From contig NZ_BAAAWH010000001.1 of assembly GCF_039534975.1 (NCBI RefSeq), positions 1,426,001 to 1,490,000 of the forward strand: a stretch of 64,000 bases of DNA. Reading direction: 5' to 3'. The stretch comes from Microbacterium terregens. Lineage in GTDB: Bacteria; Actinomycetota; Actinomycetes; Actinomycetales; Microbacteriaceae. The position numbers and the translations under genes were made by a program. The stretch's first letter is position 1. Every line of letters starts with the position of its first letter. Of this stretch, positions 1 through 64,000 are shown one piece after another. The notes beneath the pieces were generated by a model that was given only the letters and a program-made list of their open reading frames with translations, was not told where the DNA came from and made no database searches.

Positions 1-1043
<1,043 letters not shown>

Positions 1044-1070
1044 ACCTCGACGACGACTTAAGGAGACAGG

Positions 1071-1637
1071 ATGCTGAACGCTCTTGTCACATTCGCCGCA
1101 GAGGGAGGCGAGGCTGAGCCGAGCCCTCTGCTGCCGGCGATGTATGACATCGTCTGGTCGGCGGTGTGCTTCATCGTCATCCTCTTCATCTTCTGGAAGG
1201 TCGCCCTTCCCCGGATGAAGAAGCTGCTCGACGAACGCGCTGCCGCGATCGAGGGCAACATCGAGATGGCCGCCGAGGCGCAGAGCAAGGCCGAGGCCGC
1301 GCTCGAGGCGTACACGGCCCAACTCGCCGGTGCGCGCACCGAGGCGGGGGAGATCCGTGAAGCCGCCCGTGAGGACGGCAGGAAGATCCTCACCGAAGCG
1401 AAGGATGCCGCGTCCTCCGAGGCCGCCCGCATCGCTGCGAGCGCGCACGCGCAGATCGAGGCGGAGCGCCAGTCGGCATTCGTGTCGCTGCGTTCCGAGG
1501 TCGGCACACTCGCATTGGACCTCGCCGGAGGCGTGATCGGCGAGACGCTGTCCGATGATGCGAAGGCTCAGGCCGTCGTGGATCGCTTCCTCGCCGAGCT
1601 CGAGGCTTCCGAGACCGCTCAGAAAGCGTCGAACTAA
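1071..1637 (+). CDS. atpF: ATP synthase F0 subunit b
   Basis: This is the peripheral-stalk subunit b, 188 residues. One membrane helix (about 24-46, MYDIVWSAVCFIVILFIFWKVAL) is followed by a long alanine- and glutamate-rich region typical of the dimeric coiled-coil stalk. An AAGGAGA ribosome site precedes the ATG. The TAA stop overlaps the atpH start by one base, which implies translational coupling. It is an ordinary b subunit, not the b-delta fusion known from mycobacteria. Confidence 0.95.
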   Translation: MLNALVTFAAEGGEAEPSPLLPAMYDIVWSAVCFIVILFIFWKVALPRMKKLLDERAAAIEGNIEMAAEAQSKAEAALEAYTAQLAGARTEAGEIREAAREDGRKILTEAKDAASSEAARIAASAHAQIEAERQSAFVSLRSEVGTLALDLAGGVIGETLSDDAKAQAVVDRFLAELEASETAQKASN

Positions 1638-2428
1638 TGGGCAGCGCGACCACTCAGGCCACTGCGGCAGCGACGGCGGCGCTGGCCGCCGTGCCCGCCG
1701 TCGACATCGACACCGCCCGCGAGCTGTTCGCGGCGGCGCATGCCGTCGGGGGCTCGTCGCAGCTGAGCGGCGCGCTGGCCGATTCGTCGGCGCCGGACTC
1801 CGCGCGCTCGAACGTCGTGTCGGCTGTGTTCGGCCCGACGTTCCAGCCCGCGACGGTCTCCCTCCTGCAGTCGATCGTCGCTTCGCGGTGGTCGTCGGCC
1901 GCTGACCTCGTGGACGGCATCGAAGAACTGGCCATCCGCGCCGCGTCGATCGCAGAACCCGATGCCGACGTCGAGGGCGACCTGTTCCGCTTCTCCCGTG
2001 TCGTGGCGGAGAACCCGGAGCTCGAACTTGCTCTGGGCAGCCGGCTCGGGGACGAGTCGGCGAAGGGCGTCCTGGTCGAGTCCCTGCTCGCAGGCCGGGC
2101 GAGTGCGGCGGCGACTCTGATCGCGGCATCCCTCGTCCAGCAGCAGCGCGAGCGGCGAGCACGGCAGCTGCTGAACAGTGCAATGGATCTCGTCGCAGAC
2201 CAGCGGGGCCGCACCGTCGCAACCGTCGTGGCCGCGCAACCGCTCAGCCCCTCGCAGTCCGAGCGCCTGACGGCATTGCTCTCGCAGCGATACGGCACCC
2301 CCGTCTCGCTGAACACGGTGATCGATCCCGAGGTCGTCGGAGGCCTGCGCGTGCAGATCGCGGACGACGTGATCGATGCGAGCGTGTCGGCCCGACTCGC
2401 CGACCTGCGCCAGCGACTGGCTGGCTAG
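1637..2428 (+). CDS. atpH: ATP synthase F1 subunit delta
   Basis: This is the delta (OSCP-like) subunit linking the peripheral stalk to the top of F1. At 263 residues it is longer than the roughly 180-residue proteobacterial form but similar to other actinobacterial delta subunits. The C-terminal part (about 170-263) shows the conserved tail including DPEVVGGLRVQIADDVIDAS. The start overlaps the atpF stop in TAATG. A 78-bp spacer with no obvious structure separates it from atpA. Confidence 0.93.
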   Translation: MGSATTQATAAATAALAAVPAVDIDTARELFAAAHAVGGSSQLSGALADSSAPDSARSNVVSAVFGPTFQPATVSLLQSIVASRWSSAADLVDGIEELAIRAASIAEPDADVEGDLFRFSRVVAENPELELALGSRLGDESAKGVLVESLLAGRASAAATLIAASLVQQQRERRARQLLNSAMDLVADQRGRTVATVVAAQPLSPSQSERLTALLSQRYGTPVSLNTVIDPEVVGGLRVQIADDVIDASVSARLADLRQRLAG

Positions 2429-2506
2429 ATAAGACTTCCCGCACTGCTTCGATCCCGAAGCCGCGCGGAGATTTGAGGCTCCGGTCTCACCGAACGAAGG
2501 AACACC

Positions 2507-4147
2507 ATGGCAGATATCTCAATCAGCCCCGACGCCATTCGCGACGCGCTGAAGGACTTCGTCGCCGCATATGAGCCCACGGGCGCGGCGGCGACCGAGG
2601 TCGGCACGGTCGTCGACGCGGCGGACGGCATTGCGCACCTCGAAGGCCTTCCGGGCGTCATGGCGAACGAGCTCGTCCGGTTCGCCGATGGCACGTCCGG
2701 TCTCGCGCTGAACCTCGACGAGCACCAGGTCGGCGTCGTCGTCCTCGGCGAGTTCTCGGGCATCGAGGCCGGTCAGGAAGTCACGCGCACCGGCGAGGTC
2801 CTCTCTGTCGCAGTGGGCGACGGCTACCTCGGTCGCGTCGTCGACCCGCTCGGCAGCCCCATCGACGGCCTCGGCCCGGTCGCGACGGAGGGTCGCCGGG
2901 CGCTCGAGCTGCAGGCTCCGGGTGTCATGCAGCGCAAGAGCGTGCACGAGCCCATGCAGACGGGAATCAAGGCGATCGACGCCATGATCCCGGTCGGCCG
3001 CGGCCAGCGCCAGCTGATCATCGGCGACCGCCAGACCGGCAAGACCGCGATCGCGATCGACACGATCATCAACCAGAAGGCCAACTGGGAGTCCGGCGAC
3101 GTCCAGAAGCAGGTTCGCTGCATCTACGTCGCGATCGGCCAGAAGGGCTCGACCATCGCGGCCGTGAAGGGCGCGCTGGAAGACGCCGGTGCCATGGAGT
3201 ACACGACGATCGTCGCGGCTCCCGCCTCGGATCCGGCCGGCTTCAAGTACCTTGCGCCCTACACCGGCTCGGCCATCGGCCAGCACTGGATGTACGACGG
3301 CAAGCACGTCCTGATCATCTTCGACGACCTCACCAAGCAGGCGGAGGCGTATCGCGCCGTGTCGCTGCTGCTGCGCCGCCCGCCGGGCCGCGAGGCGTAC
3401 CCCGGTGACGTCTTCTACCTGCACTCGCGTCTGCTCGAGCGTTGCGCGAAGCTCTCCGACGAGCTGGGCGCCGGCTCGATGACCGGTCTGCCGATCATCG
3501 AGACGAAGGCCAACGACGTCTCGGCGTACATCCCGACCAACGTCATCTCGATCACCGACGGACAGATCTTCCTCCAGTCCGACCTGTTCAACGCGAACCA
3601 GCGTCCCGCGGTCGACGTGGGCATCTCGGTCTCCCGCGTCGGCGGCGACGCCCAGGTCAAGTCGATCAAGAAGGTCTCCGGCACGCTCAAGCTCGAGCTC
3701 GCCCAGTACCGCTCGCTCGAGGCGTTCGCGATGTTCGCCAGCGACCTGGACGCCGCATCCCGTCGTCAGCTCGCCCGCGGTGCGCGTCTGACCGAGCTGC
3801 TCAAGCAGCCCCAGTACTCGCCGTACCCCGTGGAGGAGCAGGTCGTCTCGATCTGGACCGGCACGAACGGCAAGCTGGACACGATCGAGGTCGAAGACGT
3901 GCTGCGCTTCGAGCGCGACCTGCTGGACCACGTCCGTCGCAACACGACCATCCTCGATCGTCTGCGCGAGACGAACGTGCTCGACGATGACACCGCAGCA
4001 GAGCTCGGCCGCGTCGTGGACGAGTTCACGCTCGAGTTCCGCGGCGGCAGTGGTCAGCACATCGACAACCCCGGCCACGAGGAATTCAAGGCGACCGAGG
4101 TTGAGGACGTCAACCAGGAGCAGATCGTCAAGGGCCGCCGCAAGTAG
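2507..4147 (+). CDS. atpA: ATP synthase F1 subunit alpha
   Basis: This is the non-catalytic nucleotide-binding alpha subunit of F1, 546 residues. The N-terminal beta-barrel includes [10 protein letters not shown]. The Walker A motif GDRQTGKT is at about 173-180. Regions around [15 protein letters not shown] carry the signature of the family. A GAAGGA ribosome site precedes the ATG. The C-terminal extension ([20 protein letters not shown]) is longer than in Escherichia coli, as is common in actinobacteria. Confidence 0.98.
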
Positions 4148-4165
4148 CGGCAGCAGACACGGACT

Positions 4166-6537
<2,372 letters not shown>

Positions 6538-6539
6538 TC

Positions 6540-6800
6540 ATGGCGCTCACGGTGAATCTCGTCGCGGCAGACCACGAGGTCTGGACGGGCGAGGCGAGCC
6601 TCGTCGTGGCGAGGACTGTGCTCGGCGAGATCGGCATCATGATCGGTCACGAGCCCATCCTCGGTGTGCTCGCGGCCGGCGAGGTGCGGATCACGCTCGA
6701 GGACGGCAACAAGATCGTCGCCAACGCACAGGACGGCTTCCTGTCGGTGGAGAATGACGTCGTCACCATCGTCGCGGGCAACGCGGCGATCATGAGCTAG
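6540..6800 (+). CDS. atpC: ATP synthase F1 subunit epsilon, short form
   Basis: This is the epsilon subunit, only 86 residues. The whole length corresponds to the N-terminal beta-sandwich (for example GEIGIMIGHEPILGVLAAGEVRI). The C-terminal helical hairpin found in the usual 120-140 residue proteins is absent. The stop is clean: the next gene starts two bases later in a different family, so there is no sign of a frameshift. In this family the missing helices inhibit ATP hydrolysis, so regulation must differ here (inference). Confidence 0.95.
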   Translation: MALTVNLVAADHEVWTGEASLVVARTVLGEIGIMIGHEPILGVLAAGEVRITLEDGNKIVANAQDGFLSVENDVVTIVAGNAAIMS

Positions 6801-6801
6801 C

Positions 6802-7551
6802 TTGCTCGTTCTGCTGCCCCCCTCCGAGACCAAGCGGTCCGGAGGGGGTTCGGCATCTCTGGACGTGGATGCACTGGCGCTGCCCGGCCTGCGTCGGGAA
6901 CGCCACCTGGTCCTGGATGCCCTCGCATCGCTCTCGGCGGATCCCGCGGCCGCCGCGCGGGCGCTCGGTCTCGGCGTGACACAGCACCACGAGGTGGCAC
7001 GCAACGCCATCGTGCGCTCCGCGCCGACGATGGCAGCCATCGACCGATACACCGGCGTGCTCTACGACGCGTTGGACGCGGCATCCCTCGATGCGTCGGC
7101 GCGCCGCTGGCTGGGATCGAACGTTCTCATCCACACGGCGCCGCTCGGCCCGGTGGGTGCACTCGATCGCATCCCCGCGTACCGGCTGGGCGCCGGCGTC
7201 TCACTGCCCGGCTCGCCCTCGTTGCGGCGTGTGTGGGCGGATGCGGTCACCGAGGCGCTGGCCGCCCTGCCGTCGCGCTTCGTCCTGGACATGCGCTCGG
7301 AGGCCTACGTCGCGCTGGGCCCGGTCCCGGCATCCTCGCCCTCGGTCTACGTACGCGTGGTCAGTGCAGGACCCGAGGGGACGGTGCGGTCGCTGAACCA
7401 CTTCAACAAGCACGCGAAGGGCGCACTGGTGCGCGCGCTCGCACAGAGCCGCCCGCGAATCGGCTCCGTCCGAGCGTTCGCCCGCTGGGCGGATTCCGTC
7501 GGCGTGACGGTCCGCAACGGGTCATCAGGCGAACTGGAGCTCTTCGCCTGA
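6802..7551 (+). CDS. yaaA: YaaA-family (UPF0246) protein
   Basis: This 249-residue protein belongs to the YaaA/DUF328 family. The start LVLLPPSETK and later features such as the LDMRSEAYVAL block and NHFNKHAKGALVRAL are typical. In Escherichia coli, YaaA limits intracellular iron and oxidative damage during peroxide stress; whether this homologue does so is inference. The start is a TTG one base after the atpC stop, so it may be read through from the ATP synthase operon. It converges on the DUF4282 gene with a six-base gap. Confidence 0.85.
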   Translation: MLVLLPPSETKRSGGGSASLDVDALALPGLRRERHLVLDALASLSADPAAAARALGLGVTQHHEVARNAIVRSAPTMAAIDRYTGVLYDALDAASLDASARRWLGSNVLIHTAPLGPVGALDRIPAYRLGAGVSLPGSPSLRRVWADAVTEALAALPSRFVLDMRSEAYVALGPVPASSPSVYVRVVSAGPEGTVRSLNHFNKHAKGALVRALAQSRPRIGSVRAFARWADSVGVTVRNGSSGELELFA

Positions 7552-7557
7552 GCAGCC

Positions 7558-8061
7558 TCAGTCCCCGATGGACCCTCGGGTGTTCTCCGCGGTGCGCTCG
7601 GTGTTCTCGGCGATCGCGATCAGAGCGACCACGGCCTCGATCACGAAGCGGAGCACCACAATGGCCAGGAACGTCACGATCGGCACGATGATCAGCGTTG
7701 CGACGATCAATGAGATCCCGGCGCCGACGTTGAAGAACAGTGCGGATATCCCGTTTACCAGACCGGTGACGAAATACACGATGAAGCCGATCGCGATCGC
7801 CACGAGACCCACGAGGTAGAACACGCTCGCCAGGCGGCGAGTGATGAACGTCCGGAACGAAAGGTCGAACAGCGCGCGGAAGAAGCCCCGGCTCACGTCG
7901 TCGAACTCGCCGCCGAGCGAGGTCGGCACACCCGTGTCGTCAGGGTCCGAGGCCGGGTCATACGGCCGGGAGGCGGTCGTGATCGGCTCGGCCGCACGTG
8001 CGGCCTGATCGGCCGGCTGAGTGGGCAAGGGCGGGGGCGTCGGGGGCGTCGAGTCGGTCAT
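7558..8061 (-). CDS. DUF4282 membrane protein
   Basis: This 167-residue protein has a proline-rich, probably cytoplasmic N-terminus (about 1-50) and two hydrophobic stretches (about 78-102 and 108-145). The block FFRALFDLSFRTFITRRLASVFY before the first helix is characteristic of the DUF4282 family, whose function is unknown. The ATG at 8061 is preferred over the longer frame because GGAAGGA lies just upstream. It is divergent from the DUF5684-like gene, with a 176-bp shared upstream region containing TAGCCT- and TAGCAT-type candidate -10 boxes. Confidence 0.8.
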   Translation of the reverse strand: MTDSTPPTPPPLPTQPADQAARAAEPITTASRPYDPASDPDDTGVPTSLGGEFDDVSRGFFRALFDLSFRTFITRRLASVFYLVGLVAIAIGFIVYFVTGLVNGISALFFNVGAGISLIVATLIIVPIVTFLAIVVLRFVIEAVVALIAIAENTERTAENTRGSIGD

Positions 8062-8237
8062 GTGGTCCTTCCACGTTCTCTGGGGGGTACCCCGCAAGGC
8101 TAGCGAGCGGCGACACGAGTCGCGAGTATCGACCAGTTCCTGTCGGGGGACACTCGCCGTCGCTAGCATGTGACGAGCAGGGCGGATGCCTCGCCGACGT
8201 GGAGCACGTCGTCGTTCGTTCTCTGGGAAGGACGCTC

Positions 8238-9044
8238 ATGTACGACTATCCTGACGGGTCCCTCATCGCGATCTGGGCCGCGTTCGCTGTCTTCTGGGTG
8301 ATTTTCGCGATCGGCTTCTATGTTCTGAGTTCCATCTTCCTGATGAAGATCTTCGACAAGGCGGGTGTGCAGGGCAGGTGGCGGGCGTGGGTGCCTGTGT
8401 ACAACACGATGGTCTTCAGCAAGCTCGGAGACCTGAGTCCCTGGTTGATCCTGATCGCGATCGGCGCCTCGATCATCCTCGGCTGGATTCCGGTGCTCGG
8501 CTGGCTCGTCGGCCTTGCAGCCCTCGCTGTGACGCTGCTCGCCGCCTGGCGCGTGGGGTTGAAGCTGCAGAAGGAGCCGGTCTGGCTGATTCTCTACTTC
8601 TTCCTCAGCATCGTGTGGCTCGGCATCCTCGCCTTCGACAAATCGCGCTGGAACCCGGCCGTCCCCCCGGCGCCGTGGGCGAACAACTCGTTCCTGGCCG
8701 ACCGCACCGTATGGGCCGGCGTTCCCAACCAGACGCCGGCGGGAGGCTATCCTCAGGCAGGCATGCAGCCGCCGCCGGGTGCATACCCACCGCCGGCCGG
8801 GTACCAGCCGCCGCCGGCCGGATATCAGCCGCCGCCGCCCGCCGGGAACCCGCCGCCGCCCGCCGGGAACCCGCCGCCGCCGGCCGGGTACCAGCCGCCG
8901 CCGGCCGGATATCAGCCGCCGCCCCCCGCCGCAGGGCCGTCGGCTCCCGAGCCGCCGAGCGCTCCGCCGGCCGCTCCCGAGCCGCCGGCCGCGCCGGAGC
9001 CGCCCACCACACCGCCGCCTGCGCCGGAAGACCCGCGCGTATAG
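8238..9044 (+). CDS. DUF5684-like membrane protein with proline-rich repeat tail
   Basis: This 268-residue protein has four or so hydrophobic segments in its first 140 residues, including the conserved sequence around FDKAGVQGRWRAWVPVYN. The last 120 residues are a low-complexity proline tail built from repeats of PPPAGYQ and PPPPAGN and then Ala-Pro-Glu-rich sequence. The repeats are also visible at DNA level between about 8770 and 8935. The ATG at 8238 follows GGGAAGGACG; the longer frame starts inside the neighbour's upstream region. Function is unknown, and the tail probably protrudes as a flexible stalk or binding segment. Confidence 0.78.
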   Translation: MYDYPDGSLIAIWAAFAVFWVIFAIGFYVLSSIFLMKIFDKAGVQGRWRAWVPVYNTMVFSKLGDLSPWLILIAIGASIILGWIPVLGWLVGLAALAVTLLAAWRVGLKLQKEPVWLILYFFLSIVWLGILAFDKSRWNPAVPPAPWANNSFLADRTVWAGVPNQTPAGGYPQAGMQPPPGAYPPPAGYQPPPAGYQPPPPAGNPPPPAGNPPPPAGYQPPPAGYQPPPPAAGPSAPEPPSAPPAAPEPPAAPEPPTTPPPAPEDPRV

Positions 9045-9065
9045 CGCCGACGCGGCGCACGTCCC

Positions 9066-9095
9066 AGGAGCCCTCACCGCATCGGTGGGGGCTCC
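9066..9095 (+). terminator. Hairpin after the DUF5684-like gene
   Basis: The arms AGGAGCCCTCACC and GGTGGGGGCTCCT pair with one mismatch around a four-base loop. The hairpin lies 21 bp after the stop codon and before the promoter of the next gene. The tract after it (GCCGTTGTCG) is only weakly T-rich, as is common for actinobacterial terminators. Confidence 0.6.
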
Positions 9096-9148
9096 TGCCG
9101 TTGTCGCGGTCGACGCGGACGGCGGCGCGACCGCGTTAGCGTGGAGGG

Positions 9149-10147
9149 ATGAGCTCGACAGACAGCATCCTGCCTCTCCGCCGTGTCGGCGCATCCGGCC
9201 TCCTCGTCTCGGCGGTCGGCCTCGGCTGCAACAACTTCGGCAGGCCCGGCACGAACACGCAGACGCTGGAGGGCACCGTGGAGGTGCTCGAGGCCGCCAT
9301 CGATGCCGGCGTCACCTTCCTGGACACGGCGGACATGTACGGTGCGGAGCCGGGCCTGAGCGAGACGCTGATGGGGCACGCGCTTCAGGGGCGACGTGAC
9401 CGCGTGGTCCTCGCCACCAAGTTCGGTCACCCGGGGCGTGACATGGGGTACGCGATCACGGCATCCAAGGGGTCGCGGTCGTACGTGCGGACTGCGGTCG
9501 AGGCCTCGCTGACCCGGCTCCGGACGGACTGGATCGACCTCTATCAACTGCACGTCCCGGACGCGGCGACGCCGATCGCCGAGACGATCTCCGTCCTGGA
9601 CGATCTCGTTCGGGAGGGGAAGATCCGCTACTACGGTCACTCCAATCTGGCAGGCTGGCAGATCGCCGAAGCCGATTTCACCGCACCGGACCGCGGCGCC
9701 CGCTTCATCTCCGCGCAGAATCACTACAGCCTGCTCGCACGGGCCGCCGAGCGCGAGGTGCTCCCGGCGGTGGAGCGATTCGGTCTGGGATTCTTCCCGT
9801 TCTTCCCCCTGCACAACGGACTGCTCACCGGCAAGTTCACACGCGAGGGCGGCCCCGCCGGCAGCCGCATCATGATGCAGCGCCGCCACGTGTGGCAGGA
9901 CGCCCCGTGGGATGCGCTCGAGCAGTACCAGGCCTTCTGCGACCAGCGTGGCATCTCGATGCTGCAGGCGACGTTCGGCTGGTTGCTGTCACGCCCCGCC
10001 CTCACCAGCGTGATCGCCGGCGCGACCAGTCCCGACCAGGTTCGAGCCAACGCCGCCGCCGCCACGGCGTGGTCGCCGTCGCCCCACGATCTCGTCGCGA
10101 TCGACGCACTGTTCCCGCTCCCCGACGATCCCGCTGCCCGCGTCTGA
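9149..10147 (+). CDS. Aldo/keto reductase
   Basis: This is a 332-residue NADPH-dependent oxidoreductase of the aldo/keto reductase superfamily (TIM barrel). The catalytic tetrad is visible in the blocks DTADMYG (Asp and Tyr), ATKFGHP (Lys) and YQLHVPD (His). The C-terminal cofactor region includes TSVIAGATSPDQVRANA. The substrate cannot be told from sequence. A TAGCGT box at 9137-9142 ends six bases before the ATG, so the transcript is probably leaderless. Confidence 0.9.
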   Translation: MSSTDSILPLRRVGASGLLVSAVGLGCNNFGRPGTNTQTLEGTVEVLEAAIDAGVTFLDTADMYGAEPGLSETLMGHALQGRRDRVVLATKFGHPGRDMGYAITASKGSRSYVRTAVEASLTRLRTDWIDLYQLHVPDAATPIAETISVLDDLVREGKIRYYGHSNLAGWQIAEADFTAPDRGARFISAQNHYSLLARAAEREVLPAVERFGLGFFPFFPLHNGLLTGKFTREGGPAGSRIMMQRRHVWQDAPWDALEQYQAFCDQRGISMLQATFGWLLSRPALTSVIAGATSPDQVRANAAAATAWSPSPHDLVAIDALFPLPDDPAARV

Positions 10148-10310
10148 GGGGTGTTCGCTGTGAGCGAACGGTCGGCACGTGCCCGCCGTGCGCCGGCTGA
10201 GCGGGCACGCGCAGCCGGGCACCGCGGCGGATTCCAGTAGGATGTGAGCACGTCGATGGGACCGAACCCGGTCATGTCGCCGCCGATGTCGGCTAACGGG
10301 AGGACAGGGC

Positions 10311-11135
10311 GTGCCCGAAGTATCCACCCACTTCCAATCAGTGTCGGTGGCAGGCGGGACGATCGAATTGTCCTGGGCGGGCGCGACGCACACCGGCCGG
10401 CGACGTGAGGTCAACCAGGACGCCCTGCTGACCAGCTACCCCCTCTTCATCGTCGCCGACGGCATGGGCGGACACATCGGCGGGGAGATCGCCAGTGCGA
10501 GCACGGTGGATCGGCTGGGCGGTGTCGTCACTGCGGGGTCGGTCACCCCGAAGACCATCGAGAAGGCGCTCTCGCGTGCGGTGAAGGACATCGCGTCGCA
10601 CCCCGAGACCACCGACGACGGAACCGGCACGACGCTCACCGGTGTGTACCTCGACGTCAGTGAAGACCCGCCCCACTGGGTGACGCTCAACATCGGCGAC
10701 TCGCGCGTGTATCTGTTCCGCGGGGGAGCGATCGAACAGATCACGACCGATCATTCCGTTGTTCAGGAGCTCATGGCCGCGGGCCGGCTGAGTCCTGAGG
10801 AGGCCGAGAACCACCCGTACGGCAACGTGATCACGCGGGCCGTCGGCCCGAGCGAGAGCGTCTCGCCCGATTACGTCCGACTGGACGTCGTCGATGCCGA
10901 CCGGTTCGTGATCTGCTCCGACGGCCTGACCAAGGAACTCACGGACTACGGCATCCAGCATTTCCTCACGGAGAACGCGGATCCCGCCGACGCCGTGGAC
11001 GCGATGATGGATGCCGCGCTGGAGAACGGCGGCCGTGACAACATCACGATCATCGTCCTCGATGTCGCGTGGCGCTCGCCCGGGGCGGACGCTCCGCGCG
11101 GCTCCACGGTCGGTGCTGACTCCTCCCCAGCCTGA
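10311..11135 (+). CDS. PP2C-family Ser/Thr protein phosphatase
   Basis: This 274-residue protein has the full metal-dependent phosphatase core. The motifs, in order, are REVNQDALL, VADGMGGHIGGE, NIGDSRVYL, TTDHSVVQELM, VICSDGLTKEL and GGRDNITIIVLDV, which supply the metal-binding aspartates. It is soluble, with no membrane segment. The GTG start follows GGGAGGAC. No partner kinase lies in the window. The next gene encodes an FtsK/EssC-like ATPase 60 bp downstream, so the phosphatase may regulate that machine (inference). Confidence 0.9.
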   Translation: MPEVSTHFQSVSVAGGTIELSWAGATHTGRRREVNQDALLTSYPLFIVADGMGGHIGGEIASASTVDRLGGVVTAGSVTPKTIEKALSRAVKDIASHPETTDDGTGTTLTGVYLDVSEDPPHWVTLNIGDSRVYLFRGGAIEQITTDHSVVQELMAAGRLSPEEAENHPYGNVITRAVGPSESVSPDYVRLDVVDADRFVICSDGLTKELTDYGIQHFLTENADPADAVDAMMDAALENGGRDNITIIVLDVAWRSPGADAPRGSTVGADSSPA

Positions 11136-11195
11136 TTCGAGGCCGCAGACTCCACCGGGACTCACCGGTTCCGGACAGCGCGTCGCCCACACGGG

Positions 11196-14048
11196 TTGAC
11201 TCCAGTGGTGCTGTCCTCTTTCGCCCCCACCCCGTCGCCGGCGTCCCCGCCCGCGCCCGCCGCGGACGTGCCGGCTGAGCCCCTCGAACTGCCGGCGCCA
11301 TGGAATCCGCCTGCACGAGCGGGCGTGCCGATCCTTGCCTCGATCGTTCCCATCCTCGGTGCGGTCGCGCTGTGGCTGGTCACGGGCTCCGTGCTCTCGC
11401 TCTGGCTGGCCGCGCTCGGGCCGCTCATCGCCGCAGCGACCGTGCTCGACGGCGCGCGCGGCGCGCGCCGTGAGCGCAGGCGCGCCGAAGCCCGCGCGCG
11501 AACCGCGCGGGCTCGGGTTGCGCGCGAGATCGGAGAGCGGCATGCCGACGAGCGCGCACGCCGGTGGGCGCGGCATCCCGATGTGGCGGCCTTCCTCGCC
11601 CGCGACACGGAGATCTGGCGGCCCGTTCCCGGGCGTGGTCAGGTGCTCGTCGTCGGCGCGGGTACGGATCGCAGCGCGGTGCGCGTCGCGGGCGGGGGCG
11701 ACGACCCCGAATCCGCCGACCTGCGCGGACGCGCCGCCCGCCTCGACCACGCACCCGTCGTCGTCCCCTCGGACTCAGGGCTCGCCATCGTCGGGCGGCC
11801 GGTGGTCGCCGGCGCGGTCGCGCGTGCCGTGGTGATCCAGCTGTGCATGGCGCTTCCCCCGGGCGAGCTTCGGATCGTCGGTCCGCTCCGCGGTGACAAT
11901 GCGTGGGCCGAGCGGTTGCCGCACCGTTCGGCCGCGACCGGCACGGCCCTGTGCCTGGTCGGTCCGGGCGAGGCGGTTCCGGTCGGCGCACAGATCGTGA
12001 TCGTGCGCGCGGAGGCCACCCCGCCGCCGGCATGCGGGTCGCTTCTCACTGTCGTCTCGCCCGGCCGCGCGCTCATCGACACCGGCGGCGATGTGCGCGA
12101 GATCGCCGTCGAGGCGCTCGGTCTCGGCCAGGCGGCGACACTGGCGGACGAACTGGCCGCGCGCGCCGCCCGCGTCCTGGGGGCAGCCGACACCGCCGCC
12201 ACCGTCGCACTCGGTCCGCTGCTGTCGGACGCGCCGACCAGCGCACCTGGTCGCCTGCGCGCGGTCATCGGAGCCGAGGCGGGCGACGCCTTCGTGATCG
12301 ATCTCGTGACCGACGGCCCGCATGCCGTGGTGGCCGGAGTGACCGGGGCGGGCAAGTCCGAGCTTCTCGTCACGTGGGTCGTCGCGCTGTGCGCGACGCA
12401 CTCGACGAGCGAGGTGAGCTTCCTCCTCGCCGACTTCAAAGGGGGGACCGCGTTCGATGCGCTCGCCGACCTTCCGCACGTCACCGGCGTGATCACCGAC
12501 CTGGACGGAGCCGGAGCGCGGCGAGCGATCGAGAGCCTCCGCGCAGAAGTGCGGTGGCGCGAGGCCGAGCTGTCCCGCTCGGGCGCCCGCGACATCCTGG
12601 ACCCGCGGGTGGACCTGCCACGACTGGTCATCGTCGTCGACGAGTTCGCGGCGCTCCTGGGCGAGCATCCCGAGCTCCACGCGGTGTTCACCGACGTGGC
12701 GGCGCGCGGTCGCGCCCTGGGCATGCACCTGGTCCTCGGAACCCAGCGGCCCTCGGGAGTCGTGCGCGAGAGCCTGCTCGCCAACTGTCCGCTGCGGATC
12801 AGCCTTCGTGTCACCGATCCGCTGGACAGTCGCGCGATCGTGGGCAGCGACGATGCCGCCTCGCTCCCCGGCGGACCGGACGGCCGTGGTCTCGCGCTGG
12901 TGCGCTCGGCGGGCGATCCGACTCCGCGCCGAGTGCGCATCGCACTGTCCGCCCGAGAAGACGTCGAAGCGGTGGCACGTGGCACCGGTGGACCCCGTCC
13001 GCGCAGACCGTGGCTGCCCGAACTGCCTGCGCGGATCGACGTCGAGGACCTGATCGGCGTCGCCGGTCGCCCACGCGAAACGATGCTGATCGGGCTCGCC
13101 GATGAACCCGACCAGCAGCGACAGCATCCGGTCGGCGTACGTGTGCACGAGCGCGGGCTGCTCGTGGTCGGCGGCGGTGGCAGCGGCAAGACGACGGCAC
13201 TGCGCACGCTCGTCGCGCAGGCGCCGGGCGACGTGCAGTGGGTCTCGTCCATGGCGGAGCAGGGTTGGGATGCCGTCGCCGGGCTCGCTGTACGCGTCCC
13301 ACCTCCCGGGAGCCTGGTCGTGCTCGACGATCTGGACGCACTCGCCTCTGCCCTCGCTCCGGAATACGCCCGCGAGCTGATCGAGCGACTCGAGCGGCTC
13401 GTTCGCGGAGCCGGCTCTGCGGGCATCTTCGTCGCCGTATCCGCGCAGCGGCTCGTCGGCGCGGTCGCGCGCCTCGGCGACCTGCTGCCGCGTCGGCTCG
13501 TTCTGGCGGCGGCTTCGCGTGCCGAGCACATCGCCGCGGGCGGCGAGCCGTCCCACTATGAGCCGGGGAGCCCACCGGGCCGCGGGCGAATCGACGGGCG
13601 TGCCGTCCAGGTGGCGACCAGTTCCGCGCCGGCTCCTCTGCGGCCGGTGCCGACCGGCCCGTGGTACCCGTGCCAGCCGCTCACCGGTGCCGTGCTGAGA
13701 CGCTCGCCCGTTGCCCGTGCCGCTCTCGCCGAGTGGACGCGGCGCGGGGCGTCCGTGCTCTCGCTGGACGAATACGCCGGTGCGTCCGAGTGGGCCACCG
13801 GCCGACCCGTCGTCGTGGCCGGGGATGCCGAGGAATGGCAGCGCCACTGGCGGGCCCTCACCACGATGCGGTCCGATCACGACTTCGTCGTGGAGTCGTC
13901 GTTCGCGGCGGAGCTGCGGATGCTGACCGGCGAACGGGCCCTGCCGCCGTACTGCGAGCCGGGCGCTCCGCGTGCGTGGCTGCTGCGCGCCGGGGGAGCG
14001 CCGGAGCGCGTCGTGCTGCCGACGGACGCGGGGCTACGCCGCTCTTGA
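11196..14048 (+). CDS. FtsK/SpoIIIE-type ATPase with two ATPase domains, EssC/EccC-like
   Basis: This 950-residue protein has two hydrophobic segments at about 44-85, then basic sequence, then two P-loop domains. The first has GVTGAGKSE (about 381-389), DFKGGTAFDAL, the Walker B strand VIVVDEFAALL and the GTQRPSG block. The second has GGGGSGKTT (about 659-667) and SLVVLDDLDAL. This resembles the motor ATPases of type VII secretion more than chromosomal FtsK, which has one motor and a gamma domain. No WXG100 protein or other ESX gene is in the window. The start is uncertain (TTG at 11196, or GTG at 11205 or 11208). Confidence 0.82.
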   Translation: MTPVVLSSFAPTPSPASPPAPAADVPAEPLELPAPWNPPARAGVPILASIVPILGAVALWLVTGSVLSLWLAALGPLIAAATVLDGARGARRERRRAEARARTARARVAREIGERHADERARRWARHPDVAAFLARDTEIWRPVPGRGQVLVVGAGTDRSAVRVAGGGDDPESADLRGRAARLDHAPVVVPSDSGLAIVGRPVVAGAVARAVVIQLCMALPPGELRIVGPLRGDNAWAERLPHRSAATGTALCLVGPGEAVPVGAQIVIVRAEATPPPACGSLLTVVSPGRALIDTGGDVREIAVEALGLGQAATLADELAARAARVLGAADTAATVALGPLLSDAPTSAPGRLRAVIGAEAGDAFVIDLVTDGPHAVVAGVTGAGKSELLVTWVVALCATHSTSEVSFLLADFKGGTAFDALADLPHVTGVITDLDGAGARRAIESLRAEVRWREAELSRSGARDILDPRVDLPRLVIVVDEFAALLGEHPELHAVFTDVAARGRALGMHLVLGTQRPSGVVRESLLANCPLRISLRVTDPLDSRAIVGSDDAASLPGGPDGRGLALVRSAGDPTPRRVRIALSAREDVEAVARGTGGPRPRRPWLPELPARIDVEDLIGVAGRPRETMLIGLADEPDQQRQHPVGVRVHERGLLVVGGGGSGKTTALRTLVAQAPGDVQWVSSMAEQGWDAVAGLAVRVPPPGSLVVLDDLDALASALAPEYARELIERLERLVRGAGSAGIFVAVSAQRLVGAVARLGDLLPRRLVLAAASRAEHIAAGGEPSHYEPGSPPGRGRIDGRAVQVATSSAPAPLRPVPTGPWYPCQPLTGAVLRRSPVARAALAEWTRRGASVLSLDEYAGASEWATGRPVVVAGDAEEWQRHWRALTTMRSDHDFVVESSFAAELRMLTGERALPPYCEPGAPRAWLLRAGGAPERVVLPTDAGLRRS

Positions 14049-14079
14049 CCGGGGGGAGGGCGCCCCATACGTTCGCAGT

Positions 14080-15645
14080 GTGGCTACATCTCCGATAATC
14101 CTGGACCGACCCGAAGGCAAAGGACTCGCCGCCGGAACGCTCGGCCTGTGGGGCTCGACCGTCATCGGTTTGGCCTCCACAGCTCCCGTCTACTCTTTGG
14201 TGGCGACACTCGGCTTCGTGGTGCTCGCCGTCGGCGCGCAGGCGCCGATCGTGTTCGTCATCGCGTTCATCCCGATGCTGTTCATCGCCTTCGCCTACCG
14301 CGAGCTGAACAACGCCGTCCCCGACTGCGGGACGACCTTCACGTGGGGGACGAAGGCGTTCGGGCCCTGGGTCGGATGGCTGGGCGGCTGGGGCGTGGCG
14401 GTGGCCGGGATGGTGGTGCTCGCCAACCTCGCGCAGATCGCCGGCATCTACTTCTGGGCTCTGGTCGACGGGATCATCGGCAACCCCGAAGACGCCCTCC
14501 TCGCCGAGAACGTCCCGCTCGTGACGGCGACCGGTGTGATCTTCATCGCGCTGATGACCTGGGTCAGCTGGCGTGGTGTCGAGATCGGCGAGCGGATCCA
14601 GAACATCCTCCTCGGCATCCAATATCTGGCTCTTGCGATCTTCGTCGTCGCGGCGCTGTGGCAGTTCTTCGCGGGCACCGCCCCGGACCCGACGCCGTTC
14701 GACTGGTCGTGGTTCAACCCGTTCGCCTTCACCGAGTGGGGCAGCTTCGTCGAAGCGATCCTGCTCGCGCTGTTCATCTACTGGGGCTGGGACACGTGCC
14801 TGGCGCTGAACGAGGAGACCAAGGACCCCAAGCGGACCCCTGGTCGGGCGGCACTGCTGACCACGGTCATCCTGCTGGTCACCTACGTCGGTGTCACCGT
14901 CGCCGCGATGATGTATGCGGGCCTCGGCGAGACCGGGACCGGGCTGGGCAACGAGGCGAACGCCGACGACTTCTTCCTCGCGATCAAGGACGGCCTGCTG
15001 GGACCGGTCGGATGGGTCCTGGTGGTCGCGGTGATGATCTCGGCGATCTCATCGACTCAGACGACGATCCTCCCCACCGCGCGGGGCACACTGTCGATGG
15101 CGGCCTACAAGGCGCTGCCCAAGCGCTTCGCCACCGTCCACCCGAAGTACAAGACGCCGTCGTTCTCCACCCTCGTGATGGGCGTCGTGGCGTCCGTCTA
15201 CTACATCGGGATGACCCTGATCAGCGACAACATCCTGCAGGACTCCATCCTCTCGCTGGGGCTTGCGATCGCGTTCTACTATGCGATCACCGGCTACGCG
15301 TGCGTCTGGTACTTCCGGCGCGAGCTGTTCACGTCGGTCCGCGACTTCTTCTACAAGGGCCTGCTCCCGCTCCTGGGCGCGCTGATGCTCACGTACGCGT
15401 TCGTGCAGTCCGCGATCGACATGTATGACGTCGACTACGGCTACACGGTGCTGCTGGGGATCGGCGGCACGTTCGTGCTCGGGATCGGGGCACTGGCGTT
15501 CGGGGTGCTGCTGATGCTGCTGTGGTTCGCCTTCCCGCGGTCCAAGCCGTTCTTCCGCGGTGAGAGCCTCAACCGGGACACTCCGGTGCTGGTGCCCGAG
15601 GATCCTGCCGCGTACAGCCGCTCGATCGACGGCGGGCTCGTCTAG
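14080..15645 (+). CDS. APC-superfamily amino acid permease
   Basis: This is a 521-residue integral membrane transporter with about twelve hydrophobic segments. The first carries the GxxG-type pattern GLWGSTVIGLASTAPVYSL seen in the amino acid-polyamine-organocation family. Its substrate is unknown. I chose the GTG at 14080 because a TACGTT box ends six bases before it and the upstream part of the frame overlaps the ATPase gene. It converges on alanine dehydrogenase, which with the adjacent asparaginase suggests amino-acid uptake (inference). Confidence 0.88.
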   Translation: MATSPIILDRPEGKGLAAGTLGLWGSTVIGLASTAPVYSLVATLGFVVLAVGAQAPIVFVIAFIPMLFIAFAYRELNNAVPDCGTTFTWGTKAFGPWVGWLGGWGVAVAGMVVLANLAQIAGIYFWALVDGIIGNPEDALLAENVPLVTATGVIFIALMTWVSWRGVEIGERIQNILLGIQYLALAIFVVAALWQFFAGTAPDPTPFDWSWFNPFAFTEWGSFVEAILLALFIYWGWDTCLALNEETKDPKRTPGRAALLTTVILLVTYVGVTVAAMMYAGLGETGTGLGNEANADDFFLAIKDGLLGPVGWVLVVAVMISAISSTQTTILPTARGTLSMAAYKALPKRFATVHPKYKTPSFSTLVMGVVASVYYIGMTLISDNILQDSILSLGLAIAFYYAITGYACVWYFRRELFTSVRDFFYKGLLPLLGALMLTYAFVQSAIDMYDVDYGYTVLLGIGGTFVLGIGALAFGVLLMLLWFAFPRSKPFFRGESLNRDTPVLVPEDPAAYSRSIDGGLV

Positions 15646-15684
15646 GTCGCGTGCGCTGCTGGCGCGCGGATGCGCGGCACGAAC

Positions 15685-15720
15685 CTGCGTCCGCGCCGGA
15701 TATCCGCGGCGCGGACGCAG
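15685..15720. terminator. Perfect 13-bp inverted repeat between convergent genes
   Basis: The arms CTGCGTCCGCGCC and GGCGCGGACGCAG are perfect and flank a ten-base loop. The position between the convergent permease and alanine dehydrogenase genes fits a bidirectional terminator, though neither side has a clear T tract. Confidence 0.6.
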
Positions 15721-15738
15721 AGAAGTGCCGCGGAAACT

Positions 15739-16854
15739 CTAGGCGAGCGCGTCGGCCAGGGGCGCCGGCTCCAGGCCGTGCGAGGTCGCGACACCGGCGT
15801 TCACGACCTCGCCGGCGACCGTGTTCAGTCCGGCGGCCAGGGCGGGGTCCGCGCGCAGCGCATCCTGCCAACCCCGCCGGGCAATCTGCCGGATGTAGGG
15901 AAGCGTCGCGTTCGTGAGCGCGGAGGTGGACGTGTTCGGCACGGCACCGGGCATGTTGGCGACGCAGTAGAAGATGCTGCCGTGCACCGGGAAGGTGGGA
16001 TCCGCGTGCGTGGTCGGCCGGGTGTCTTCGAAGCAACCACCCTGGTCGACGGCGATGTCGACGAGGACGCTGCCCGGCCGCATCCGAGAGACCATCTCAT
16101 TGGTGACGAGCTTCGGGGCCTTGGCGCCGGGGATGAGCACCGAGCCGATGACGAGGTCGGAGCCGACGACGGCGTGGTCCAGATCGAGCGGGTTGGATGC
16201 CGCGGTCTTGACTCTTCCTTGGAAGTGGTCATCCAGAAACCGGAGTCTCTGGATATTGGTGTCGAAGATCGTGACATCGGCTCCGAGTCCGGCGGCGATG
16301 ACCGCGGAGTTGGCCCCTGCCACTCCGCCGCCGATGACGGTGACGCGGGCCGGCCGCGTGCCGGGCACGCCGGACATCAGCAGCCCGAGTCCTCCGGCCG
16401 AGCGCATCAGGGTCGCAGCCCCCACGGTGGGCGCGAGTCGCCCGGCGACCTCGCTCATCGGTGCCAGCAGGGGCAGTCCGCCCCCGGGCAGTTGAACGGT
16501 CTCGTAGGCGATCGCGGTGACGCGGTCCGCGACGAGCCGCTCGGTCAGCGGTCGGTCGGCGGCCAGGTGGAGGTAGGTGAAGATCACGAGGTCGTCGCGG
16601 AAGTACGCGTATTCGTCGGCGATCGGCTCCTTCACCTTCAGCAGCAGCTCGGCTCGCGCCCACACCTCCGCCGCGTCATCCAGGAGGGTCGCTCCGGCCG
16701 CTTCGTACTCGGCATCCGGCATGGACGAGCCCTCGCCCGCACCGCGCTGCACGAACACCTCGTTGCCCGCCTGGACGAGATCGTGGACTCCCGCGGGCGT
16801 CAGTGCCACCCGGTACTCGTTGTTCTTCACTTCGGTGGGGACGCTGATCCTCAT
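15739..16854 (-). CDS. ald: Alanine dehydrogenase
   Basis: This 371-residue enzyme interconverts L-alanine and pyruvate plus ammonia with NAD. The N-terminus MRISVPTEVKNNEYRVALTP, the block GEGSSMPDAEYEAAGA and the glycine-rich NAD site VIGGGVAGANSA are diagnostic. The ATG at 16854 follows AAAGGA at a good distance; the longer frame runs through the asparaginase gene. It lies 56 bp downstream of the asparaginase gene on the same strand, so the two probably form an operon releasing ammonia from asparagine and alanine. Confidence 0.96.
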   Translation of the reverse strand: MRISVPTEVKNNEYRVALTPAGVHDLVQAGNEVFVQRGAGEGSSMPDAEYEAAGATLLDDAAEVWARAELLLKVKEPIADEYAYFRDDLVIFTYLHLAADRPLTERLVADRVTAIAYETVQLPGGGLPLLAPMSEVAGRLAPTVGAATLMRSAGGLGLLMSGVPGTRPARVTVIGGGVAGANSAVIAAGLGADVTIFDTNIQRLRFLDDHFQGRVKTAASNPLDLDHAVVGSDLVIGSVLIPGAKAPKLVTNEMVSRMRPGSVLVDIAVDQGGCFEDTRPTTHADPTFPVHGSIFYCVANMPGAVPNTSTSALTNATLPYIRQIARRGWQDALRADPALAAGLNTVAGEVVNAGVATSHGLEPAPLADALA

Positions 16855-16910
16855 CGTGGAATCCTTTCCGCTCCGCCGTTGGAGCGCTCGCGCTCCTCGT
16901 GGGAGCGCCT

Positions 16911-17900
16911 CTACAAGGCGGGGCGGATCGCCCCGACAACCTGCCCGCCGCCGATCACCGACAGGGGGAGCTTCGTCACGGCATCCGCGACGTCGGACGC
17001 TGCCAGAGCGCCTTCGCGCTCGAGCAGCCGCAGGGCGACGACGGTGGCCGCCCGCCCGCTTCCATCGAGCATCTTCAGGGCGACGGTCGTGCCGTTGGGC
17101 GCGACCATGACCAGGACCCCCTCGGCGCCGCCCTTGGCGAAGACGCCGAGGCGTTCGATGACGACGGTGTCGGCACGCCCGGGGCCGTCGATCGTCCACG
17201 GGTGCTCCCGCACGGCGCGGACGAGGGCGCCGGCGCTGCGGTGCAGCGCGAAGGGAGAGCGCTCCGCGGCGGTGCCGATCCGGTGGATGGCCTTGGCGAG
17301 CCCGGCGAGGCTCATCGAGAACACGGGCGCCCCGCATCCGTCGATCGCCGTGGTGGCCGCACGCTCGCCCACCAGCCGTTCCGCGACGTCGCGGATGTGT
17401 GCCTGCAGGGGATGCTGGGGCTGGAGGTACGTGTCGATCGGCCAGCCGTTGGAGACGCACGTCAGGAGCATGGCGGCGTGCTTGCCGGAGCAGTTCATGC
17501 GGATGGCCGCGGGGCCGCCGCCGTCGCGAATCACCTCGTCGCGGGTTGCCTGATCGCTCGGCCAGGCTGCGGGGCACCCGAGCGCGTTCTCGCCGAGCCC
17601 GGCCGCGTCGAGGATGTCTCGCACCACGGACACGTGCCGGTCGGTCCCCGAGTGACTCGCGGTCGACAGGGCGAGACGCGCATCCTCGAGCGGGGCCCCC
17701 GCGGTGAGACAGGCCAGGGCTTGAATCGGCTTGAAGCTCGAGCGCGGCAGGATCGGCGCGAGGGTGTCGCCGAGGGTGGACACGACCGTGCCGTCGGGAC
17801 CGAGGACGATCGCGGAGCCGGCGTGGCGGGACTCGATGAAGCCGCTGCGTTCGACGACGGCCAGTTCGACGGCGTCGGCTGCGGCGAAGGTCTGCGGCAC
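16911..17900 (-). CDS. Asparaginase II family protein
   Basis: This 329-residue protein belongs to the AnsA/AnsB-unrelated asparaginase II family found in actinobacteria and rhizobia. Recognisable blocks include SSFKPIQALAC, STASHSGTDRHV, MNCSGKHAAMLL and TAIDGCGAPVFSMSL. It would hydrolyse asparagine to aspartate and ammonia, or a related amide. The GTG start sits six bases after a TAGGCT box on the minus strand (plus 907-912 of the 17.9 kb segment), so the mRNA is probably leaderless. The gene leads alanine dehydrogenase. Confidence 0.88.
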   Translation of the reverse strand: MPQTFAAADAVELAVVERSGFIESRHAGSAIVLGPDGTVVSTLGDTLAPILPRSSFKPIQALACLTAGAPLEDARLALSTASHSGTDRHVSVVRDILDAAGLGENALGCPAAWPSDQATRDEVIRDGGGPAAIRMNCSGKHAAMLLTCVSNGWPIDTYLQPQHPLQAHIRDVAERLVGERAATTAIDGCGAPVFSMSLAGLAKAIHRIGTAAERSPFALHRSAGALVRAVREHPWTIDGPGRADTVVIERLGVFAKGGAEGVLVMVAPNGTTVALKMLDGSGRAATVVALRLLEREGALAASDVADAVTKLPLSVIGGGQVVGAIRPAL

Positions 17901-17953
17901 CCCGCCAGCCTACCGTCGGAGGACCCGGCATCCGGGCGTGTCAGACTGGGGGA

Positions 17954-18457
17954 ATGTTCGGCGAACACCGCTACGAGTTGCGTACGACATGGACGGGCGA
18001 TCGCGGCAGTGGGACCAGCGGGTACCGCGAATACGATCGCTCCTGCACCATCCAGATCGACGGCAAGCCCGATCTCGCGGCGTCGGCGGACAAGCCGTTC
18101 CGCGGTGATCCGACGAAGTGGAACCCCGAGGACCTGCTGCTGGCGGCGCTCAGCGAGTGCCACCTGCTGTCGTACCTGCATGCCTGCGTGCAGGCGGGCG
18201 TGATCGTGGTCGGCTATCGGGATGCGGCATCCGGTGTGATGGCGGAGGACGGACGCGGCGGCGGGGCGTTCCGCGAAGTCGTCCTGCGGCCGCACGTGGT
18301 CGTCGCCGAGGAATCGATGGTGGATGCCGCGACCGCCGCACACGCGCAGGCCCACACGTGGTGCTTCATCGCGAATTCGGTCAACTTCCCGGTCCGGCAC
18401 GAGCCGACGATCGTGTCACTCGAAACGGCTGCACCGCTCCTCGACGAACCACGGTGA
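17954..18457 (+). CDS. OsmC-family protein
   Basis: This is a 167-residue OsmC/Ohr-type thiol protein, a family that reduces organic peroxides or handles related stress compounds. Cysteines C69 and C78 lie in the block LAALSECHLLSYLHACVQAG, with a third at C137 in TWCFIANSVNFPV. The presence of the first pair supports a redox-active role, but the exact subgroup is unclear. It is divergent from the asparaginase gene with a 53-bp gap and convergent with the acyltransferase gene. Confidence 0.85.
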   Translation: MFGEHRYELRTTWTGDRGSGTSGYREYDRSCTIQIDGKPDLAASADKPFRGDPTKWNPEDLLLAALSECHLLSYLHACVQAGVIVVGYRDAASGVMAEDGRGGGAFREVVLRPHVVVAEESMVDAATAAHAQAHTWCFIANSVNFPVRHEPTIVSLETAAPLLDEPR

Positions 18458-18482
18458 ATCAAGCCGCGCGGGTGCCGGCGCG

Positions 18483-19265
18483 CTAGCGCCGCTCGTGCGG
18501 AAGGACCTGCCTGATCCGCTCGATCGGGCTGTGGGCGGGCGCTTCGTTGTAGGCGTTCGCCAGCTCCTGGCCGGACAGTGCGTGGATGGCCGCCATGATG
18601 TCGTCCGTCGCCAGCCGTCGCGCCTTGCCGGAATCGGCGGCGCCGTGGTGGGCGAGATCGAGCGGCTCACCGAATCGCACCGTCACGCGCGGCGTCATCG
18701 ACGGGAACCGCGCTCCGACCGGCATCACCAGATCGGTGCCGATCAAGCCGACCGGGACGACCGGCGCCCCCGTCTGAAGTGCGAGGAAGGCCACGCCGGT
18801 ACGCCCTTTGTAGAGGCGGCCGTCCAGCGATCGGGTCCCCTCCGGATACAGGGCGACGGCGCTGCCGCCGTCCAGCAGCTGACGCTGCTGGTCGAGTGCA
18901 TCAAGGGCTGCCTGCCCGGCGCCGCGCTTGACCGGCACCGCACCGATCGCCGTGAAGAATTCGCGCGAGAACCATCCCGCCATCCCGGGCCCATCGAAAT
19001 AGCTCGATTTGGCCAGGAAGTGAACGGGCCGCGGCGCCGCGATCGGAATGGCGATGGAATCGATGAACGACAGGTGGTTGCTCGCGAAGATGACCGGACC
19101 CGTCTTGGGGACGTTCGCCTTGCCCTCCACGCGCGGACGATAGATCAGCCGTGCGAGGGGGGCCACCACGAAGCGCCCGAAACCGTACGTCGCGCCCATC
19201 TGCCGGACGGCAGCCTGGTCGGGGGAGTCGGCTTCTCGGGGCTCGGGGATCTCCGCGGAAGTCAC
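18483..19265 (-). CDS. 1-acyl-glycerol-3-phosphate acyltransferase (PlsC-like)
   Basis: This 260-residue lysophospholipid acyltransferase has the HX4D catalytic motif as NHLSFIDS (H64 and D69) and the phosphate-binding motif YPEGTRS at about 158. It would acylate lysophosphatidate in phospholipid synthesis. The start is a GTG with a TACCCT box ending six bases upstream, which suggests a leaderless mRNA. It is divergent from the FKBP lipoprotein gene. Confidence 0.92.
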   Translation of the reverse strand: MTSAEIPEPREADSPDQAAVRQMGATYGFGRFVVAPLARLIYRPRVEGKANVPKTGPVIFASNHLSFIDSIAIPIAAPRPVHFLAKSSYFDGPGMAGWFSREFFTAIGAVPVKRGAGQAALDALDQQRQLLDGGSAVALYPEGTRSLDGRLYKGRTGVAFLALQTGAPVVPVGLIGTDLVMPVGARFPSMTPRVTVRFGEPLDLAHHGAADSGKARRLATDDIMAAIHALSGQELANAYNEAPAHSPIERIRQVLPHERR

Positions 19266-19380
19266 CCGTTGAGGGTACTCCCGTATTCATTCCACTGTTG
19301 GCATAGCCACCTCTCAGCGGAGACAGAGGAAAGGTGCGAGAAGATGGAGAGTCCTTTTTCCCCTTTCTTCGAGGTTCATT

Positions 19381-20337
19381 TTGCGCATTCGCCCGTTCGC
19401 CGCCCTGTCCGTCGCCGCGCTCTCGGCCGTTCTCCTGGCAGGCTGCGCGTCGGGCGCGCCGGAGGGCTCCGCGAGTCCATCGGGCCCGCCGGTCGTCGAC
19501 CTCTGCGAGGCGACGGCCCCGTCCGGCGCCGCGTCGGAAGCCGTCACGGTCGAGGGCGCGGTGGGTGAGGAATCCACCGCGACGTTCGATCTCCCCCTGA
19601 AGATCTCCGAGCTCCAGGCCACCGTGATCGAGGAGGGCTCGGGCGATCCGGTCGAGGCGGGGCAGCTGGTGCGTTTCGCACTGACCGGCTTCAACGCGGA
19701 CACGGGCGAGAACATGGGAGCGATCGGCTACGGCGAGACTCCCTTGCTGCCGGCTCAGATCTCGCCGGACAACCCGATCGGTCAGATCCTGGGCTGCGCG
19801 ACGCCGGGCACCCGCGTGGTCGCGACGTTCCCGCCGAGCGATCCGAACGCCGGTGAGGTCTACGTCTTCGACTTCCTCGATATCGTCCCCAGCGCAGCGT
19901 GGGGCGAGCCGCAGGAGCCGGTCAAGGGGATGCCTGTCGTCACGCTCGACGACGACGGCGCGCCGACCATCGAACTGCCGGGTGGCGACGCGCCGACCGC
20001 CGTCGAGCTCGAGGCGCTCAAGAAGGGCGACGGCGACACCGTCCTCAGCGGCGACACGGTGCTGGTGCAGTACACCGGCGTGAAGTGGTCGGATGGCACC
20101 GTCTTCGACTCCAGCTGGGAGGCCGGTGCGCCCACCTCGTTCCAGACCACCGGTGTGGTCGACGGCTTCCGCCAGGCGCTCGAGGGGCAGACCGTCGGCT
20201 CGCAGGTCGTCGTGGTCATCCCGCCGGCGTTCGGCTACGGCGAGGGCGAGATCAACGACGCCGACCTCAAGGGCGAGACACTCGTCTTCGTGGTCGACAT
20301 CCTCGGCGTCGAGCACGCTCCCGCCGCCGCTCAGTAG
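19381..20337 (+). CDS. FKBP-type peptidyl-prolyl isomerase lipoprotein
   Basis: This 318-residue protein starts with a lipoprotein signal whose lipobox LLAGC puts the acylated cysteine at C22. A complete FKBP domain occupies about 215-312, including VQYTGVKWSDGTVFDSSW and PPAFGYGEG. The middle region (about 85-170) looks like a second, degenerate FKBP domain. It should act as a chaperone at the outer face of the membrane. The TTG start at 19381 has GAGG seven bases upstream. An adjacent A/T-rich stretch (about 19340-19380) stands out in this GC-rich region. Confidence 0.9.
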   Translation: MRIRPFAALSVAALSAVLLAGCASGAPEGSASPSGPPVVDLCEATAPSGAASEAVTVEGAVGEESTATFDLPLKISELQATVIEEGSGDPVEAGQLVRFALTGFNADTGENMGAIGYGETPLLPAQISPDNPIGQILGCATPGTRVVATFPPSDPNAGEVYVFDFLDIVPSAAWGEPQEPVKGMPVVTLDDDGAPTIELPGGDAPTAVELEALKKGDGDTVLSGDTVLVQYTGVKWSDGTVFDSSWEAGAPTSFQTTGVVDGFRQALEGQTVGSQVVVVIPPAFGYGEGEINDADLKGETLVFVVDILGVEHAPAAAQ

Positions 20338-20380
20338 CCGCCGCGCAGTAGGCACCGGCACGCCGCGGAGACAGCCGCGG

Positions 20381-20410
20381 CGCATGAAGTAACTAGCATG
20401 ACTTCATGCG
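20381..20410 (+). promoter_or_regulatory. 10-bp inverted repeat spanning the dxr start codon
   Basis: The arms CGCATGAAGT and ACTTCATGCG are perfect and flank ten bases containing TAGCAT. The right arm includes the dxr ATG. TAGCAT ends six bases before that ATG, so it may be the -10 box of a leaderless promoter and the repeat could be an operator overlapping it. It is too close to the transcription start to be an ordinary leader hairpin. Confidence 0.45.
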
Positions 20411-21494
20411 TCGCGTCATCATCCTCGGGTCCACCGGTTCGATCGGCACTCAGGCTCTCGAGGTCATCCGCTCCAACCCGCGGCGCTTCGAGGTCGTCGG
20501 ACTGTCCGCCGGTTCGAACCGCGCGGCGATGCAGGCTCAGGCCGAGCAGTTCCAGGTCGAGTTCACCGCGCTCGGCGCCGTCGAGGCCGAGCAGCTGGTG
20601 CGCGATGTCGACGCCGACGTCGTGCTCAATGGCATCACCGGCTCCGTGGGTCTCGGACCGACCCTCGCAGCGCTGGAGATGGGGCGGACCCTCGCGCTCG
20701 CCAACAAGGAGTCCCTCATCGTCGGAGGGGAGCTGGTCACCGCGATCGCGCGTCCCGGCCAGATCGTCCCCGTCGATTCCGAGCACTCGGCCATCGCCCA
20801 GGCTCTGCTGGCCGGCGATCGTTCCGAGGTGCGGCGACTGGTGCTGACAGCATCCGGCGGCCCTTTCCGGGGTCGCTCGCGCGCGTCGTTGGCCGATGTC
20901 ACACCGGCTGAGGCGCTTGCGCACCCCACCTGGGACATGGGCCGAGTGGTCACGACCAACTCCGCGACCCTCGTGAACAAGGGCCTCGAGGTCATCGAGG
21001 CGCACCTTCTCTTCGGCGTGCCGTACCACCACATCGATGTGGTCGTGCACCCCCAGTCGGTCGTGCACTCGATGGTGGAGTTCATCGACGGGTCGACTCT
21101 CGCCCAGGCCTCGCCGCCGGACATGCGACTGCCGATCTCGCTGGGTCTGGACTGGCCGCACCGCGTCGGCGGCGTCGGGCGGCCGATCGACTGGACGGTC
21201 GCGGCATCCTGGACCTTCGAACCGCTCGATGAGGAGGCCTTCCCCGCGGTGCGGCTCGCGAAGAAGGTCGGAACCGCGGGCCGCACCTACCCGGCGGTGT
21301 TCAACGCGGCCAACGAGCAGGCCGTCGACGCCTTCCACGAGGGGCGGCTGTCGTTCCCCGGGATCGTCGAGCTCGTCGAGCGCGTCGTGGAAGCCCACGA
21401 ACCGGACGCGGGCGCGGTGACGCGCGGGTCGCTCGCCGAGGCGGAGCGTTGGGCTCGGGATGCCGCGGACCGGGCGATCGTGGCCACCGCCTGA
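20406..21494 (+). CDS. dxr: 1-deoxy-D-xylulose 5-phosphate reductoisomerase
   Basis: This 362-residue enzyme makes 2-C-methyl-D-erythritol 4-phosphate, the committed step of the non-mevalonate isoprenoid pathway. The NADPH site [11 protein letters not shown] is at 6-16. The active-site blocks [25 protein letters not shown] and HPQSVVHSM are present. The gene order dxr, site-2 protease, ispG, proS is common in actinobacteria, and ispG of the same pathway lies 7.4 kb downstream here. Its 3' end runs into a short 22-bp duplication that copies the stop codon region. Confidence 0.97.
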
Positions 21495-21532
21495 GCTGCG
21501 CGTCCCCTCCGCCTGAGCTGCGCGTTCCCTCT
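21489..21532 (+). repeat. 22-bp tandem duplication over the dxr stop codon
   Basis: The unit GCCTGAGCTGCGCGTCCCCT plus two bases occurs at 21489-21510 and again at 21511-21532 with two differences. The first copy contains the dxr TGA. It directly precedes the 64-bp tandem repeat. Confidence 0.8.
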
Positions 21533-21551
21533 GTCGCGCTCCGTTTCGACC

Positions 21552-21743
21552 GGTGCTCGCCTGTCACGAAACGTCGCCGGACCCGCAGAATGCGACAGCC
21601 GAGCGAAGAGCACCCGGTGCTCGCCTGTCACGAAACGTCGCCGGACCCACAGAATGCGACAGCCGAGCGAAGAGCGCCCGGTGCTCGCCTGTCACGAAAC
21701 GCCGGGTGGACTAGCCGATGGCGACAGCCGAGCGGGAGGATGC
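21552..21743. repeat. Three tandem 64-bp repeats with palindromic cores
   Basis: Copies start at 21552, 21616 and 21680, exactly 64 bp apart. The first two differ at only two positions; the third matches at its ends and diverges in the middle. Each copy contains an imperfect inverted repeat: GCTCGCCTGTCAC on the left pairs with GCGACAGCCGAGC on the right with two mismatches. The array fills the gap between convergent dxr and the MurE-like gene. It has no coding frame that I would accept. Termination or a REP-like element are the likely roles. Confidence 0.9.
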
Positions 21744-21783
21744 GCGGGGTGGGGGCGCGACGCGCTCGGGAAGCCGGGAGGCG

Positions 21784-23403
21784 TCAGTCCGGGTAGGGAA
21801 CCGGCCAGTGCGGCTCGGGCACGGGCCACCCCGCGTCGCGCAGGGCGCGCCGGGCGAGCTCACGGGCCGAGTACGGCGTGCGGACGTCGCGGATGTCGCG
21901 GTAATCCTGATGCCCGGGTCCTGCCCAGAGGATCGCGTCGCCCTCGCCGACGAGCTTGACCGCTTCGACGATCGCAAGCTCGGGCGGTGAGTATTCGTGG
22001 ATCTCGGCATCCGGCCGGGCCTGACGGGCGCCCTCGATCAGGGTCGCCCGAATCGTCTCGATGTTCTCGAAGCGGGGGTGATGGTCGGTGACGACCAGGA
22101 TGTCGCTGCCCTCGACACCGGTGCGGCCCATGTCGTGGCGCTTGGAGGCGTCCCGGTCCCCGTCCGCGCCGAACAGCATCAGCACCTTGCCCGGGGTCAC
22201 CCGCCGGACCGCTGCCAGCGTCTTCTCGAAGGCATCGGGGGAGTGGCCGAAGTCCACGAAGACCGCCGGCCCCCGGTCGCCCGACACCCGCTCGGTGCGC
22301 CCCGGCAGGTAGGCCTCGATGCCGCCATCGCGCGCGAGCGCACGGGTGAGCCGTTCCCACTCGTAGCCGGCCTCGAGCATCATGACGATCGCGAGGCCGG
22401 CGTTGGCGGCCATGTGGCGGCCGATGACCGGCACGATCGTCGTCAACGAGCGCCCGTCCGAGGCGGAGAGGCGGAACTCGGTGCCGGTCTGCCGCTCGTT
22501 CAGGATCTCGACCACCCAGTCCGCTGCGGCGGCAGCGTCGGGATCCGCGGCGATCGCCGGTGTGCCGACGGTGACGAACGGGATCTCGCAGCGCTCCACC
22601 ACTTCTGCGGAGGGCGCAGAGTCGAGGGAGATCACCGCGCGCCGGGCGCGGTCGGGTCGGAACAGCGGCAGCTTCGCCTCGAAGTACTCGCGCATGTCCG
22701 CGTAGTCATCGAGGTGGTCGTGGGAGAGGTTGGTGAACGCCGCGATGTCGAACACGAGGCCGTCCACGCGGCGCCGGCTCAGCGCCTGCGCGCTGACCTC
22801 GACCGCGACCGCTTCGACACCGCGCTCGCGCATCAGGGCCAGGAGCGCGTGCATCTCGTAGGCCTCCGGCGTCGTGAGGCGCGAGACGATGACCTGGCCC
22901 GCGATGTGGCGCTCCGCCGTCGACGACAGTCCGGTCGTCACCCCGAGCTGCGTGAGGATCCCCTCCAGCAGGTGGGACACGCTCGTCTTGCCGTTCGTCC
23001 CGGTGGTGCCGAACAGCAGCGGAAGGTCGTCGTCGCGCCCGGTCCCGTACACCCACGCCGACAGGTCCCCCAGCAGGCCGCGCGGGTCATCGACGATGAC
23101 GACCGGCAACCCGGTCGCCGCGGCGGCGTCGGCGCCGGCGGCATCCGTGACGATGCCCACCGCGCCCTTCTCGGCGGCCGCCCCGGCATACTCCGCACCA
23201 TGCCGGTTTCCTCCGCGGACGGCGACGAACACGTCACCCGGTCGCAGATCGGCAGTGGCCAGAGTCAGGCCGGTCAGTGTCGCGCCACCCAGATCGCCGC
23301 GGGTCTCGCGGGCGAATCGGGCGGCCAGAGCCTCCAGGGTGTGCACCGGAGGATGATCCGGTCGCAGCACGGGGGGCAGGGAAGAGGGAGCGTCGTTCGC
23401 CAT
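21784..23403 (-). CDS. MurE-like Mur ligase (UDP-N-acetylmuramyl peptide synthase family)
   Basis: This 539-residue ligase has the ATP site GTTGTNGKTS, the SRLTTPEAYE and VSAQALSRRRVDG blocks, the carbamylated-lysine region DYADMREYFEAKLPLF, and a C-terminal domain. At the place where meso-DAP-specific MurE has DNPR it reads DHHPR. It lies outside any division and cell-wall cluster, inside the dxr-ispG segment, so it is probably a second MurE-type enzyme besides the main one. Its substrate is unknown. It is divergent from the site-2 protease gene. Confidence 0.85.
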   Translation of the reverse strand: MANDAPSSLPPVLRPDHPPVHTLEALAARFARETRGDLGGATLTGLTLATADLRPGDVFVAVRGGNRHGAEYAGAAAEKGAVGIVTDAAGADAAAATGLPVVIVDDPRGLLGDLSAWVYGTGRDDDLPLLFGTTGTNGKTSVSHLLEGILTQLGVTTGLSSTAERHIAGQVIVSRLTTPEAYEMHALLALMRERGVEAVAVEVSAQALSRRRVDGLVFDIAAFTNLSHDHLDDYADMREYFEAKLPLFRPDRARRAVISLDSAPSAEVVERCEIPFVTVGTPAIAADPDAAAAADWVVEILNERQTGTEFRLSASDGRSLTTIVPVIGRHMAANAGLAIVMMLEAGYEWERLTRALARDGGIEAYLPGRTERVSGDRGPAVFVDFGHSPDAFEKTLAAVRRVTPGKVLMLFGADGDRDASKRHDMGRTGVEGSDILVVTDHHPRFENIETIRATLIEGARQARPDAEIHEYSPPELAIVEAVKLVGEGDAILWAGPGHQDYRDIRDVRTPYSARELARRALRDAGWPVPEPHWPVPYPD

Positions 23404-23508
23404 GGCGCATCCATCCTCTCATCCGCCGGTGGAGGTCTCCTCGATCCGACCTGCGCGCCACCGCGCCCTGCTCGGCGAACTCAAAGCCGCCGGCGGTACC
23501 GTGTGCGT

Positions 23509-24870
23509 GTGACAGTCATCGCCTTCGCCATCGGCATCGTCCTCATGATCGTGGGGCTTGCCGTGTCGATCGCGCTGCACGAGCTCGGCCACCTGGTGCC
23601 GGCCAAGAAGTTCGGTGTGCGCGTCGGGCAGTACATGATCGGGTTCGGTCCGACGCTGTGGTCGCGCAAAGTCGGCGAAACCCAGTACGGATTCAAGGCC
23701 ATCCCGCTCGGCGGCTACATCTCGATGGCGGGCATGTACCCGCCGTCACCGAAGGCTCGACAGGCCCACGGGCAGGGTTCGGGGCACGTGTCCGGCCAGC
23801 GCAGCGGACGCGCCGGCGGCGGCTTCTTCGCCACCATGGTCCAGGACGCCCGTGCGGCCAACGACGAGACCCTGATCGGCGACGAGGACCAGCGCGTCTT
23901 CTACAAGCTCCCTGTCTGGAAGCGCGTCATCATCATGCTCGGCGGCCCGGTCATGAATCTGCTGTTCGCGATCGTCCTGTTCGCGATCCTGCTGTCGGGC
24001 ATCGGCGTCCAGACGGCGACCACGACGATCTCCAGCGTCAGCGAGTGCATCATCCCCGCCGAGGCCGGTCGCACGGAATGCACATCGGCCGACCCGGCCG
24101 CTCCGGCGGCGGCGGCAGGCCTGCAGTCGGGCGATGTCATCGTCTCGGTGGAGGGTCAGCCGATCGCCACATTCGCCGAGGCATCCGCGCTCATCCGAGA
24201 GTCATCCGACGAAGCGCTCAGCATCGTGATCGAACGCGACGGCGAGCAGCGCACGCTCTCACTCACCCCGGCCGCGGTCACCCAGCCGGTGACGGATGCC
24301 GCGGGCCGGCCGGTCCTGGATGCGAACGGGGTCGCCCGGACCCAGGAGGTCGGGTTCGCGGGCATCCGCCAAGAGGTCGAGTACCTGCGTCAGCCGATCT
24401 GGTCCGGACCCGCCGCCGCGATCGAGAACGTCGGGGCCGTGTCCGGGATCATCTGGCAGCTCCCGGTGAAGGTCTATGAGACCGCGGTCACGCTCGTCAC
24501 CGGCGGTGAACGCGACCCGAACGGGCCCCTCAGCATCGTCGGCGCCGGCATCCTGTCGGGCGAGGTCGCCTCCGCCGAGGCGCCGATCCTGAACCGCGTC
24601 GCCGGCTTTCTCGCGCTCCTGGCGTCGCTGAACATCGCGCTGTTCGTCTTCAACCTCATCCCCCTGCTGCCCCTGGACGGCGGCCACATCGTGGTCGCAC
24701 TGTGGGACGGCGTCAAACGTGCCTGGGCGAAGCTCTTCCGCCGGCCACCGCCGAAGCCCGTCGATGCGACCAAGCTCGTCCCGGTCACCTTCGTGGTCGT
24801 GATCGCCCTCATCGGCATGGGCGCGGTGCTGATCCTGGCCGACATCTTCAACCCGCTGTCGATCCTCTGA
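23509..24870 (+). CDS. rseP: RseP-type site-2 metalloprotease (M50)
   Basis: This 453-residue membrane zinc protease cleaves substrates inside the membrane. HELGH at 24-28 in the first helix is the zinc site. A PDZ domain covers roughly 180-270 (GLQSGDVIVSVEGQPI). The second metal-ligand motif LPLDGGHI is near the C-terminal membrane segments. The family activates sigma factors by cutting anti-sigma factors; the target here is unknown. I chose the GTG at 23509 because TACCGT ends exactly six bases before it and an upstream continuation is antisense to the MurE-like gene. Confidence 0.93.
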   Translation: MTVIAFAIGIVLMIVGLAVSIALHELGHLVPAKKFGVRVGQYMIGFGPTLWSRKVGETQYGFKAIPLGGYISMAGMYPPSPKARQAHGQGSGHVSGQRSGRAGGGFFATMVQDARAANDETLIGDEDQRVFYKLPVWKRVIIMLGGPVMNLLFAIVLFAILLSGIGVQTATTTISSVSECIIPAEAGRTECTSADPAAPAAAAGLQSGDVIVSVEGQPIATFAEASALIRESSDEALSIVIERDGEQRTLSLTPAAVTQPVTDAAGRPVLDANGVARTQEVGFAGIRQEVEYLRQPIWSGPAAAIENVGAVSGIIWQLPVKVYETAVTLVTGGERDPNGPLSIVGAGILSGEVASAEAPILNRVAGFLALLASLNIALFVFNLIPLLPLDGGHIVVALWDGVKRAWAKLFRRPPPKPVDATKLVPVTFVVVIALIGMGAVLILADIFNPLSIL

Positions 24871-25004
24871 CGCAGGTCGTTCGGGAGGCGTCGCCGGCTC
24901 GTCTCGTCGCGGCTGGTGGATCGGGTCGCGGCCCGTGGTGTGGGGCGGGCCGCGAGGAGCACGGCGGGCCACGACGTCGAGATCTGTGGGCATTCGACGG
25001 TGCG

Positions 25005-25028
25005 TGTCGAAAACGGCCTTGTCCGTTC
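25005..25028 (+). promoter_or_regulatory. Candidate ECF-type promoter for the DGPF-sigma pair
   Basis: TGTCGA at 25005-25010 followed by CGTTCGC from about 25024 lies 44-67 bp before the DGPF protein gene. TGTCGA is reported as the -35 element for ECF42 sigma factors, from memory of the family. The spacing to the -10 is not certain. The 201-bp intergenic region otherwise shows nothing coding. Confidence 0.35.
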
Positions 25029-25071
25029 GCTGGAGGGATGAAACGGTTCCTCTGACGAAAGGATCACTGCC

Positions 25072-25440
25072 GTGAAGTACGTCATCATGTTCACCAGCAA
25101 CCCCGAGCTCGATGCCGCCGTTCCGCCGGAGCGCCGACAGGAGGTCTACGGCCGCATCTACGAGTGGTTCGGCGAGCACGGCGAGAAGTTCGTCGACACC
25201 GGCGCCGAGCTCGAGGCCGTCGCCACCGCCACCACCGTCAAGCACGCCAGCGACGGTCCGGTCGTCGTCGACGGACCCTTCTCCGAGGCGAAGGAGGTCA
25301 TCGGCGGCTTCAGCGTCATCGAGGTTCCCGACCTCGACGCGGCCATTGCGATGGCCAAGACCTGGCCTTCGCTGGAATTCCCCGGTGTCGCGGTCGAGAT
25401 CCGTCCGATGGTCGTCGACTACAGCCAGTTCGAGCAGTGA
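25072..25440 (+). CDS. YCII/DGPF-domain protein
   Basis: This 122-residue protein has a ferredoxin-like YCII fold and the eponymous DGPF motif in VVVDGPFSEAKEVIGGF. Such proteins are co-encoded with ECF42 sigma factors; their biochemical role is unknown. The GTG start follows GAAAGGA. Its stop overlaps the sigma factor start by four bases (GTGA), implying coupled translation. Confidence 0.9.
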   Translation: MKYVIMFTSNPELDAAVPPERRQEVYGRIYEWFGEHGEKFVDTGAELEAVATATTVKHASDGPVVVDGPFSEAKEVIGGFSVIEVPDLDAAIAMAKTWPSLEFPGVAVEIRPMVVDYSQFEQ

Positions 25441-26693
25441 GCACTCCGGATGCCGCGGCGCCGGGCGGGTCATCGCAGCCGCCCGCCGCGGCATCCGATG
25501 CTCTTCTCGCGCGCGTCGTCCGCGAGGAGTCCGGGCGGATCGTCGCGGCGCTGACCTCGTCGGTCGGGAGCTTCGACATCGCCGAGGACGCCGTCGCCGA
25601 CGCGGTCCTGGAAGCGCTGCGCGAGTGGCGGCAACGCGGCATCCCGCCCAAACCCGGAGCCTGGCTCACACAGGCCGCCCGTCACAACGCCCTCGACCGG
25701 CTGCGCCGCGACACCCGGTACCGCCAGAAACTCGCCCTCCTCGGCGAGCCGGTCGCCGCGCCCGCTGATCGACCGATCGACGAGGTCGACGAGCGACTGC
25801 CGCTGCTGTTCGGATGCTGTCACCCCGCCCTGTCGCCGGACGCGCAGCTCGCACTCACCCTTCGGGCGGTCTGCGGCCTGACGACCGGTCAGATCGCGCG
25901 TGCCACCCTCAGCGCCGAATCCACGGTCGCCCAGCGCATCGTGCGGGCCAAGCGAAAGATCGGCGCCGCGGGGATTCCGATCCGGATCCCGGAGCCCGCA
26001 GAGCGGGCCGGGCGACTCGATCTCGTCCTGACGGTCGTCTCGGTGATGTACTCGGAGGCGCATCTCGTGCCGGGACGCGATGCCGCCGCCGACCGCGACC
26101 TGGCCGAGGACGCGCTGTGGCTTGCGCGCGTGATCGCCCTGGCTCTGCCGCACGAGGCCGAGGCCCAGGGGCTTCTGGCACTCGTGCTGTTCCACCGGGC
26201 GCGCGAGTCGGCCCGTGCTGTCGACGGGGATCTCGTGCTGCTGGCGGATCAGGACCGCACGAGGTGGGATGCCGCCCTCATCGCCGAGGGCCAGGCGGCG
26301 CTCCGGCGCGCGGCGATGCTGCGGCGACCGGGTCGATGGCAGCTGCACGCGGCGATCGCGGCCTGCCACGCGGACGCCCCGACGCCGGCCGAGACCGACT
26401 GGCTGCAAGTGCTGACGCTCTACGACATGCTGCTCCTGCACGACCGTTCGCCCGTCGTGCGGCTCAACCGGGCCGTCGCGCTCGCCGAGGTGGACGGGCC
26501 TGCGCCGGCGCTCGCCGAGGTCGATGCGCTCGCGGATGCCCTGTCGGGATACCACCTCTGGCACGCCGTGCGCGGGCACCTGCTGCGGTTGCTCGGAAAC
26601 GACGACGCGGCGCTCGCCGCCGACCTGCGGGCGATCGAGCTGACCGCGAACGAGGCGGAGCGTCGCCTCATCGCGCGACGAGGACGCCCGTGA
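25437..26693 (+). CDS. ECF42-type RNA polymerase sigma factor with C-terminal extension
   Basis: This 418-residue protein has sigma region 2 (SFDIAEDAVADAVLEALREW, about 41-60), region 4 with a helix-turn-helix (LTTGQIARATLSAESTVAQR) and a C-terminal extension of about 230 residues with TPR-like repeats (for example VVRLNRAVALAEVDG). This architecture and the DGPF neighbour identify the ECF42 group, which has no classical anti-sigma factor. The start is the GTG at 25437 overlapping the upstream stop. Confidence 0.92.
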   Translation: MSTPDAAAPGGSSQPPAAASDALLARVVREESGRIVAALTSSVGSFDIAEDAVADAVLEALREWRQRGIPPKPGAWLTQAARHNALDRLRRDTRYRQKLALLGEPVAAPADRPIDEVDERLPLLFGCCHPALSPDAQLALTLRAVCGLTTGQIARATLSAESTVAQRIVRAKRKIGAAGIPIRIPEPAERAGRLDLVLTVVSVMYSEAHLVPGRDAAADRDLAEDALWLARVIALALPHEAEAQGLLALVLFHRARESARAVDGDLVLLADQDRTRWDAALIAEGQAALRRAAMLRRPGRWQLHAAIAACHADAPTPAETDWLQVLTLYDMLLLHDRSPVVRLNRAVALAEVDGPAPALAEVDALADALSGYHLWHAVRGHLLRLLGNDDAALAADLRAIELTANEAERRLIARRGRP

Positions 26694-26703
26694 CCGGTGC
26701 GGT

Positions 26704-28659
26704 TCAGGCGTCGACCGGCGAGAACGCCGCGGTGACGAGGCGCTCGAGCGTGGTCATCCCGTCGCGGGAGAGGATCGACTCGAGGTGGCCCTGCACGGAG
26801 GCGAATCCGGGTCCGCGCATCGCATAGACGTCGCCGGTGGTCGGATCCGCCGCGACCTCCGCGACGCCGACAGCGCTCACTCCGGCGGGCACGCGGGCGG
26901 TGAACGTGTTGTAGAACCCGATGGATGCCGGCATCCCGAACAGATCGACGGTCTTCTGCAGTCCCTGGTGCGGCGCGTCGAGGGGTGCCAGCTCGATGCC
27001 GAGCGAGTCGGCCAGGATCTGGTGGCTCAGGCACACCGCCAGCAGCGGACGACCGGAGGCGTGACGTCGGGCGACGACCTCGCGCATCCGTCGCATCCGC
27101 GCGGTCCCGGGGTCGCGCGGATCTCCCGGTCCGGGGCCCGACACGATGAGTTCGGCATCGTCGATCTGGGCATCGGTCACCTCGTTCCACGGGACGATCC
27201 GGACATCCAGGCCGAGATGACGCAGCTGATGCGAGAGCATCGTGGTGAATCGGTCCTCGGCGTCGACCACGACTGCCGTCCGGCCCTGGAACGGACCAGC
27301 GACGATCGAATCCTGCGGGTTCAGCCAGAAGGCCGCGAGCCGGGCATTGCGCGAGGCCAGCAGCGCCGCGATGTCGGGATCGTCGGCCAGCGTGCGTGGC
27401 TGCGGTGCCGGCGCGTCTCCGTCGATCGGGCCGCTCGGCAAGGCGGGCTCGACCGGGTGATCGCGGGGGATCGCGCCGATCGCGCCGAGCACGCCGGCCG
27501 CCTTGCCGTGCGTTTCGCTCACCTCGCCGAACGGGTCGGAGTGGCGCACCAGCGTGGCGCCGACCGGCACGCGCAGGCGACCGTCGACGAGGTACGCGGT
27601 GCGGATGAGGATCGGCGCGTCAAGGTCATGCGTGGACTCGCCGGCGAGGACCGCGTCGGTGCGGGGAGTGAACAGGGCGGCGACCCCCGAGTAGTACCCG
27701 CGCGGTGTCAGCTCGTGCCGCGAGATGACCGTGCACGCGTTCTGCATCGGCGACCCGGTGACGGTGGGCGCGAACATGGTCTCGCGCAGGATGGCGCGCG
27801 GGTCGAGGCGGCTGCGGCCGCGCAGCACGTACTCGGTGTGGGTGAGCCGCGACATCTCCTTCAGGTGCGGACCGGTGATCCGGCCGCCGTCCGAGCAGAC
27901 GGCGCTCATCATCTTGAGCTCCTCATCGACGACCATGAAGAGCTCCTCGGTCTCCTTCGTCGACTGGAGGAATTCGGTCAGCGTCTCGGTGGTCGCGCCG
28001 CCGGCCGGGTGGCGGAACGTTCCCGAGATGGGATTCATCGTGACGATGCCGTCCCGCGCGCTCACGTGCGCCTCCGGGCTCGCGCCGACGGCGACGTGCC
28101 CGGGGGTGACGATCGCGAACGTCCAATAGGCGCCCCGCTCGTGCTCCAGCAGTGCACGGAACCACGTGAGCGCCGCGGTCGCGGCGTCCGCGGCGACGTT
28201 CGCGGTGAAGTCGCGGCGGATGACGAAGTTGGCGCCCTCGCCGTGGCCGATCTCATCCGCGATGACCCGCCGGACGATGGCGGCGTAGTCGTCGTCGGCG
28301 ATGTCGAAGCCGGCGTCGGCGAGGGGGATGGCCGCCGAGGGCAGCTGTTCGAGCGCCGCCGCGCGATCGAACAGGGCTCGGTCGCGAACGATCAGGCAGC
28401 GCAGCGGCGCACCGTCGTCGTGGCACTCGAATCCCCGTTCCCGCACCTGCCGGAACGGCACCAGCGCGAGCACCTCCTGCGGGCGACCGCGTTCGTCCTC
28501 GAGGGGAATGTCCGCCAGCAGGTCCACATCGACGATGTCTCCGGTGAGGAGTTCGATGGTCGCGGAATCGCGGGCGAGAAGGGCGAACGGGATGCCGCGT
28601 GCGGCGATGTCGAGCAGCACGGCGAGATCGTTCGGGGGAGTCGGGGCAGACCCGGTCAT
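26704..28659 (-). CDS. Fused TrpE-TrpG anthranilate synthase / PhzE-like enzyme
   Basis: This 651-residue protein joins a chorismate-binding synthase domain (about 1-395, with [10 protein letters not shown] and [11 protein letters not shown]) to a glutamine amidotransferase (about 435-650) whose triad is C543 in AVCLSHQ and H625 and E627 in QGHLES. The domain order matches both TrpEG fusions and PhzE, which makes 2-amino-2-deoxyisochorismate, so the product could be anthranilate or ADIC. No other trp or phz gene is nearby. It is preceded by a tryptophan leader and attenuator. The start is supported by the 5' leader ending here. Confidence 0.85.
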
Positions 28660-28687
28660 GGTCGGTCTTTCGTCGTGGGGGCGGTCG

Positions 28688-28787
28688 CCCTACGAAGAAG
28701 ACCGCCCGGAGGCGGTCTGTGGTCGCGCGAACACACCGCCTAAGAGGCGGGCCACCGGGTGGGGTTCGCAAGCATGGGGTGAACCTA
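28688..28787 (-). promoter_or_regulatory. Tryptophan attenuator upstream of the TrpE-TrpG gene
   Basis: On the minus strand, a TAGGTT -10 box (plus 28782-28787) is followed six bases later by a leader ORF. Then come four mutually exclusive segments: 1 CCGCCT (28745-28750), 2 AGGCGGT (28735-28741), 3 ACCGCCT (28710-28716) and 4 GGGCGGT (28701-28707). Segments 1:2 and 2:3 pair perfectly. Segments 3:4 form an eight-bp terminator stem (28699-28718) followed by TCTTCTTCG. The leader tryptophan codon abuts segment 1, so ribosome stalling would favour the 2:3 antiterminator. Confidence 0.82.
28740..28775 (-). CDS. Leader peptide of the attenuator, one Trp codon
   Basis: The ORF reads [11 protein letters not shown] and stops. 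The ATG sits six bases after a TAGGTT box, so the leader is itself leaderless. The single TGG codon is followed directly by segment 1 of the attenuator. It is too short to be called by gene finders and is recognised only through its position. Confidence 0.75.
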
Positions 28788-28907
28788 CCACACGGGGCAG
28801 AGGCGGTTGCGAGCGAGCGTGCCTCCGCTCCGGCATCCGCGCGGCGCCGCGCGGGGCGGATGGCGCATCCAGGCTTCGTGCGGGCGTGGCGGCGTAGGCT
28901 GGGGAAT

Positions 28908-30059
28908 GTGCCAGCCGTGAATCTCGGGATGCCCAAGGTCCCCGAAACCCTCGCCCCCCGCCGCAAGACCAGGCAGATCAAAGTCGGCAAGGTGCTGGTC
29001 GGAGGCAACGCGCCGGTGAGCGTGCAGTCGATGACGACGACGCCCACCACCAACATCAACGCCACGCTGCAGCAGATCGCCGAGTTGACGGCATCCGGAT
29101 GTGAGATCGTGCGCGTCGCGGTGCCCTCGCAGGACGACGCCGATGTGCTGCACATCATCGCGAAGAAGAGCCAGATCCCGGTCATCGCCGACATCCACTT
29201 CCAGCCGAAGTACGTCTACCAGGCCATCGACGCCGGCTGCGCAGCCGTCCGCGTCAACCCGGGCAACATCCGCAAGTTCGACGACCAGGTCGGAGAGATC
29301 GCCCGGCGCGCGAAGGAAGCCGGCGTCTCGCTGCGCATCGGAGTGAACGCCGGATCGCTGGACCCGCGCCTACTGGAGAAGTACGGCAAAGCCACGCCCG
29401 AGGCGCTGATGGAGAGCGCGGTGTGGGAGGCGTCCCTCTTCGAGGAGCACGACTTCCACGACTTCAAGATCTCCGTCAAGCACAACGACCCCGTGATCAT
29501 GGTTCAGGCCTACCGGCTCCTCGCCGAGCGGGGCGACTGGCCCCTGCACCTGGGCGTCACCGAGGCGGGGCCCGCGTTCCAAGGCACGATCAAGAGCGCG
29601 ACCGCGTTCGGCATCCTTCTCGGCGAGGGAATCGGAGACACGATCCGTGTCTCGCTCTCAGCTCCCCCCGCCGAGGAGGTCAAGGTCGGCCACCAGATCC
29701 TTCAGTCGCTGAACCTCCGCGAGCGCAAGCTCGAGATCGTCTCGTGCCCCTCGTGCGGGCGTGCGCAGGTTGATGTCTACACGCTTGCCGACAACGTGAC
29801 CGAGGGCCTCAAGGACATGACCGTCCCGCTGCGGGTCGCCGTCATGGGCTGTGTCGTCAACGGTCCCGGCGAGGCGCGTGAGGCCGACCTCGGAGTGGCC
29901 TCCGGCAACGGCAAGGGCCAGATCTTCGTCAAGGGTCACGTCATCAAGACCGTTCCGGAGTCCGAGATCGTCGCGACGCTCATCGAAGAAGCGAATCGGC
30001 TGGCGGCCGAGATGGGCCCCGCCGCCCCGGTCGGGACGGCCCAGGTCGTCACCAGCTGA
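28908..30059 (+). CDS. ispG: 4-hydroxy-3-methylbut-2-en-1-yl diphosphate synthase
   Basis: This 383-residue iron-sulfur enzyme makes HMBPP in the non-mevalonate pathway. The [4Fe-4S] cysteines are in [11 protein letters not shown] and [11 protein letters not shown] near the C-terminus. The N-terminal barrel carries VQSMTTTPT and RVNPGNIR. The GTG at 28908 is preferred because TAGGCT ends seven bases upstream; GTG at 28917 or ATG at 28929 are alternatives. It belongs with dxr upstream in the same pathway. Confidence 0.97.
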
Positions 30060-30099
30060 CGCGGCCTTGGCTCGCGGCATCCCGCCGAATTGCTCTGCG

Positions 30100-30703
30100 T
30101 GCGGCCGCGGCATCCCGCCGGATTGCTCCGCAGTCGCTTCGTGCGACTCCGCGCGTCCTCGCGCGCGCAAGAAGTGACTGCGGAGCCCCCCGCCGGACCG
30201 TTCCGCAGTCGCGTTAAGCGACTTCGTGCGCCGCGGCGCCCGCGAGAAGTGACTGCGGAGGTCACGCACGAGCGGCCGCGCAGGGCGGTGACGGATGCCG
30301 CGGCTGCGGTCGCAGTGCGCCCGGTGCGGCCGCGGCATCCGCCGTATTGCTCCGCAGTCACTTTGTGCGACTCCGCGCGTCCTCGCGCGCGCAAGAAGTG
30401 ACTGCGGATCGCCCCGCCGGACCGCTCCGCAGTCACTTTGTGCGACGTCGTGCGCCGCGGCGCCCGCGAGAAGCGACTGCGGAGCGCAGGAGCGGATGCG
30501 CAGGGCGGTGACGGATGCCGCGGCTGCGGTCGCAGTGCGCTCGGTGCGGCCGCGGCATCCGCCGCATTGCTCCGCAGTCGCTTTGTGCGACTCCGCGCGT
30601 GCCCGCGCGCGCGAGAAGTGACCGCGGAGCGCCTGGCCGGACCGCTCCGCGGTCGCTTAGTGCGACTCGTGCGCCCGCGGCGGCGCGAGAAGTGACTGCG
30701 GGG
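30100..30703. repeat. Array of three ~220-bp repeats, each with two 60-bp palindromes
   Basis: This fills the 697-bp gap between ispG and the ACC deaminase gene. Palindromes are at 30126-30185, 30201-30260, 30350-30409, 30425-30484, 30570-30629 and 30645-30703. Each begins near CTCCGCAGTC and ends near GACTGCGGAG. The pair members are separated by a 15-base linker ending in GGCCGGACCG or CGCCGGACCG. Successive pairs start 224 and 220 bp apart and share a flank containing GCGGCCGCGGCATCC. No convincing ORF runs through it. Confidence 0.9.
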
Positions 30704-30726
30704 CATGAGCAGACCGGGGGCGGATG

Positions 30727-30740
30727 CAATATCCAATATC
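30727..30740 (+). promoter_or_regulatory. CAATATC direct repeat upstream of acdS
   Basis: Two abutting copies of CAATATC occur at 30727-30733 and 30734-30740, just before a TACGCT -10-like box at 30745-30750. The A/T-rich patch is striking in GC-rich surroundings. It could be the binding site of a regulator of the deaminase gene; no regulator gene is adjacent. Confidence 0.4.
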
Positions 30741-30756
30741 GGCGTACGCTGATTCC

Positions 30757-31764
30757 ATGGCCATCACAGACTTCGACCGCTATCCGCTGACCTTCGGGCC
30801 GAGTCCCCTCCAGTTTCTGCCGCGGCTGACGCAGCACCTCGGAGGCGCCCAGGTGTGGGCGAAGCGCGAGGACGTGAACTGCGGGCTGGCCTTCGGCGGC
30901 AACAAGATCCGCAAGCTCGAGTACCTCATTCCCGAAGCGCTCGCCGCGGGGGCCGACACTCTCGTCTCGATCGGCGGCTATCAGTCCAACCACACACGCC
31001 AGGTGGCGGCCGTCGCGGCAAAGCTCGGGCTCAAAGCCCGTCTCGTGCAGGAGAACTGGGTCGACTGGCCGGACCCGCTCAGCGATCGCGTCGGCAACAT
31101 CCAGCTCTCGCGCATCATGGGCGCGAAGGTCACGCTCGATTCCGCCGGCTTCGACATCGGCATCCGCTCCAGCTGGCAGCGGGCCATCGACGAGGTCATC
31201 GCCGAGGGCGGTACACCGTACGCCATCCCCGCGGGCGCATCCGATCACCCGCTCGGCGGTCTCGGATTCGCCAACTGGGCGTACGAGGTCGAACAGCAGG
31301 AGCGCGAACTGGGCGTGTTCTTCGACACGATCGTCGTCTGCACCGTCACCGGCTCCACGCACGCCGGGATGATCGCGGGGTTCGCCGGTCAGGAGCGGAA
31401 GCGCCGGGTGATCGGGATCGACGCTTCGGCGACCCTCGCCCAGACGCGCGCGCAGGTCGAGCGGATCGCCCGCAACACCGCCGCGCTGATCGGGCTCGAC
31501 CGCGAACTGCGGGACGACGAGATCACCGTCCTGGAGGGCTGGGCCGGCGACCTCTACGGCATTCCCGTCGAGTCCACGCTCGAGGCGATCCGCCTGGGCG
31601 GCTCGCTCGAGGCGATGATCACCGACCCCGTCTACGAGGGCAAGTCCCTGGCCGGGCTCATCGACCTGGTGACGTCGAAGGAGATCCCGGCGTCCAGCAC
31701 CGTGCTCTACGCCCACCTCGGCGGCCAGCTCGCGCTGAACGCCTACAGCGGTCTGTTCCGGTAG
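30757..31764 (+). CDS. acdS: 1-aminocyclopropane-1-carboxylate (ACC) deaminase
   Basis: This 335-residue PLP enzyme cleaves ACC, the plant ethylene precursor, to 2-oxobutanoate and ammonia. K50 in [10 protein letters not shown] matches the PLP lysine. The residues that separate true ACC deaminase from D-cysteine desulfhydrase are present: E294 in DPVYEGKS and L321 in LYAHLGG. S77 lies in SIGGYQSN. The ATG at 30757 is six bases after a TACGCT box. It suggests plant association (inference). Confidence 0.93.
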
Positions 31765-31853
31765 CGGAACGCGCGCCCGCGTGGGCAGGACGGTCGGCGT
31801 CCATCGTGCTGGCGACGCTCGAGGTGCGGGAGCGCTGACACACGGCGGTGCGA

Positions 31854-32489
31854 TCAGTGCAGCGCGCCGCCGGGGATGCCGATGTCGACGTGGGTGGAGA
31901 GCGCCGTCCGGACCGCGATCTCCAACGCCCGCGCGATGTCGGCGAGAGGCAGCGCAGCGGCATCCGTCGTCGGGGCGTGCTCGGAAGACCAGGGAACGTG
32001 GATGAAGCCGGCCGGCACACCGGGCGGAACCGCCTCGACCGCTGCGAAGAACACGTGGTTGCAGACGAACGTCCCGGCGCTGTGTGAGAGCTCGACGGCG
32101 ATTCCTGCCGCCGCGATGTCCCTGACGATCGCCTTGACCGGCAAGGAGGAGAAGTGCGCGGCAGGGGCGCCTTCGACACTGGGCACGTCCGTCGGCTGAT
32201 GGCCGTCGTTGTCCGGGATTCTGGCGTCGATCAGGTTGACCGCGATCCGCTCGACGCCGATCGCGGCGCGGCCGCCCGCGAGCCCTGTGGCCAGAACGAG
32301 GTCGGGGTGGTGCGTCGCGATCAGCTCGCGGAGGCGGCGGCTTGCGCCGTCGAAGCTCACGGGCAGCTCCGCCGTCACCAGGACCTCCGGTCCCGTCCAT
32401 CGTGCGGCGACCAGGTGCACCGCGGCGCCGGACGGATTCGCCGTGTCGCCGCCGAACGGCTCGAATCCGGTGAGAAGGACGGTCGTCAT
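31854..32489 (-). CDS. pcp: Pyroglutamyl peptidase I
   Basis: This 211-residue cysteine peptidase removes N-terminal pyroglutamate from peptides. The catalytic triad is E80 in GVERIAVN, C143 in SAGTFVCNHV and H164 in FIHVPW. The N-terminus MTTVLLTGFEPFGG is typical. The ATG at 32489 is six bases after a TACCCT box on the minus strand, so the mRNA is probably leaderless; a longer frame overlaps proS. It is divergent from proS. Confidence 0.95.
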   Translation of the reverse strand: MTTVLLTGFEPFGGDTANPSGAAVHLVAARWTGPEVLVTAELPVSFDGASRRLRELIATHHPDLVLATGLAGGRAAIGVERIAVNLIDARIPDNDGHQPTDVPSVEGAPAAHFSSLPVKAIVRDIAAAGIAVELSHSAGTFVCNHVFFAAVEAVPPGVPAGFIHVPWSSEHAPTTDAAALPLADIARALEIAVRTALSTHVDIGIPGGALH

Positions 32490-32562
32490 CGCTCCAGGGT
32501 AGGCGAGGGGCGCATTTCCATCGCGCGGGCGGCGACGCGCGACATCCGTAGACTTGACCCTC

Positions 32563-34332
32563 GTGGTCACACGTCTCTCGCATTACTTCCTCCGCACGCT
32601 CCGCGACGACCCCTCCGATGCCGAGGTCACCTCGCACCGGCTGCTCGTTCGCGCCGGTTACATTCGCCGACAGGCGCCGGGGGTCTTCGCCTGGCTGCCG
32701 CTCGGTCTGCGGGTCAAGGGCAAGATCGAGGCCGTGATCCGCGAGGAGATGTCCCACGCCGGCGCGTACGAGGTGCACTTCCCCGCGCTGCTGCCCCGCG
32801 ACCCCTACGAGGTCACCGGACGGTGGGAGGAGTATGGCGACGCGCTCTTCCGCCTGCAGGATCGCAAGGGCGCCGACTACCTGCTCGCCCCCACGCACGA
32901 AGAGGTCTTCACGCTGCTGGTGAAGGACCTGTACTCCTCGTACAAGGACCTGCCGCTGTCGATCTACCAGATCCAGGACAAGTACCGCGATGAGGCACGG
33001 CCGCGTGCGGGGCTCCTGCGCGGCCGCGAGTTCACGATGAAGGACGCGTACTCCTTCGACTACACCGACGCCGGCCTGGATGCCTCATACCAGCGGCAGC
33101 GCGACGCCTACGAGCGCATCTTCGCCCGACTGGGCCTGGAATACGTGATCGTGCAGGCGGATGCCGGGGCGATGGGCGGATCGCGGTCGGAGGAGTTCCT
33201 GCACCCGACGGCCGTCGGCGAAGACACGTTCGTGCGATCGGAAGGCGGCTACGCGGCCAACGTCGAGGCGTTCACGACGGTGGTGCCCGAGCCGATGCCG
33301 TTCGACGGGCTTGCCGAGCCGGTCGTCTTCGACTCGCCCGGCACGCCGACGATCGCGACCCTCGTGGACCACGTGAACACGCATCTGGACCCGCCCGCGT
33401 CGGGCGAGTGGACCGCAGCCCACACGCTGAAGAACGTCGTGCTTGCGCTCAAGCACCTCGATGGCACGCGCGAGCTCGTGATCATCGGCCTGCCCGGCGA
33501 CCGCGACGTGGATGACAAGCGGGTCGAAGTGGCCTTCGCGCCGGCGGAGATCGAACCGGCCACCGCCGAGGACTTCGAGCGGCATTCGCTGCTGGTGAAG
33601 GGCTACATCGGTCCGTGGTCGCCGACCGGCGCCATCTTCGGCGAGGAGTCCGCCACCGGCATCCGCTACCTGCTGGATCCCCGCGTCGTGGACGGGACGT
33701 CGTGGATCACCGGCGCCAACGCCGACGAGAAGCACGTCCACTCGCTGGTGGCCGGCCGCGACTTCGTGGCCGACGGATTCATCGAGGTCGCGACGGTGCG
33801 TGCCGGCGACCCCGCCCCCGATGGCTCCGGCCCGGTCTCGCTGGCTCGCGGGATGGAGATCGGGCACGTGTTCCAGCTGGGGCGCAAGTACGCCGACGCG
33901 CTGGGGCTGAAGGTCCTCGACGAGAACGGCAAGCTCGTCACGGTAACCATGGGGTCGTACGGAATCGGCGTGACACGCATCCTGGCGATCATCGCCGAGC
34001 TGAACAACGACGACAAGGGGCTGATCTGGCCGGCATCCGTCGCGCCGTTCGACGTCCACGTCGTGGCGACCGGCCGCGACGCGGTCGTCTTCGAGGTCGC
34101 TGAACGGCTTTCGGCCGAGCTGGAGGCCGCCGGGCTGGACGTGCTCTACGACGACCGCCCCAAGGTCTCTCCCGGCGTGAAGTTCGGCGATGCGGAGCTC
34201 GTCGGCGTGCCCCAGATCGTGATCGTCGGCCGAGGCGCGGTGGAGGGCCAGGTCGAGCTGTGGGACCGCCGCTCCGGCGACCGCGAACTCGTGTCCGTCG
34301 CGGACGCGGTGGCCCGGCTCAGTCGCCGCTGA
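32563..34332 (+). CDS. proS: Prolyl-tRNA synthetase (bacterial type)
   Basis: This 589-residue class II synthetase charges tRNA-Pro. Motif 1 and 2 regions include [19 protein letters not shown] and [20 protein letters not shown]. An insertion (about 230-400) is the size expected for the Ala-Pro-tRNA editing domain. The C-terminal anticodon domain starts at about 485. The GTG at 32563 is eight bases after TAGACT and gives the normal N-terminus; the TTG at 32554 is an alternative. It closes the common dxr, rseP, ispG, proS order. Confidence 0.96.
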
Positions 34333-34374
34333 ACCGCACGCACCGCCCGCGACCAGCGCGCGCGCAGAGCTGCG

Positions 34375-34881
34375 TCAGCAGCTGATCCGCTCGTGACGCA
34401 TGGTGTCGTCCGGCGTGTCCTTGGTGACGAGGGCCTTGAGCATGCCGGCTGCCATCACGAGCTTGCCGTGCTTGGGCTCCCAGAACTCGCACTCGACCGG
34501 GGTGACCATGAGCAGCGCGATTCCGGGCGTCTCGAGGCCGTCCTCGAACCAGATGTCCAGCGACGAGGTGTACAGCTCCTCCATCTTGGCCCGATCGTGC
34601 ACCAGGCGGGCGCGACCGGCCACCGAGACGAACCGCATGCCCTTCGCGTCGAGGTAGGACAGTCCCACGTCGTGATCGGCCTCGACTTCGTCGACCTTCT
34701 TGGTGTCCTCCGCCGTGAAGAACCAGATGTCGCCGTTCTCGTCCATCTGCCGCGTGCTCATCGGTCGGGACACGAGGTTTCCGGCGGGGTCCTGCGTGGT
34801 CAGCATCGTGAAGTCGATGTCCTCCACCAGTTCCTTCAGCCGCACGATCGCGTCGGTCTGTGTCATCGGTTCATCAGCCAT
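34375..34881 (-). CDS. Pyridoxamine 5'-phosphate oxidase-like (general stress GS26-type) protein
   Basis: This 168-residue split-barrel flavin-type protein has the family pattern DFTMLTTQDPAGNLVSRPM followed by DIWFFTAEDTKKVDE and VSVAGRARLVHDRAKMEELY. It resembles general stress protein 26 more than the vitamin B6 oxidase. The cofactor and substrate are not predictable. It has no obvious operon partner. Confidence 0.82.
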   Translation of the reverse strand: MADEPMTQTDAIVRLKELVEDIDFTMLTTQDPAGNLVSRPMSTRQMDENGDIWFFTAEDTKKVDEVEADHDVGLSYLDAKGMRFVSVAGRARLVHDRAKMEELYTSSLDIWFEDGLETPGIALLMVTPVECEFWEPKHGKLVMAAGMLKALVTKDTPDDTMRHERISC

Positions 34882-34951
34882 GCTTCGAGGTTCACACGCA
34901 GCCGCGCTGCCTGCCAGGGGTTGACAGCCCGGATGCCGCGACCTACACCGC

Positions 34952-35773
34952 TCAGAAGCGTGCGAAACGCGCGCGGAAGAAGCAGAACACCCCGTACGCG
35001 ATGAACCCGGCGCCGACGGCGGCGACCAGCCACGGGCCGTAGCTGAGGGCCAGGAGTGCCGTGATCGCGCCGTCGAGTCCGCCGGCCGTGTCGGGGTCGG
35101 TCTTCAGCGCAGCCACCAGCAGGAGGATGCCGACGATGATCAGCGCGACACCCTTCGCCACGAACCCGACGACGCCGAGGCCGGCGAGCGAGCGGCCGAT
35201 GCCATGCCGGGGAATGTCGATCTTGTTGCGGAACGTGCGCCGGACGCCCATGACCACGAAGGCGATGCCGCCGATGCCGATCCCGACACCGACGAGCCCC
35301 AGCACGATAGAGCCTCCGGGCAGCTGCAGCACGCCGCGGCTGGCGTTCTCCGCGGCCTCTTCGGCGTCCACCCGCGCTCCGAGTGCAACCGACGCGGAGA
35401 TGAGGCCGAGCGCGACGAAGATCGCGGCCTGACCCCACGCTCCGACGCGCTGCCCCCACTTCGCCGCCAGGCCACGCGCATCATCGGAAGGGCTGCGCAC
35501 GAGGATGCCTTCGAAGATCTGCCAGATACCCAGGGCCCACAGGGTGATTGCGATGAGCCACAGCACCACGAACCCGAGCGGTGCACCGGCGATCAGCATG
35601 AGCGCGCCGGACTGATCCGTGTCGCCATCACCTCCGAGGGCGACGACGATCGCGATGATTCCGATCAGGATGTGCACGACGCCGTTCGCGGCGTATCCGG
35701 CTCGGGCGGTCCAGCGGAACGGGGTGCTCTGCTTTGCTTCTCGCGCGACGCGCTTCGGTGCCGCTGAGTCCAC
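34952..35773 (-). CDS. DUF1206 membrane protein
   Basis: This 273-residue protein has about six hydrophobic segments arranged as three related pairs, each with a GYxANGVVHILIG-like beginning, the hallmark of DUF1206. Function is unknown. Its GTG start is six bases after TAGGCT on the minus strand, so it is probably leaderless. It is divergent from the membrane-anchored hydrolase gene. Confidence 0.83.
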   Translation of the reverse strand: MDSAAPKRVAREAKQSTPFRWTARAGYAANGVVHILIGIIAIVVALGGDGDTDQSGALMLIAGAPLGFVVLWLIAITLWALGIWQIFEGILVRSPSDDARGLAAKWGQRVGAWGQAAIFVALGLISASVALGARVDAEEAAENASRGVLQLPGGSIVLGLVGVGIGIGGIAFVVMGVRRTFRNKIDIPRHGIGRSLAGLGVVGFVAKGVALIIVGILLLVAALKTDPDTAGGLDGAITALLALSYGPWLVAAVGAGFIAYGVFCFFRARFARF

Positions 35774-35833
35774 GCCGTCAGCCTACGCGCAGCGCGCACG
35801 GGTCCTCGGGCCGCCCGACTTAGGATTGCCCGC

Positions 35834-37666
35834 GTGAGTGAAACGCCCGTGAACGCGGTCCGCAGGCCGCGATTGCGTCGCGTGCTCCGGCTGATCGAGG
35901 CCGCGCCGGCCCCCGCGGTGCTGGCCGTCGGCGTGGTGGTGCTGTTCCTCGGCATCTTCATCGTGACGCGGCCGCTGACCTCGCTGTGGCTGCTCGCCGT
36001 CCTGGTCGGCGTCAGCGCGATCGTCGCCGGGGTGATCGATCTGGCCGATTCGGAGCGGTCGCCGCAGCGGTGGTACCGCATCCTCTGCGCCGTGTGGATC
36101 CTCGGGGGCATCGCCGTGCTGGTGTGGCTGGGCCGCTCCATCGAGCTGCTCCCGACCGTTCTCGGCATCCTCCTCGTCGTCGGTGGTCTGGGTGCGCTCG
36201 GCGGGGTGAGCCGGGGGAGGGTGAGCGCGCGGGTGCTGGCGGTCGCATCCGGTCTCGGGCAGATCGTCTTCGGCATCCTCGCCCTGGTGTGGCCGGATCT
36301 GACACTGCTCGTCGCGGCCGTGCTCTTCGGAATCCGGACCGTCGCGTACGGCGTCGGGCTGATCTGGCGTGCGGGTCGCAGCATCGCAGGACTGCCCGCG
36401 AAGCTCAGCGACGGACCTCAGACACGGCGGAGCCTGCTTCTCGGCGACGTGGCACGCTATGCCCTGGCGATCGGGTTCGTGGCGCTCGCCGCCTCTGCGT
36501 GGTGGGTCAACAGCTGGCTGGCGGAGGGCTCGCCGGTGGTGGACTCCTTCTACGACGCGCCGGTGAACCCGCCCGATGAGCCCGGCGTGCTCATCCGATC
36601 GGATGCCTACACCGGCGTGCACCCGTCCGGCGGGGACGTTCAGCGCATCCTGTACAGCACGACCGACGCGTACGGGGTGCGCGCGGTGGCCAGCGCCCTG
36701 GTCATCACGCCGCTCGAGCCGCCGCCGGGTCCGCGTCCGGTCATCTCGTGGAACTGGGGGACGACGGGCGTCGCGCGCGGCTGCGCACCCAGCCTGATGG
36801 ATACCACCGCGACCCGCTGGGCGATTCCCGGCGTGGAGCAGGCGCTCGCGCGCGGCTGGGTCGTCGTGGGATCCGACTACAGCGGGCGCGGCGCGAACGG
36901 CCGCTTCCCCTACCTGATCGGCGCGGGTGAGGCGCGCTCGAGTCTGGATGCGATCCGAGCTGCGGGCCAGTTGGAGGACCTGCGGCTGTCTGCCGACGTC
37001 GTCGTGTGGGGACACTCGCAGGGCGGCCACGCCGCGCTGTGGACCGAGCCGGTCGCGGCCGAGTACGCCCCCGAGCTGCGAATCCGCGGAACGGCGACAC
37101 TCTCGCCGGTGACGGATCCCCTCGGCATGGCGCGCGAACTGACCAAGCTGGGCGCCTCGGCCGAGCTGTCGATCCTGGTCTCCTGGGTGCTGGTGCCGTA
37201 CGCGGACCTCTATCCGGACGTCACCGTCGAGGACTACGTCGCGACGTCGGGCCGGGCGATCGTGCGCGAGATGACCCAGCGATGCCTGAGCGAACCCGGC
37301 CTGTTCGTCTCGGCCATCACCTCGCTCGGAGTCTCCGCGGATCGTCCCCTCTACCCCGCCAACCTGACCGGAGGTCCGCTCGGACGACGGCTCGAGCAGA
37401 ACAAGCCCGTCGGGCCCTGGGCGGCTCCGCTGCTGCTGGCCTGGGGCGCGCGTGACGAGGTGATCCCACCGCAGCTGCCGCGCCGTTTCGTCGCGGAACT
37501 GTGCGAGGCCGGCGTCGCGGTGCGTTGGGTGCCGTACGCGGCCGCGGACCATCGCTCTCTGATCAATCCCTCCTCGCCCTTCCTGCCGACCCTCATGCGC
37601 TGGACGCAGGCCCGCTTCGACGGGGACGACCGGCTGGTCTCGGACTGCGCGCAGATTGTGGAATAG
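35834..37666 (+). CDS. Membrane-anchored alpha/beta hydrolase, secretory-lipase type
   Basis: This 610-residue protein has an N-terminal half (about 1-225) with several membrane segments arranged like the HdeD/DUF308 family, then a hydrolase domain. The nucleophile is S395 in GHSQGG. The likely acid is in WGARDEVIP and the likely histidine in AADHRSL. The arrangement resembles fungal and actinobacterial secretory lipases joined to a membrane module. The substrate is unknown; lipase or esterase activity is an inference. The GTG start is seven bases after a TAGGAT box. Confidence 0.78.
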   Translation: MSETPVNAVRRPRLRRVLRLIEAAPAPAVLAVGVVVLFLGIFIVTRPLTSLWLLAVLVGVSAIVAGVIDLADSERSPQRWYRILCAVWILGGIAVLVWLGRSIELLPTVLGILLVVGGLGALGGVSRGRVSARVLAVASGLGQIVFGILALVWPDLTLLVAAVLFGIRTVAYGVGLIWRAGRSIAGLPAKLSDGPQTRRSLLLGDVARYALAIGFVALAASAWWVNSWLAEGSPVVDSFYDAPVNPPDEPGVLIRSDAYTGVHPSGGDVQRILYSTTDAYGVRAVASALVITPLEPPPGPRPVISWNWGTTGVARGCAPSLMDTTATRWAIPGVEQALARGWVVVGSDYSGRGANGRFPYLIGAGEARSSLDAIRAAGQLEDLRLSADVVVWGHSQGGHAALWTEPVAAEYAPELRIRGTATLSPVTDPLGMARELTKLGASAELSILVSWVLVPYADLYPDVTVEDYVATSGRAIVREMTQRCLSEPGLFVSAITSLGVSADRPLYPANLTGGPLGRRLEQNKPVGPWAAPLLLAWGARDEVIPPQLPRRFVAELCEAGVAVRWVPYAAADHRSLINPSSPFLPTLMRWTQARFDGDDRLVSDCAQIVE

Positions 37667-37728
37667 CCCGCCGTCGCGGACCGGTGTTCTCCCAGGCCGC
37701 AGGTCGCGGCATCCGGTACCGTGGAAGG

Positions 37729-37743
37729 ATGCCGCGCGCATGA
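37729..37743 (+). other. Four-codon leaderless ORF before nusA
   Basis: ATG follows a TACCGT box (37717-37722) by six bases and reads MPRA before a stop. It lies 33 bp before the nusA start. The arrangement could be an upstream ORF on the nusA transcript. It may be coincidence. Confidence 0.35.
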
Positions 37744-37775
37744 CGTGCGGCGATAGCTGAATAGGGAGGTCACTT

Positions 37776-38762
37776 GTGGACATCGATCTGTCATTGCTGA
37801 GGACGATTGAGCGAGAGAAGGAGATCCCCTTCGATGAGCTCGTGCGCATCATCGAACAGGCGATCCTGACCGCCTTTGCGAAGCACACGACCGAGACCGG
37901 CGAGCTTCCGGCCGGCGCGCGCGCCCTGTTGGATCGCAAGACCGGCCACGTCGCGGTCTTCCTGCCGATGATCGATGAAGAAGGGGCCGTCATCGGCGAG
38001 GAGGAGACCACTCCCGACGACTTCGGCCGCATCGCTGCATTCGCCGCCAAGCAGGTGATCAGCCAGCGTCTGCGTGACATCGCCGACGACGCCGTCCTCG
38101 GCGAATTCCGCGGCAAGGAGGGCGACATCGTCGCCGGTGTCGTCCAGCAGGGCCCGAACCCCCGTATGGTCCACGTCGATCTCGGATCGATCGAGGCCAT
38201 CCTCCCGCCCGAGGAGCAGGTCGCCGGCGAGGAGTACAAGCACGGCTCGCGCCTGCGTGTGTACGTCACCTCGGTGGCCAAGGGCAACAAGGGCCCGCAG
38301 ATCACCGTCTCGCGCACGCACCCGGGCCTGGTCCGCAAGCTGTTCGCGCTCGAAGTCCCCGAGATCCACTCCGGGCTGGTGGAGATCGTCTCGCTTGCGC
38401 GTGAGGCGGGACACCGCACCAAGATCGCCGTTCGCGCGACCGACCCGACGATCAACGCCAAGGGCGCCTGCATCGGCGAACTCGGCCGTCGCGTCCGCGC
38501 CGTGACCGAGGAGCTGGGCGGGGAGAAGATCGACATCGTCGACTACGACCCCGAGCTGGCCAAATTCGTCGCGAATGCGCTGTCGCCCGCGAAGGTGACC
38601 TCGAGCTTCATCCTGGATTCCTCGACGAAGGCCGTGCGCGCGCTCGTTCCCGATTACCAGCTCTCGCTGGCCATCGGCAAGGAGGGCCAGAACGCCCGCC
38701 TCGCCGCGAAGCTCACCGGCGCCAAGATCGACATCCAGCCCGACAGCGTGCTGGAGGGCTGA
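37776..38762 (+). CDS. nusA: Transcription termination/antitermination factor NusA
   Basis: This 328-residue protein has the N-terminal RNA polymerase-binding domain, an S1 domain (about 113-190), and two KH domains (about 200-325, with GACIGELGRRVRAVTEELGGEKIDIV and AIGKEGQNARLAAKLTGAKIDI). It lacks the extra C-terminal repeats of the proteobacterial protein, as is usual in actinobacteria. The GTG start follows GGGAGG. No rimP gene precedes it, unlike in many bacteria. Confidence 0.97.
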   Translation: MDIDLSLLRTIEREKEIPFDELVRIIEQAILTAFAKHTTETGELPAGARALLDRKTGHVAVFLPMIDEEGAVIGEEETTPDDFGRIAAFAAKQVISQRLRDIADDAVLGEFRGKEGDIVAGVVQQGPNPRMVHVDLGSIEAILPPEEQVAGEEYKHGSRLRVYVTSVAKGNKGPQITVSRTHPGLVRKLFALEVPEIHSGLVEIVSLAREAGHRTKIAVRATDPTINAKGACIGELGRRVRAVTEELGGEKIDIVDYDPELAKFVANALSPAKVTSSFILDSSTKAVRALVPDYQLSLAIGKEGQNARLAAKLTGAKIDIQPDSVLEG

Positions 38763-38804
38763 CAGACACCTGTCCGCAGAGGACGGCGTGGCGAGAGGTG
38801 TAAG

Positions 38805-39077
38805 ATGGATTCCGTACGAACGTGCGTCGGATGCCGCGTGCGTGCCCTCCGGACCACACTCCTTCGAGTCGTGGCCATCGATTCCACCCTCGTCCCCGAC
38901 GAGCGGGCATCGCTGCCGGGACGGGGTGCGTGGGTGCACGAGACGCCCGAGTGCGTGGATGCCGCAATCCGGCGCCGCGCCTTCGTGCGGGCATTGCGTG
39001 TGTCAGGTCCTCTGGATACGCAGACCTTCGAGAAACGGCTGAATGGCTATGGAAACAAAGTGAACGGCTCGAAATGA
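38805..39077 (+). CDS. YlxR-family RNA-binding protein
   Basis: This 90-residue protein has the YlxR signature RTCVGCR and the later GRGAWVH and [17 protein letters not shown] blocks. The family is encoded between nusA and infB, and is thought to bind RNA. The ATG follows GAGAGGTGTAAG. Overlapping frames in this region are shadows. Confidence 0.9.
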
Positions 39078-39101
39078 GACCCGTCCGCGACTGAGGTCTG
39101 C

Positions 39102-39129
39102 CCTGCCTGGGTGGACCAACCCAGACAGG
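39102..39129 (+). promoter_or_regulatory. Hairpin that includes the infB ribosome-binding site
   Basis: CCTG at 39102-39105 pairs with CAGG at 39126-39129 and CTGGGT at 39107-39112 pairs with ACCCAG at 39119-39124 around six loop bases. The CAGG arm is part of CAGGAG, the ribosome site of infB. Folding would sequester it. This may set translation of IF2. Confidence 0.4.
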
Positions 39130-39135
39130 AGAATT

Positions 39136-41964
39136 GTGGCTTCCAAACCACGCGTACACGAGATCGCTTCCGAACTCGGTGTAGACAGCAAGGTCGCTCT
39201 TGCAAAGCTCAAGGAGCTCGGCGAATTCGTCAAGAGCCCCTCATCGACGATCGAGCCCCCCGTGGCTCGCAAGCTGCGCGCCGCCCTCGAGGCGGATGGC
39301 GCGGCCAAGCCCGCAGCCAGCGCTGCGGCACCGGCTGCCGGCCCTGCGCCGAGCAACGGAGCGCGCCCCGGTGGCGCCCGCCCCGGCGCACCGCGTCCGG
39401 GCGCTGCTGCGCCCGCTCCGGCACCGGCGGCTCCCGCCGCTCCGGCGCCGGCACCCGCGCCCGCTGAGGTCGCCGCACCCGCTGCCGCCGCCGCACCCGC
39501 TGCTGCAGCACCCGCTGCGACTCCGGCGCCTGCGGACGCTCCGGCGCCCGCCGCTCCGGCGAGCTCCGACGCTCCGGCACAGCCCTCCGGCGATGCTGCC
39601 GCTCCCGGCGCACCGCGTCCGGGTGGAGCACCGCGCCCCGGCAACAACCCGTTCTCGAGCGCACAGGGCATGGGCCAGCGCCCCGCCGGTCCGCGTCCGG
39701 GCAACAACCCCTTCGCCAGTGCGCAGGGCATGGGTCAGCGACCCAGCCCGGGCAACATCCCGCGTCCCCAGGCACCGCGCCCCGGCGCACCGCGTCCCGG
39801 TGCACCCGGAGCTCGTCCGGGTGGCCCGGGTCGTCCCGGTGGCGCCGGTCGTCCCGGTGGCGCTCCGTTCCAGCAGCGTCCCGGCGGCCCCGGTCGTCCC
39901 GGCGGCGCCGGCGGCGGCTTCCAGCGTCCCGGTGGCGCGCCCGGCGGAGCCCCTGCGGGTGGCTTCGCGGGTCGTCCCGGTGGTGGCGGCGGTCGTGGTC
40001 GGGGACCCGGCGGCGGCACAGCCGGCGCGTTCGGCAAGGGTGGCGGCAAGTCCAAGCAGCGCAAGTCGCGTAGGGCGAAGCGGCAAGAATTCGAGATGAG
40101 GGATGCGCCGGTCGTCGGTGGCGTCAACGTCTCGCGCGGTAACGGCGAGATCATCCGGATGCGCCGCGGTGCATCCATCTCGGACTTCGCCGACAAGATC
40201 GAGACGCTGACCGGCTACACCGTGCAGCCGGGCACGCTCGTGACGATCCTGTTCAACCTCGGTGAGATGGCGACGGCGACCGAATCGCTCGACGAAGCCA
40301 CCTTCGAGGTGCTGGGTGCCGAGCTCGGTTACAAGATCCAGATGGTCTCGCCCGAGGACGAGGACAAGGAGCTCCTGGAGAGCTTCGGCCTCAACCTCGA
40401 CGCGGAGCTGGAGAGCGAGGACGAGGGCGACCTCGAGATTCGTCCTCCGGTCGTGACCGTCATGGGTCACGTCGACCACGGTAAGACCCGCCTGCTCGAC
40501 GCGATTCGCCAGACGAACGTGTCCGCAGGAGAAGCCGGCGGCATCACGCAGCACATCGGCGCCTACCAGGTCTGGACCGAGCACGACGGCATCGAGCGGG
40601 CCATCACCTTCATCGACACGCCCGGTCACGAGGCGTTCACCGCCATGCGTGCCCGTGGTGCCCAGGTGACGGACCTCGCGATCCTCGTGGTCGCCGCCGA
40701 CGACGGCATCATGCCGCAGACGGTCGAGGCGCTCAACCACGCCCAGGCCGCCGGCGTGCCGATCGTTGTCGCGGTGAACAAGGTGGACAAGCCGGATGCC
40801 AACCCGGGCAAGGTGCGTCAGCAGCTGACCGAGTACGGCCTGGTCGCAGAGGAGTACGGCGGCGACGTCATCTTCGTGGATGTCTCGGCCCGCGACGGCC
40901 TGCACATCCAGGAGCTGCTGGATGCCGTGCTGCTCACCGCGGATGCCGGTCTGGATCTGACCGCGAACCCGAACAAGGCCGCACGTGGCGTCGCCATCGA
41001 GGCGAAGCTCGACAAGGGCCGCGGTTCGGTTGCCACCGTGCTCATCCAGTCCGGAACGCTCCGCGTCGGCGACGCGATCGTCGCCGGTACCGCCTACGGC
41101 CGCGTGCGTGCCATGGCTGATGAGAACGGCGATCCCGTGCTCGAGGCCTATCCGTCGCGTCCGGTGCAGGTGCAGGGTCTGAACTCCGTGCCCCGCGCCG
41201 GCGACACCTTCATCGTCACCGATGAGGACCGTCTGGCCCGTCAGATCGCTGAGAAGCGCGAAGCGGCCGAGCGCAACGCGCAGCTGGCCAAGGCCCGCAA
41301 GCGCATCTCGCTCGAGGACTTCACCCGTGCTCTCCAGGAGGGCAAGGTCGAATCGCTCAACCTCATCATCAAGGGCGACGTTTCCGGTGCCGTCGAGGCG
41401 CTCGAGGAGTCACTGCTCAAGATCGAGGTCGACGATTCGGTCCAGCTGCGGATCATCCACCGCGGCGTCGGTGCCATCACCGAGTCGGATGTGAACCTGG
41501 CGACGATCGACAACGCGATCATCATCGGCTTCAACGTCCGGCCCGACGCGAAGGCGCGCGAGCGCGCACAGCGTGAAGGCGTGGACACCCGGTTCTACTC
41601 GGTGATCTACAACGCGATCGACGACGTGGAGCAGTCCCTCAAGGGCATGCTCAAGCCGGAGTTCGAAGAGGTGCAGTCGGGTGTGGCCGAAATCCGCGAG
41701 GTGTTCCGCTCCTCGAAGGTCGGCAACATCGCGGGTGTCATCGTCCGCTCCGGAACGATCACGCGCAACGCCAAGGCGCGCGTCATCCGTGACGGCGTCG
41801 TCATCGCCGATGGCCTGGCCATCGAGTCGCTGCGTCGCTTCAAGGACGACGTCACCGAGGTGCGTACGGACTACGAGGCCGGTATCGGACTCGGCAAGTT
41901 CAACGACATCCAGATCGGCGACGAGATCGAGACGACCGAGCTCGTCGAGAAGCCGCGAAGCTGA
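39136..41964 (+). CDS. infB: Translation initiation factor IF-2
   Basis: This 942-residue GTPase places initiator tRNA on the ribosome. The N-terminal IF2 helix is at 1-50. A 250-residue stretch (about 55-310) is extremely rich in Ala, Pro and Gly with repeats of PRPG and GRPGG. The G domain begins at about 440, with GHVDHGKT at 444-451, then DTPGHEAF and NKVDKPD. The C-terminal domains II-IV follow. The GTG start at 39136 follows CAGGAGAATT. The low-complexity stretch is normal for high-GC actinobacteria. Confidence 0.97.
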
Positions 41965-41969
41965 TCACC

Positions 41970-42001
41970 GCACAGGGGACGCCTCCGGGCGTCCCCTGTG
42001 C
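41970..42001 (+). terminator. Perfect 14-bp hairpin between infB and rbfA
   Basis: The arms GCACAGGGGACGCC and GGCGTCCCCTGTGC are perfect around a four-base loop TCCG. There is no T tract after it. It may reduce rbfA expression relative to infB or protect the infB mRNA 3' end. Confidence 0.6.
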
Positions 42002-42022
42002 GCAGGACCACCAGGGGGAGAA

Positions 42023-42523
42023 ATGGCCGGAGAACGGCAGGCGAGAGTCGCGGATCGCATCCGCGTCGTCCTCGCGGAGCGACTCGAGAAGGGGCTGCGC
42101 GACCCGCGCCTCGGATTCGTCACGATCACCGACGTGAAGGTGACCGGCGACCTCCAGCACGCGTCGGTGTTCTACACCGTCATGGGCGACGAGGCGCTGC
42201 GTGCCGACACAGCGGCGGCACTGAAGTCCGCGACGGGCCTGCTGCGCACCGAGGTCGGCAAGAACCTCAACACGCGGCTGACTCCGACGCTGGAGTTCTT
42301 CCTGGACGCGATCCCCGAGAACGCCGACCACATCGCCGCGCTGCTGCGCGAAGCACGTGAGCGCGATGAGGCCGTCGCCGGTCTCGCAGCCTCTGCGCAG
42401 TACGCCGGAGACGCGGATCCTTACGTCAAGCAGCGCGAAGACGACGAACTCACCGAGACCGAGGCCGAAGCCGTCGTCGAGGATATCCAGCGCGCCGAGG
42501 ACCTCGAGCCGACGAAGGACTGA
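42023..42523 (+). CDS. rbfA: 30S ribosome-binding factor RbfA
   Basis: This 166-residue KH-fold protein matures the 3' and 5' ends of 16S rRNA within the 30S subunit. Its KH core includes DPRLGFVTITDVKVTGDLQHASVFYTV and GLLRTEVGKNLNTRLTPTLEFFLD. The C-terminal acidic tail (about 120-166) is longer than in Escherichia coli. The ATG at 42023 follows GGGGGAGA. It is the last gene of the nusA cluster and converges on mutY. Confidence 0.95.
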   Translation: MAGERQARVADRIRVVLAERLEKGLRDPRLGFVTITDVKVTGDLQHASVFYTVMGDEALRADTAAALKSATGLLRTEVGKNLNTRLTPTLEFFLDAIPENADHIAALLREARERDEAVAGLAASAQYAGDADPYVKQREDDELTETEAEAVVEDIQRAEDLEPTKD

Positions 42524-42535
42524 GGACAGCCCCGT

Positions 42536-43402
42536 TCACTGGGGCAGCCTCGCCCGATCGTCGATCAGCTCGATCAGCCCGTCGTCGGCGAGCGAGGTGA
42601 TCGCGCGGTCGCGCTGTGCGGCGTCCGCCCAGTCCGCGATCAGTTCGACCGACCGGATGCCGTCGGCCGAAGCATCCCGCAGCACCCGCAGCACCGCACC
42701 GCGCGCCTGCCGGTCACTGCCCTCATAGCGCGCCTGACGGCGCCGATCGTCACCGGTGTCCGGGTACCCGGCGGCGCGCCATGCACATACATGCGCGATG
42801 GGGCATGTATCGCAGCGCGGTACGCGCGCAACGCACACGGTCGCACCGAGCTCCATCGTCGCCGCGTTCACGATCGCGGCCTCGACCGGGTCGCCGGGGA
42901 GCCGATCGCTCATCGCGCCGAGGTCCCTGCGTGCCGGAGGGCCCGGCTGGGATCGTCCCTCGACCGCGCGCGCCAGGACTCGCCGCGTGTTCGTGTCGAC
43001 GACGGGATGCCGGTCGCCATACGCGAACACCGCGACCGCGCGCGCTGTGTAGTCGCCGACCCCGGAGAGGGACAGGAGCGCATCGACGTCCCGCGGCACG
43101 ATGCCGCCGTGCCGATCGCGGATCTCCACGGCAGCGCGGTGCAGCCACAGCGCCCGTCGCGGGTAGCCCAGGTTCGCCCACTGGCGCACGGCCTCGGCCG
43201 GGGCATCCGCCGCCAGCGAGGTGGGTGACGGCCACCGCGCGAGCCACGCCTCCAGGTGCGGAATGACGCGCGTCACCGGCGTCTGCTGCAGCATGAACTC
43301 GCTGACCAGGACCCCCCACGCCCCGAACCCGGCGCGCCGCCATGGCAGATCCCGAGCGTTGCGCCGGTACCACGCGATGAGGGGCGCGGAGATCTCGGGC
43401 AT
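42536..43402 (-). CDS. mutY: A/G-specific adenine glycosylase MutY
   Basis: This 288-residue DNA repair glycosylase removes adenine mispaired with 8-oxoguanine. Catalytic residues E35 (SEFMLQQTPV) and D136 (PVVDTNTRR) and the helix-hairpin-helix LSGVGDYTARA are present. The [4Fe-4S] cysteines are C190, C197, C200 and C206. It lacks the C-terminal NUDIX-like domain of the Escherichia coli protein, as many actinobacterial versions do. The ATG at 43402 lies seven bases after TAGGCT on the minus strand. Confidence 0.95.
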   Translation of the reverse strand: MPEISAPLIAWYRRNARDLPWRRAGFGAWGVLVSEFMLQQTPVTRVIPHLEAWLARWPSPTSLAADAPAEAVRQWANLGYPRRALWLHRAAVEIRDRHGGIVPRDVDALLSLSGVGDYTARAVAVFAYGDRHPVVDTNTRRVLARAVEGRSQPGPPARRDLGAMSDRLPGDPVEAAIVNAATMELGATVCVARVPRCDTCPIAHVCAWRAAGYPDTGDDRRRQARYEGSDRQARGAVLRVLRDASADGIRSVELIADWADAAQRDRAITSLADDGLIELIDDRARLPQ

Positions 43403-43486
43403 GCGGCACAGCCTAGGTCGTCGTGCCCGGGTCCGAGGGCAATCCGATCCGGGCGTGCACCCGTTCACGTGCCCCGGTCCTCACCA

Positions 43487-43547
43487 GTTCACTTGCCCTG
43501 GATGTACGCGAAACGCGCGTGCGAGCGTACGAACAGGGCAAGTGAAC
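43487..43547. repeat. 61-bp palindrome with perfect 14-bp arms
   Basis: GTTCACTTGCCCTG at 43487-43500 pairs with CAGGGCAAGTGAAC at 43534-43547, with an inner pair GTACGC/GCGTAC. It lies in the 219-bp gap between the divergent mutY and P-loop kinase genes. A related partial arm GTTCACGTGCCCCGG occurs just before it at about 43463. Confidence 0.85.
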
Positions 43548-43621
43548 ACGGGGGTGGGCGGTCGCCCCGCACCCGCGTACGCGTCGCACCGGGGGCTCGG
43601 CCGCGACCGTAGGCTGGAGCC

Positions 43622-44308
43622 ATGCGCCTCCCGACCACTCCCGCCACCACGCTCCTGCGTGAACTGCGCGACGAGGTCCGTCAGCATTACCGCGGCGGCA
43701 GGGTCATCGTCGCGGTGGACGGCATCGACGGTGCCGGCAAGACGACCTTCGCCGACGCGTTCGCGGACGTCTTCGCCGAGGACGGCTCGTCCGTCTTTCG
43801 AGCCTCCATCGACGACTTCCACCGTCCCCGGGCCGAGCGCTATCAGCGCGGTCGCCGCTCGCCCGAGGGGTACTACCGCGACTCGTACGACTACGCGACC
43901 TTCCGGCGGGTGCTGATCGATCCATTCCGCGACGGCGCCCAGACCGGAGCGACCACCGGCTTTCAGCTCGCGGCATTCGATGTGGCGCGGGACACCCCGG
44001 TCGAAGCGGCGTGGACGACGGCGCCACGGGATGCCGTGCTGATCGTTGACGGGACCTTCCTGCTCCGACCCGAGCTGCGCGGACTCTGGGACTGGTCGGT
44101 GTGGCTGGACGCACCGGTCGATGTCGCCTACCAGCGTCTGGCGTTGCGCGATGGATCGGATCCGAGTCCGTCGGCGCCCTCGAACGCCCGATACCGCGAG
44201 GGGCAGGAGCTGTATCTGCAGGACGCCGCTCCGCGGCTGGAGGCCTCCGCGATCGTCGACAACACCGACCTCGCCTCGCCTCGCCGCACGTTCCAGGACT
44301 ACTGCTGA
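43622..44308 (+). CDS. Uridine kinase-like P-loop NTPase
   Basis: This 228-residue protein has Walker A GIDGAGKTT (about 35-43) and SIDDFHRPR, which resemble the uridine kinase or phosphoribulokinase fold. The substrate is not known. It is preceded by a TAGGCT box six bases before the ATG. The stop overlaps the truB start (TGATG), implying coupled translation. Not all features of true uridine kinase are present. Confidence 0.72.
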   Translation: MRLPTTPATTLLRELRDEVRQHYRGGRVIVAVDGIDGAGKTTFADAFADVFAEDGSSVFRASIDDFHRPRAERYQRGRRSPEGYYRDSYDYATFRRVLIDPFRDGAQTGATTGFQLAAFDVARDTPVEAAWTTAPRDAVLIVDGTFLLRPELRGLWDWSVWLDAPVDVAYQRLALRDGSDPSPSAPSNARYREGQELYLQDAAPRLEASAIVDNTDLASPRRTFQDYC

Positions 44309-45195
44309 TGCCCGCTCCCGGCGTGCTGCTGGTGGACAAGCCCGGCGGCATGACCAGCCATGACGTCGTCGCGCGCGCGCGCAAGGCGCTCGGTACCCGC
44401 AAGATCGGCCACGCGGGCACCCTGGATCCGATGGCGACCGGCCTGCTGATCCTCGGTGTCGAGGCCGCCACGCGACTGCTGACCTTCATCGTCGGGCTGG
44501 ACAAGACCTACGAGACCACGATCCGTCTCGGCGCGACCACGGACACCGACGATGCGGACGGCACGATCGAGACGACCACGGATGCCGCGGCCGTGGCCCC
44601 CGCGGCGGTGACGGCAGCGATCGCAGACCTCACCGGCGAGATCTCGCAGGTGCCCAGCCGCGTCTCGGCGATCAAGGTCGGCGGTCGCCGCGCGTATGAC
44701 CTCGCACGAGCGGGCGAAGAGGTCGAACTCGCGGCCCGCACCGTCACGGTGTCGCGGTTCGAGGTGCTGCGGGAGCGCCGGGTCGACGGATTCCTCGATC
44801 TCGATGTCGTCGTGGACTGCTCGAGCGGCACCTACGTCCGCGCTCTCGCGCGTGACCTCGGGTCAGCTCTCGGAGTCGGCGGGCATCTCACGGCGCTCCG
44901 CCGCACCCGGATCGGCCCGTTCGACGTCGCGGGCGCAGCAGCCATCGACGCACTCGGCAGCGCGCCCCTGCAGACGCCGGCCGCTGTCGCGACCACGGTC
45001 CTCGGCGCCTTCCCGGTGTCCGCGGAAGAGGCGCGCGACCTCCGCCACGGCAAGCGGCTCGTGGGCGCGTCCGCACGACTCGAACGCGCTCCGGCCGCAG
45101 CGATCGACCCCGCTGGTCTTCTGGTCGGGATCGTGGAGCGCCGCGGGGACGACGTGAAGAGTGTGATGAACCTTCCCGGAGAGGCACCCGCATGA
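44308..45195 (+). CDS. truB: tRNA pseudouridine(55) synthase
   Basis: This 295-residue enzyme makes pseudouridine 55 in tRNA. The catalytic aspartate is D40 in KIGHAGTLDPMATGLL. The later KVGGRRAYDLARAGEEVE and CSSGTYVRALARDLG blocks are typical. The start overlaps the upstream kinase stop, and its own stop overlaps the next ORF (ATGA). In many bacteria truB follows rbfA; here mutY and a kinase intervene. Confidence 0.95.
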   Translation: MPAPGVLLVDKPGGMTSHDVVARARKALGTRKIGHAGTLDPMATGLLILGVEAATRLLTFIVGLDKTYETTIRLGATTDTDDADGTIETTTDAAAVAPAAVTAAIADLTGEISQVPSRVSAIKVGGRRAYDLARAGEEVELAARTVTVSRFEVLRERRVDGFLDLDVVVDCSSGTYVRALARDLGSALGVGGHLTALRRTRIGPFDVAGAAAIDALGSAPLQTPAAVATTVLGAFPVSAEEARDLRHGKRLVGASARLERAPAAAIDPAGLLVGIVERRGDDVKSVMNLPGEAPA

Positions 45196-45560
45196 TCCTG
45201 TGGTTCACCATCGCCCAGCTGATCGTCGCCATCCTGGCAGGGCTGCTCGGCATCGTCCTGGGCCTTGCCGGTCGCCGGCCGAGCGACCTCAGCGTCGGCG
45301 GGCTGGCACTTGTGGAATTGCTGCTGGTCGCGCAGATCGTGATCGCGATCGTCGCCCCGTTCGCCGGCAACCCTCCCACGGGCAGCCTGCTGGAGTTCTG
45401 GGTGTACCTGGTCTCGGCCGCGCTCATCCCGCCTGCCGCGGTCGCCTGGGCGCTCCTGGAGCGCAGCCGCTGGAGCACCGTCATCATGGGTGTCGCCGCT
45501 CTCGCGGTCGCGGTGATGCTGTGGCGCATGCAGGCGATCTGGACGATCCAGGTCGCATGA
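45192..45560 (+). CDS. Small membrane protein, unknown function
   Basis: This 122-residue protein has about four hydrophobic segments, beginning at the very N-terminus. It overlaps truB by four bases and the next gene by four bases, so it is an internal member of a truB-ribF operon. I do not recognise a family. Confidence 0.7.
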   Translation: MILWFTIAQLIVAILAGLLGIVLGLAGRRPSDLSVGGLALVELLLVAQIVIAIVAPFAGNPPTGSLLEFWVYLVSAALIPPAAVAWALLERSRWSTVIMGVAALAVAVMLWRMQAIWTIQVA

Positions 45561-46033
45561 GCCAGCCGTATGATCGGACAGTCATGTCGTCGTCCTCCCG
45601 CCCCCGCATGACCGGAATCGGGCGCGTGCTCGTGATCGTGTACGCGATCATGGCGCTCGCAGCCACCGGCCGGTCCTTCGTCCAGATCGTGCAGCGCTTC
45701 GACGAGGCACCCCTCGCGTATTCGCTGTCCGCGGCATCCGCCGTCGTCTACATCCTCGCGACCCTCGCGCTCGTGTTCGCCGGCTCGAAGGGCTGGTATC
45801 TCACCGCGTGGGTCGCCATCTGCTTCGAACTGGTCGGAGTGCTGGTGGTGGGCACGCTGAGCCTGCTGCTCCCCGATCTGTTCGGTCACCCGACGGTGTG
45901 GTCGTGGTTCGGCATGGGCTACCTGTTCGTTCCGCTCGTGCTGCCGTTCTTCGGCATCTGGTGGCTGGTCACGCACCGTCCGGTCGACGCGACGACGACT
46001 CCGGATGCCGCGTCGGCGGCGGTGGCGCCGTGA
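45557..46033 (+). CDS. Small membrane protein, unknown function
   Basis: This 158-residue protein has about four hydrophobic segments and an alanine-rich C-terminus. The ATG at 45557 overlaps the upstream stop; a second ATG at 45584 is also possible. It overlaps ribF by four bases (GTGA). Function unknown. Confidence 0.68.
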   Translation: MSQPYDRTVMSSSSRPRMTGIGRVLVIVYAIMALAATGRSFVQIVQRFDEAPLAYSLSAASAVVYILATLALVFAGSKGWYLTAWVAICFELVGVLVVGTLSLLLPDLFGHPTVWSWFGMGYLFVPLVLPFFGIWWLVTHRPVDATTTPDAASAAVAP

Positions 46034-47001
46034 TCGTCTTTCACGATCCCGCCGAGGTTCCCGCCGACTTCGGTCCGTCCATCGTGGCGATCGGCAAGTT
46101 CGACGGCGTGCACTCCGGTCACCGCGCCGTCCTGGACCGGGCCCGGGTGGATGCCGCGACCAGCGACGCGCGCGTGGTCGCCGTCACGTTCGACCGCAAC
46201 CCGCTGGCGCTCCTGCGTCCGGAGCTCTGCCCGCCCGACCTCATCGGCGTGCACCAGAAGGTGCACCTGCTGGCCGAGACCGGCATCGACGCCGCCCTGG
46301 TCCTGCGCTTCGACCAGGATCTTGCGAACCTCACCGCACAGGAATTCGTGCAGCGCGTGCTGGTCGACGCGCTCAAGGTGCGCACCGTCCTCGTCGGTCG
46401 CGACTTCCGGTTCGGCCGGGGCGGGGCGGGCAACCCCGACGTCCTGCGCGAGCTGGGCACCGCCCTCGGCTTCGACGTCGACGTCGTCGATGACGTGCGC
46501 GCGATCGATGCCGGCCGCCGCGTCTCATCGACGTGGATTCGCGAGCTGCTTGCGGATGGAGATGTCGAAACGGCGGCGAAGCTGCTCGGTCGTCCCGCCT
46601 CGGTGTGGGGCGAGGTCGTGCACGGTCTCAAGCGTGGCCGCGAACTCGGCTTCCCGACGGCGAACCTCTCGCCGCAGCTGGAGGGCTTCGTGCCGGCCGA
46701 CGGCGTGTACGCGGGCTGGCTCGTGGACCAGGGCTCCGCCGACGGACTTCGCCGCGGCGCGCGATACCCGGCGGCGATCTCGGTCGGGGTGAACCCGACG
46801 TTCGATGACGTCGCGATCCGCCAGGTCGAGGCGTACGTGCTCGACGAGACCGACCTGGACCTGTACGGCCGGGACGTCGAGGTCCAGTTCGTCGCGCGCA
46901 TCCGCGGAATGACCGCCTTCTCCGGGATCGACGTGCTCATCGCGCAGATCACCGACGATGTCGTCCGGGTGCGGGCCGCCCTGGCGCACCCTGCGCCATA
47001 G
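46030..47001 (+). CDS. ribF: Bifunctional riboflavin kinase / FMN adenylyltransferase
   Basis: This 323-residue enzyme makes FMN and then FAD from riboflavin. The N-terminal adenylyltransferase has GKFDGVHSGHRAVL and the block GRDFRFGRGGAGN. The C-terminal riboflavin kinase has RGRELGFPTANLS, GVYAG and VGVNPTF. Translation is coupled to the upstream membrane protein gene. Placement downstream of truB is common in bacteria. Confidence 0.95.
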   Translation: MIVFHDPAEVPADFGPSIVAIGKFDGVHSGHRAVLDRARVDAATSDARVVAVTFDRNPLALLRPELCPPDLIGVHQKVHLLAETGIDAALVLRFDQDLANLTAQEFVQRVLVDALKVRTVLVGRDFRFGRGGAGNPDVLRELGTALGFDVDVVDDVRAIDAGRRVSSTWIRELLADGDVETAAKLLGRPASVWGEVVHGLKRGRELGFPTANLSPQLEGFVPADGVYAGWLVDQGSADGLRRGARYPAAISVGVNPTFDDVAIRQVEAYVLDETDLDLYGRDVEVQFVARIRGMTAFSGIDVLIAQITDDVVRVRAALAHPAP

Positions 47002-47034
47002 ACCGGCGGGTCCGGCGCACCTACGATCGGGAGG

Positions 47035-47415
47035 ATGGACCCGCTCACCCTGCTCATCGCGACCGTCGATACGGCCGCGGCGAAGCCCGTGAATCTCTGG
47101 GGGGCGTTGGGCTGCGCCGTGGCGTACTCCGCCGCGCTGCTGGCGACGCTCGACGGGTTCGCCGACCTCATCCTCGCGCGCGATGACGCCCCGGCCGGAC
47201 GACTTCCCGCGGGGGTAGGCTTGAAGCTCGGATCGAAGCTCGCCGCCGCGGCGATCGCAGTGATCTCGGCGGCAATCGTTCTCGCCCTGGACTCGAACTG
47301 GTTCGCGTTCACGAGCTTGACGATCGCCTTCGTGGTCGTCGTCGGACTCGGCGTCCTCGTGATGCTGCGGCACCGGCGGGTCACCTCCGGGTCCGGTCCG
47401 CGCCTCAGCGGGTGA
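47035..47415 (+). CDS. Membrane protein, unknown function
   Basis: This 126-residue protein has about three hydrophobic segments and a basic C-terminus. The ATG is seven bases after a TACGAT box, so the gene has its own likely leaderless promoter. I do not recognise the family. Confidence 0.65.
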   Translation: MDPLTLLIATVDTAAAKPVNLWGALGCAVAYSAALLATLDGFADLILARDDAPAGRLPAGVGLKLGSKLAAAAIAVISAAIVLALDSNWFAFTSLTIAFVVVVGLGVLVMLRHRRVTSGSGPRLSG

Positions 47416-47484
47416 GCGCCCCTCACCCCGCGCAGGCCGCACAGGGCATCAGCCCTGCGGAGTGCTGAAGAAGGAGACAGAGCG

Positions 47485-48492
47485 ATGAGCCGAACCGACG
47501 TGCAGACCTTGCCCGAACGCGCCGTTGAGCTGCTCGGCGGCGAACCGGATGACACCACGCTGCGCCGCTACCTGCACGGTCTGCCGGGAGTGGACGCGGT
47601 CGGACTCGAGCAGCGCGCCGCCGGTCTGGGCACGCGGTCCATCAAGACGACGTCCAAGGCGTGGGCGCTCGACAAGATCATCCAGCTGATCGACCTGACC
47701 ACGCTGGAGGGGTCCGACACTCCCGGCAAGGTGCGCTCGCTCGTGGCGAAGGCGCTGACGCCGGATGCCGCGGATCCGACCTGCCCGCGGGTGGCAGCCG
47801 TCTGCGTGTACGGCGACATGGTGCCGCACGCGATCGCGGCGCTGGGCGCCGCACACGGCGACCCCGACAACGGTCTGGTCGCGGTCGCCGCGGTGGCGAC
47901 CGCTTTCCCGAGCGGTCGGGCCTCCCTCGACGTGAAGCTGGCCGACACGGCGGACGCCGTCGCCGACGGCGCCGATGAGATCGACATGGTGATCGACCGC
48001 GGCGCGTTCCTCGCCGGCCGCTACGGGCTCGTCTTCGATCAGATCGCCCGGGTGAAGCAGGCGTGCCGCCGCGCCGACGGCTCCTACGCGTCGCTGAAGG
48101 TGATCCTCGAGACCGGTGAGCTGAACACGTACGACAACATCAAGCGCGCATCGTGGCTGGCGATCCTCGCCGGCGGCGATTTCATCAAGACCTCGACCGG
48201 CAAGGTGCAGCCGGCAGCGACGCTGCCGACCACGCTGCTCATGCTCGAGGTCGTCCGCGACTGGCACCGCGCCACCGGCGAGAAGATCGGGGTCAAACCG
48301 GCGGGCGGCATCCGCACGTCCAAGGATGCGATCAAGTACCTGGTGACGGTGGCCGAGACCGTGGGGGAGGAGTGGCTGCAGCCGCACCTGTTCCGCTACG
48401 GAGCCTCCAGCCTGCTCAACGACGTTCTGCTGCAGCGGCAGAAGATCCGCACCGGCGCGTACTCCGGCGCCGACTATGTGACGATCGACTGA
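47485..48492 (+). CDS. deoC: Deoxyribose-phosphate aldolase
   Basis: This 335-residue class I aldolase splits deoxyribose 5-phosphate to glyceraldehyde 3-phosphate and acetaldehyde. The Schiff-base lysine is in DFIKTSTGKVQ and DEIDMVIDRGAF is the other signature. It is longer than the 220-260 residue Escherichia coli enzyme. The ATG follows GAAGGAGA. It heads an operon with two ALDH-family genes, the first starting 76 bp downstream. Confidence 0.94.
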   Translation: MSRTDVQTLPERAVELLGGEPDDTTLRRYLHGLPGVDAVGLEQRAAGLGTRSIKTTSKAWALDKIIQLIDLTTLEGSDTPGKVRSLVAKALTPDAADPTCPRVAAVCVYGDMVPHAIAALGAAHGDPDNGLVAVAAVATAFPSGRASLDVKLADTADAVADGADEIDMVIDRGAFLAGRYGLVFDQIARVKQACRRADGSYASLKVILETGELNTYDNIKRASWLAILAGGDFIKTSTGKVQPAATLPTTLLMLEVVRDWHRATGEKIGVKPAGGIRTSKDAIKYLVTVAETVGEEWLQPHLFRYGASSLLNDVLLQRQKIRTGAYSGADYVTID

Positions 48493-48568
48493 TCGTCGCC
48501 CGCCCGATCCCGCCGCTGCTCCTCCGATTTCGAATCGCCGCCGACGGCGGCTCACCGAAGGGAATCTC

Positions 48569-50101
48569 ATGACATTCCTCGAATACGCGCCTGCCCCCGA
48601 GTCGCGCAGCATTCTGAATCTGCGGGAAGAGTACGGGCACTTCATCGACGGGACGTTCGTCCAGGGGACCGGAAAGAGTTTCGCGACCATCTCGCCCGCC
48701 GACGAGTCGCACATCGCGATGATCTCCGCGGCGAGCGAAGCCGACGTCGACACGGCCGTCGCCGCCGCGCGTCGCGCCTACGACAAGACGTGGTCGAAGA
48801 TGAGCGGGCGCGACCGCGGAAAGTACCTCTACCGGATCGCGCGCCTGGTGCAGGAGCGGGCGCGTGAGCTCGCGGTGGCCGAGAGCCTCGACAACGGCAA
48901 GCCGATCAAAGAGAGCCGCGACGTCGATGTTCCGCTCGTCGCCGCGTGGTTCTTCTACTACGCGGGCTGGGCGGACAAGCTCGACTACGCCGGGCTCGGT
49001 GCCGACCCGCGCGCGCTCGGCGTGGCCGGTCAGGTCATCCCGTGGAACTTTCCTCTGCTCATGCTCGCGTGGAAGATCGCCCCCGCCCTGGCGGCCGGCA
49101 ATACCGTCGTGCTCAAGCCGGCCGAGACCACGCCGCTGTCGGCGCTCGTCTTCGCCGAGATCCTGCAGCAGGCGGACCTGCCACCGGGCGTGGTCAACAT
49201 CATCACCGGCGCGGGCGACACCGGTGCGGCTCTGGTCGCGCATCCGGACGTCGACAAGGTCGCCTTCACCGGCTCGACCGGCGTCGGCCGGGCGATCGCC
49301 AAGCAGGTCGCGGGCTCGGGGAAGAAGCTCACCCTGGAGCTAGGCGGGAAGGCCGCCAACATCGTCTTCGACGACGCGCCGATCGACCAGGCCATCGAGG
49401 GGATCGTCAACGGCATCTTCTTCAACCAGGGTCACGTGTGCTGCGCCGGAAGCCGGCTGCTGGTCCAGGAGAGCGTCCATGACGAGGTCATCGACCGACT
49501 CAAGCAGCGTCTTTCCACGCTGCGGCTCGGCGACCCGCTGGACAAGAACACCGACATCGGCGCGATCAACTCGCGCGAGCAGCTCGACCGCATCAAGGCG
49601 CTGTCCCAGATCGGCGAGGACGAGGGCGCCGAGCGGTGGAGCGCCGACTGCGTCATCCCGGACAGCGGGTTCTGGTTCGCGCCGACGATCTTCACGAACG
49701 TCCAGGCCAGTCACCGGATCGCGCGGGAGGAGATCTTCGGCCCCGTGCTCTCGGTGCTCACCTTCCGCACACCGGCCGAGGCGATCGCCAAGGCCAACAA
49801 CACCCCGTACGGGCTGTCAGCCGGCATCTGGAGCGACAAGGGCTCACGCATCCTCGCGGTCGCCGATCGCCTGCGCGCCGGCGTGATCTGGGCGAACACG
49901 TTCAACCGGTTCGATCCCGCGTCACCGTTCGGCGGCTACAAGGAGTCCGGCTACGGTCGCGAGGGCGGTCGTCACGGTCTTGCCGCCTACCTGGCGCCGG
50001 GCTCGTCCGCTCCGCGGACACGGGCGGCCATCGCCGCCGGTGCTGCGCCGGCGAGCGCCGCGCGAGCGCCGCGCGCCGCGAAGAAGGGAGCGAAGCGATG
50101 A
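48569..50101 (+). CDS. Aldehyde dehydrogenase (NAD-dependent, full length)
   Basis: This 510-residue ALDH has the catalytic cysteine C291 or C292 in NQGHVCC, the general base region LELGGKAANIVF, and the NAD-binding FTGSTGVGRAIA. The C-terminal tail (about 470-510) is alanine- and basic-rich. With deoC upstream it would oxidise acetaldehyde (inference). The stop overlaps the next gene by four bases. Confidence 0.93.
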   Translation: MTFLEYAPAPESRSILNLREEYGHFIDGTFVQGTGKSFATISPADESHIAMISAASEADVDTAVAAARRAYDKTWSKMSGRDRGKYLYRIARLVQERARELAVAESLDNGKPIKESRDVDVPLVAAWFFYYAGWADKLDYAGLGADPRALGVAGQVIPWNFPLLMLAWKIAPALAAGNTVVLKPAETTPLSALVFAEILQQADLPPGVVNIITGAGDTGAALVAHPDVDKVAFTGSTGVGRAIAKQVAGSGKKLTLELGGKAANIVFDDAPIDQAIEGIVNGIFFNQGHVCCAGSRLLVQESVHDEVIDRLKQRLSTLRLGDPLDKNTDIGAINSREQLDRIKALSQIGEDEGAERWSADCVIPDSGFWFAPTIFTNVQASHRIAREEIFGPVLSVLTFRTPAEAIAKANNTPYGLSAGIWSDKGSRILAVADRLRAGVIWANTFNRFDPASPFGGYKESGYGREGGRHGLAAYLAPGSSAPRTRAAIAAGAAPASAARAPRAAKKGAKR

Positions 50102-50958
50102 CCCGCCTCGCCGTGCCCAAGACCTACAAGCTGTACATCGGCGGTGCGTTCCCACGCAGCGAATCCGGCCGGACGTATGAGATCGAGAGCGCCAAGGGCG
50201 CGTTCGTCGCGAACGTGGCGAAGGCATCGCGCAAGGACGCGCGCGATGCGATCGTCGCGGCACGGGGCGCGCTGAAGGCCTGGTCGGGCGCCACGGCATA
50301 CAACCGTGGTCAGGTGCTGTACCGCATCGCGGAACTGCTCGAGGGCCGTCGCGCGCAGTTCGTCGACGAGATCGTCCGGCTCGAGGGCGTCGGCGTCGCC
50401 GCGGCATCCAACCAGGTCGACGAGGCCATCGACCGCTGGGTCTGGTACGCCGGGTGGACCGACAAGCACGCGCAGGTCACCGGAAACGCCAACCCGGTCG
50501 CCGGCCCGTACTTCAACATCTCGGTGCCGGAGCCGACCGGGGTCGTCGCCGTCATCGCGCCGCAGGACTCGTCCCTCCTCGGACTCGTCTCCGCGGTCGC
50601 GCCTCCGCTCGTGACCGGCAACACCGTGGTGGTCGTCGCCAGCGAGCGGCTGCCACTGTCGGCCATCAGCCTCGCCGAGGTCCTGGCGACCTCGGACGTG
50701 CCCGGGGGAGTCGTCAACATCCTCACCGGTTCGCCCGCCGAGATCGCGCCCTGGCTCGCCTCGCACGCGGACGTCAACGCGCTCGACCTCGTCGGGGCGG
50801 GCAGCCTCGATTGGGTGGATCTGCAGATCGCTGCGGCAGACACCCTGAAGCGGGTGCTGACACCGGAGGAGGGCCCGGATGCCGCGGCCCCGAGCCTGGA
50901 CCGGATCAGCGCGTTCACCGAGACCAAGACCGTCTGGCACACCAAGAGCATGGTCTGA
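50098..50958 (+). CDS. Truncated aldehyde dehydrogenase-like protein (ALDH16-like pseudo-domain)
   Basis: This 286-residue protein matches the N-terminal NAD-binding half of ALDHs (PQDSSLLGLVSAVAPPLVTG) but ends before the catalytic-cysteine domain. It overlaps the upstream ALDH gene by four bases. Together they equal about 796 residues, close to the ALDH16 family, which has an active domain followed by an inactive ALDH-like one. It is probably a non-catalytic partner subunit (inference). Confidence 0.85.
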   Translation: MTRLAVPKTYKLYIGGAFPRSESGRTYEIESAKGAFVANVAKASRKDARDAIVAARGALKAWSGATAYNRGQVLYRIAELLEGRRAQFVDEIVRLEGVGVAAASNQVDEAIDRWVWYAGWTDKHAQVTGNANPVAGPYFNISVPEPTGVVAVIAPQDSSLLGLVSAVAPPLVTGNTVVVVASERLPLSAISLAEVLATSDVPGGVVNILTGSPAEIAPWLASHADVNALDLVGAGSLDWVDLQIAAADTLKRVLTPEEGPDAAAPSLDRISAFTETKTVWHTKSMV

Positions 50959-51053
50959 CGACACTCGCGAATTCGATAACGAAAGGGTAACGGCGCATGT
51001 AGGGTGGTGCCACACGTCGACGAGGACGTGGGAACCACCGGAGGACATGCCCG

Positions 51054-51953
51054 ATGCCCGACGACCCCGTTGCCGATCTCACCCGAAATCGGCTGCAGGC
51101 GCTGCTGATCGTCTGCGTTCTCGCGGTGGCGAGCCTCATCATCGCGTTCCTCGGCGCCACCCCGGCCCGGGTGAGCGCGACCGAGGTGCTGGGGGCCACG
51201 CGCACGGCGGGTGAGGCGGCGTTCATCGCCAGCCACCGCGGTGGCGGGGGTGCCGCCCCCGAGAACACGCTCCCGGCGATCTCCTTGGCGCTGGCGGGCG
51301 GCTTCGACTACGTCGAGGTGGATGTCGCACTCACGGCCGACCGGCATCCCGTGCTGATGCACGATGCCACGGTCGACCGCACGACCGACGGTTCCGGCCG
51401 TCTGTCGGCCCTGACCCTCGCACAGGTCCAGGCGCTGGATGCCGGTTCGTGGTTCGGCGACCAGTACGCGGGCACCCCGGTTCCGACCTTCACCGAGTTC
51501 CTCGACGTGCTGGCGCGGTCGGGGCGCCGTGCCATCGTCGAGCTGAAGGGCGAATGGGATGCCGCGGCCGTAGCCGCGCTCATCTCCGAGGTGACGGCGC
51601 GCAACCTCGAGCGTCGCGTCGCGGTCTCCAGCTTCGACGCACGGACCCTCGCGGCGGCCGGCACGGCGTCGGCGGTGATCCCGCGGCTGTTCATCCTCCG
51701 GCATCTGCCACCCGACGTCGTGAGCGCGGCGAGGGAGGCGAGCGTGCGCGGCATCGTCGTCCACCGCCGCGCGCTCCTGGAGCGTCCGGAAGTCGTCGAC
51801 GAGCTCCACGCAGCCGGCATCAGGGTCGTCGTCTACACGCTCAACAGCAACACGCAGTGGGATGAGGTCACGGCGCTCGGCGTGGACGGTATCGTGACCG
51901 ACGATCCCGCAACGCTGTCATCGTGGCAGCAGGGTGTCGCCGGCCAGCAGTAG
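51054..51953 (+). CDS. Glycerophosphodiester phosphodiesterase, membrane-anchored
   Basis: This 299-residue protein has an N-terminal hydrophobic segment (about 13-33) and then a GDPD barrel. Key blocks are SHRGGGGAAPENTLPA, DYVEVDVALTADRHPVLMHD and VELKGEWDA. It should hydrolyse glycerophosphodiesters outside the membrane to glycerol 3-phosphate. The ATG at 51054 follows GGAGGACATGCCCG. Confidence 0.92.
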   Translation: MPDDPVADLTRNRLQALLIVCVLAVASLIIAFLGATPARVSATEVLGATRTAGEAAFIASHRGGGGAAPENTLPAISLALAGGFDYVEVDVALTADRHPVLMHDATVDRTTDGSGRLSALTLAQVQALDAGSWFGDQYAGTPVPTFTEFLDVLARSGRRAIVELKGEWDAAAVAALISEVTARNLERRVAVSSFDARTLAAAGTASAVIPRLFILRHLPPDVVSAAREASVRGIVVHRRALLERPEVVDELHAAGIRVVVYTLNSNTQWDEVTALGVDGIVTDDPATLSSWQQGVAGQQ

Positions 51954-51986
51954 CCGTGGACCCGGGATCCCGATACCGGAGGTTCC

Positions 51987-52634
51987 ATGTCCACCGCGTC
52001 CTCGCGCCGCCCCGTCCTGATGCGCACCGCCGCCGGCGCCGCAGCAGCGATCGCGCTGTGCCTCGGCCTGGTCGGCTGTCAACCCGAGCCGTCGCCGACC
52101 GCGACCCCCGGCGCGTCGCCTTCGACGTCGCCGTCCGCCCCCGCGCCCACCTCGAGCCCGACCGAGCCCGCGGCGGCCGGGGATGCGATCGAGCTGCCGA
52201 CAGCGTGCGAACAGATCTACTCCGCGACGATGCTCGCCACGCTGCAGCAGCAGGCCCCGCTGAACGACCCCGGCGTGACCATGACCTCGACCCAGGTGGT
52301 CGGGGCGCTGGAGATCCTCACCTCCGGCATCCCGACGATCCGCTGCTCATGGGGGGCACCGAGCGAGACCGGCCTGGCCACGAACGTCTCCCTCGTGGAT
52401 GCGGCGCAGTCCGCCGCGGTTGTCGATGCCCTCGCGAACTCGGGCTTCGCCTGCGAACCGAGCGGCGACGGCACGATCTGCCGGTACACCCAGACCATGA
52501 TCGACCTCGACGACAATCAGGTCGAGCTCACCGAGACGCATGTCCTGCGCGGCAACGGCTGGGTTTCCACTGCGACGATCAACTTCGCACCCGAGGGATA
52601 CACCGAAGACATCGTCGCCACGCTCTGGGGCTGA
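51987..52634 (+). CDS. Lipoprotein of unknown function
   Basis: This 215-residue protein has a lipoprotein signal with the lipobox LVGC, placing the lipidated cysteine at C31. A proline-threonine-rich linker follows. The mature domain contains four cysteines. I do not recognise the family. The ATG follows GGAGG. A possible GDPD-lipoprotein operon is suggested by the 33-bp gap. Confidence 0.75.
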   Translation: MSTASSRRPVLMRTAAGAAAAIALCLGLVGCQPEPSPTATPGASPSTSPSAPAPTSSPTEPAAAGDAIELPTACEQIYSATMLATLQQQAPLNDPGVTMTSTQVVGALEILTSGIPTIRCSWGAPSETGLATNVSLVDAAQSAAVVDALANSGFACEPSGDGTICRYTQTMIDLDDNQVELTETHVLRGNGWVSTATINFAPEGYTEDIVATLWG

Positions 52635-52838
52635 AACCCGCGCGATTCCGCTAGACTGATTGCCGAGGATCTCTTCGCCGACATGGCCGCAGCTCGCAAA
52701 GCGAGTGCCCGCGGCCCGGAGGCACCGACATCCCATCCCGCGTTCGTGACGGCGTATGCCGCCCGCGGGAGCACGCCGACATCGCCGGTCCCGACCGGTC
52801 ATCCGCCGGAGTTTCCGGTACACACGCTCAGGAGGAGC

Positions 52839-55001
52839 ATGCCGACCACGGCAACTGCCGCCCACGGCTCTGCGGCACAGCGCCGCAGGAAGCCCTCGTC
52901 TTCGCGCCGCGACGACGAGGCGCCGATCATCCCCATCCTTGCCCGCAAGGTGCGCGAGGTGGAGGCGAAGGCCCAGCGCGGCAAGCTCGGGCCCACCAAC
53001 CGGGTCAAGTTCCAGGTGATCGCCTTCCTGGTGCGCGAAGAGCGTGCGCGGGTGAAAGCCGACACGACGCTGGCCGACGCGGCCCGCTCGGAGCTGCTCA
53101 AACGGCTCGACGGCGTCGCCACGATCCTGGCGAAGACGGCGGCCCGCGACACGTCGCTGATCCAGCTGCTGGAGGTGGACCAGGCGGCGACGCCGGTCGC
53201 GCGGCGGATGCGCCGTGACTGGCTGATCGAATCCGGTGCCGAGCTCGCGCCCGACGAGCTGATCATCACCGACCTCGGACCGCGGACGGCAACCGTGGTG
53301 CCCGCAGCCCTGGCCGAGCGTCAGGTCATCCCGCCGACGATCGAGTCCCGCCAGATGGCCAACCCCTTCCTCGCCCCGGACCTGACCTCCCACGCTCCGA
53401 AGGAGACGCCGCGTCGACGCCTCGACGGCTGGGAACTGATGGGTCCGCTCTACAAGGCGTTCGAAACGGGTGCCGGCGGCGGGCAGGCTTCGATGGAGTT
53501 GCCCCCGACCCCCGAGTTCGATCGGCTCTCGCCCAAGGGCTCCGAGATCATGGTGCACCAGTCGCGCTTCCTCGAGTCCGTTCGAGCCGGCCACCGCACG
53601 TTCCTCCTCGCCGACGAGCCGGGTCTGGGTAAGACCGCGGAGTCCGTGCTCGCGGCATCCGTCGCCGGTGCGTACCCGCTGCTGGCCGTCGTGCCGAACG
53701 TCGTCAAGATGAACTGGGCACGCGAGGTCGAGCGCTGGACGCCGCAACGCCGCGCCACGGTGATCTCCGGCGACGGCGAGGATGTGGACGCCTTCGCGGA
53801 TGTCTTCATCGTCAACTACGAGATCCTCGACCGTCACCTCGCCTGGCTCAGCTCGATCGGGCTGAAGGGCATGGTCGTGGACGAGGCCCACTTCATCAAG
53901 AACCTGGGTTCGCAGCGTTCGCAGAATGTGCTCGCCCTGGGGGCCCGCATCCGAGAGCAGGTGAGCGACCCCCTGCTTCTCGCGCTCACCGGAACGCCGC
54001 TGATCAACGACGTCGAGGACTTCGACGCGATCTGGCGCTTCCTCGGCTGGACGACGGGCGAGAAGCCCGGTCCGCTCCTCATGGAGCGCCTCGATTCGAC
54101 GGGTCTGACGCCGGCCGACAAGGCGTTCTACCCGGAGGCCCGCGACGCGGTCATCTCGATGGGGATCGTGCGCCGCAAGAAGAAGGATGTCGCCGCAGAC
54201 CTGCCCGACAAGCTCGTGGCCGACCTTCCGGTCGAGCTGGACGACGAGTTCGGGCGCAGCATCCGCCAAGCCGAGCGCGAGCTCGGCACGCGACTTGCCG
54301 ACCGGTATCGCCGCATCATCGATGCGCGCGGAGCCCGCGGGCTCGCACCCGGAGAGATCGACCCGGACATCGTGCGGCTCGTGGCACAGAACGAACTGGA
54401 CGAGTCGAAGGCGGCCGGCACCGGGTCGGAGAACGTGTTCACCATGGTCCGCAAGATCGGCCAGGCCAAGGCGCTGCTGGCGGCGGACTACACGGTCCAG
54501 CTGCAGCGATCCGTCGGCAAGGTCGTCTTCTTCGCCAAGCACATCGATGTGATGGATGCCGCGGAGGCGCATTTCGCCGCTGCGGGTCTGCGCACGATCT
54601 CGGTGCGTGGCGATCAGACCACTCCGGTCCGCCAGCAGGCGATCGACGCGTTCAACAACGACCCCGGCGTCGGCGTCGCCGTGTGCTCGCTGACCGCGGC
54701 CGGCGTCGGAGTGAACATGCAGGCGGCCTCCAACGTGGTGCTGGCCGAGCTGTCGTGGACCGCCGCCGAACAGACGCAGGCGATCGACCGGGTGCACCGC
54801 ATCGGACAGGGCGAGCCGGTCACGGCGTGGCGGATCATCGCGGCGCACACGATCGACACGAAGATCGCCGAGCTCATCGACTCCAAGCAGGGGCTCGCAC
54901 AGCGCGCCCTGGACGGCGAAGCGGTCGACCCGCAGTCGAGCGATTCCGTGCAGCTCTCGGCGCTCATGCACCTGGTGCGGCAGGCGCTCGGAGCGGACTA
55001 G
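52839..55001 (+). CDS. SNF2-family DEAD-box ATPase
   Basis: This is a 720-residue SNF2-type ATPase. Walker A DEPGLGKTAES, the DEAH box VDEAHFIKN, TGTPL and the C-terminal motif QAIDRVHRIGQG are present, with SMARCAL1-like spacing. I chose the ATG at 52839 because GGAGGAG is well placed just before it. The frame is open to an ATG at 52683 (772 residues), closer to a TAGACT box at 52652. No nuclease or methylase lies beside it, so there is no sign of a defence system. Confidence 0.85.
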   Translation: MPTTATAAHGSAAQRRRKPSSSRRDDEAPIIPILARKVREVEAKAQRGKLGPTNRVKFQVIAFLVREERARVKADTTLADAARSELLKRLDGVATILAKTAARDTSLIQLLEVDQAATPVARRMRRDWLIESGAELAPDELIITDLGPRTATVVPAALAERQVIPPTIESRQMANPFLAPDLTSHAPKETPRRRLDGWELMGPLYKAFETGAGGGQASMELPPTPEFDRLSPKGSEIMVHQSRFLESVRAGHRTFLLADEPGLGKTAESVLAASVAGAYPLLAVVPNVVKMNWAREVERWTPQRRATVISGDGEDVDAFADVFIVNYEILDRHLAWLSSIGLKGMVVDEAHFIKNLGSQRSQNVLALGARIREQVSDPLLLALTGTPLINDVEDFDAIWRFLGWTTGEKPGPLLMERLDSTGLTPADKAFYPEARDAVISMGIVRRKKKDVAADLPDKLVADLPVELDDEFGRSIRQAERELGTRLADRYRRIIDARGARGLAPGEIDPDIVRLVAQNELDESKAAGTGSENVFTMVRKIGQAKALLAADYTVQLQRSVGKVVFFAKHIDVMDAAEAHFAAAGLRTISVRGDQTTPVRQQAIDAFNNDPGVGVAVCSLTAAGVGVNMQAASNVVLAELSWTAAEQTQAIDRVHRIGQGEPVTAWRIIAAHTIDTKIAELIDSKQGLAQRALDGEAVDPQSSDSVQLSALMHLVRQALGAD

Positions 55002-55054
55002 CAGCGCCGACCGACGCATGGCAGCGGCCGCGCCCCCGACGGTAGGGTCGGGGG

Positions 55055-55102
55055 GTGGCAGCGCCGCCCGATCGAAATCCGACAGCAAGGACCAGACCAT
55101 GA
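55055..55102 (+). other. Fifteen-codon leaderless ORF overlapping the pfkA start
   Basis: GTG follows a TAGGGT box (55043-55048) by six bases and reads MAAPPDRNPTARTRP to a TGA that overlaps the pfkA ATG as ATGA. Translation of pfkA could therefore be coupled to this short ORF. The length is too short to be sure. Confidence 0.45.
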
Positions 55103-56127
55103 AGATCGGCATCCTCACCAGCGGCGGCGACTGCCCCGGCCTCAACGCGGTCATCCGGGGCATCGTGCTGAAGGGGACCACGACATACGACGTCGAGTTC
55201 GTCGGCATCCGTGACGGATGGCGCGGTGTCGTGGACGCCGACTTCTTCCCGCTCACACGGCACGAGGTCAAGGGTCTGTCCAAGGTGGGCGGCACCATCC
55301 TCGGCACGAGCCGCACCAACCCGTACGACGGTTCGCGCGGCGGTGCCGAGAACATCGCCAAGACCCTCTACGGGCACCGCATCGACGGCATCGTCGCGAT
55401 CGGCGGCGAAGGCACCCTCGCGGCAGCCGATCGCCTCGCCACCGACGGCATCAACGTGCTCGGTGTCCCCAAGACGATCGACAACGACCTGCGCGGGACG
55501 GACTACTCGTTCGGATTCGACACCGCGGTCAACATCGCCACCGAGGCGATGGACCGGCTCCGCACCACCGGCGACTCGCACCAGCGCTGCATGGTCGCCG
55601 AGGTCATGGGCCGGCACGTGGGGTGGATCGCGCTGCACGCCGGGATCGCCGCGGGTGCGCACGCCATCTGCATCCCCGAGGTGCCCATGTCGATCGACGA
55701 CATCTGCGATCTCGTCTCGAAGGCCCACGATCGTGGCCGCGCGCCGCTGGTCGTCGTATCGGAGGGCTTCACCCTCACCGGCATGGAAGAGGCGTACAGC
55801 GACAAGGGACTCGACGCCTTCAACCGCCCCCGGCTCGGAGGAATCAGCGAGGTCCTCGCCCCCGAGATCGAGCGGATCACCGGCATCGAGACGCGTTCGA
55901 CCGTCCTCGGCCACATCCAGCGTGGCGGATCGCCCTCCGCCTTCGACCGTGTGCTGGCCACCCGCCTCGGACTGCACACCGCGGACGCCATCATCGAGGG
56001 CTCCTGGGGGCAGATGGTGGCGATGCGCGGCACCGACATCGTGCGCGTCCCCTTCGCGGATGCGCTGGGCGAGCTCAACACCGTCCCGCTGTACCGTTAC
56101 GAAGAGGCGGCAGCGCTCTTCGGCTGA
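55099..56127 (+). CDS. pfkA: 6-phosphofructokinase
   Basis: This 342-residue glycolytic kinase has the GGEGTL block (G102-G103-E104-G105) at the nucleotide site and PKTIDND at the fructose 6-phosphate site. Glycine at the position equal to E. coli 104 points to ATP use, whereas lysine at the position equal to 124 (K125 here) is seen in pyrophosphate-using enzymes. This mixed pattern is common in actinobacteria, so the phosphoryl donor is not settled. The ATG has AAGGA upstream. Confidence 0.93.
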   Translation: MKIGILTSGGDCPGLNAVIRGIVLKGTTTYDVEFVGIRDGWRGVVDADFFPLTRHEVKGLSKVGGTILGTSRTNPYDGSRGGAENIAKTLYGHRIDGIVAIGGEGTLAAADRLATDGINVLGVPKTIDNDLRGTDYSFGFDTAVNIATEAMDRLRTTGDSHQRCMVAEVMGRHVGWIALHAGIAAGAHAICIPEVPMSIDDICDLVSKAHDRGRAPLVVVSEGFTLTGMEEAYSDKGLDAFNRPRLGGISEVLAPEIERITGIETRSTVLGHIQRGGSPSAFDRVLATRLGLHTADAIIEGSWGQMVAMRGTDIVRVPFADALGELNTVPLYRYEEAAALFG

Positions 56128-56210
56128 GCCCTGCGACCCGCTGAGGGCTCCAGCGGACGGATGCTGCGGCATCCGTCGCCTGATGCGTCGCGGCGCAGCG
56201 CGCGCCGGCA

Positions 56211-56273
56211 CAGGAGAAATCGCCGGCTCAGGACAAAATGGCCCGAACACTCCTGAGCCCGCGATTTTTCCTG
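56211..56273. repeat. Palindromic intergenic repeat, copy 1
   Basis: CAGGAGAAATCGC pairs with GCGATTTTTCCTG, and CTCAGGA pairs with TCCTGAG inside. It lies between the convergent pfkA and DUF559-like genes. The core of about 47 bp is shared with copy 2 at 57211, with about seven differences. The T-rich arm could act as a bidirectional terminator. Confidence 0.85.
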
Positions 56274-56280
56274 ACCCCGG

Positions 56281-57123
56281 TCACCGATGCAGACCCTGCG
56301 CGATCGCAGTGAGCACCGCCTCGGTCACGTGGTGCTTGTCGAACAGCACCTGCTGGTAGTCGAATCGCAGGACGGTGTACCCGGGCAGAACGAGCCGCGC
56401 GTCCGCGCGCAGATCACGGCGCCGGTCCTTCGCGGAACTGTGGTGCGCGAATCCGTCCAGTTGGAGCGCGAGATGGCGACCGATCAAGCCGTCGAGCGGG
56501 TGCCCGTCGATCCACACCTGCTGCTGCAGCGGCACGCCGACCCGCCGCATGAGATCCGCGAAGATCGACTCCACTCCCGAGTCCGCCAGAACGGTGGCCA
56601 CGTCCGCCAGTTCGCGTGCCCGCGCGCTGCGCCACCGCACTCGTGTGAGCACCGCGGCATCGACGAGCCGCCTCTTCAGAGCGGACTCCCATACCGCCAG
56701 CGCCTCAGCTCGCGGCAGACAGCGGGCGACGTGGAACAGCATGTTGATCGCGGGCTCTTGAGCGCTGGTGCGCACCACGGGTACCGGACCGACGGACCAG
56801 TGCACGCGGATGCCGGCGGCATCGAACCGCGATGCCGCCGGGGCGACGGCGACGTGGATGCCTTCATGCGACGGGGTCCACAGTCCCCAGAGGGATGCTG
56901 CGGTGACACATGACACGCGCCCGCCGACGGCCGCCGCCGCAACGCGGCGCGCGTCGCAGTCGGGGCTGACGAGCCAACAACGGCGCACTCTTCGCAGCGT
57001 GCCGCTCTGCACAGCCGTCCGCACGCAATGGTCCGTGAAGCCCGCCGCGCGCGCATCAGCGGAGTGAGCGACTCCGGCTCGCTCTCGGACCCAGACAAGA
57101 AGAGCCGTCGTATCCACAGCCAC
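56281..57123 (-). CDS. DUF559-domain protein with winged-helix-like N-terminus
   Basis: This 280-residue protein has an N-terminal AbiEi-like winged-helix region (about 1-70) and a C-terminal DUF559/Vsr-like nuclease fold, with ALQLDGFAHHSSAKDRRRDLRADARLVLPGYTVLRFDYQQV. Such proteins are common and variable in Microbacteriaceae and their function is unknown. The gene is flanked on both sides by copies of the same palindromic repeat in the same orientation. Confidence 0.75.
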   Translation of the reverse strand: MAVDTTALLVWVRERAGVAHSADARAAGFTDHCVRTAVQSGTLRRVRRCWLVSPDCDARRVAAAAVGGRVSCVTAASLWGLWTPSHEGIHVAVAPAASRFDAAGIRVHWSVGPVPVVRTSAQEPAINMLFHVARCLPRAEALAVWESALKRRLVDAAVLTRVRWRSARARELADVATVLADSGVESIFADLMRRVGVPLQQQVWIDGHPLDGLIGRHLALQLDGFAHHSSAKDRRRDLRADARLVLPGYTVLRFDYQQVLFDKHHVTEAVLTAIAQGLHR

Positions 57124-57210
57124 AGCCTGACGATGCGGTGGCCGCTCCGTTGCCCCTGCGGAGTGACCCGGGGATCGCGGCGGGGAAGGCGGCGCCGGGG
57201 AGGAACCGCC

Positions 57211-57283
57211 GAGTCAGGAGAAATCGCTGACTCAGGACCAAAACGCCCGAATGCTCCTGAGCCGGGGAGATCTCCTGAGTCAG
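57211..57283. repeat. Palindromic intergenic repeat, copy 2
   Basis: GAGTCAGGAGA pairs with TCTCCTGAGTC with one mismatch, and GACTCAGGA pairs with TCCTGAGCC inside. It lies in the 188-bp gap between the DUF559 gene and the S9 peptidase gene. It is a direct copy of the repeat at 56211, about 1005 bp away. Confidence 0.85.
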
Positions 57284-57311
57284 CGTGGCGGCAAGGCGCA
57301 GCCGCCGGGGC

Positions 57312-59426
57312 TCAGGAGTCGACGCCGAGGACGTCCAGCAGCCATGCGAGTTCGAACGACCGCTCGCGCCAGGCGTTGTAGCGGCCGCTCACACCGCCGT
57401 GACCGGCCACCATCTCGCACTTCAGCAGCGCGTCCGCACCGACTTCGCGCAGCCGCGCGACCCACTTCGCCGGCTCGACGTACATCACGCGGGTGTCGTT
57501 GAGCGAGGTCACGGCCAGGATGCGAGGGTATGAGACGTCCGGCCGGACGTTCTCGTACGGGGAGTACGACTTCATGTACGCGTACACGTCGGCGTTGTGC
57601 AGCGGGTCGCCCCACTCGTCCCACTCGATCACCGTGAGCGGCAGTGACGGGTCGAGGATCGTCGTGAGCGCGTCGACGAACGGGACGTCGGCCAGGATGC
57701 CGGCGAACAGCTCGGGTGCGAGGTTCGCCACTGCGCCCATGAGCAGACCGCCCGCGCTGCCGCCCTCCGCGACCAGCCGGTCGGGGGTCGTGTAGCCGTG
57801 GTCGATCAGATGCATCGCGCTGTCGACGAAATCGGTGAAGGTGTTGCGCTTGTGCAGCATCTTGCCGTCCTCGTACCACTGGCGCCCCATCTCGCCGCCG
57901 CCGCGGACGTGGGCCACCGCGAAGATCACGCCGCGGTCGAGCTCGGACAGGCGCGGGATCGAGAATCCCGGCTCGATGGAGTGCTCGTACGAGCCGTAGC
58001 CGTACAGGTGAAGGGGTCGCGGCGCGACGCCCGCGTCGCCGAACGAGCGCTTCCAGACCAGGGAGATCGGGATCTGCGTGCCGTCCTGCGCAGTCGCCCA
58101 CACGCGCGCCTGTGCGTACTGCTCCGGCTCGTAGCCGCCGAGCACCGGCTGCCGCTTGCGCAGGAGCAGTTCGCCCGTGGCGACCTCGTAGTCCAGCACG
58201 GTGCCGGGAGTGACGAACGAGCCGTACCCGATGCGGATGAGCGGAGGAGCCCACTCAGGATTGCCGCCGCCGCCGACGGAGTACAGCGGCTCGTCGAACT
58301 CGAGTTCTGCGACGGACCCGTCGGAGTAGTCCAGCATCCCCAGCCGGGCAAGGCCCGCGCGGCGGTATCCCAGGACGGCCCAGTCGCGGAACGTCGACAC
58401 GCCGAGCAGACGCTCGCCGGGGCGATGGGGTACGACGACCTCGCGGGGTCCGGTGGGGTCGGATGCCGCCACCCGCACCAGCTCGAAATCCAGAGCGCCG
58501 TCGTTGTGGAGGATGAACAGCACGTCTTCGCCGTCGATGACGGCGTGCGACGAGTCGTACTCGACGCCTTCGGTGCGCGGCCAGATGAGCCGTGGCGCGG
58601 AGCGCAGGTCCGCGGCATCCACCAGCCACTCCTCGGACGTGATCGAGGAGCCCATGCCGATGACGAGGTAGCGGTCGCTGCGGGTGAAGCCCGCACCGAG
58701 CCAGAACCGCTCGTCAGGTTCGTGGAACAGCTTCTCGTCCTTCTCGACGGGCGTGCCCAGCTCGTGCAGCCATACCGTGTCAGGGCGCCACGCGTCATCG
58801 ACGGTCGTATAGACGATGAACCGGCCGTCGGGTGAGAAGGTCGCGCCGGCGAACGTCTCCGGGATCTCATCGGGCAGCTGCGCACCGGTTACCAGGTCGC
58901 GCACACGAACGGTGTAGCGCTCGTCGCCGGCCACGTCCACGCCGTAGAGCATGAGGTCGCCGCTGGTTGTCACCTCGAAGCTGCCCAGCGAGAAGAACTC
59001 GTGGCCCTCGGCCTCGATGTTGCCGTCGAGCAGGATCTGCTCGCCCGGGACCGGCACGTCCGTGGCGAGCTCGGGTGGGGTCCAGTCGTCCGCAGACGCG
59101 AGCGGCGCGCGGCACTGGATGCCGTACTGCTTGCCCTCGACGGTGCGGCCGTAGTACCACCAGTCTCCGCGCCGCGTGGGAACCGACAGGTCGGTCTCGA
59201 GGGTGCGGCCCTTGATCTCCGCGAAGATCTCGTCCTGAAGGCCGGCGAGGTGCGCGGTGCGCTCGCGGGTGTAGGCGTTCTCCGCCTCCAGGTGCGCGAG
59301 AACGGCGGCCTCTTCTTTGCCGCGGAACCACTCGTACGCGTCCTCCACGTCGTCGCCGTGGTGGCTGCGGACGACCGGGTTGCGTGCGGCGACGGGAGGG
59401 GAGAGGGGAACGGCGTCGGTGGTCAC
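57312..59426 (-). CDS. S9-family oligopeptidase (oligopeptidase B type)
   Basis: This 704-residue serine peptidase has an N-terminal propeller domain and a C-terminal alpha/beta hydrolase domain. The catalytic residues are S557 in GGSAGG, D644 in SLNDTRV and H676 in VAGHGG. HVRGGGEMGRQWYEDGKM is a further signature. It should cleave short peptides after basic residues, as in oligopeptidase B. The GTG start is six bases after TACCGT on the minus strand, so the mRNA is probably leaderless. Confidence 0.92.
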   Translation of the reverse strand: MTTDAVPLSPPVAARNPVVRSHHGDDVEDAYEWFRGKEEAAVLAHLEAENAYTRERTAHLAGLQDEIFAEIKGRTLETDLSVPTRRGDWWYYGRTVEGKQYGIQCRAPLASADDWTPPELATDVPVPGEQILLDGNIEAEGHEFFSLGSFEVTTSGDLMLYGVDVAGDERYTVRVRDLVTGAQLPDEIPETFAGATFSPDGRFIVYTTVDDAWRPDTVWLHELGTPVEKDEKLFHEPDERFWLGAGFTRSDRYLVIGMGSSITSEEWLVDAADLRSAPRLIWPRTEGVEYDSSHAVIDGEDVLFILHNDGALDFELVRVAASDPTGPREVVVPHRPGERLLGVSTFRDWAVLGYRRAGLARLGMLDYSDGSVAELEFDEPLYSVGGGGNPEWAPPLIRIGYGSFVTPGTVLDYEVATGELLLRKRQPVLGGYEPEQYAQARVWATAQDGTQIPISLVWKRSFGDAGVAPRPLHLYGYGSYEHSIEPGFSIPRLSELDRGVIFAVAHVRGGGEMGRQWYEDGKMLHKRNTFTDFVDSAMHLIDHGYTTPDRLVAEGGSAGGLLMGAVANLAPELFAGILADVPFVDALTTILDPSLPLTVIEWDEWGDPLHNADVYAYMKSYSPYENVRPDVSYPRILAVTSLNDTRVMYVEPAKWVARLREVGADALLKCEMVAGHGGVSGRYNAWRERSFELAWLLDVLGVDS

Positions 59427-59466
59427 CGTCCCACGGTATCCGACGAACTCGGGGCGACGCTGCCCG

Positions 59467-59595
59467 TTACCCGGACTCGGCGGGCCGTCGCGCCGTCCGT
59501 CGAAGAGGCACGTCGTTCGGGATGCCGCGCGAGACCAGAAGGGACAGCACGGCGAGAGCGATCAGCCCGAACAGGGCGACGCGCAGCGAGACCAC
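59467..59595 (-). CDS. Possible small membrane protein
   Basis: The GTG at 59595 opens a 42-residue ORF with one hydrophobic segment (about LFGLIALAVLSLLVS, 9-23) and a basic tail. It is upstream of the S9 peptidase gene on the same strand, which has its own promoter. The ribosome site is weak, so the ORF may not be real. Confidence 0.35.
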   Translation of the reverse strand: MVSLRVALFGLIALAVLSLLVSRGIPNDVPLRRTARRPAESG

Positions 59596-59758
59596 TTCTT
59601 CATCTGTTCCCCGATTCCGCCCGGCGTGGGCGACCGAGCACACCCACTGAACACCCTGGAGGATGCCGCGCGCGGACCCAACGGCGGGCTCCTCGGCCCG
59701 AGTCTGGCAAGTAGCTGAGTTGACCGGAGACAGGCCCGGTGTAAGGATTCTTCTGGCC

Positions 59759-59798
59759 GGTTGCCGGTTCCTGAATTCGCCGTGAACTCTTCGTTCGC
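59759..59798 (-). promoter_or_regulatory. Weak PHO-box-like repeats before pitA
   Basis: Units spaced 11 bp apart read, on the minus strand, GTTCACG (59781-59787), ATTCAGG (59770-59776), GCGAACG and GGCAACC. GTTCACC with this spacing is the actinobacterial PhoP site, but only one unit is a good match. The rest of the 424-bp gap before the transporter has only the small ORF above. Confidence 0.25.
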
Positions 59799-59850
59799 AA
59801 ACGCCGATCACGTCGGTACCCCTTACTTTCACTCTCTCGGAAAGCAAACG

Positions 59851-61149
59851 GTGGAAACCGCAACCCTGATCGTCGTGCTGGTCATCGGACTGGCACTGTT
59901 CTTCGACTTCACGAACGGCTTCCACGACACGGCCAACGCGATGGCGACGCCCATCGCGACCGGTGCGCTCAAGCCCAAAGTCGCGGTGCTGCTTGCCGCC
60001 ATCCTCAACCTGGTCGGCGCGTTCCTGTCCACCGAGGTGTCCAAGACCATATCGCACGGGATCATCCGTGAGGACGAGATCAATTCCGCGGCGTTCCTGC
60101 CGCTGATCTTCGCCGGTCTCATCGGCGCGGTCACCTGGAACATGCTCACCTGGCTCCTCGGCCTGCCCTCCAGCTCCTCGCATGCGCTGTTCGGCGGCCT
60201 CATCGGGGCGACCCTCGTCGGGGCCGGCTGGATGGCCATCGATTTCGGCGTCGTGCTCGGAAAGGTCATACTGCCGGCGGTGCTCGCGCCGCTCACGGCC
60301 GGGCTGATCGCGTTCACGGCCACCCGGCTCGCGTATGCGATCACTCGGCGGCTCGACGGCAAACCCGACGGCCGCGACGGATTCCGCTGGGGACAGATCT
60401 TCACCTCGTCGCTGGTGGCGCTGGCGCATGGGACGAACGACGCGCAGAAGACGATGGGCGTGATCACGCTGACGCTGATCATCGCGGGCTGGCAGAGCAG
60501 CACGCAGGATGATCCGCAGCTGTGGGTGATCCTCGCCTGCGGGATCACGATCGCCCTGGGCACGTACATGGGCGGCTGGCGGATCATCCGCACACTCGGC
60601 AAGGGCCTGACGGATGTGAAGCCGGCTCAGGGGTTCTCGGCCGAGTCCTCCACCGCGGCGACGATCCTGGCCTCCAGCGCGCTCGGCTTCGCGCTGTCGA
60701 CGACCCAGGTCGCGTCCGGGTCGGTCATCGGATCCGGGCTCGGACGCCGCGGCTCCACCGTCCGCTGGAGAACGGTCGGCCGGATCATGGTCGGCTGGCT
60801 GTTGACGCTGCCCGCCGCCGGTGCCGTCGGCGGCCTGGCGGCGCTGGTCGTGGCCTGGTTCGGCGGCTGGGGCATCGTGATCGACGCGGTGGCGGCCGTC
60901 GTGATCATCTCCACGATCTTCCTGCTGTCCCGGCGCAACGCCGTGACGGCATCCAACGCGATGAGCGATGTCGCGGAGTCCGGAACGGCCGTGAAGATGA
61001 AGCGCAATCCGCCGCCGAAACGCCGCCCGCGCACGAGGATGCGCGCCGGAACGCCCCAGAAGACCGAGGCGCTCCTGAAGTCCGCCGCCCCGCAGGATGC
61101 CGAACCGCCGCTGGGCTCCGAGGAACCCCAGAAGGAGGAGTCGAAATGA
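59851..61149 (+). CDS. pitA: Inorganic phosphate transporter, Pit family
   Basis: This 432-residue membrane transporter takes up phosphate with protons. The family signatures FDFTNGFHDTANAMAT near the N-terminus and ALAHGTNDAQKTMGVI are present. There are about ten hydrophobic segments with a long basic loop near the C-terminus. The GTG at 59851 is favoured because GGAAAG lies eight bases upstream and the result matches family length; a longer frame starts at 59761. Its stop overlaps the next ORF (ATGA). Confidence 0.92.
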   Translation: METATLIVVLVIGLALFFDFTNGFHDTANAMATPIATGALKPKVAVLLAAILNLVGAFLSTEVSKTISHGIIREDEINSAAFLPLIFAGLIGAVTWNMLTWLLGLPSSSSHALFGGLIGATLVGAGWMAIDFGVVLGKVILPAVLAPLTAGLIAFTATRLAYAITRRLDGKPDGRDGFRWGQIFTSSLVALAHGTNDAQKTMGVITLTLIIAGWQSSTQDDPQLWVILACGITIALGTYMGGWRIIRTLGKGLTDVKPAQGFSAESSTAATILASSALGFALSTTQVASGSVIGSGLGRRGSTVRWRTVGRIMVGWLLTLPAAGAVGGLAALVVAWFGGWGIVIDAVAAVVIISTIFLLSRRNAVTASNAMSDVAESGTAVKMKRNPPPKRRPRTRMRAGTPQKTEALLKSAAPQDAEPPLGSEEPQKEESK

Positions 61150-61481
61150 ACATCACGATCGACTGGCTCGCCTTCGTCGAGGTCTTCATCGCCGCACTGG
61201 TGGCATCGGTCGTCGTCGTGGTGTTCTACTCGCTGGGGCTGCGGCTTCTCGTGCGCGCCGGACGCGTGCCGGTGGTCGCACCGGCGGAGTTCACGGATGC
61301 GATCGCGATCATCACCGAGAAGGAGTCGAAGCGGGCGGCCAAAGCCGCAGCGAAGTCGGCGCGGAAGAGCCCCCTGACCGCGCAGCAGAAGCAGGTGGCG
61401 GCTGTCGGCGCCTACATCTGCTTCAGCCTGTGCGCGCTGGCCGTGCTCGGCGGCCTGGTGCTGATCATCTTCACCCGCTGA
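61146..61481 (+). CDS. Small membrane protein coupled to pitA
   Basis: This 111-residue protein has two hydrophobic segments (about 8-35 and 84-109) separated by a basic, alanine-lysine-rich region (about 58-80). It overlaps pitA by four bases, so is probably co-translated and a likely partner of the transporter. Function unknown. Confidence 0.75.
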   Translation: MNITIDWLAFVEVFIAALVASVVVVVFYSLGLRLLVRAGRVPVVAPAEFTDAIAIITEKESKRAAKAAAKSARKSPLTAQQKQVAAVGAYICFSLCALAVLGGLVLIIFTR

Positions 61482-61516
61482 TCGGACGCGTCGGCGCTCG
61501 CACATAGGCTGACTGC

Positions 61517-62428
61517 ATGGACGCGGCACCCGTGCAGTTCGGGCAGTACACCCCCGCTCGACGCACGATCGTGCATGTGAGCGACACGCACCTGCTCGCC
61601 GGGGACGTCCCACTCGCCGGTCAGTACGACGCCGGCGCGAATCTGCGCCGCGCCCTCGTCGCCGTGGAGCGTCTCGGCATCCGCCCCGATGCGATCGTGT
61701 TCACGGGCGACCTGACCGACCTCGGTGAGCCCGAGGCCTACGCAGCCCTGCGTCGTGCGGTTGAACCGCTCGCCGAACGGCTCGGAGCGCCGGTGGTGTG
61801 GGTGGCCGGCAACCACGACGAGCGCCCCGCACTGCGGCGCGGTCTGCTCGACCTCGAACCCACGGAGCAGCCGGTGACGGGAGTCTGGGACCTCGGCGGT
61901 CTGCGTCTTGTCGTTCTGGACACGACGGTGCCGGGTTGGCACCACGGCGATCTGGACGATGCCCAGCTGCTGTGGCTGCGCGGCGTGCTGTCCGAGCCGG
62001 CCCCGCTGGGCACGCTGATTGCGATGCACCACCCTCCGCTTCCGTCGCACCTGCCGCTGTTCGACATCCTCGAGCTGCAGCGTCAGGAGCGCCTCGCCGA
62101 CGTGCTCGCCGGCACCGATGTGCGCGGCATCCTGGCGGGTCATCTCCATTACTCGACGAGCGGCACCTTCGCCGGGGTGCCGGTCAGCGTGGCGGCGGCC
62201 ACCTGCTACACGATGAACCTCGCGCGCCCGGCCGTCGAGGTCAATGGGATGGATGCCGGACAGTCGTTCCACCTCGTCCACGTGTACGACGAAACGATCA
62301 CGCACGCCGTCGTCCCGGTCGTGGACGCTCCGACGAGCGACTTCTTCTCGGCCGCGTGGGTCACGCAGATGGCCGCGCTGACCCCCGCCGAGCGGCTCGA
62401 GGTGTTCTCGCGCAAACGCCGGCGGTGA
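61517..62428 (+). CDS. CpdA-like metallophosphoesterase
   Basis: This 303-residue metallophosphoesterase has the metal motifs in order: VSDTHLL, FTGDLTD, AGNHDE, MHHPP and AGHLHY. It resembles the 3',5'-cyclic AMP phosphodiesterase CpdA; substrate unproven. TAGGCT ends six bases before the ATG, so the mRNA is probably leaderless. Confidence 0.88.
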   Translation: MDAAPVQFGQYTPARRTIVHVSDTHLLAGDVPLAGQYDAGANLRRALVAVERLGIRPDAIVFTGDLTDLGEPEAYAALRRAVEPLAERLGAPVVWVAGNHDERPALRRGLLDLEPTEQPVTGVWDLGGLRLVVLDTTVPGWHHGDLDDAQLLWLRGVLSEPAPLGTLIAMHHPPLPSHLPLFDILELQRQERLADVLAGTDVRGILAGHLHYSTSGTFAGVPVSVAAATCYTMNLARPAVEVNGMDAGQSFHLVHVYDETITHAVVPVVDAPTSDFFSAAWVTQMAALTPAERLEVFSRKRRR

Positions 62429-62596
62429 GCGGCGACCGTCCGTGGGCGCCAGTCGTGCCCGCTCGGTCGTGCAGGCCTTCGTGTACAGCGCCAGCGTGGG
62501 CGCTGTCCGCCCCGTACGGGTCGCGGTGAAGCTCCCGCGGGTAGGGTCGAAGCAACCCCTTCACATCGCCGTGATCGACCCACAAGGACAATGCAC

Positions 62597-64000
62597 ATGG
62601 CTCTGGACGCACTGACGCGCACCCGCACTGAAACCGATTCGCTGGGCTCCCTCGAGATCCCCGCCGACGCCTATTGGGGCATCCACACTGCTCGGGCGCT
62701 GGAGAACTTCCCGATCTCCAAACGCCCCATCTCCGTCTACAAGGACCTCGTCCGCGGTCTCGCGATGGTCAAGCAGGCCTCCGCGCGTGCCAACCGCGAG
62801 ATCGGCGCGCTGGACCCGCGCAAGGCGGACCTCATCGACCAGGCGTCGCAGCTGGTGATCGACGGACAGTTCCACGACCAGTTCGTCGTCGGCGTCATCC
62901 AGGGCGGCGCCGGCACATCGACCAACATGAACGCGAACGAGGTCATCACCAACATCGCCCTCGAGCTCGCCGGCCGCGAGAAGGGCGACTACGCGTTCCT
63001 GTCCCCGATCGATGACACCAACCGCAGCCAGTCCACCAACGACGTCTATCCCACGGCCATCAAGGTCGGATTGGGGCTGGACCTGCTGACGCTGCTGGAA
63101 GAGCTCGATCTGCTGCGCCGCGCCTTCCTCACCAAGGCGGTCGAGTTCCACGACGTGCTCAAGGTGGGCCGCACGCAGCTTCAGGACGCCGTGCCGATGA
63201 CGCTCGGGCAGGAGTTCCACGGTTTCGCGACCACCCTCGGAGAGGACTACAGCCGCCTCAAGGAGAACGCGTACCTGCTGTGCGAGATCAACATGGGTGC
63301 CACGGCCATCGGTACCGGCATCACCACGCACCCGGACTACGGGACCGCGGTCCTGCGCCATCTGCGTGAGATCAGTGGGCTGGACCTGGACACGGCCACC
63401 GACCTGGTGGAGTCGACCAGCGACACCGGCGCCTTCATGTCCTTCTCGTCGTCGCTCAAGCGCAACGCCGTGAAGATGTCCAAGATCTGCAACGACCTGC
63501 GCCTCCTCTCCAGCGGGCCGCAGGCCGGTTTCGGCGAGATCAACCTCCCCGCCCGCCAGGCCGGCTCGAGCATCATGCCCGGCAAGGTCAACCCGGTCAT
63601 CCCCGAGGTCGTCAACCAGGTGGCCTTCGCGGTGGTCGGTGCCGACATGACGGTCACGATGGCGGTGGAGGCCGGCCAGCTTCAGCTGAACGCCTTCGAG
63701 CCGGTGATCGCGCACTCGATCTTCCAGTCGATCACGTGGATGCGGCGTGCCATGCACACGCTCCGTGTCAATTGCGTGGAGGGCATCACCGCCAACCATG
63801 AACGCCTCGGTGCGATGGTCGGCGCGTCCGTCGGCGTCATCACCGCGCTCACGCCGTTCATCGGCTACGCCGCCGCCGCTGCACTGGCCAAGACCGCGCT
63901 TCTGACCGGCCGCAATGTGGCCGATCTGGTCGTGGAGGCCGGGCTGATGTCGCGTGAGGACGTCATCAAGCAGCTGTCCCCGGCGCGCCTGTCAGGTCTG
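62597..64000 (+). CDS. aspA: Aspartate ammonia-lyase (3' truncated by window edge)
   Basis: This is aspartase of the fumarase/aspartase superfamily; 468 residues are visible, nearly complete. The signature GSSIMPGKVNP is at about 323-333 and blocks such as GVIQGGAGTSTNMNANEV and DDTNRSQSTNDVYPTA are present. It deaminates aspartate to fumarate and ammonia. AAGGA lies eight bases before the ATG at 62597; an ATG at 62591 is an alternative. The window ends a few residues before the likely stop. Confidence 0.95.
   Translation, partial: MALDALTRTRTETDSLGSLEIPADAYWGIHTARALENFPISKRPISVYKDLVRGLAMVKQASARANREIGALDPRKADLIDQASQLVIDGQFHDQFVVGVIQGGAGTSTNMNANEVITNIALELAGREKGDYAFLSPIDDTNRSQSTNDVYPTAIKVGLGLDLLTLLEELDLLRRAFLTKAVEFHDVLKVGRTQLQDAVPMTLGQEFHGFATTLGEDYSRLKENAYLLCEINMGATAIGTGITTHPDYGTAVLRHLREISGLDLDTATDLVESTSDTGAFMSFSSSLKRNAVKMSKICNDLRLLSSGPQAGFGEINLPARQAGSSIMPGKVNPVIPEVVNQVAFAVVGADMTVTMAVEAGQLQLNAFEPVIAHSIFQSITWMRRAMHTLRVNCVEGITANHERLGAMVGASVGVITALTPFIGYAAAAALAKTALLTGRNVADLVVEAGLMSREDVIKQLSPARLSGL

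Follow-up and report, generated by a model that had tools for sequence, protein, structure and literature searches.

A predicted ribosome-mediated tryptophan attenuator ahead of a fused trpE-trpG gene in Microbacterium terregens

Introduction

The trpL leader of Escherichia coli (Rfam RF00513) works through alternative pairing of RNA segments, 1 with 2, 2 with 3 and 3 with 4, and the same logic can be read in the Microbacterium terregens leader described here. Tryptophan attenuators of Corynebacterium glutamicum and Streptomyces venezuelae have been studied by experiment, and classical attenuators with double or triple UGG codons have been predicted in Corynebacterium and Streptomyces (PMC1262725). 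The closest known case is trpL1-trpE of Streptomyces: in S. lividans, the monocistronic trpE is preceded by the Trp leader trpL1 (MFAHSTRNWWWTAHPAAH), which is described as leaderless, and trpS by trpL2 (MMTRTCTQLWRAA), likewise described as leaderless and with one Trp codon (PMC8079986).

The window analysed here, a stretch of 64,000 nucleotides of the M. terregens genome, resembles the trpL1-trpE case in having a Trp leader, predicted to be leaderless, before a monocistronic gene for a putative anthranilate synthase. Several relatives of this gene (L187-L191, L195, and L196; 48-52% identical to the window protein in the best tblastn piece) follow leaders of the Streptomyces type, MFA.S...WWWTA.PAA., which have 18 codons, three Trp codons, and a stop codon 24 nt past the last Trp codon, whereas the window leader has 11 codons, one Trp codon, and a stop codon 12 nt past it. 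The run of three Trp codons that marks a Streptomyces-type trpL is found neither in the window leader, with one, nor in the other 55 leaders of the same-genus set L001-L056, with two. Since one of these leaders, MFAHSTQNWWWTAHPAAH of L191, precedes a relative of the window gene, we take trpL1 and the window leader to be one system, and the gene controlled by trpL1 in S. lividans is presumably of the fused type. The Corynebacterium trp attenuator is alike in its Trp leader and competing hairpins but precedes an operon, whereas that of the window stands before one fused gene, with trpCBA and trpD located elsewhere. The S. lividans trpL2 shares with the window leader its one Trp codon and its leaderlessness (predicted for the window); it differs in standing before a tRNA ligase gene and in that no uridine-enriched run was found behind its hairpins (PMC8079986). 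The kind of switch is thus already known; what is new is its extent, the apparent role of the gene product as sole enzyme in Microbacterium, and the leader as a discriminator between Trp enzymes and PhzE. Among the papers listed in our literature searches, as covered by titles and the openings of abstracts and including few subscription journals, we found no description of a Microbacterium leader of this type.

Results and Discussion

Direct reading of the minus strand bore out the TAGGTT box and the leader six bases downstream that an earlier note had proposed. The -10-like box (28782..28787, within TGTGGTAGGTT) is followed by the six bases CACCCC and by the ATG, at 28775, of an 11-codon leader open reading frame (ATGCTTGCGAACCCCACCCGGTGGCCCGCCTCTTAG; 28740..28775), which ends in the stop codon TAG at 28742-28740. 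The one retained Trp codon, TGG (28752..28754), lies 12 nt ahead of this stop, the distance at which the last Trp codon of most relatives is also found, and comparison with relatives shows that CGG (Arg) at 28755..28757 replaces the first TGG of their TGG-TGG pair. Four segments on the same strand can pair in alternative ways, as had been claimed: segment 1, CCGCCT (28745..28750); segment 2, AGGCGGT (28735..28741), which overlaps the leader stop codon; segment 3, ACCGCCT (28710..28716); and segment 4, GGGCGGT (28701..28707). All four were read directly and recovered in a helix scan. The TGG codon had been said to abut segment 1 directly; one C (28751) intervenes before CCGCCT, so that the statement holds only if segment 1 is taken as CCCGCCT.

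Helices 1:2, 2:3, and 3:4 of the window measure 6, 7, and 8 bp, a triple reached by 0/3000 dinucleotide shuffles (which began at the stop codon and left the leader codons, hence segment 1, unshuffled), while a looser triple of 5, 5, and 6 bp was reached by 20/3000 shuffles of the window sequence. The 86-nt leader has a minimum free energy of -39.4 kcal/mol, compared with -29.2 +/- 3.4 kcal/mol for shuffles (z = -3.0; 0/200 as low), and the folding suggested by the earlier note gave a 1:2 hairpin nested in a longer stem plus a separate 8-bp terminator hairpin. This 3:4 hairpin (28693..28718 with its T-rich TCTTCG), which folding and covariation support, resembles an intrinsic terminator: its full stem is AGACCGCC-TCCG-GGCGGTCT (28718-28699), with a 4-nt loop, and is followed by TCTTCG, a T tract that is short and interrupted by C. 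The looser triple (at least 5, 5, and 6 bp) is present in 126 of the 153 distinct sequences from homologues, compared with 118/3060 shuffles; the 27 that miss it include 11 Streptomyces-type leaders, a type inferred from the leader sequence.

The short T tract, together with the eight of 153 distinct sequences in which the helix scan (at least 4 T among 10 nt around the stem end) found no terminator, might be taken to mean that the hairpins act in translation control or mRNA stability and cause no termination of transcription. We regard this as very unlikely, since the window hairpin ends 40 nt ahead of the trpEG start codon, many relatives have longer T runs, and a stem of at least 7 bp with a T-rich run-off occurs in 143/153 distinct sequences compared with 324/3060 shuffles. 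The upstream region of L077, a member of the same family, combines a normal WW leader and segments 1 and 2 with a terminator that looks degenerate.

Existing families do not capture the element. Rfam gave no match over the whole window at curated cut-offs; on 28500-29000, the family of the E. coli leader, RF00513 Trp_leader, scored 16.2 bits (E 1.5), below its cut-off of 41. Other sub-cut-off candidates in the same stretch at E up to 10, namely Hrs13 (20.7 against a cut-off of 52), mir-326, and sobemo_FSE, were taken as chance. The leader peptide, written twice, matched no NCBIfam family.

Among relatives, the leader is widespread. Of the 179 upstream regions taken from homologues, the window included, 167 yielded a Trp-codon leader of 9-24 codons, the range accepted by our leader finder; these regions hold 153 distinct sequences, some of the 179 being one strain from two sources. 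By source, leaders were found in 56/56 same-genus regions (L001-L056), 2/4 from order-level relatives (L057-L060), 18/19 from the family sample (L066-L084), 77/80 from named records (L101-L180), and 14/20 from the phylum sample (L184-L203). Of the regions without a call, L125 and L142 are cut by contig ends, and L058 and L169 carry WW or WWW leaders of 28 and 25 codons, longer than the finder's limit; the finder shows no leader upstream of L057 and L081 or of the paralogues L186, L192, L198, L201, L202, and L203. One further same-genus genome (G046) has the WW leader MFANTSWWPTR, so that the leader, which the earlier note had suggested seeking upstream of orthologues, is present in all 57 readable same-genus upstream regions; in G023, a contig end cuts the upstream region, and no leader lies in the remaining stretch. 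An RNA model of the leader matched 40 of the 41 same-genus genomes searched and gave one strong match in the M. terregens genome (E 4.8e-20; next 0.046). No further leader copy was found there among seven of the 17 weaker model matches (L205-L211, both strands), of which L209 is the window leader itself on the opposite strand and the other six have no Trp open reading frame with a TANNNT box. The trpCBA stretch (L181) has no WW open reading frame, and the trpD stretch (L182) has one. Model matches in relatives at E 6.5e-5 to 0.01 are weak; one of them (G007:C1:459982-460093, E 6.5e-5) falls on both strands of one spot and is perhaps a plain two-way terminator.

The promoter box is conserved together with the leader. 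A gap of 6-8 nt separates a TANNNT box from the start codon in 151 of the 153 distinct leaders (6 nt in 85, 7 nt in 65, and 8 nt in 1), a count slightly inflated by the finder's preference for in-frame starts with such a box; at random positions in the same regions, TANNNT at 4-8 nt was seen in 64/3060. From this conserved spacing, the mRNA is predicted to start at or next to the leader ATG, which would make the leader itself leaderless. The last Trp codon begins 12 nt ahead of the stop codon in 130/153 distinct leaders, and from this fixed distance the position of a stalled ribosome is likewise expected to be fixed.

Two or three consecutive Trp codons (WW or WWW) are present in 152 of the 153 distinct leaders, and the window alone has a single one; among the same-genus leaders (L001-L056), 55 have two adjacent Trp codons. 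The one-Trp leader noted earlier is thus real for the window but does not represent a separate design: with CGG in place of the first TGG, this genome departs by one codon from a pattern in which two Trp codons are the norm. The loss of one Trp codon is expected to weaken the response or to shift it to stronger starvation without abolishing it, and a natural one-Trp variant of a two-Trp leader offers a convenient way to ask how many control codons such a switch requires. As only a single base separates CGG from the pattern of relatives, and as a near-identical 5.5-kb copy near a contig end, described below, indicates that the assembly may have flaws, the CGG might instead be a sequencing or strain-level artefact in a species with an ordinary WW leader. 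There is no direct sign of error, however, in a genome that is 99.55% complete and 2.54% contaminated in 7 contigs, and we consider an artefact doubtful, if the alternative that deserves most room. That the window is the only single-Trp leader among the 153 could also mean that the attenuator is decaying in this genome, the lost Trp codon leaving an insensitive leader and a near-constant level of trpEG. Such decay is unlikely in our view: the box, the stop codon, the fixed distances, and all three helices are intact, the Trp codon that was kept has the conserved spacing to the stop, and the model score of 86.8 bits lies inside the range of the other same-genus matches (36.2-100.9 bits). Moreover, a one-Trp leader before trpS has been reported in S. 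lividans, where the function of that leader is putative (PMC8079986).

The comparisons make it very probable that the departure sits in a working ribosome-mediated transcription attenuator that ties the expression of a putative anthranilate synthase to charged tRNA-Trp. The leader, the box spacing, the competing helices, their conservation, and the covariation of the terminator are backed by the sequence itself and by its relatives; predicted are the start of transcription, termination as such, ribosome stalling, and the direction of the response to tryptophan. RNA polymerase would begin at the leader ATG or right beside it, and a ribosome would therefore load on a leaderless mRNA. When tryptophan is plentiful, the ribosome would reach the stop codon and cover segment 2, and the 3:4 terminator would form. 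When tryptophan is scarce, the ribosome would stall with the Trp codon (28752-28754) in its A site, covering segment 1 and leaving segment 2 free to pair with segment 3 ahead of the synthesis of segment 4, with read-through into trpEG as the outcome. If no ribosome loads, 1:2 would form, perhaps lengthened by a stem from the leader codons, and the terminator would form by default.

Modelled ribosome geometry fits this arrangement, which had been put forward from the window sequence and whose leader and promoter spacing are conserved in relatives, with covariation of the terminator. If the ribosome is assumed to cover 13 nt, counted from the first base of the codon in its A site, the RNA left free by a ribosome stalled at the Trp codon folds before segment 4 exists as 2:3, at -15.8 kcal/mol, whereas with the ribosome at the stop codon only -2.0 kcal/mol is available at that stage, and the terminator then forms. 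After segment 4 has been made, no state lies lower than the terminator in either case (-22.8 kcal/mol when stalled). As it wins at equilibrium even then, antitermination would need kinetic capture of 2:3, and this dependence on 2:3 forming first is how classical attenuation works.

Covariation was assessed on a reduced set, in which the 153 distinct leaders gave 130 distinct leader-to-terminator stretches, of which 87 shared less than 90% identity and did not exceed 125 nt. Two alignments, A1 with 46 sequences and A2 with 24, mostly from other genera, have two sequences in common and cover 68 of the 87; they omit nine Streptomyces-type or very distant leaders (L172, L187, L188, L193, L194, L195, L197, L199, and L200) and ten odd-length or distant ones (L004, L007, L054, L060, L077, L079, L121, L130, L131, and L150). 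For the 3:4 terminator, both sides had changed in 4/8 pairs in A1 (98.4% of cells paired) and in 3/8 pairs in A2 (97.9%), and the covariation score was matched by 0/500 shuffles in each. Part of this signal is also reached by a control slid by +3 columns, which scored 0.089 in A1 (0.096 in the true register) and 0.170 in A2 (0.215), though with fewer cells paired (70.8% and 74.5%); a repeated GGCGG motif would be expected to give such a result. In A1, helix 2:3 hardly varies (87.9% of cells paired, none of its pairs changed on both sides), and in A2 it gives a weak signal (three such pairs, 36/500 shuffles as high, 80.0% paired). For helix 1:2, A1 has no pair changed on both sides, with 77.2% of cells paired in the register of the window and an equal share at the +3 slide, and A2 has two (27/500 shuffles), with up to four in slides. 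Covariation thus backs the terminator, and helices 2:3 and 1:2 rest on conservation.

Two registers of helix 1:2 occur within the genus and track the last leader codons: leaders ending in ...LTA or ...PTV pair CACCGC with GCGGTG, and those ending in ...PAS or ...PAF pair CCGCCT with AGGCGG. In L173 (Kutzneria), segments 1, 2, and 3 read CCGTCT, AGACGG, and CCGTCT, a joint change that preserves the alternatives.

The minimum free energy structure also pairs leader bases that lie outside the 1:2 hairpin, GCGAAC (28764..28769, minus strand), with GTTCGC (28727..28732, minus strand) downstream of segment 2. Comparison in A1 gave 82.2% of cells paired and 12 cells changed on both sides, with 3/500 shuffles as high and 11 such cells at the +3 slide; the stem is no more than suggestive, and may add to the attenuator a fifth segment that lies within the leader codons.

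The gene behind the leader (26704..28659, minus strand) encodes a protein of 651 amino acids in which domain and structure searches place Chorismate_bind at residues 123-386 and GATase at 463-641; its closest solved structure is PhzE 3r74, so that the TrpE-TrpG/PhzE-like label given to it before was apt. Divergent from it and outside the system lies a GcpE/IspG frame (28599..30059, plus strand, as the longest open reading frame; the GcpE match starts at residue 124). A 652-residue open frame at 26785-28743 of the plus strand covers almost the whole of trpEG in antisense, extends into the leader, and was taken as an effect of high G+C content. None of the NCBIfam anthranilate synthase models came near its cut-off (135.7 against 645 bits for the best), and the role of the gene could therefore be missed or filed as phenazine specific.

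By homology, the fused gene is the sole anthranilate synthase candidate that we found in this genome: of three Chorismate_bind genes, one lies above the PabB cut-off, one lies above the cut-off of an isochorismate synthase subfamily, and the third is the window gene. A free amidotransferase of the PabA/TrpG type is also present. The genes trpA, trpB, and trpC are clustered, trpD is elsewhere, and the fused gene lies apart from both. No PRAI/TrpF match was found in this genome, in agreement with the PriA arrangement described for Streptomyces (PMC5036795). The 5.5-kb stretch with trpD is present twice in the genome, inverted and with 99.96% identity (L182:1-5501 and L183:320-5822; G000:C1 at about 1.739-1.745 Mb and 3.4958-3.5013 Mb, the second near a contig end), and could reflect either an error of assembly or a duplication of recent date.

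The function of the fused protein has to be weighed against that of PhzE. The best solved relative is PhzE 3r74 (E 5.7e-146), compared with E 4e-14 for the best chain named anthranilate synthase, and the active sites of PhzE and anthranilate synthase are described as very alike, the product released being unreadable from sequence (PMC5958127). These points would suit a PhzE-type ADIC synthase of secondary metabolism, whose leader merely couples that pathway to tryptophan. Against this, the gene is the only anthranilate synthase candidate found alongside a set of trpA, B, C, and D; its neighbors encode GcpE, a sigma factor, and a YCII protein, and no PhzD, PhzF, or DAHP synthase was met among them. 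A fused S. venezuelae enzyme is reportedly named anthranilate synthase in the title of a paper, which we also count against an ADIC synthase.

A protein tree separates the two kinds of gene. It comprised 44 of 49 rows, with the short-frame loci L039, L055, L057, L058, and L080 omitted, and all 36 leader-bearing rows, the window gene among them, grouped with L169 and L081, both labelled leaderless (L169 only because the finder missed its leader), apart from six leaderless rows. The leader label required three changes on the tree, with 0/500 shuffles as low, and the separating branch had a support of 87/87, unstarred, under a midpoint root. In all five two-copy genomes (G349, G412, G434, G588, and G605), the leader precedes one copy and is absent from the other. 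Four of the six leaderless paralogues lie beside phenazine-type genes: isochorismatase adjoins L186, L192, and L198, where DAHP synthase is also found, and PhzC-PhzF adjoin L203; for L201 and L202, one frame was scanned each, and no phenazine-type neighbor was recognized. Among the leader-bearing copies, neighbors were scanned for the window. Tree, genome content, and neighbors together place the gene, as judged by homology, in the Trp-pathway branch and outside the phenazine branch, and an ADIC synthase is the least probable of the alternatives considered here. We therefore read the leader as a mark of the tryptophan branch of the PhzE-like family and expect the enzyme to release anthranilate. 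Leader presence would offer a simple rule for sorting PhzE-like genes, and the predicted attenuator would be independent evidence for the production of anthranilate for tryptophan.

That evidence agrees with the pattern in the genus. The protein was matched in 96 of the 98 genomes searched, and in 58 of the 59 same-genus genomes, its own included, the match to the fused gene reaches E 1e-100 or better (the exception is G044). None of the 59 has a canonical TrpE (NF010086, E 1e-100 or better), a few of these genomes being incomplete (G039 at 44%). The best 80 of at least 580 relatives are mostly from Microbacterium; lower in the ranking come Agromyces, Jiangella, Kutzneria, Embleya, and others. 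At E 1e-100 or better, the fused gene was found in 20/150 genomes of the family sample and in 20/396 of the phylum. In the family, where TrpE was counted at E 1e-140 or better, canonical TrpE is missing from 8/20 genomes with the fused gene (G000, G034, G124, G142, G145, G147, G212, and G216) and from 9/130 without it, although one of these nine, G220, carries part of a TrpE where a contig ends. Of 39 relatives at the level of the order, five have the fused gene, and canonical TrpE, measured alike, is absent in 4/5 of these compared with 6/34 others, which include G070 with its TrpE split over two contigs. As the family and order genomes are not independent, we claim no significance for these counts. 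The fused gene and canonical TrpE coexist in many genomes, and the fused one is alone in some.

Taken more broadly, our results lead us to favor, with some reserve, a hypothesis in which, in Microbacterium and several further genera of actinobacteria, the task of anthranilate synthase has passed from canonical TrpE to a fused enzyme of the PhzE-like kind, with the attenuator marking Trp enzymes as opposed to ADIC-making PhzE paralogues of the same fold, and perhaps with a fifth segment in the leader codons setting a terminated default when translation is absent. In one member of the same family with a genome of 1.4 Mb (G124), in which no canonical TrpE was found, the fused gene (L081) has no leader and sits on a long branch of the tree; regulation may have been lost in this reduced genome.
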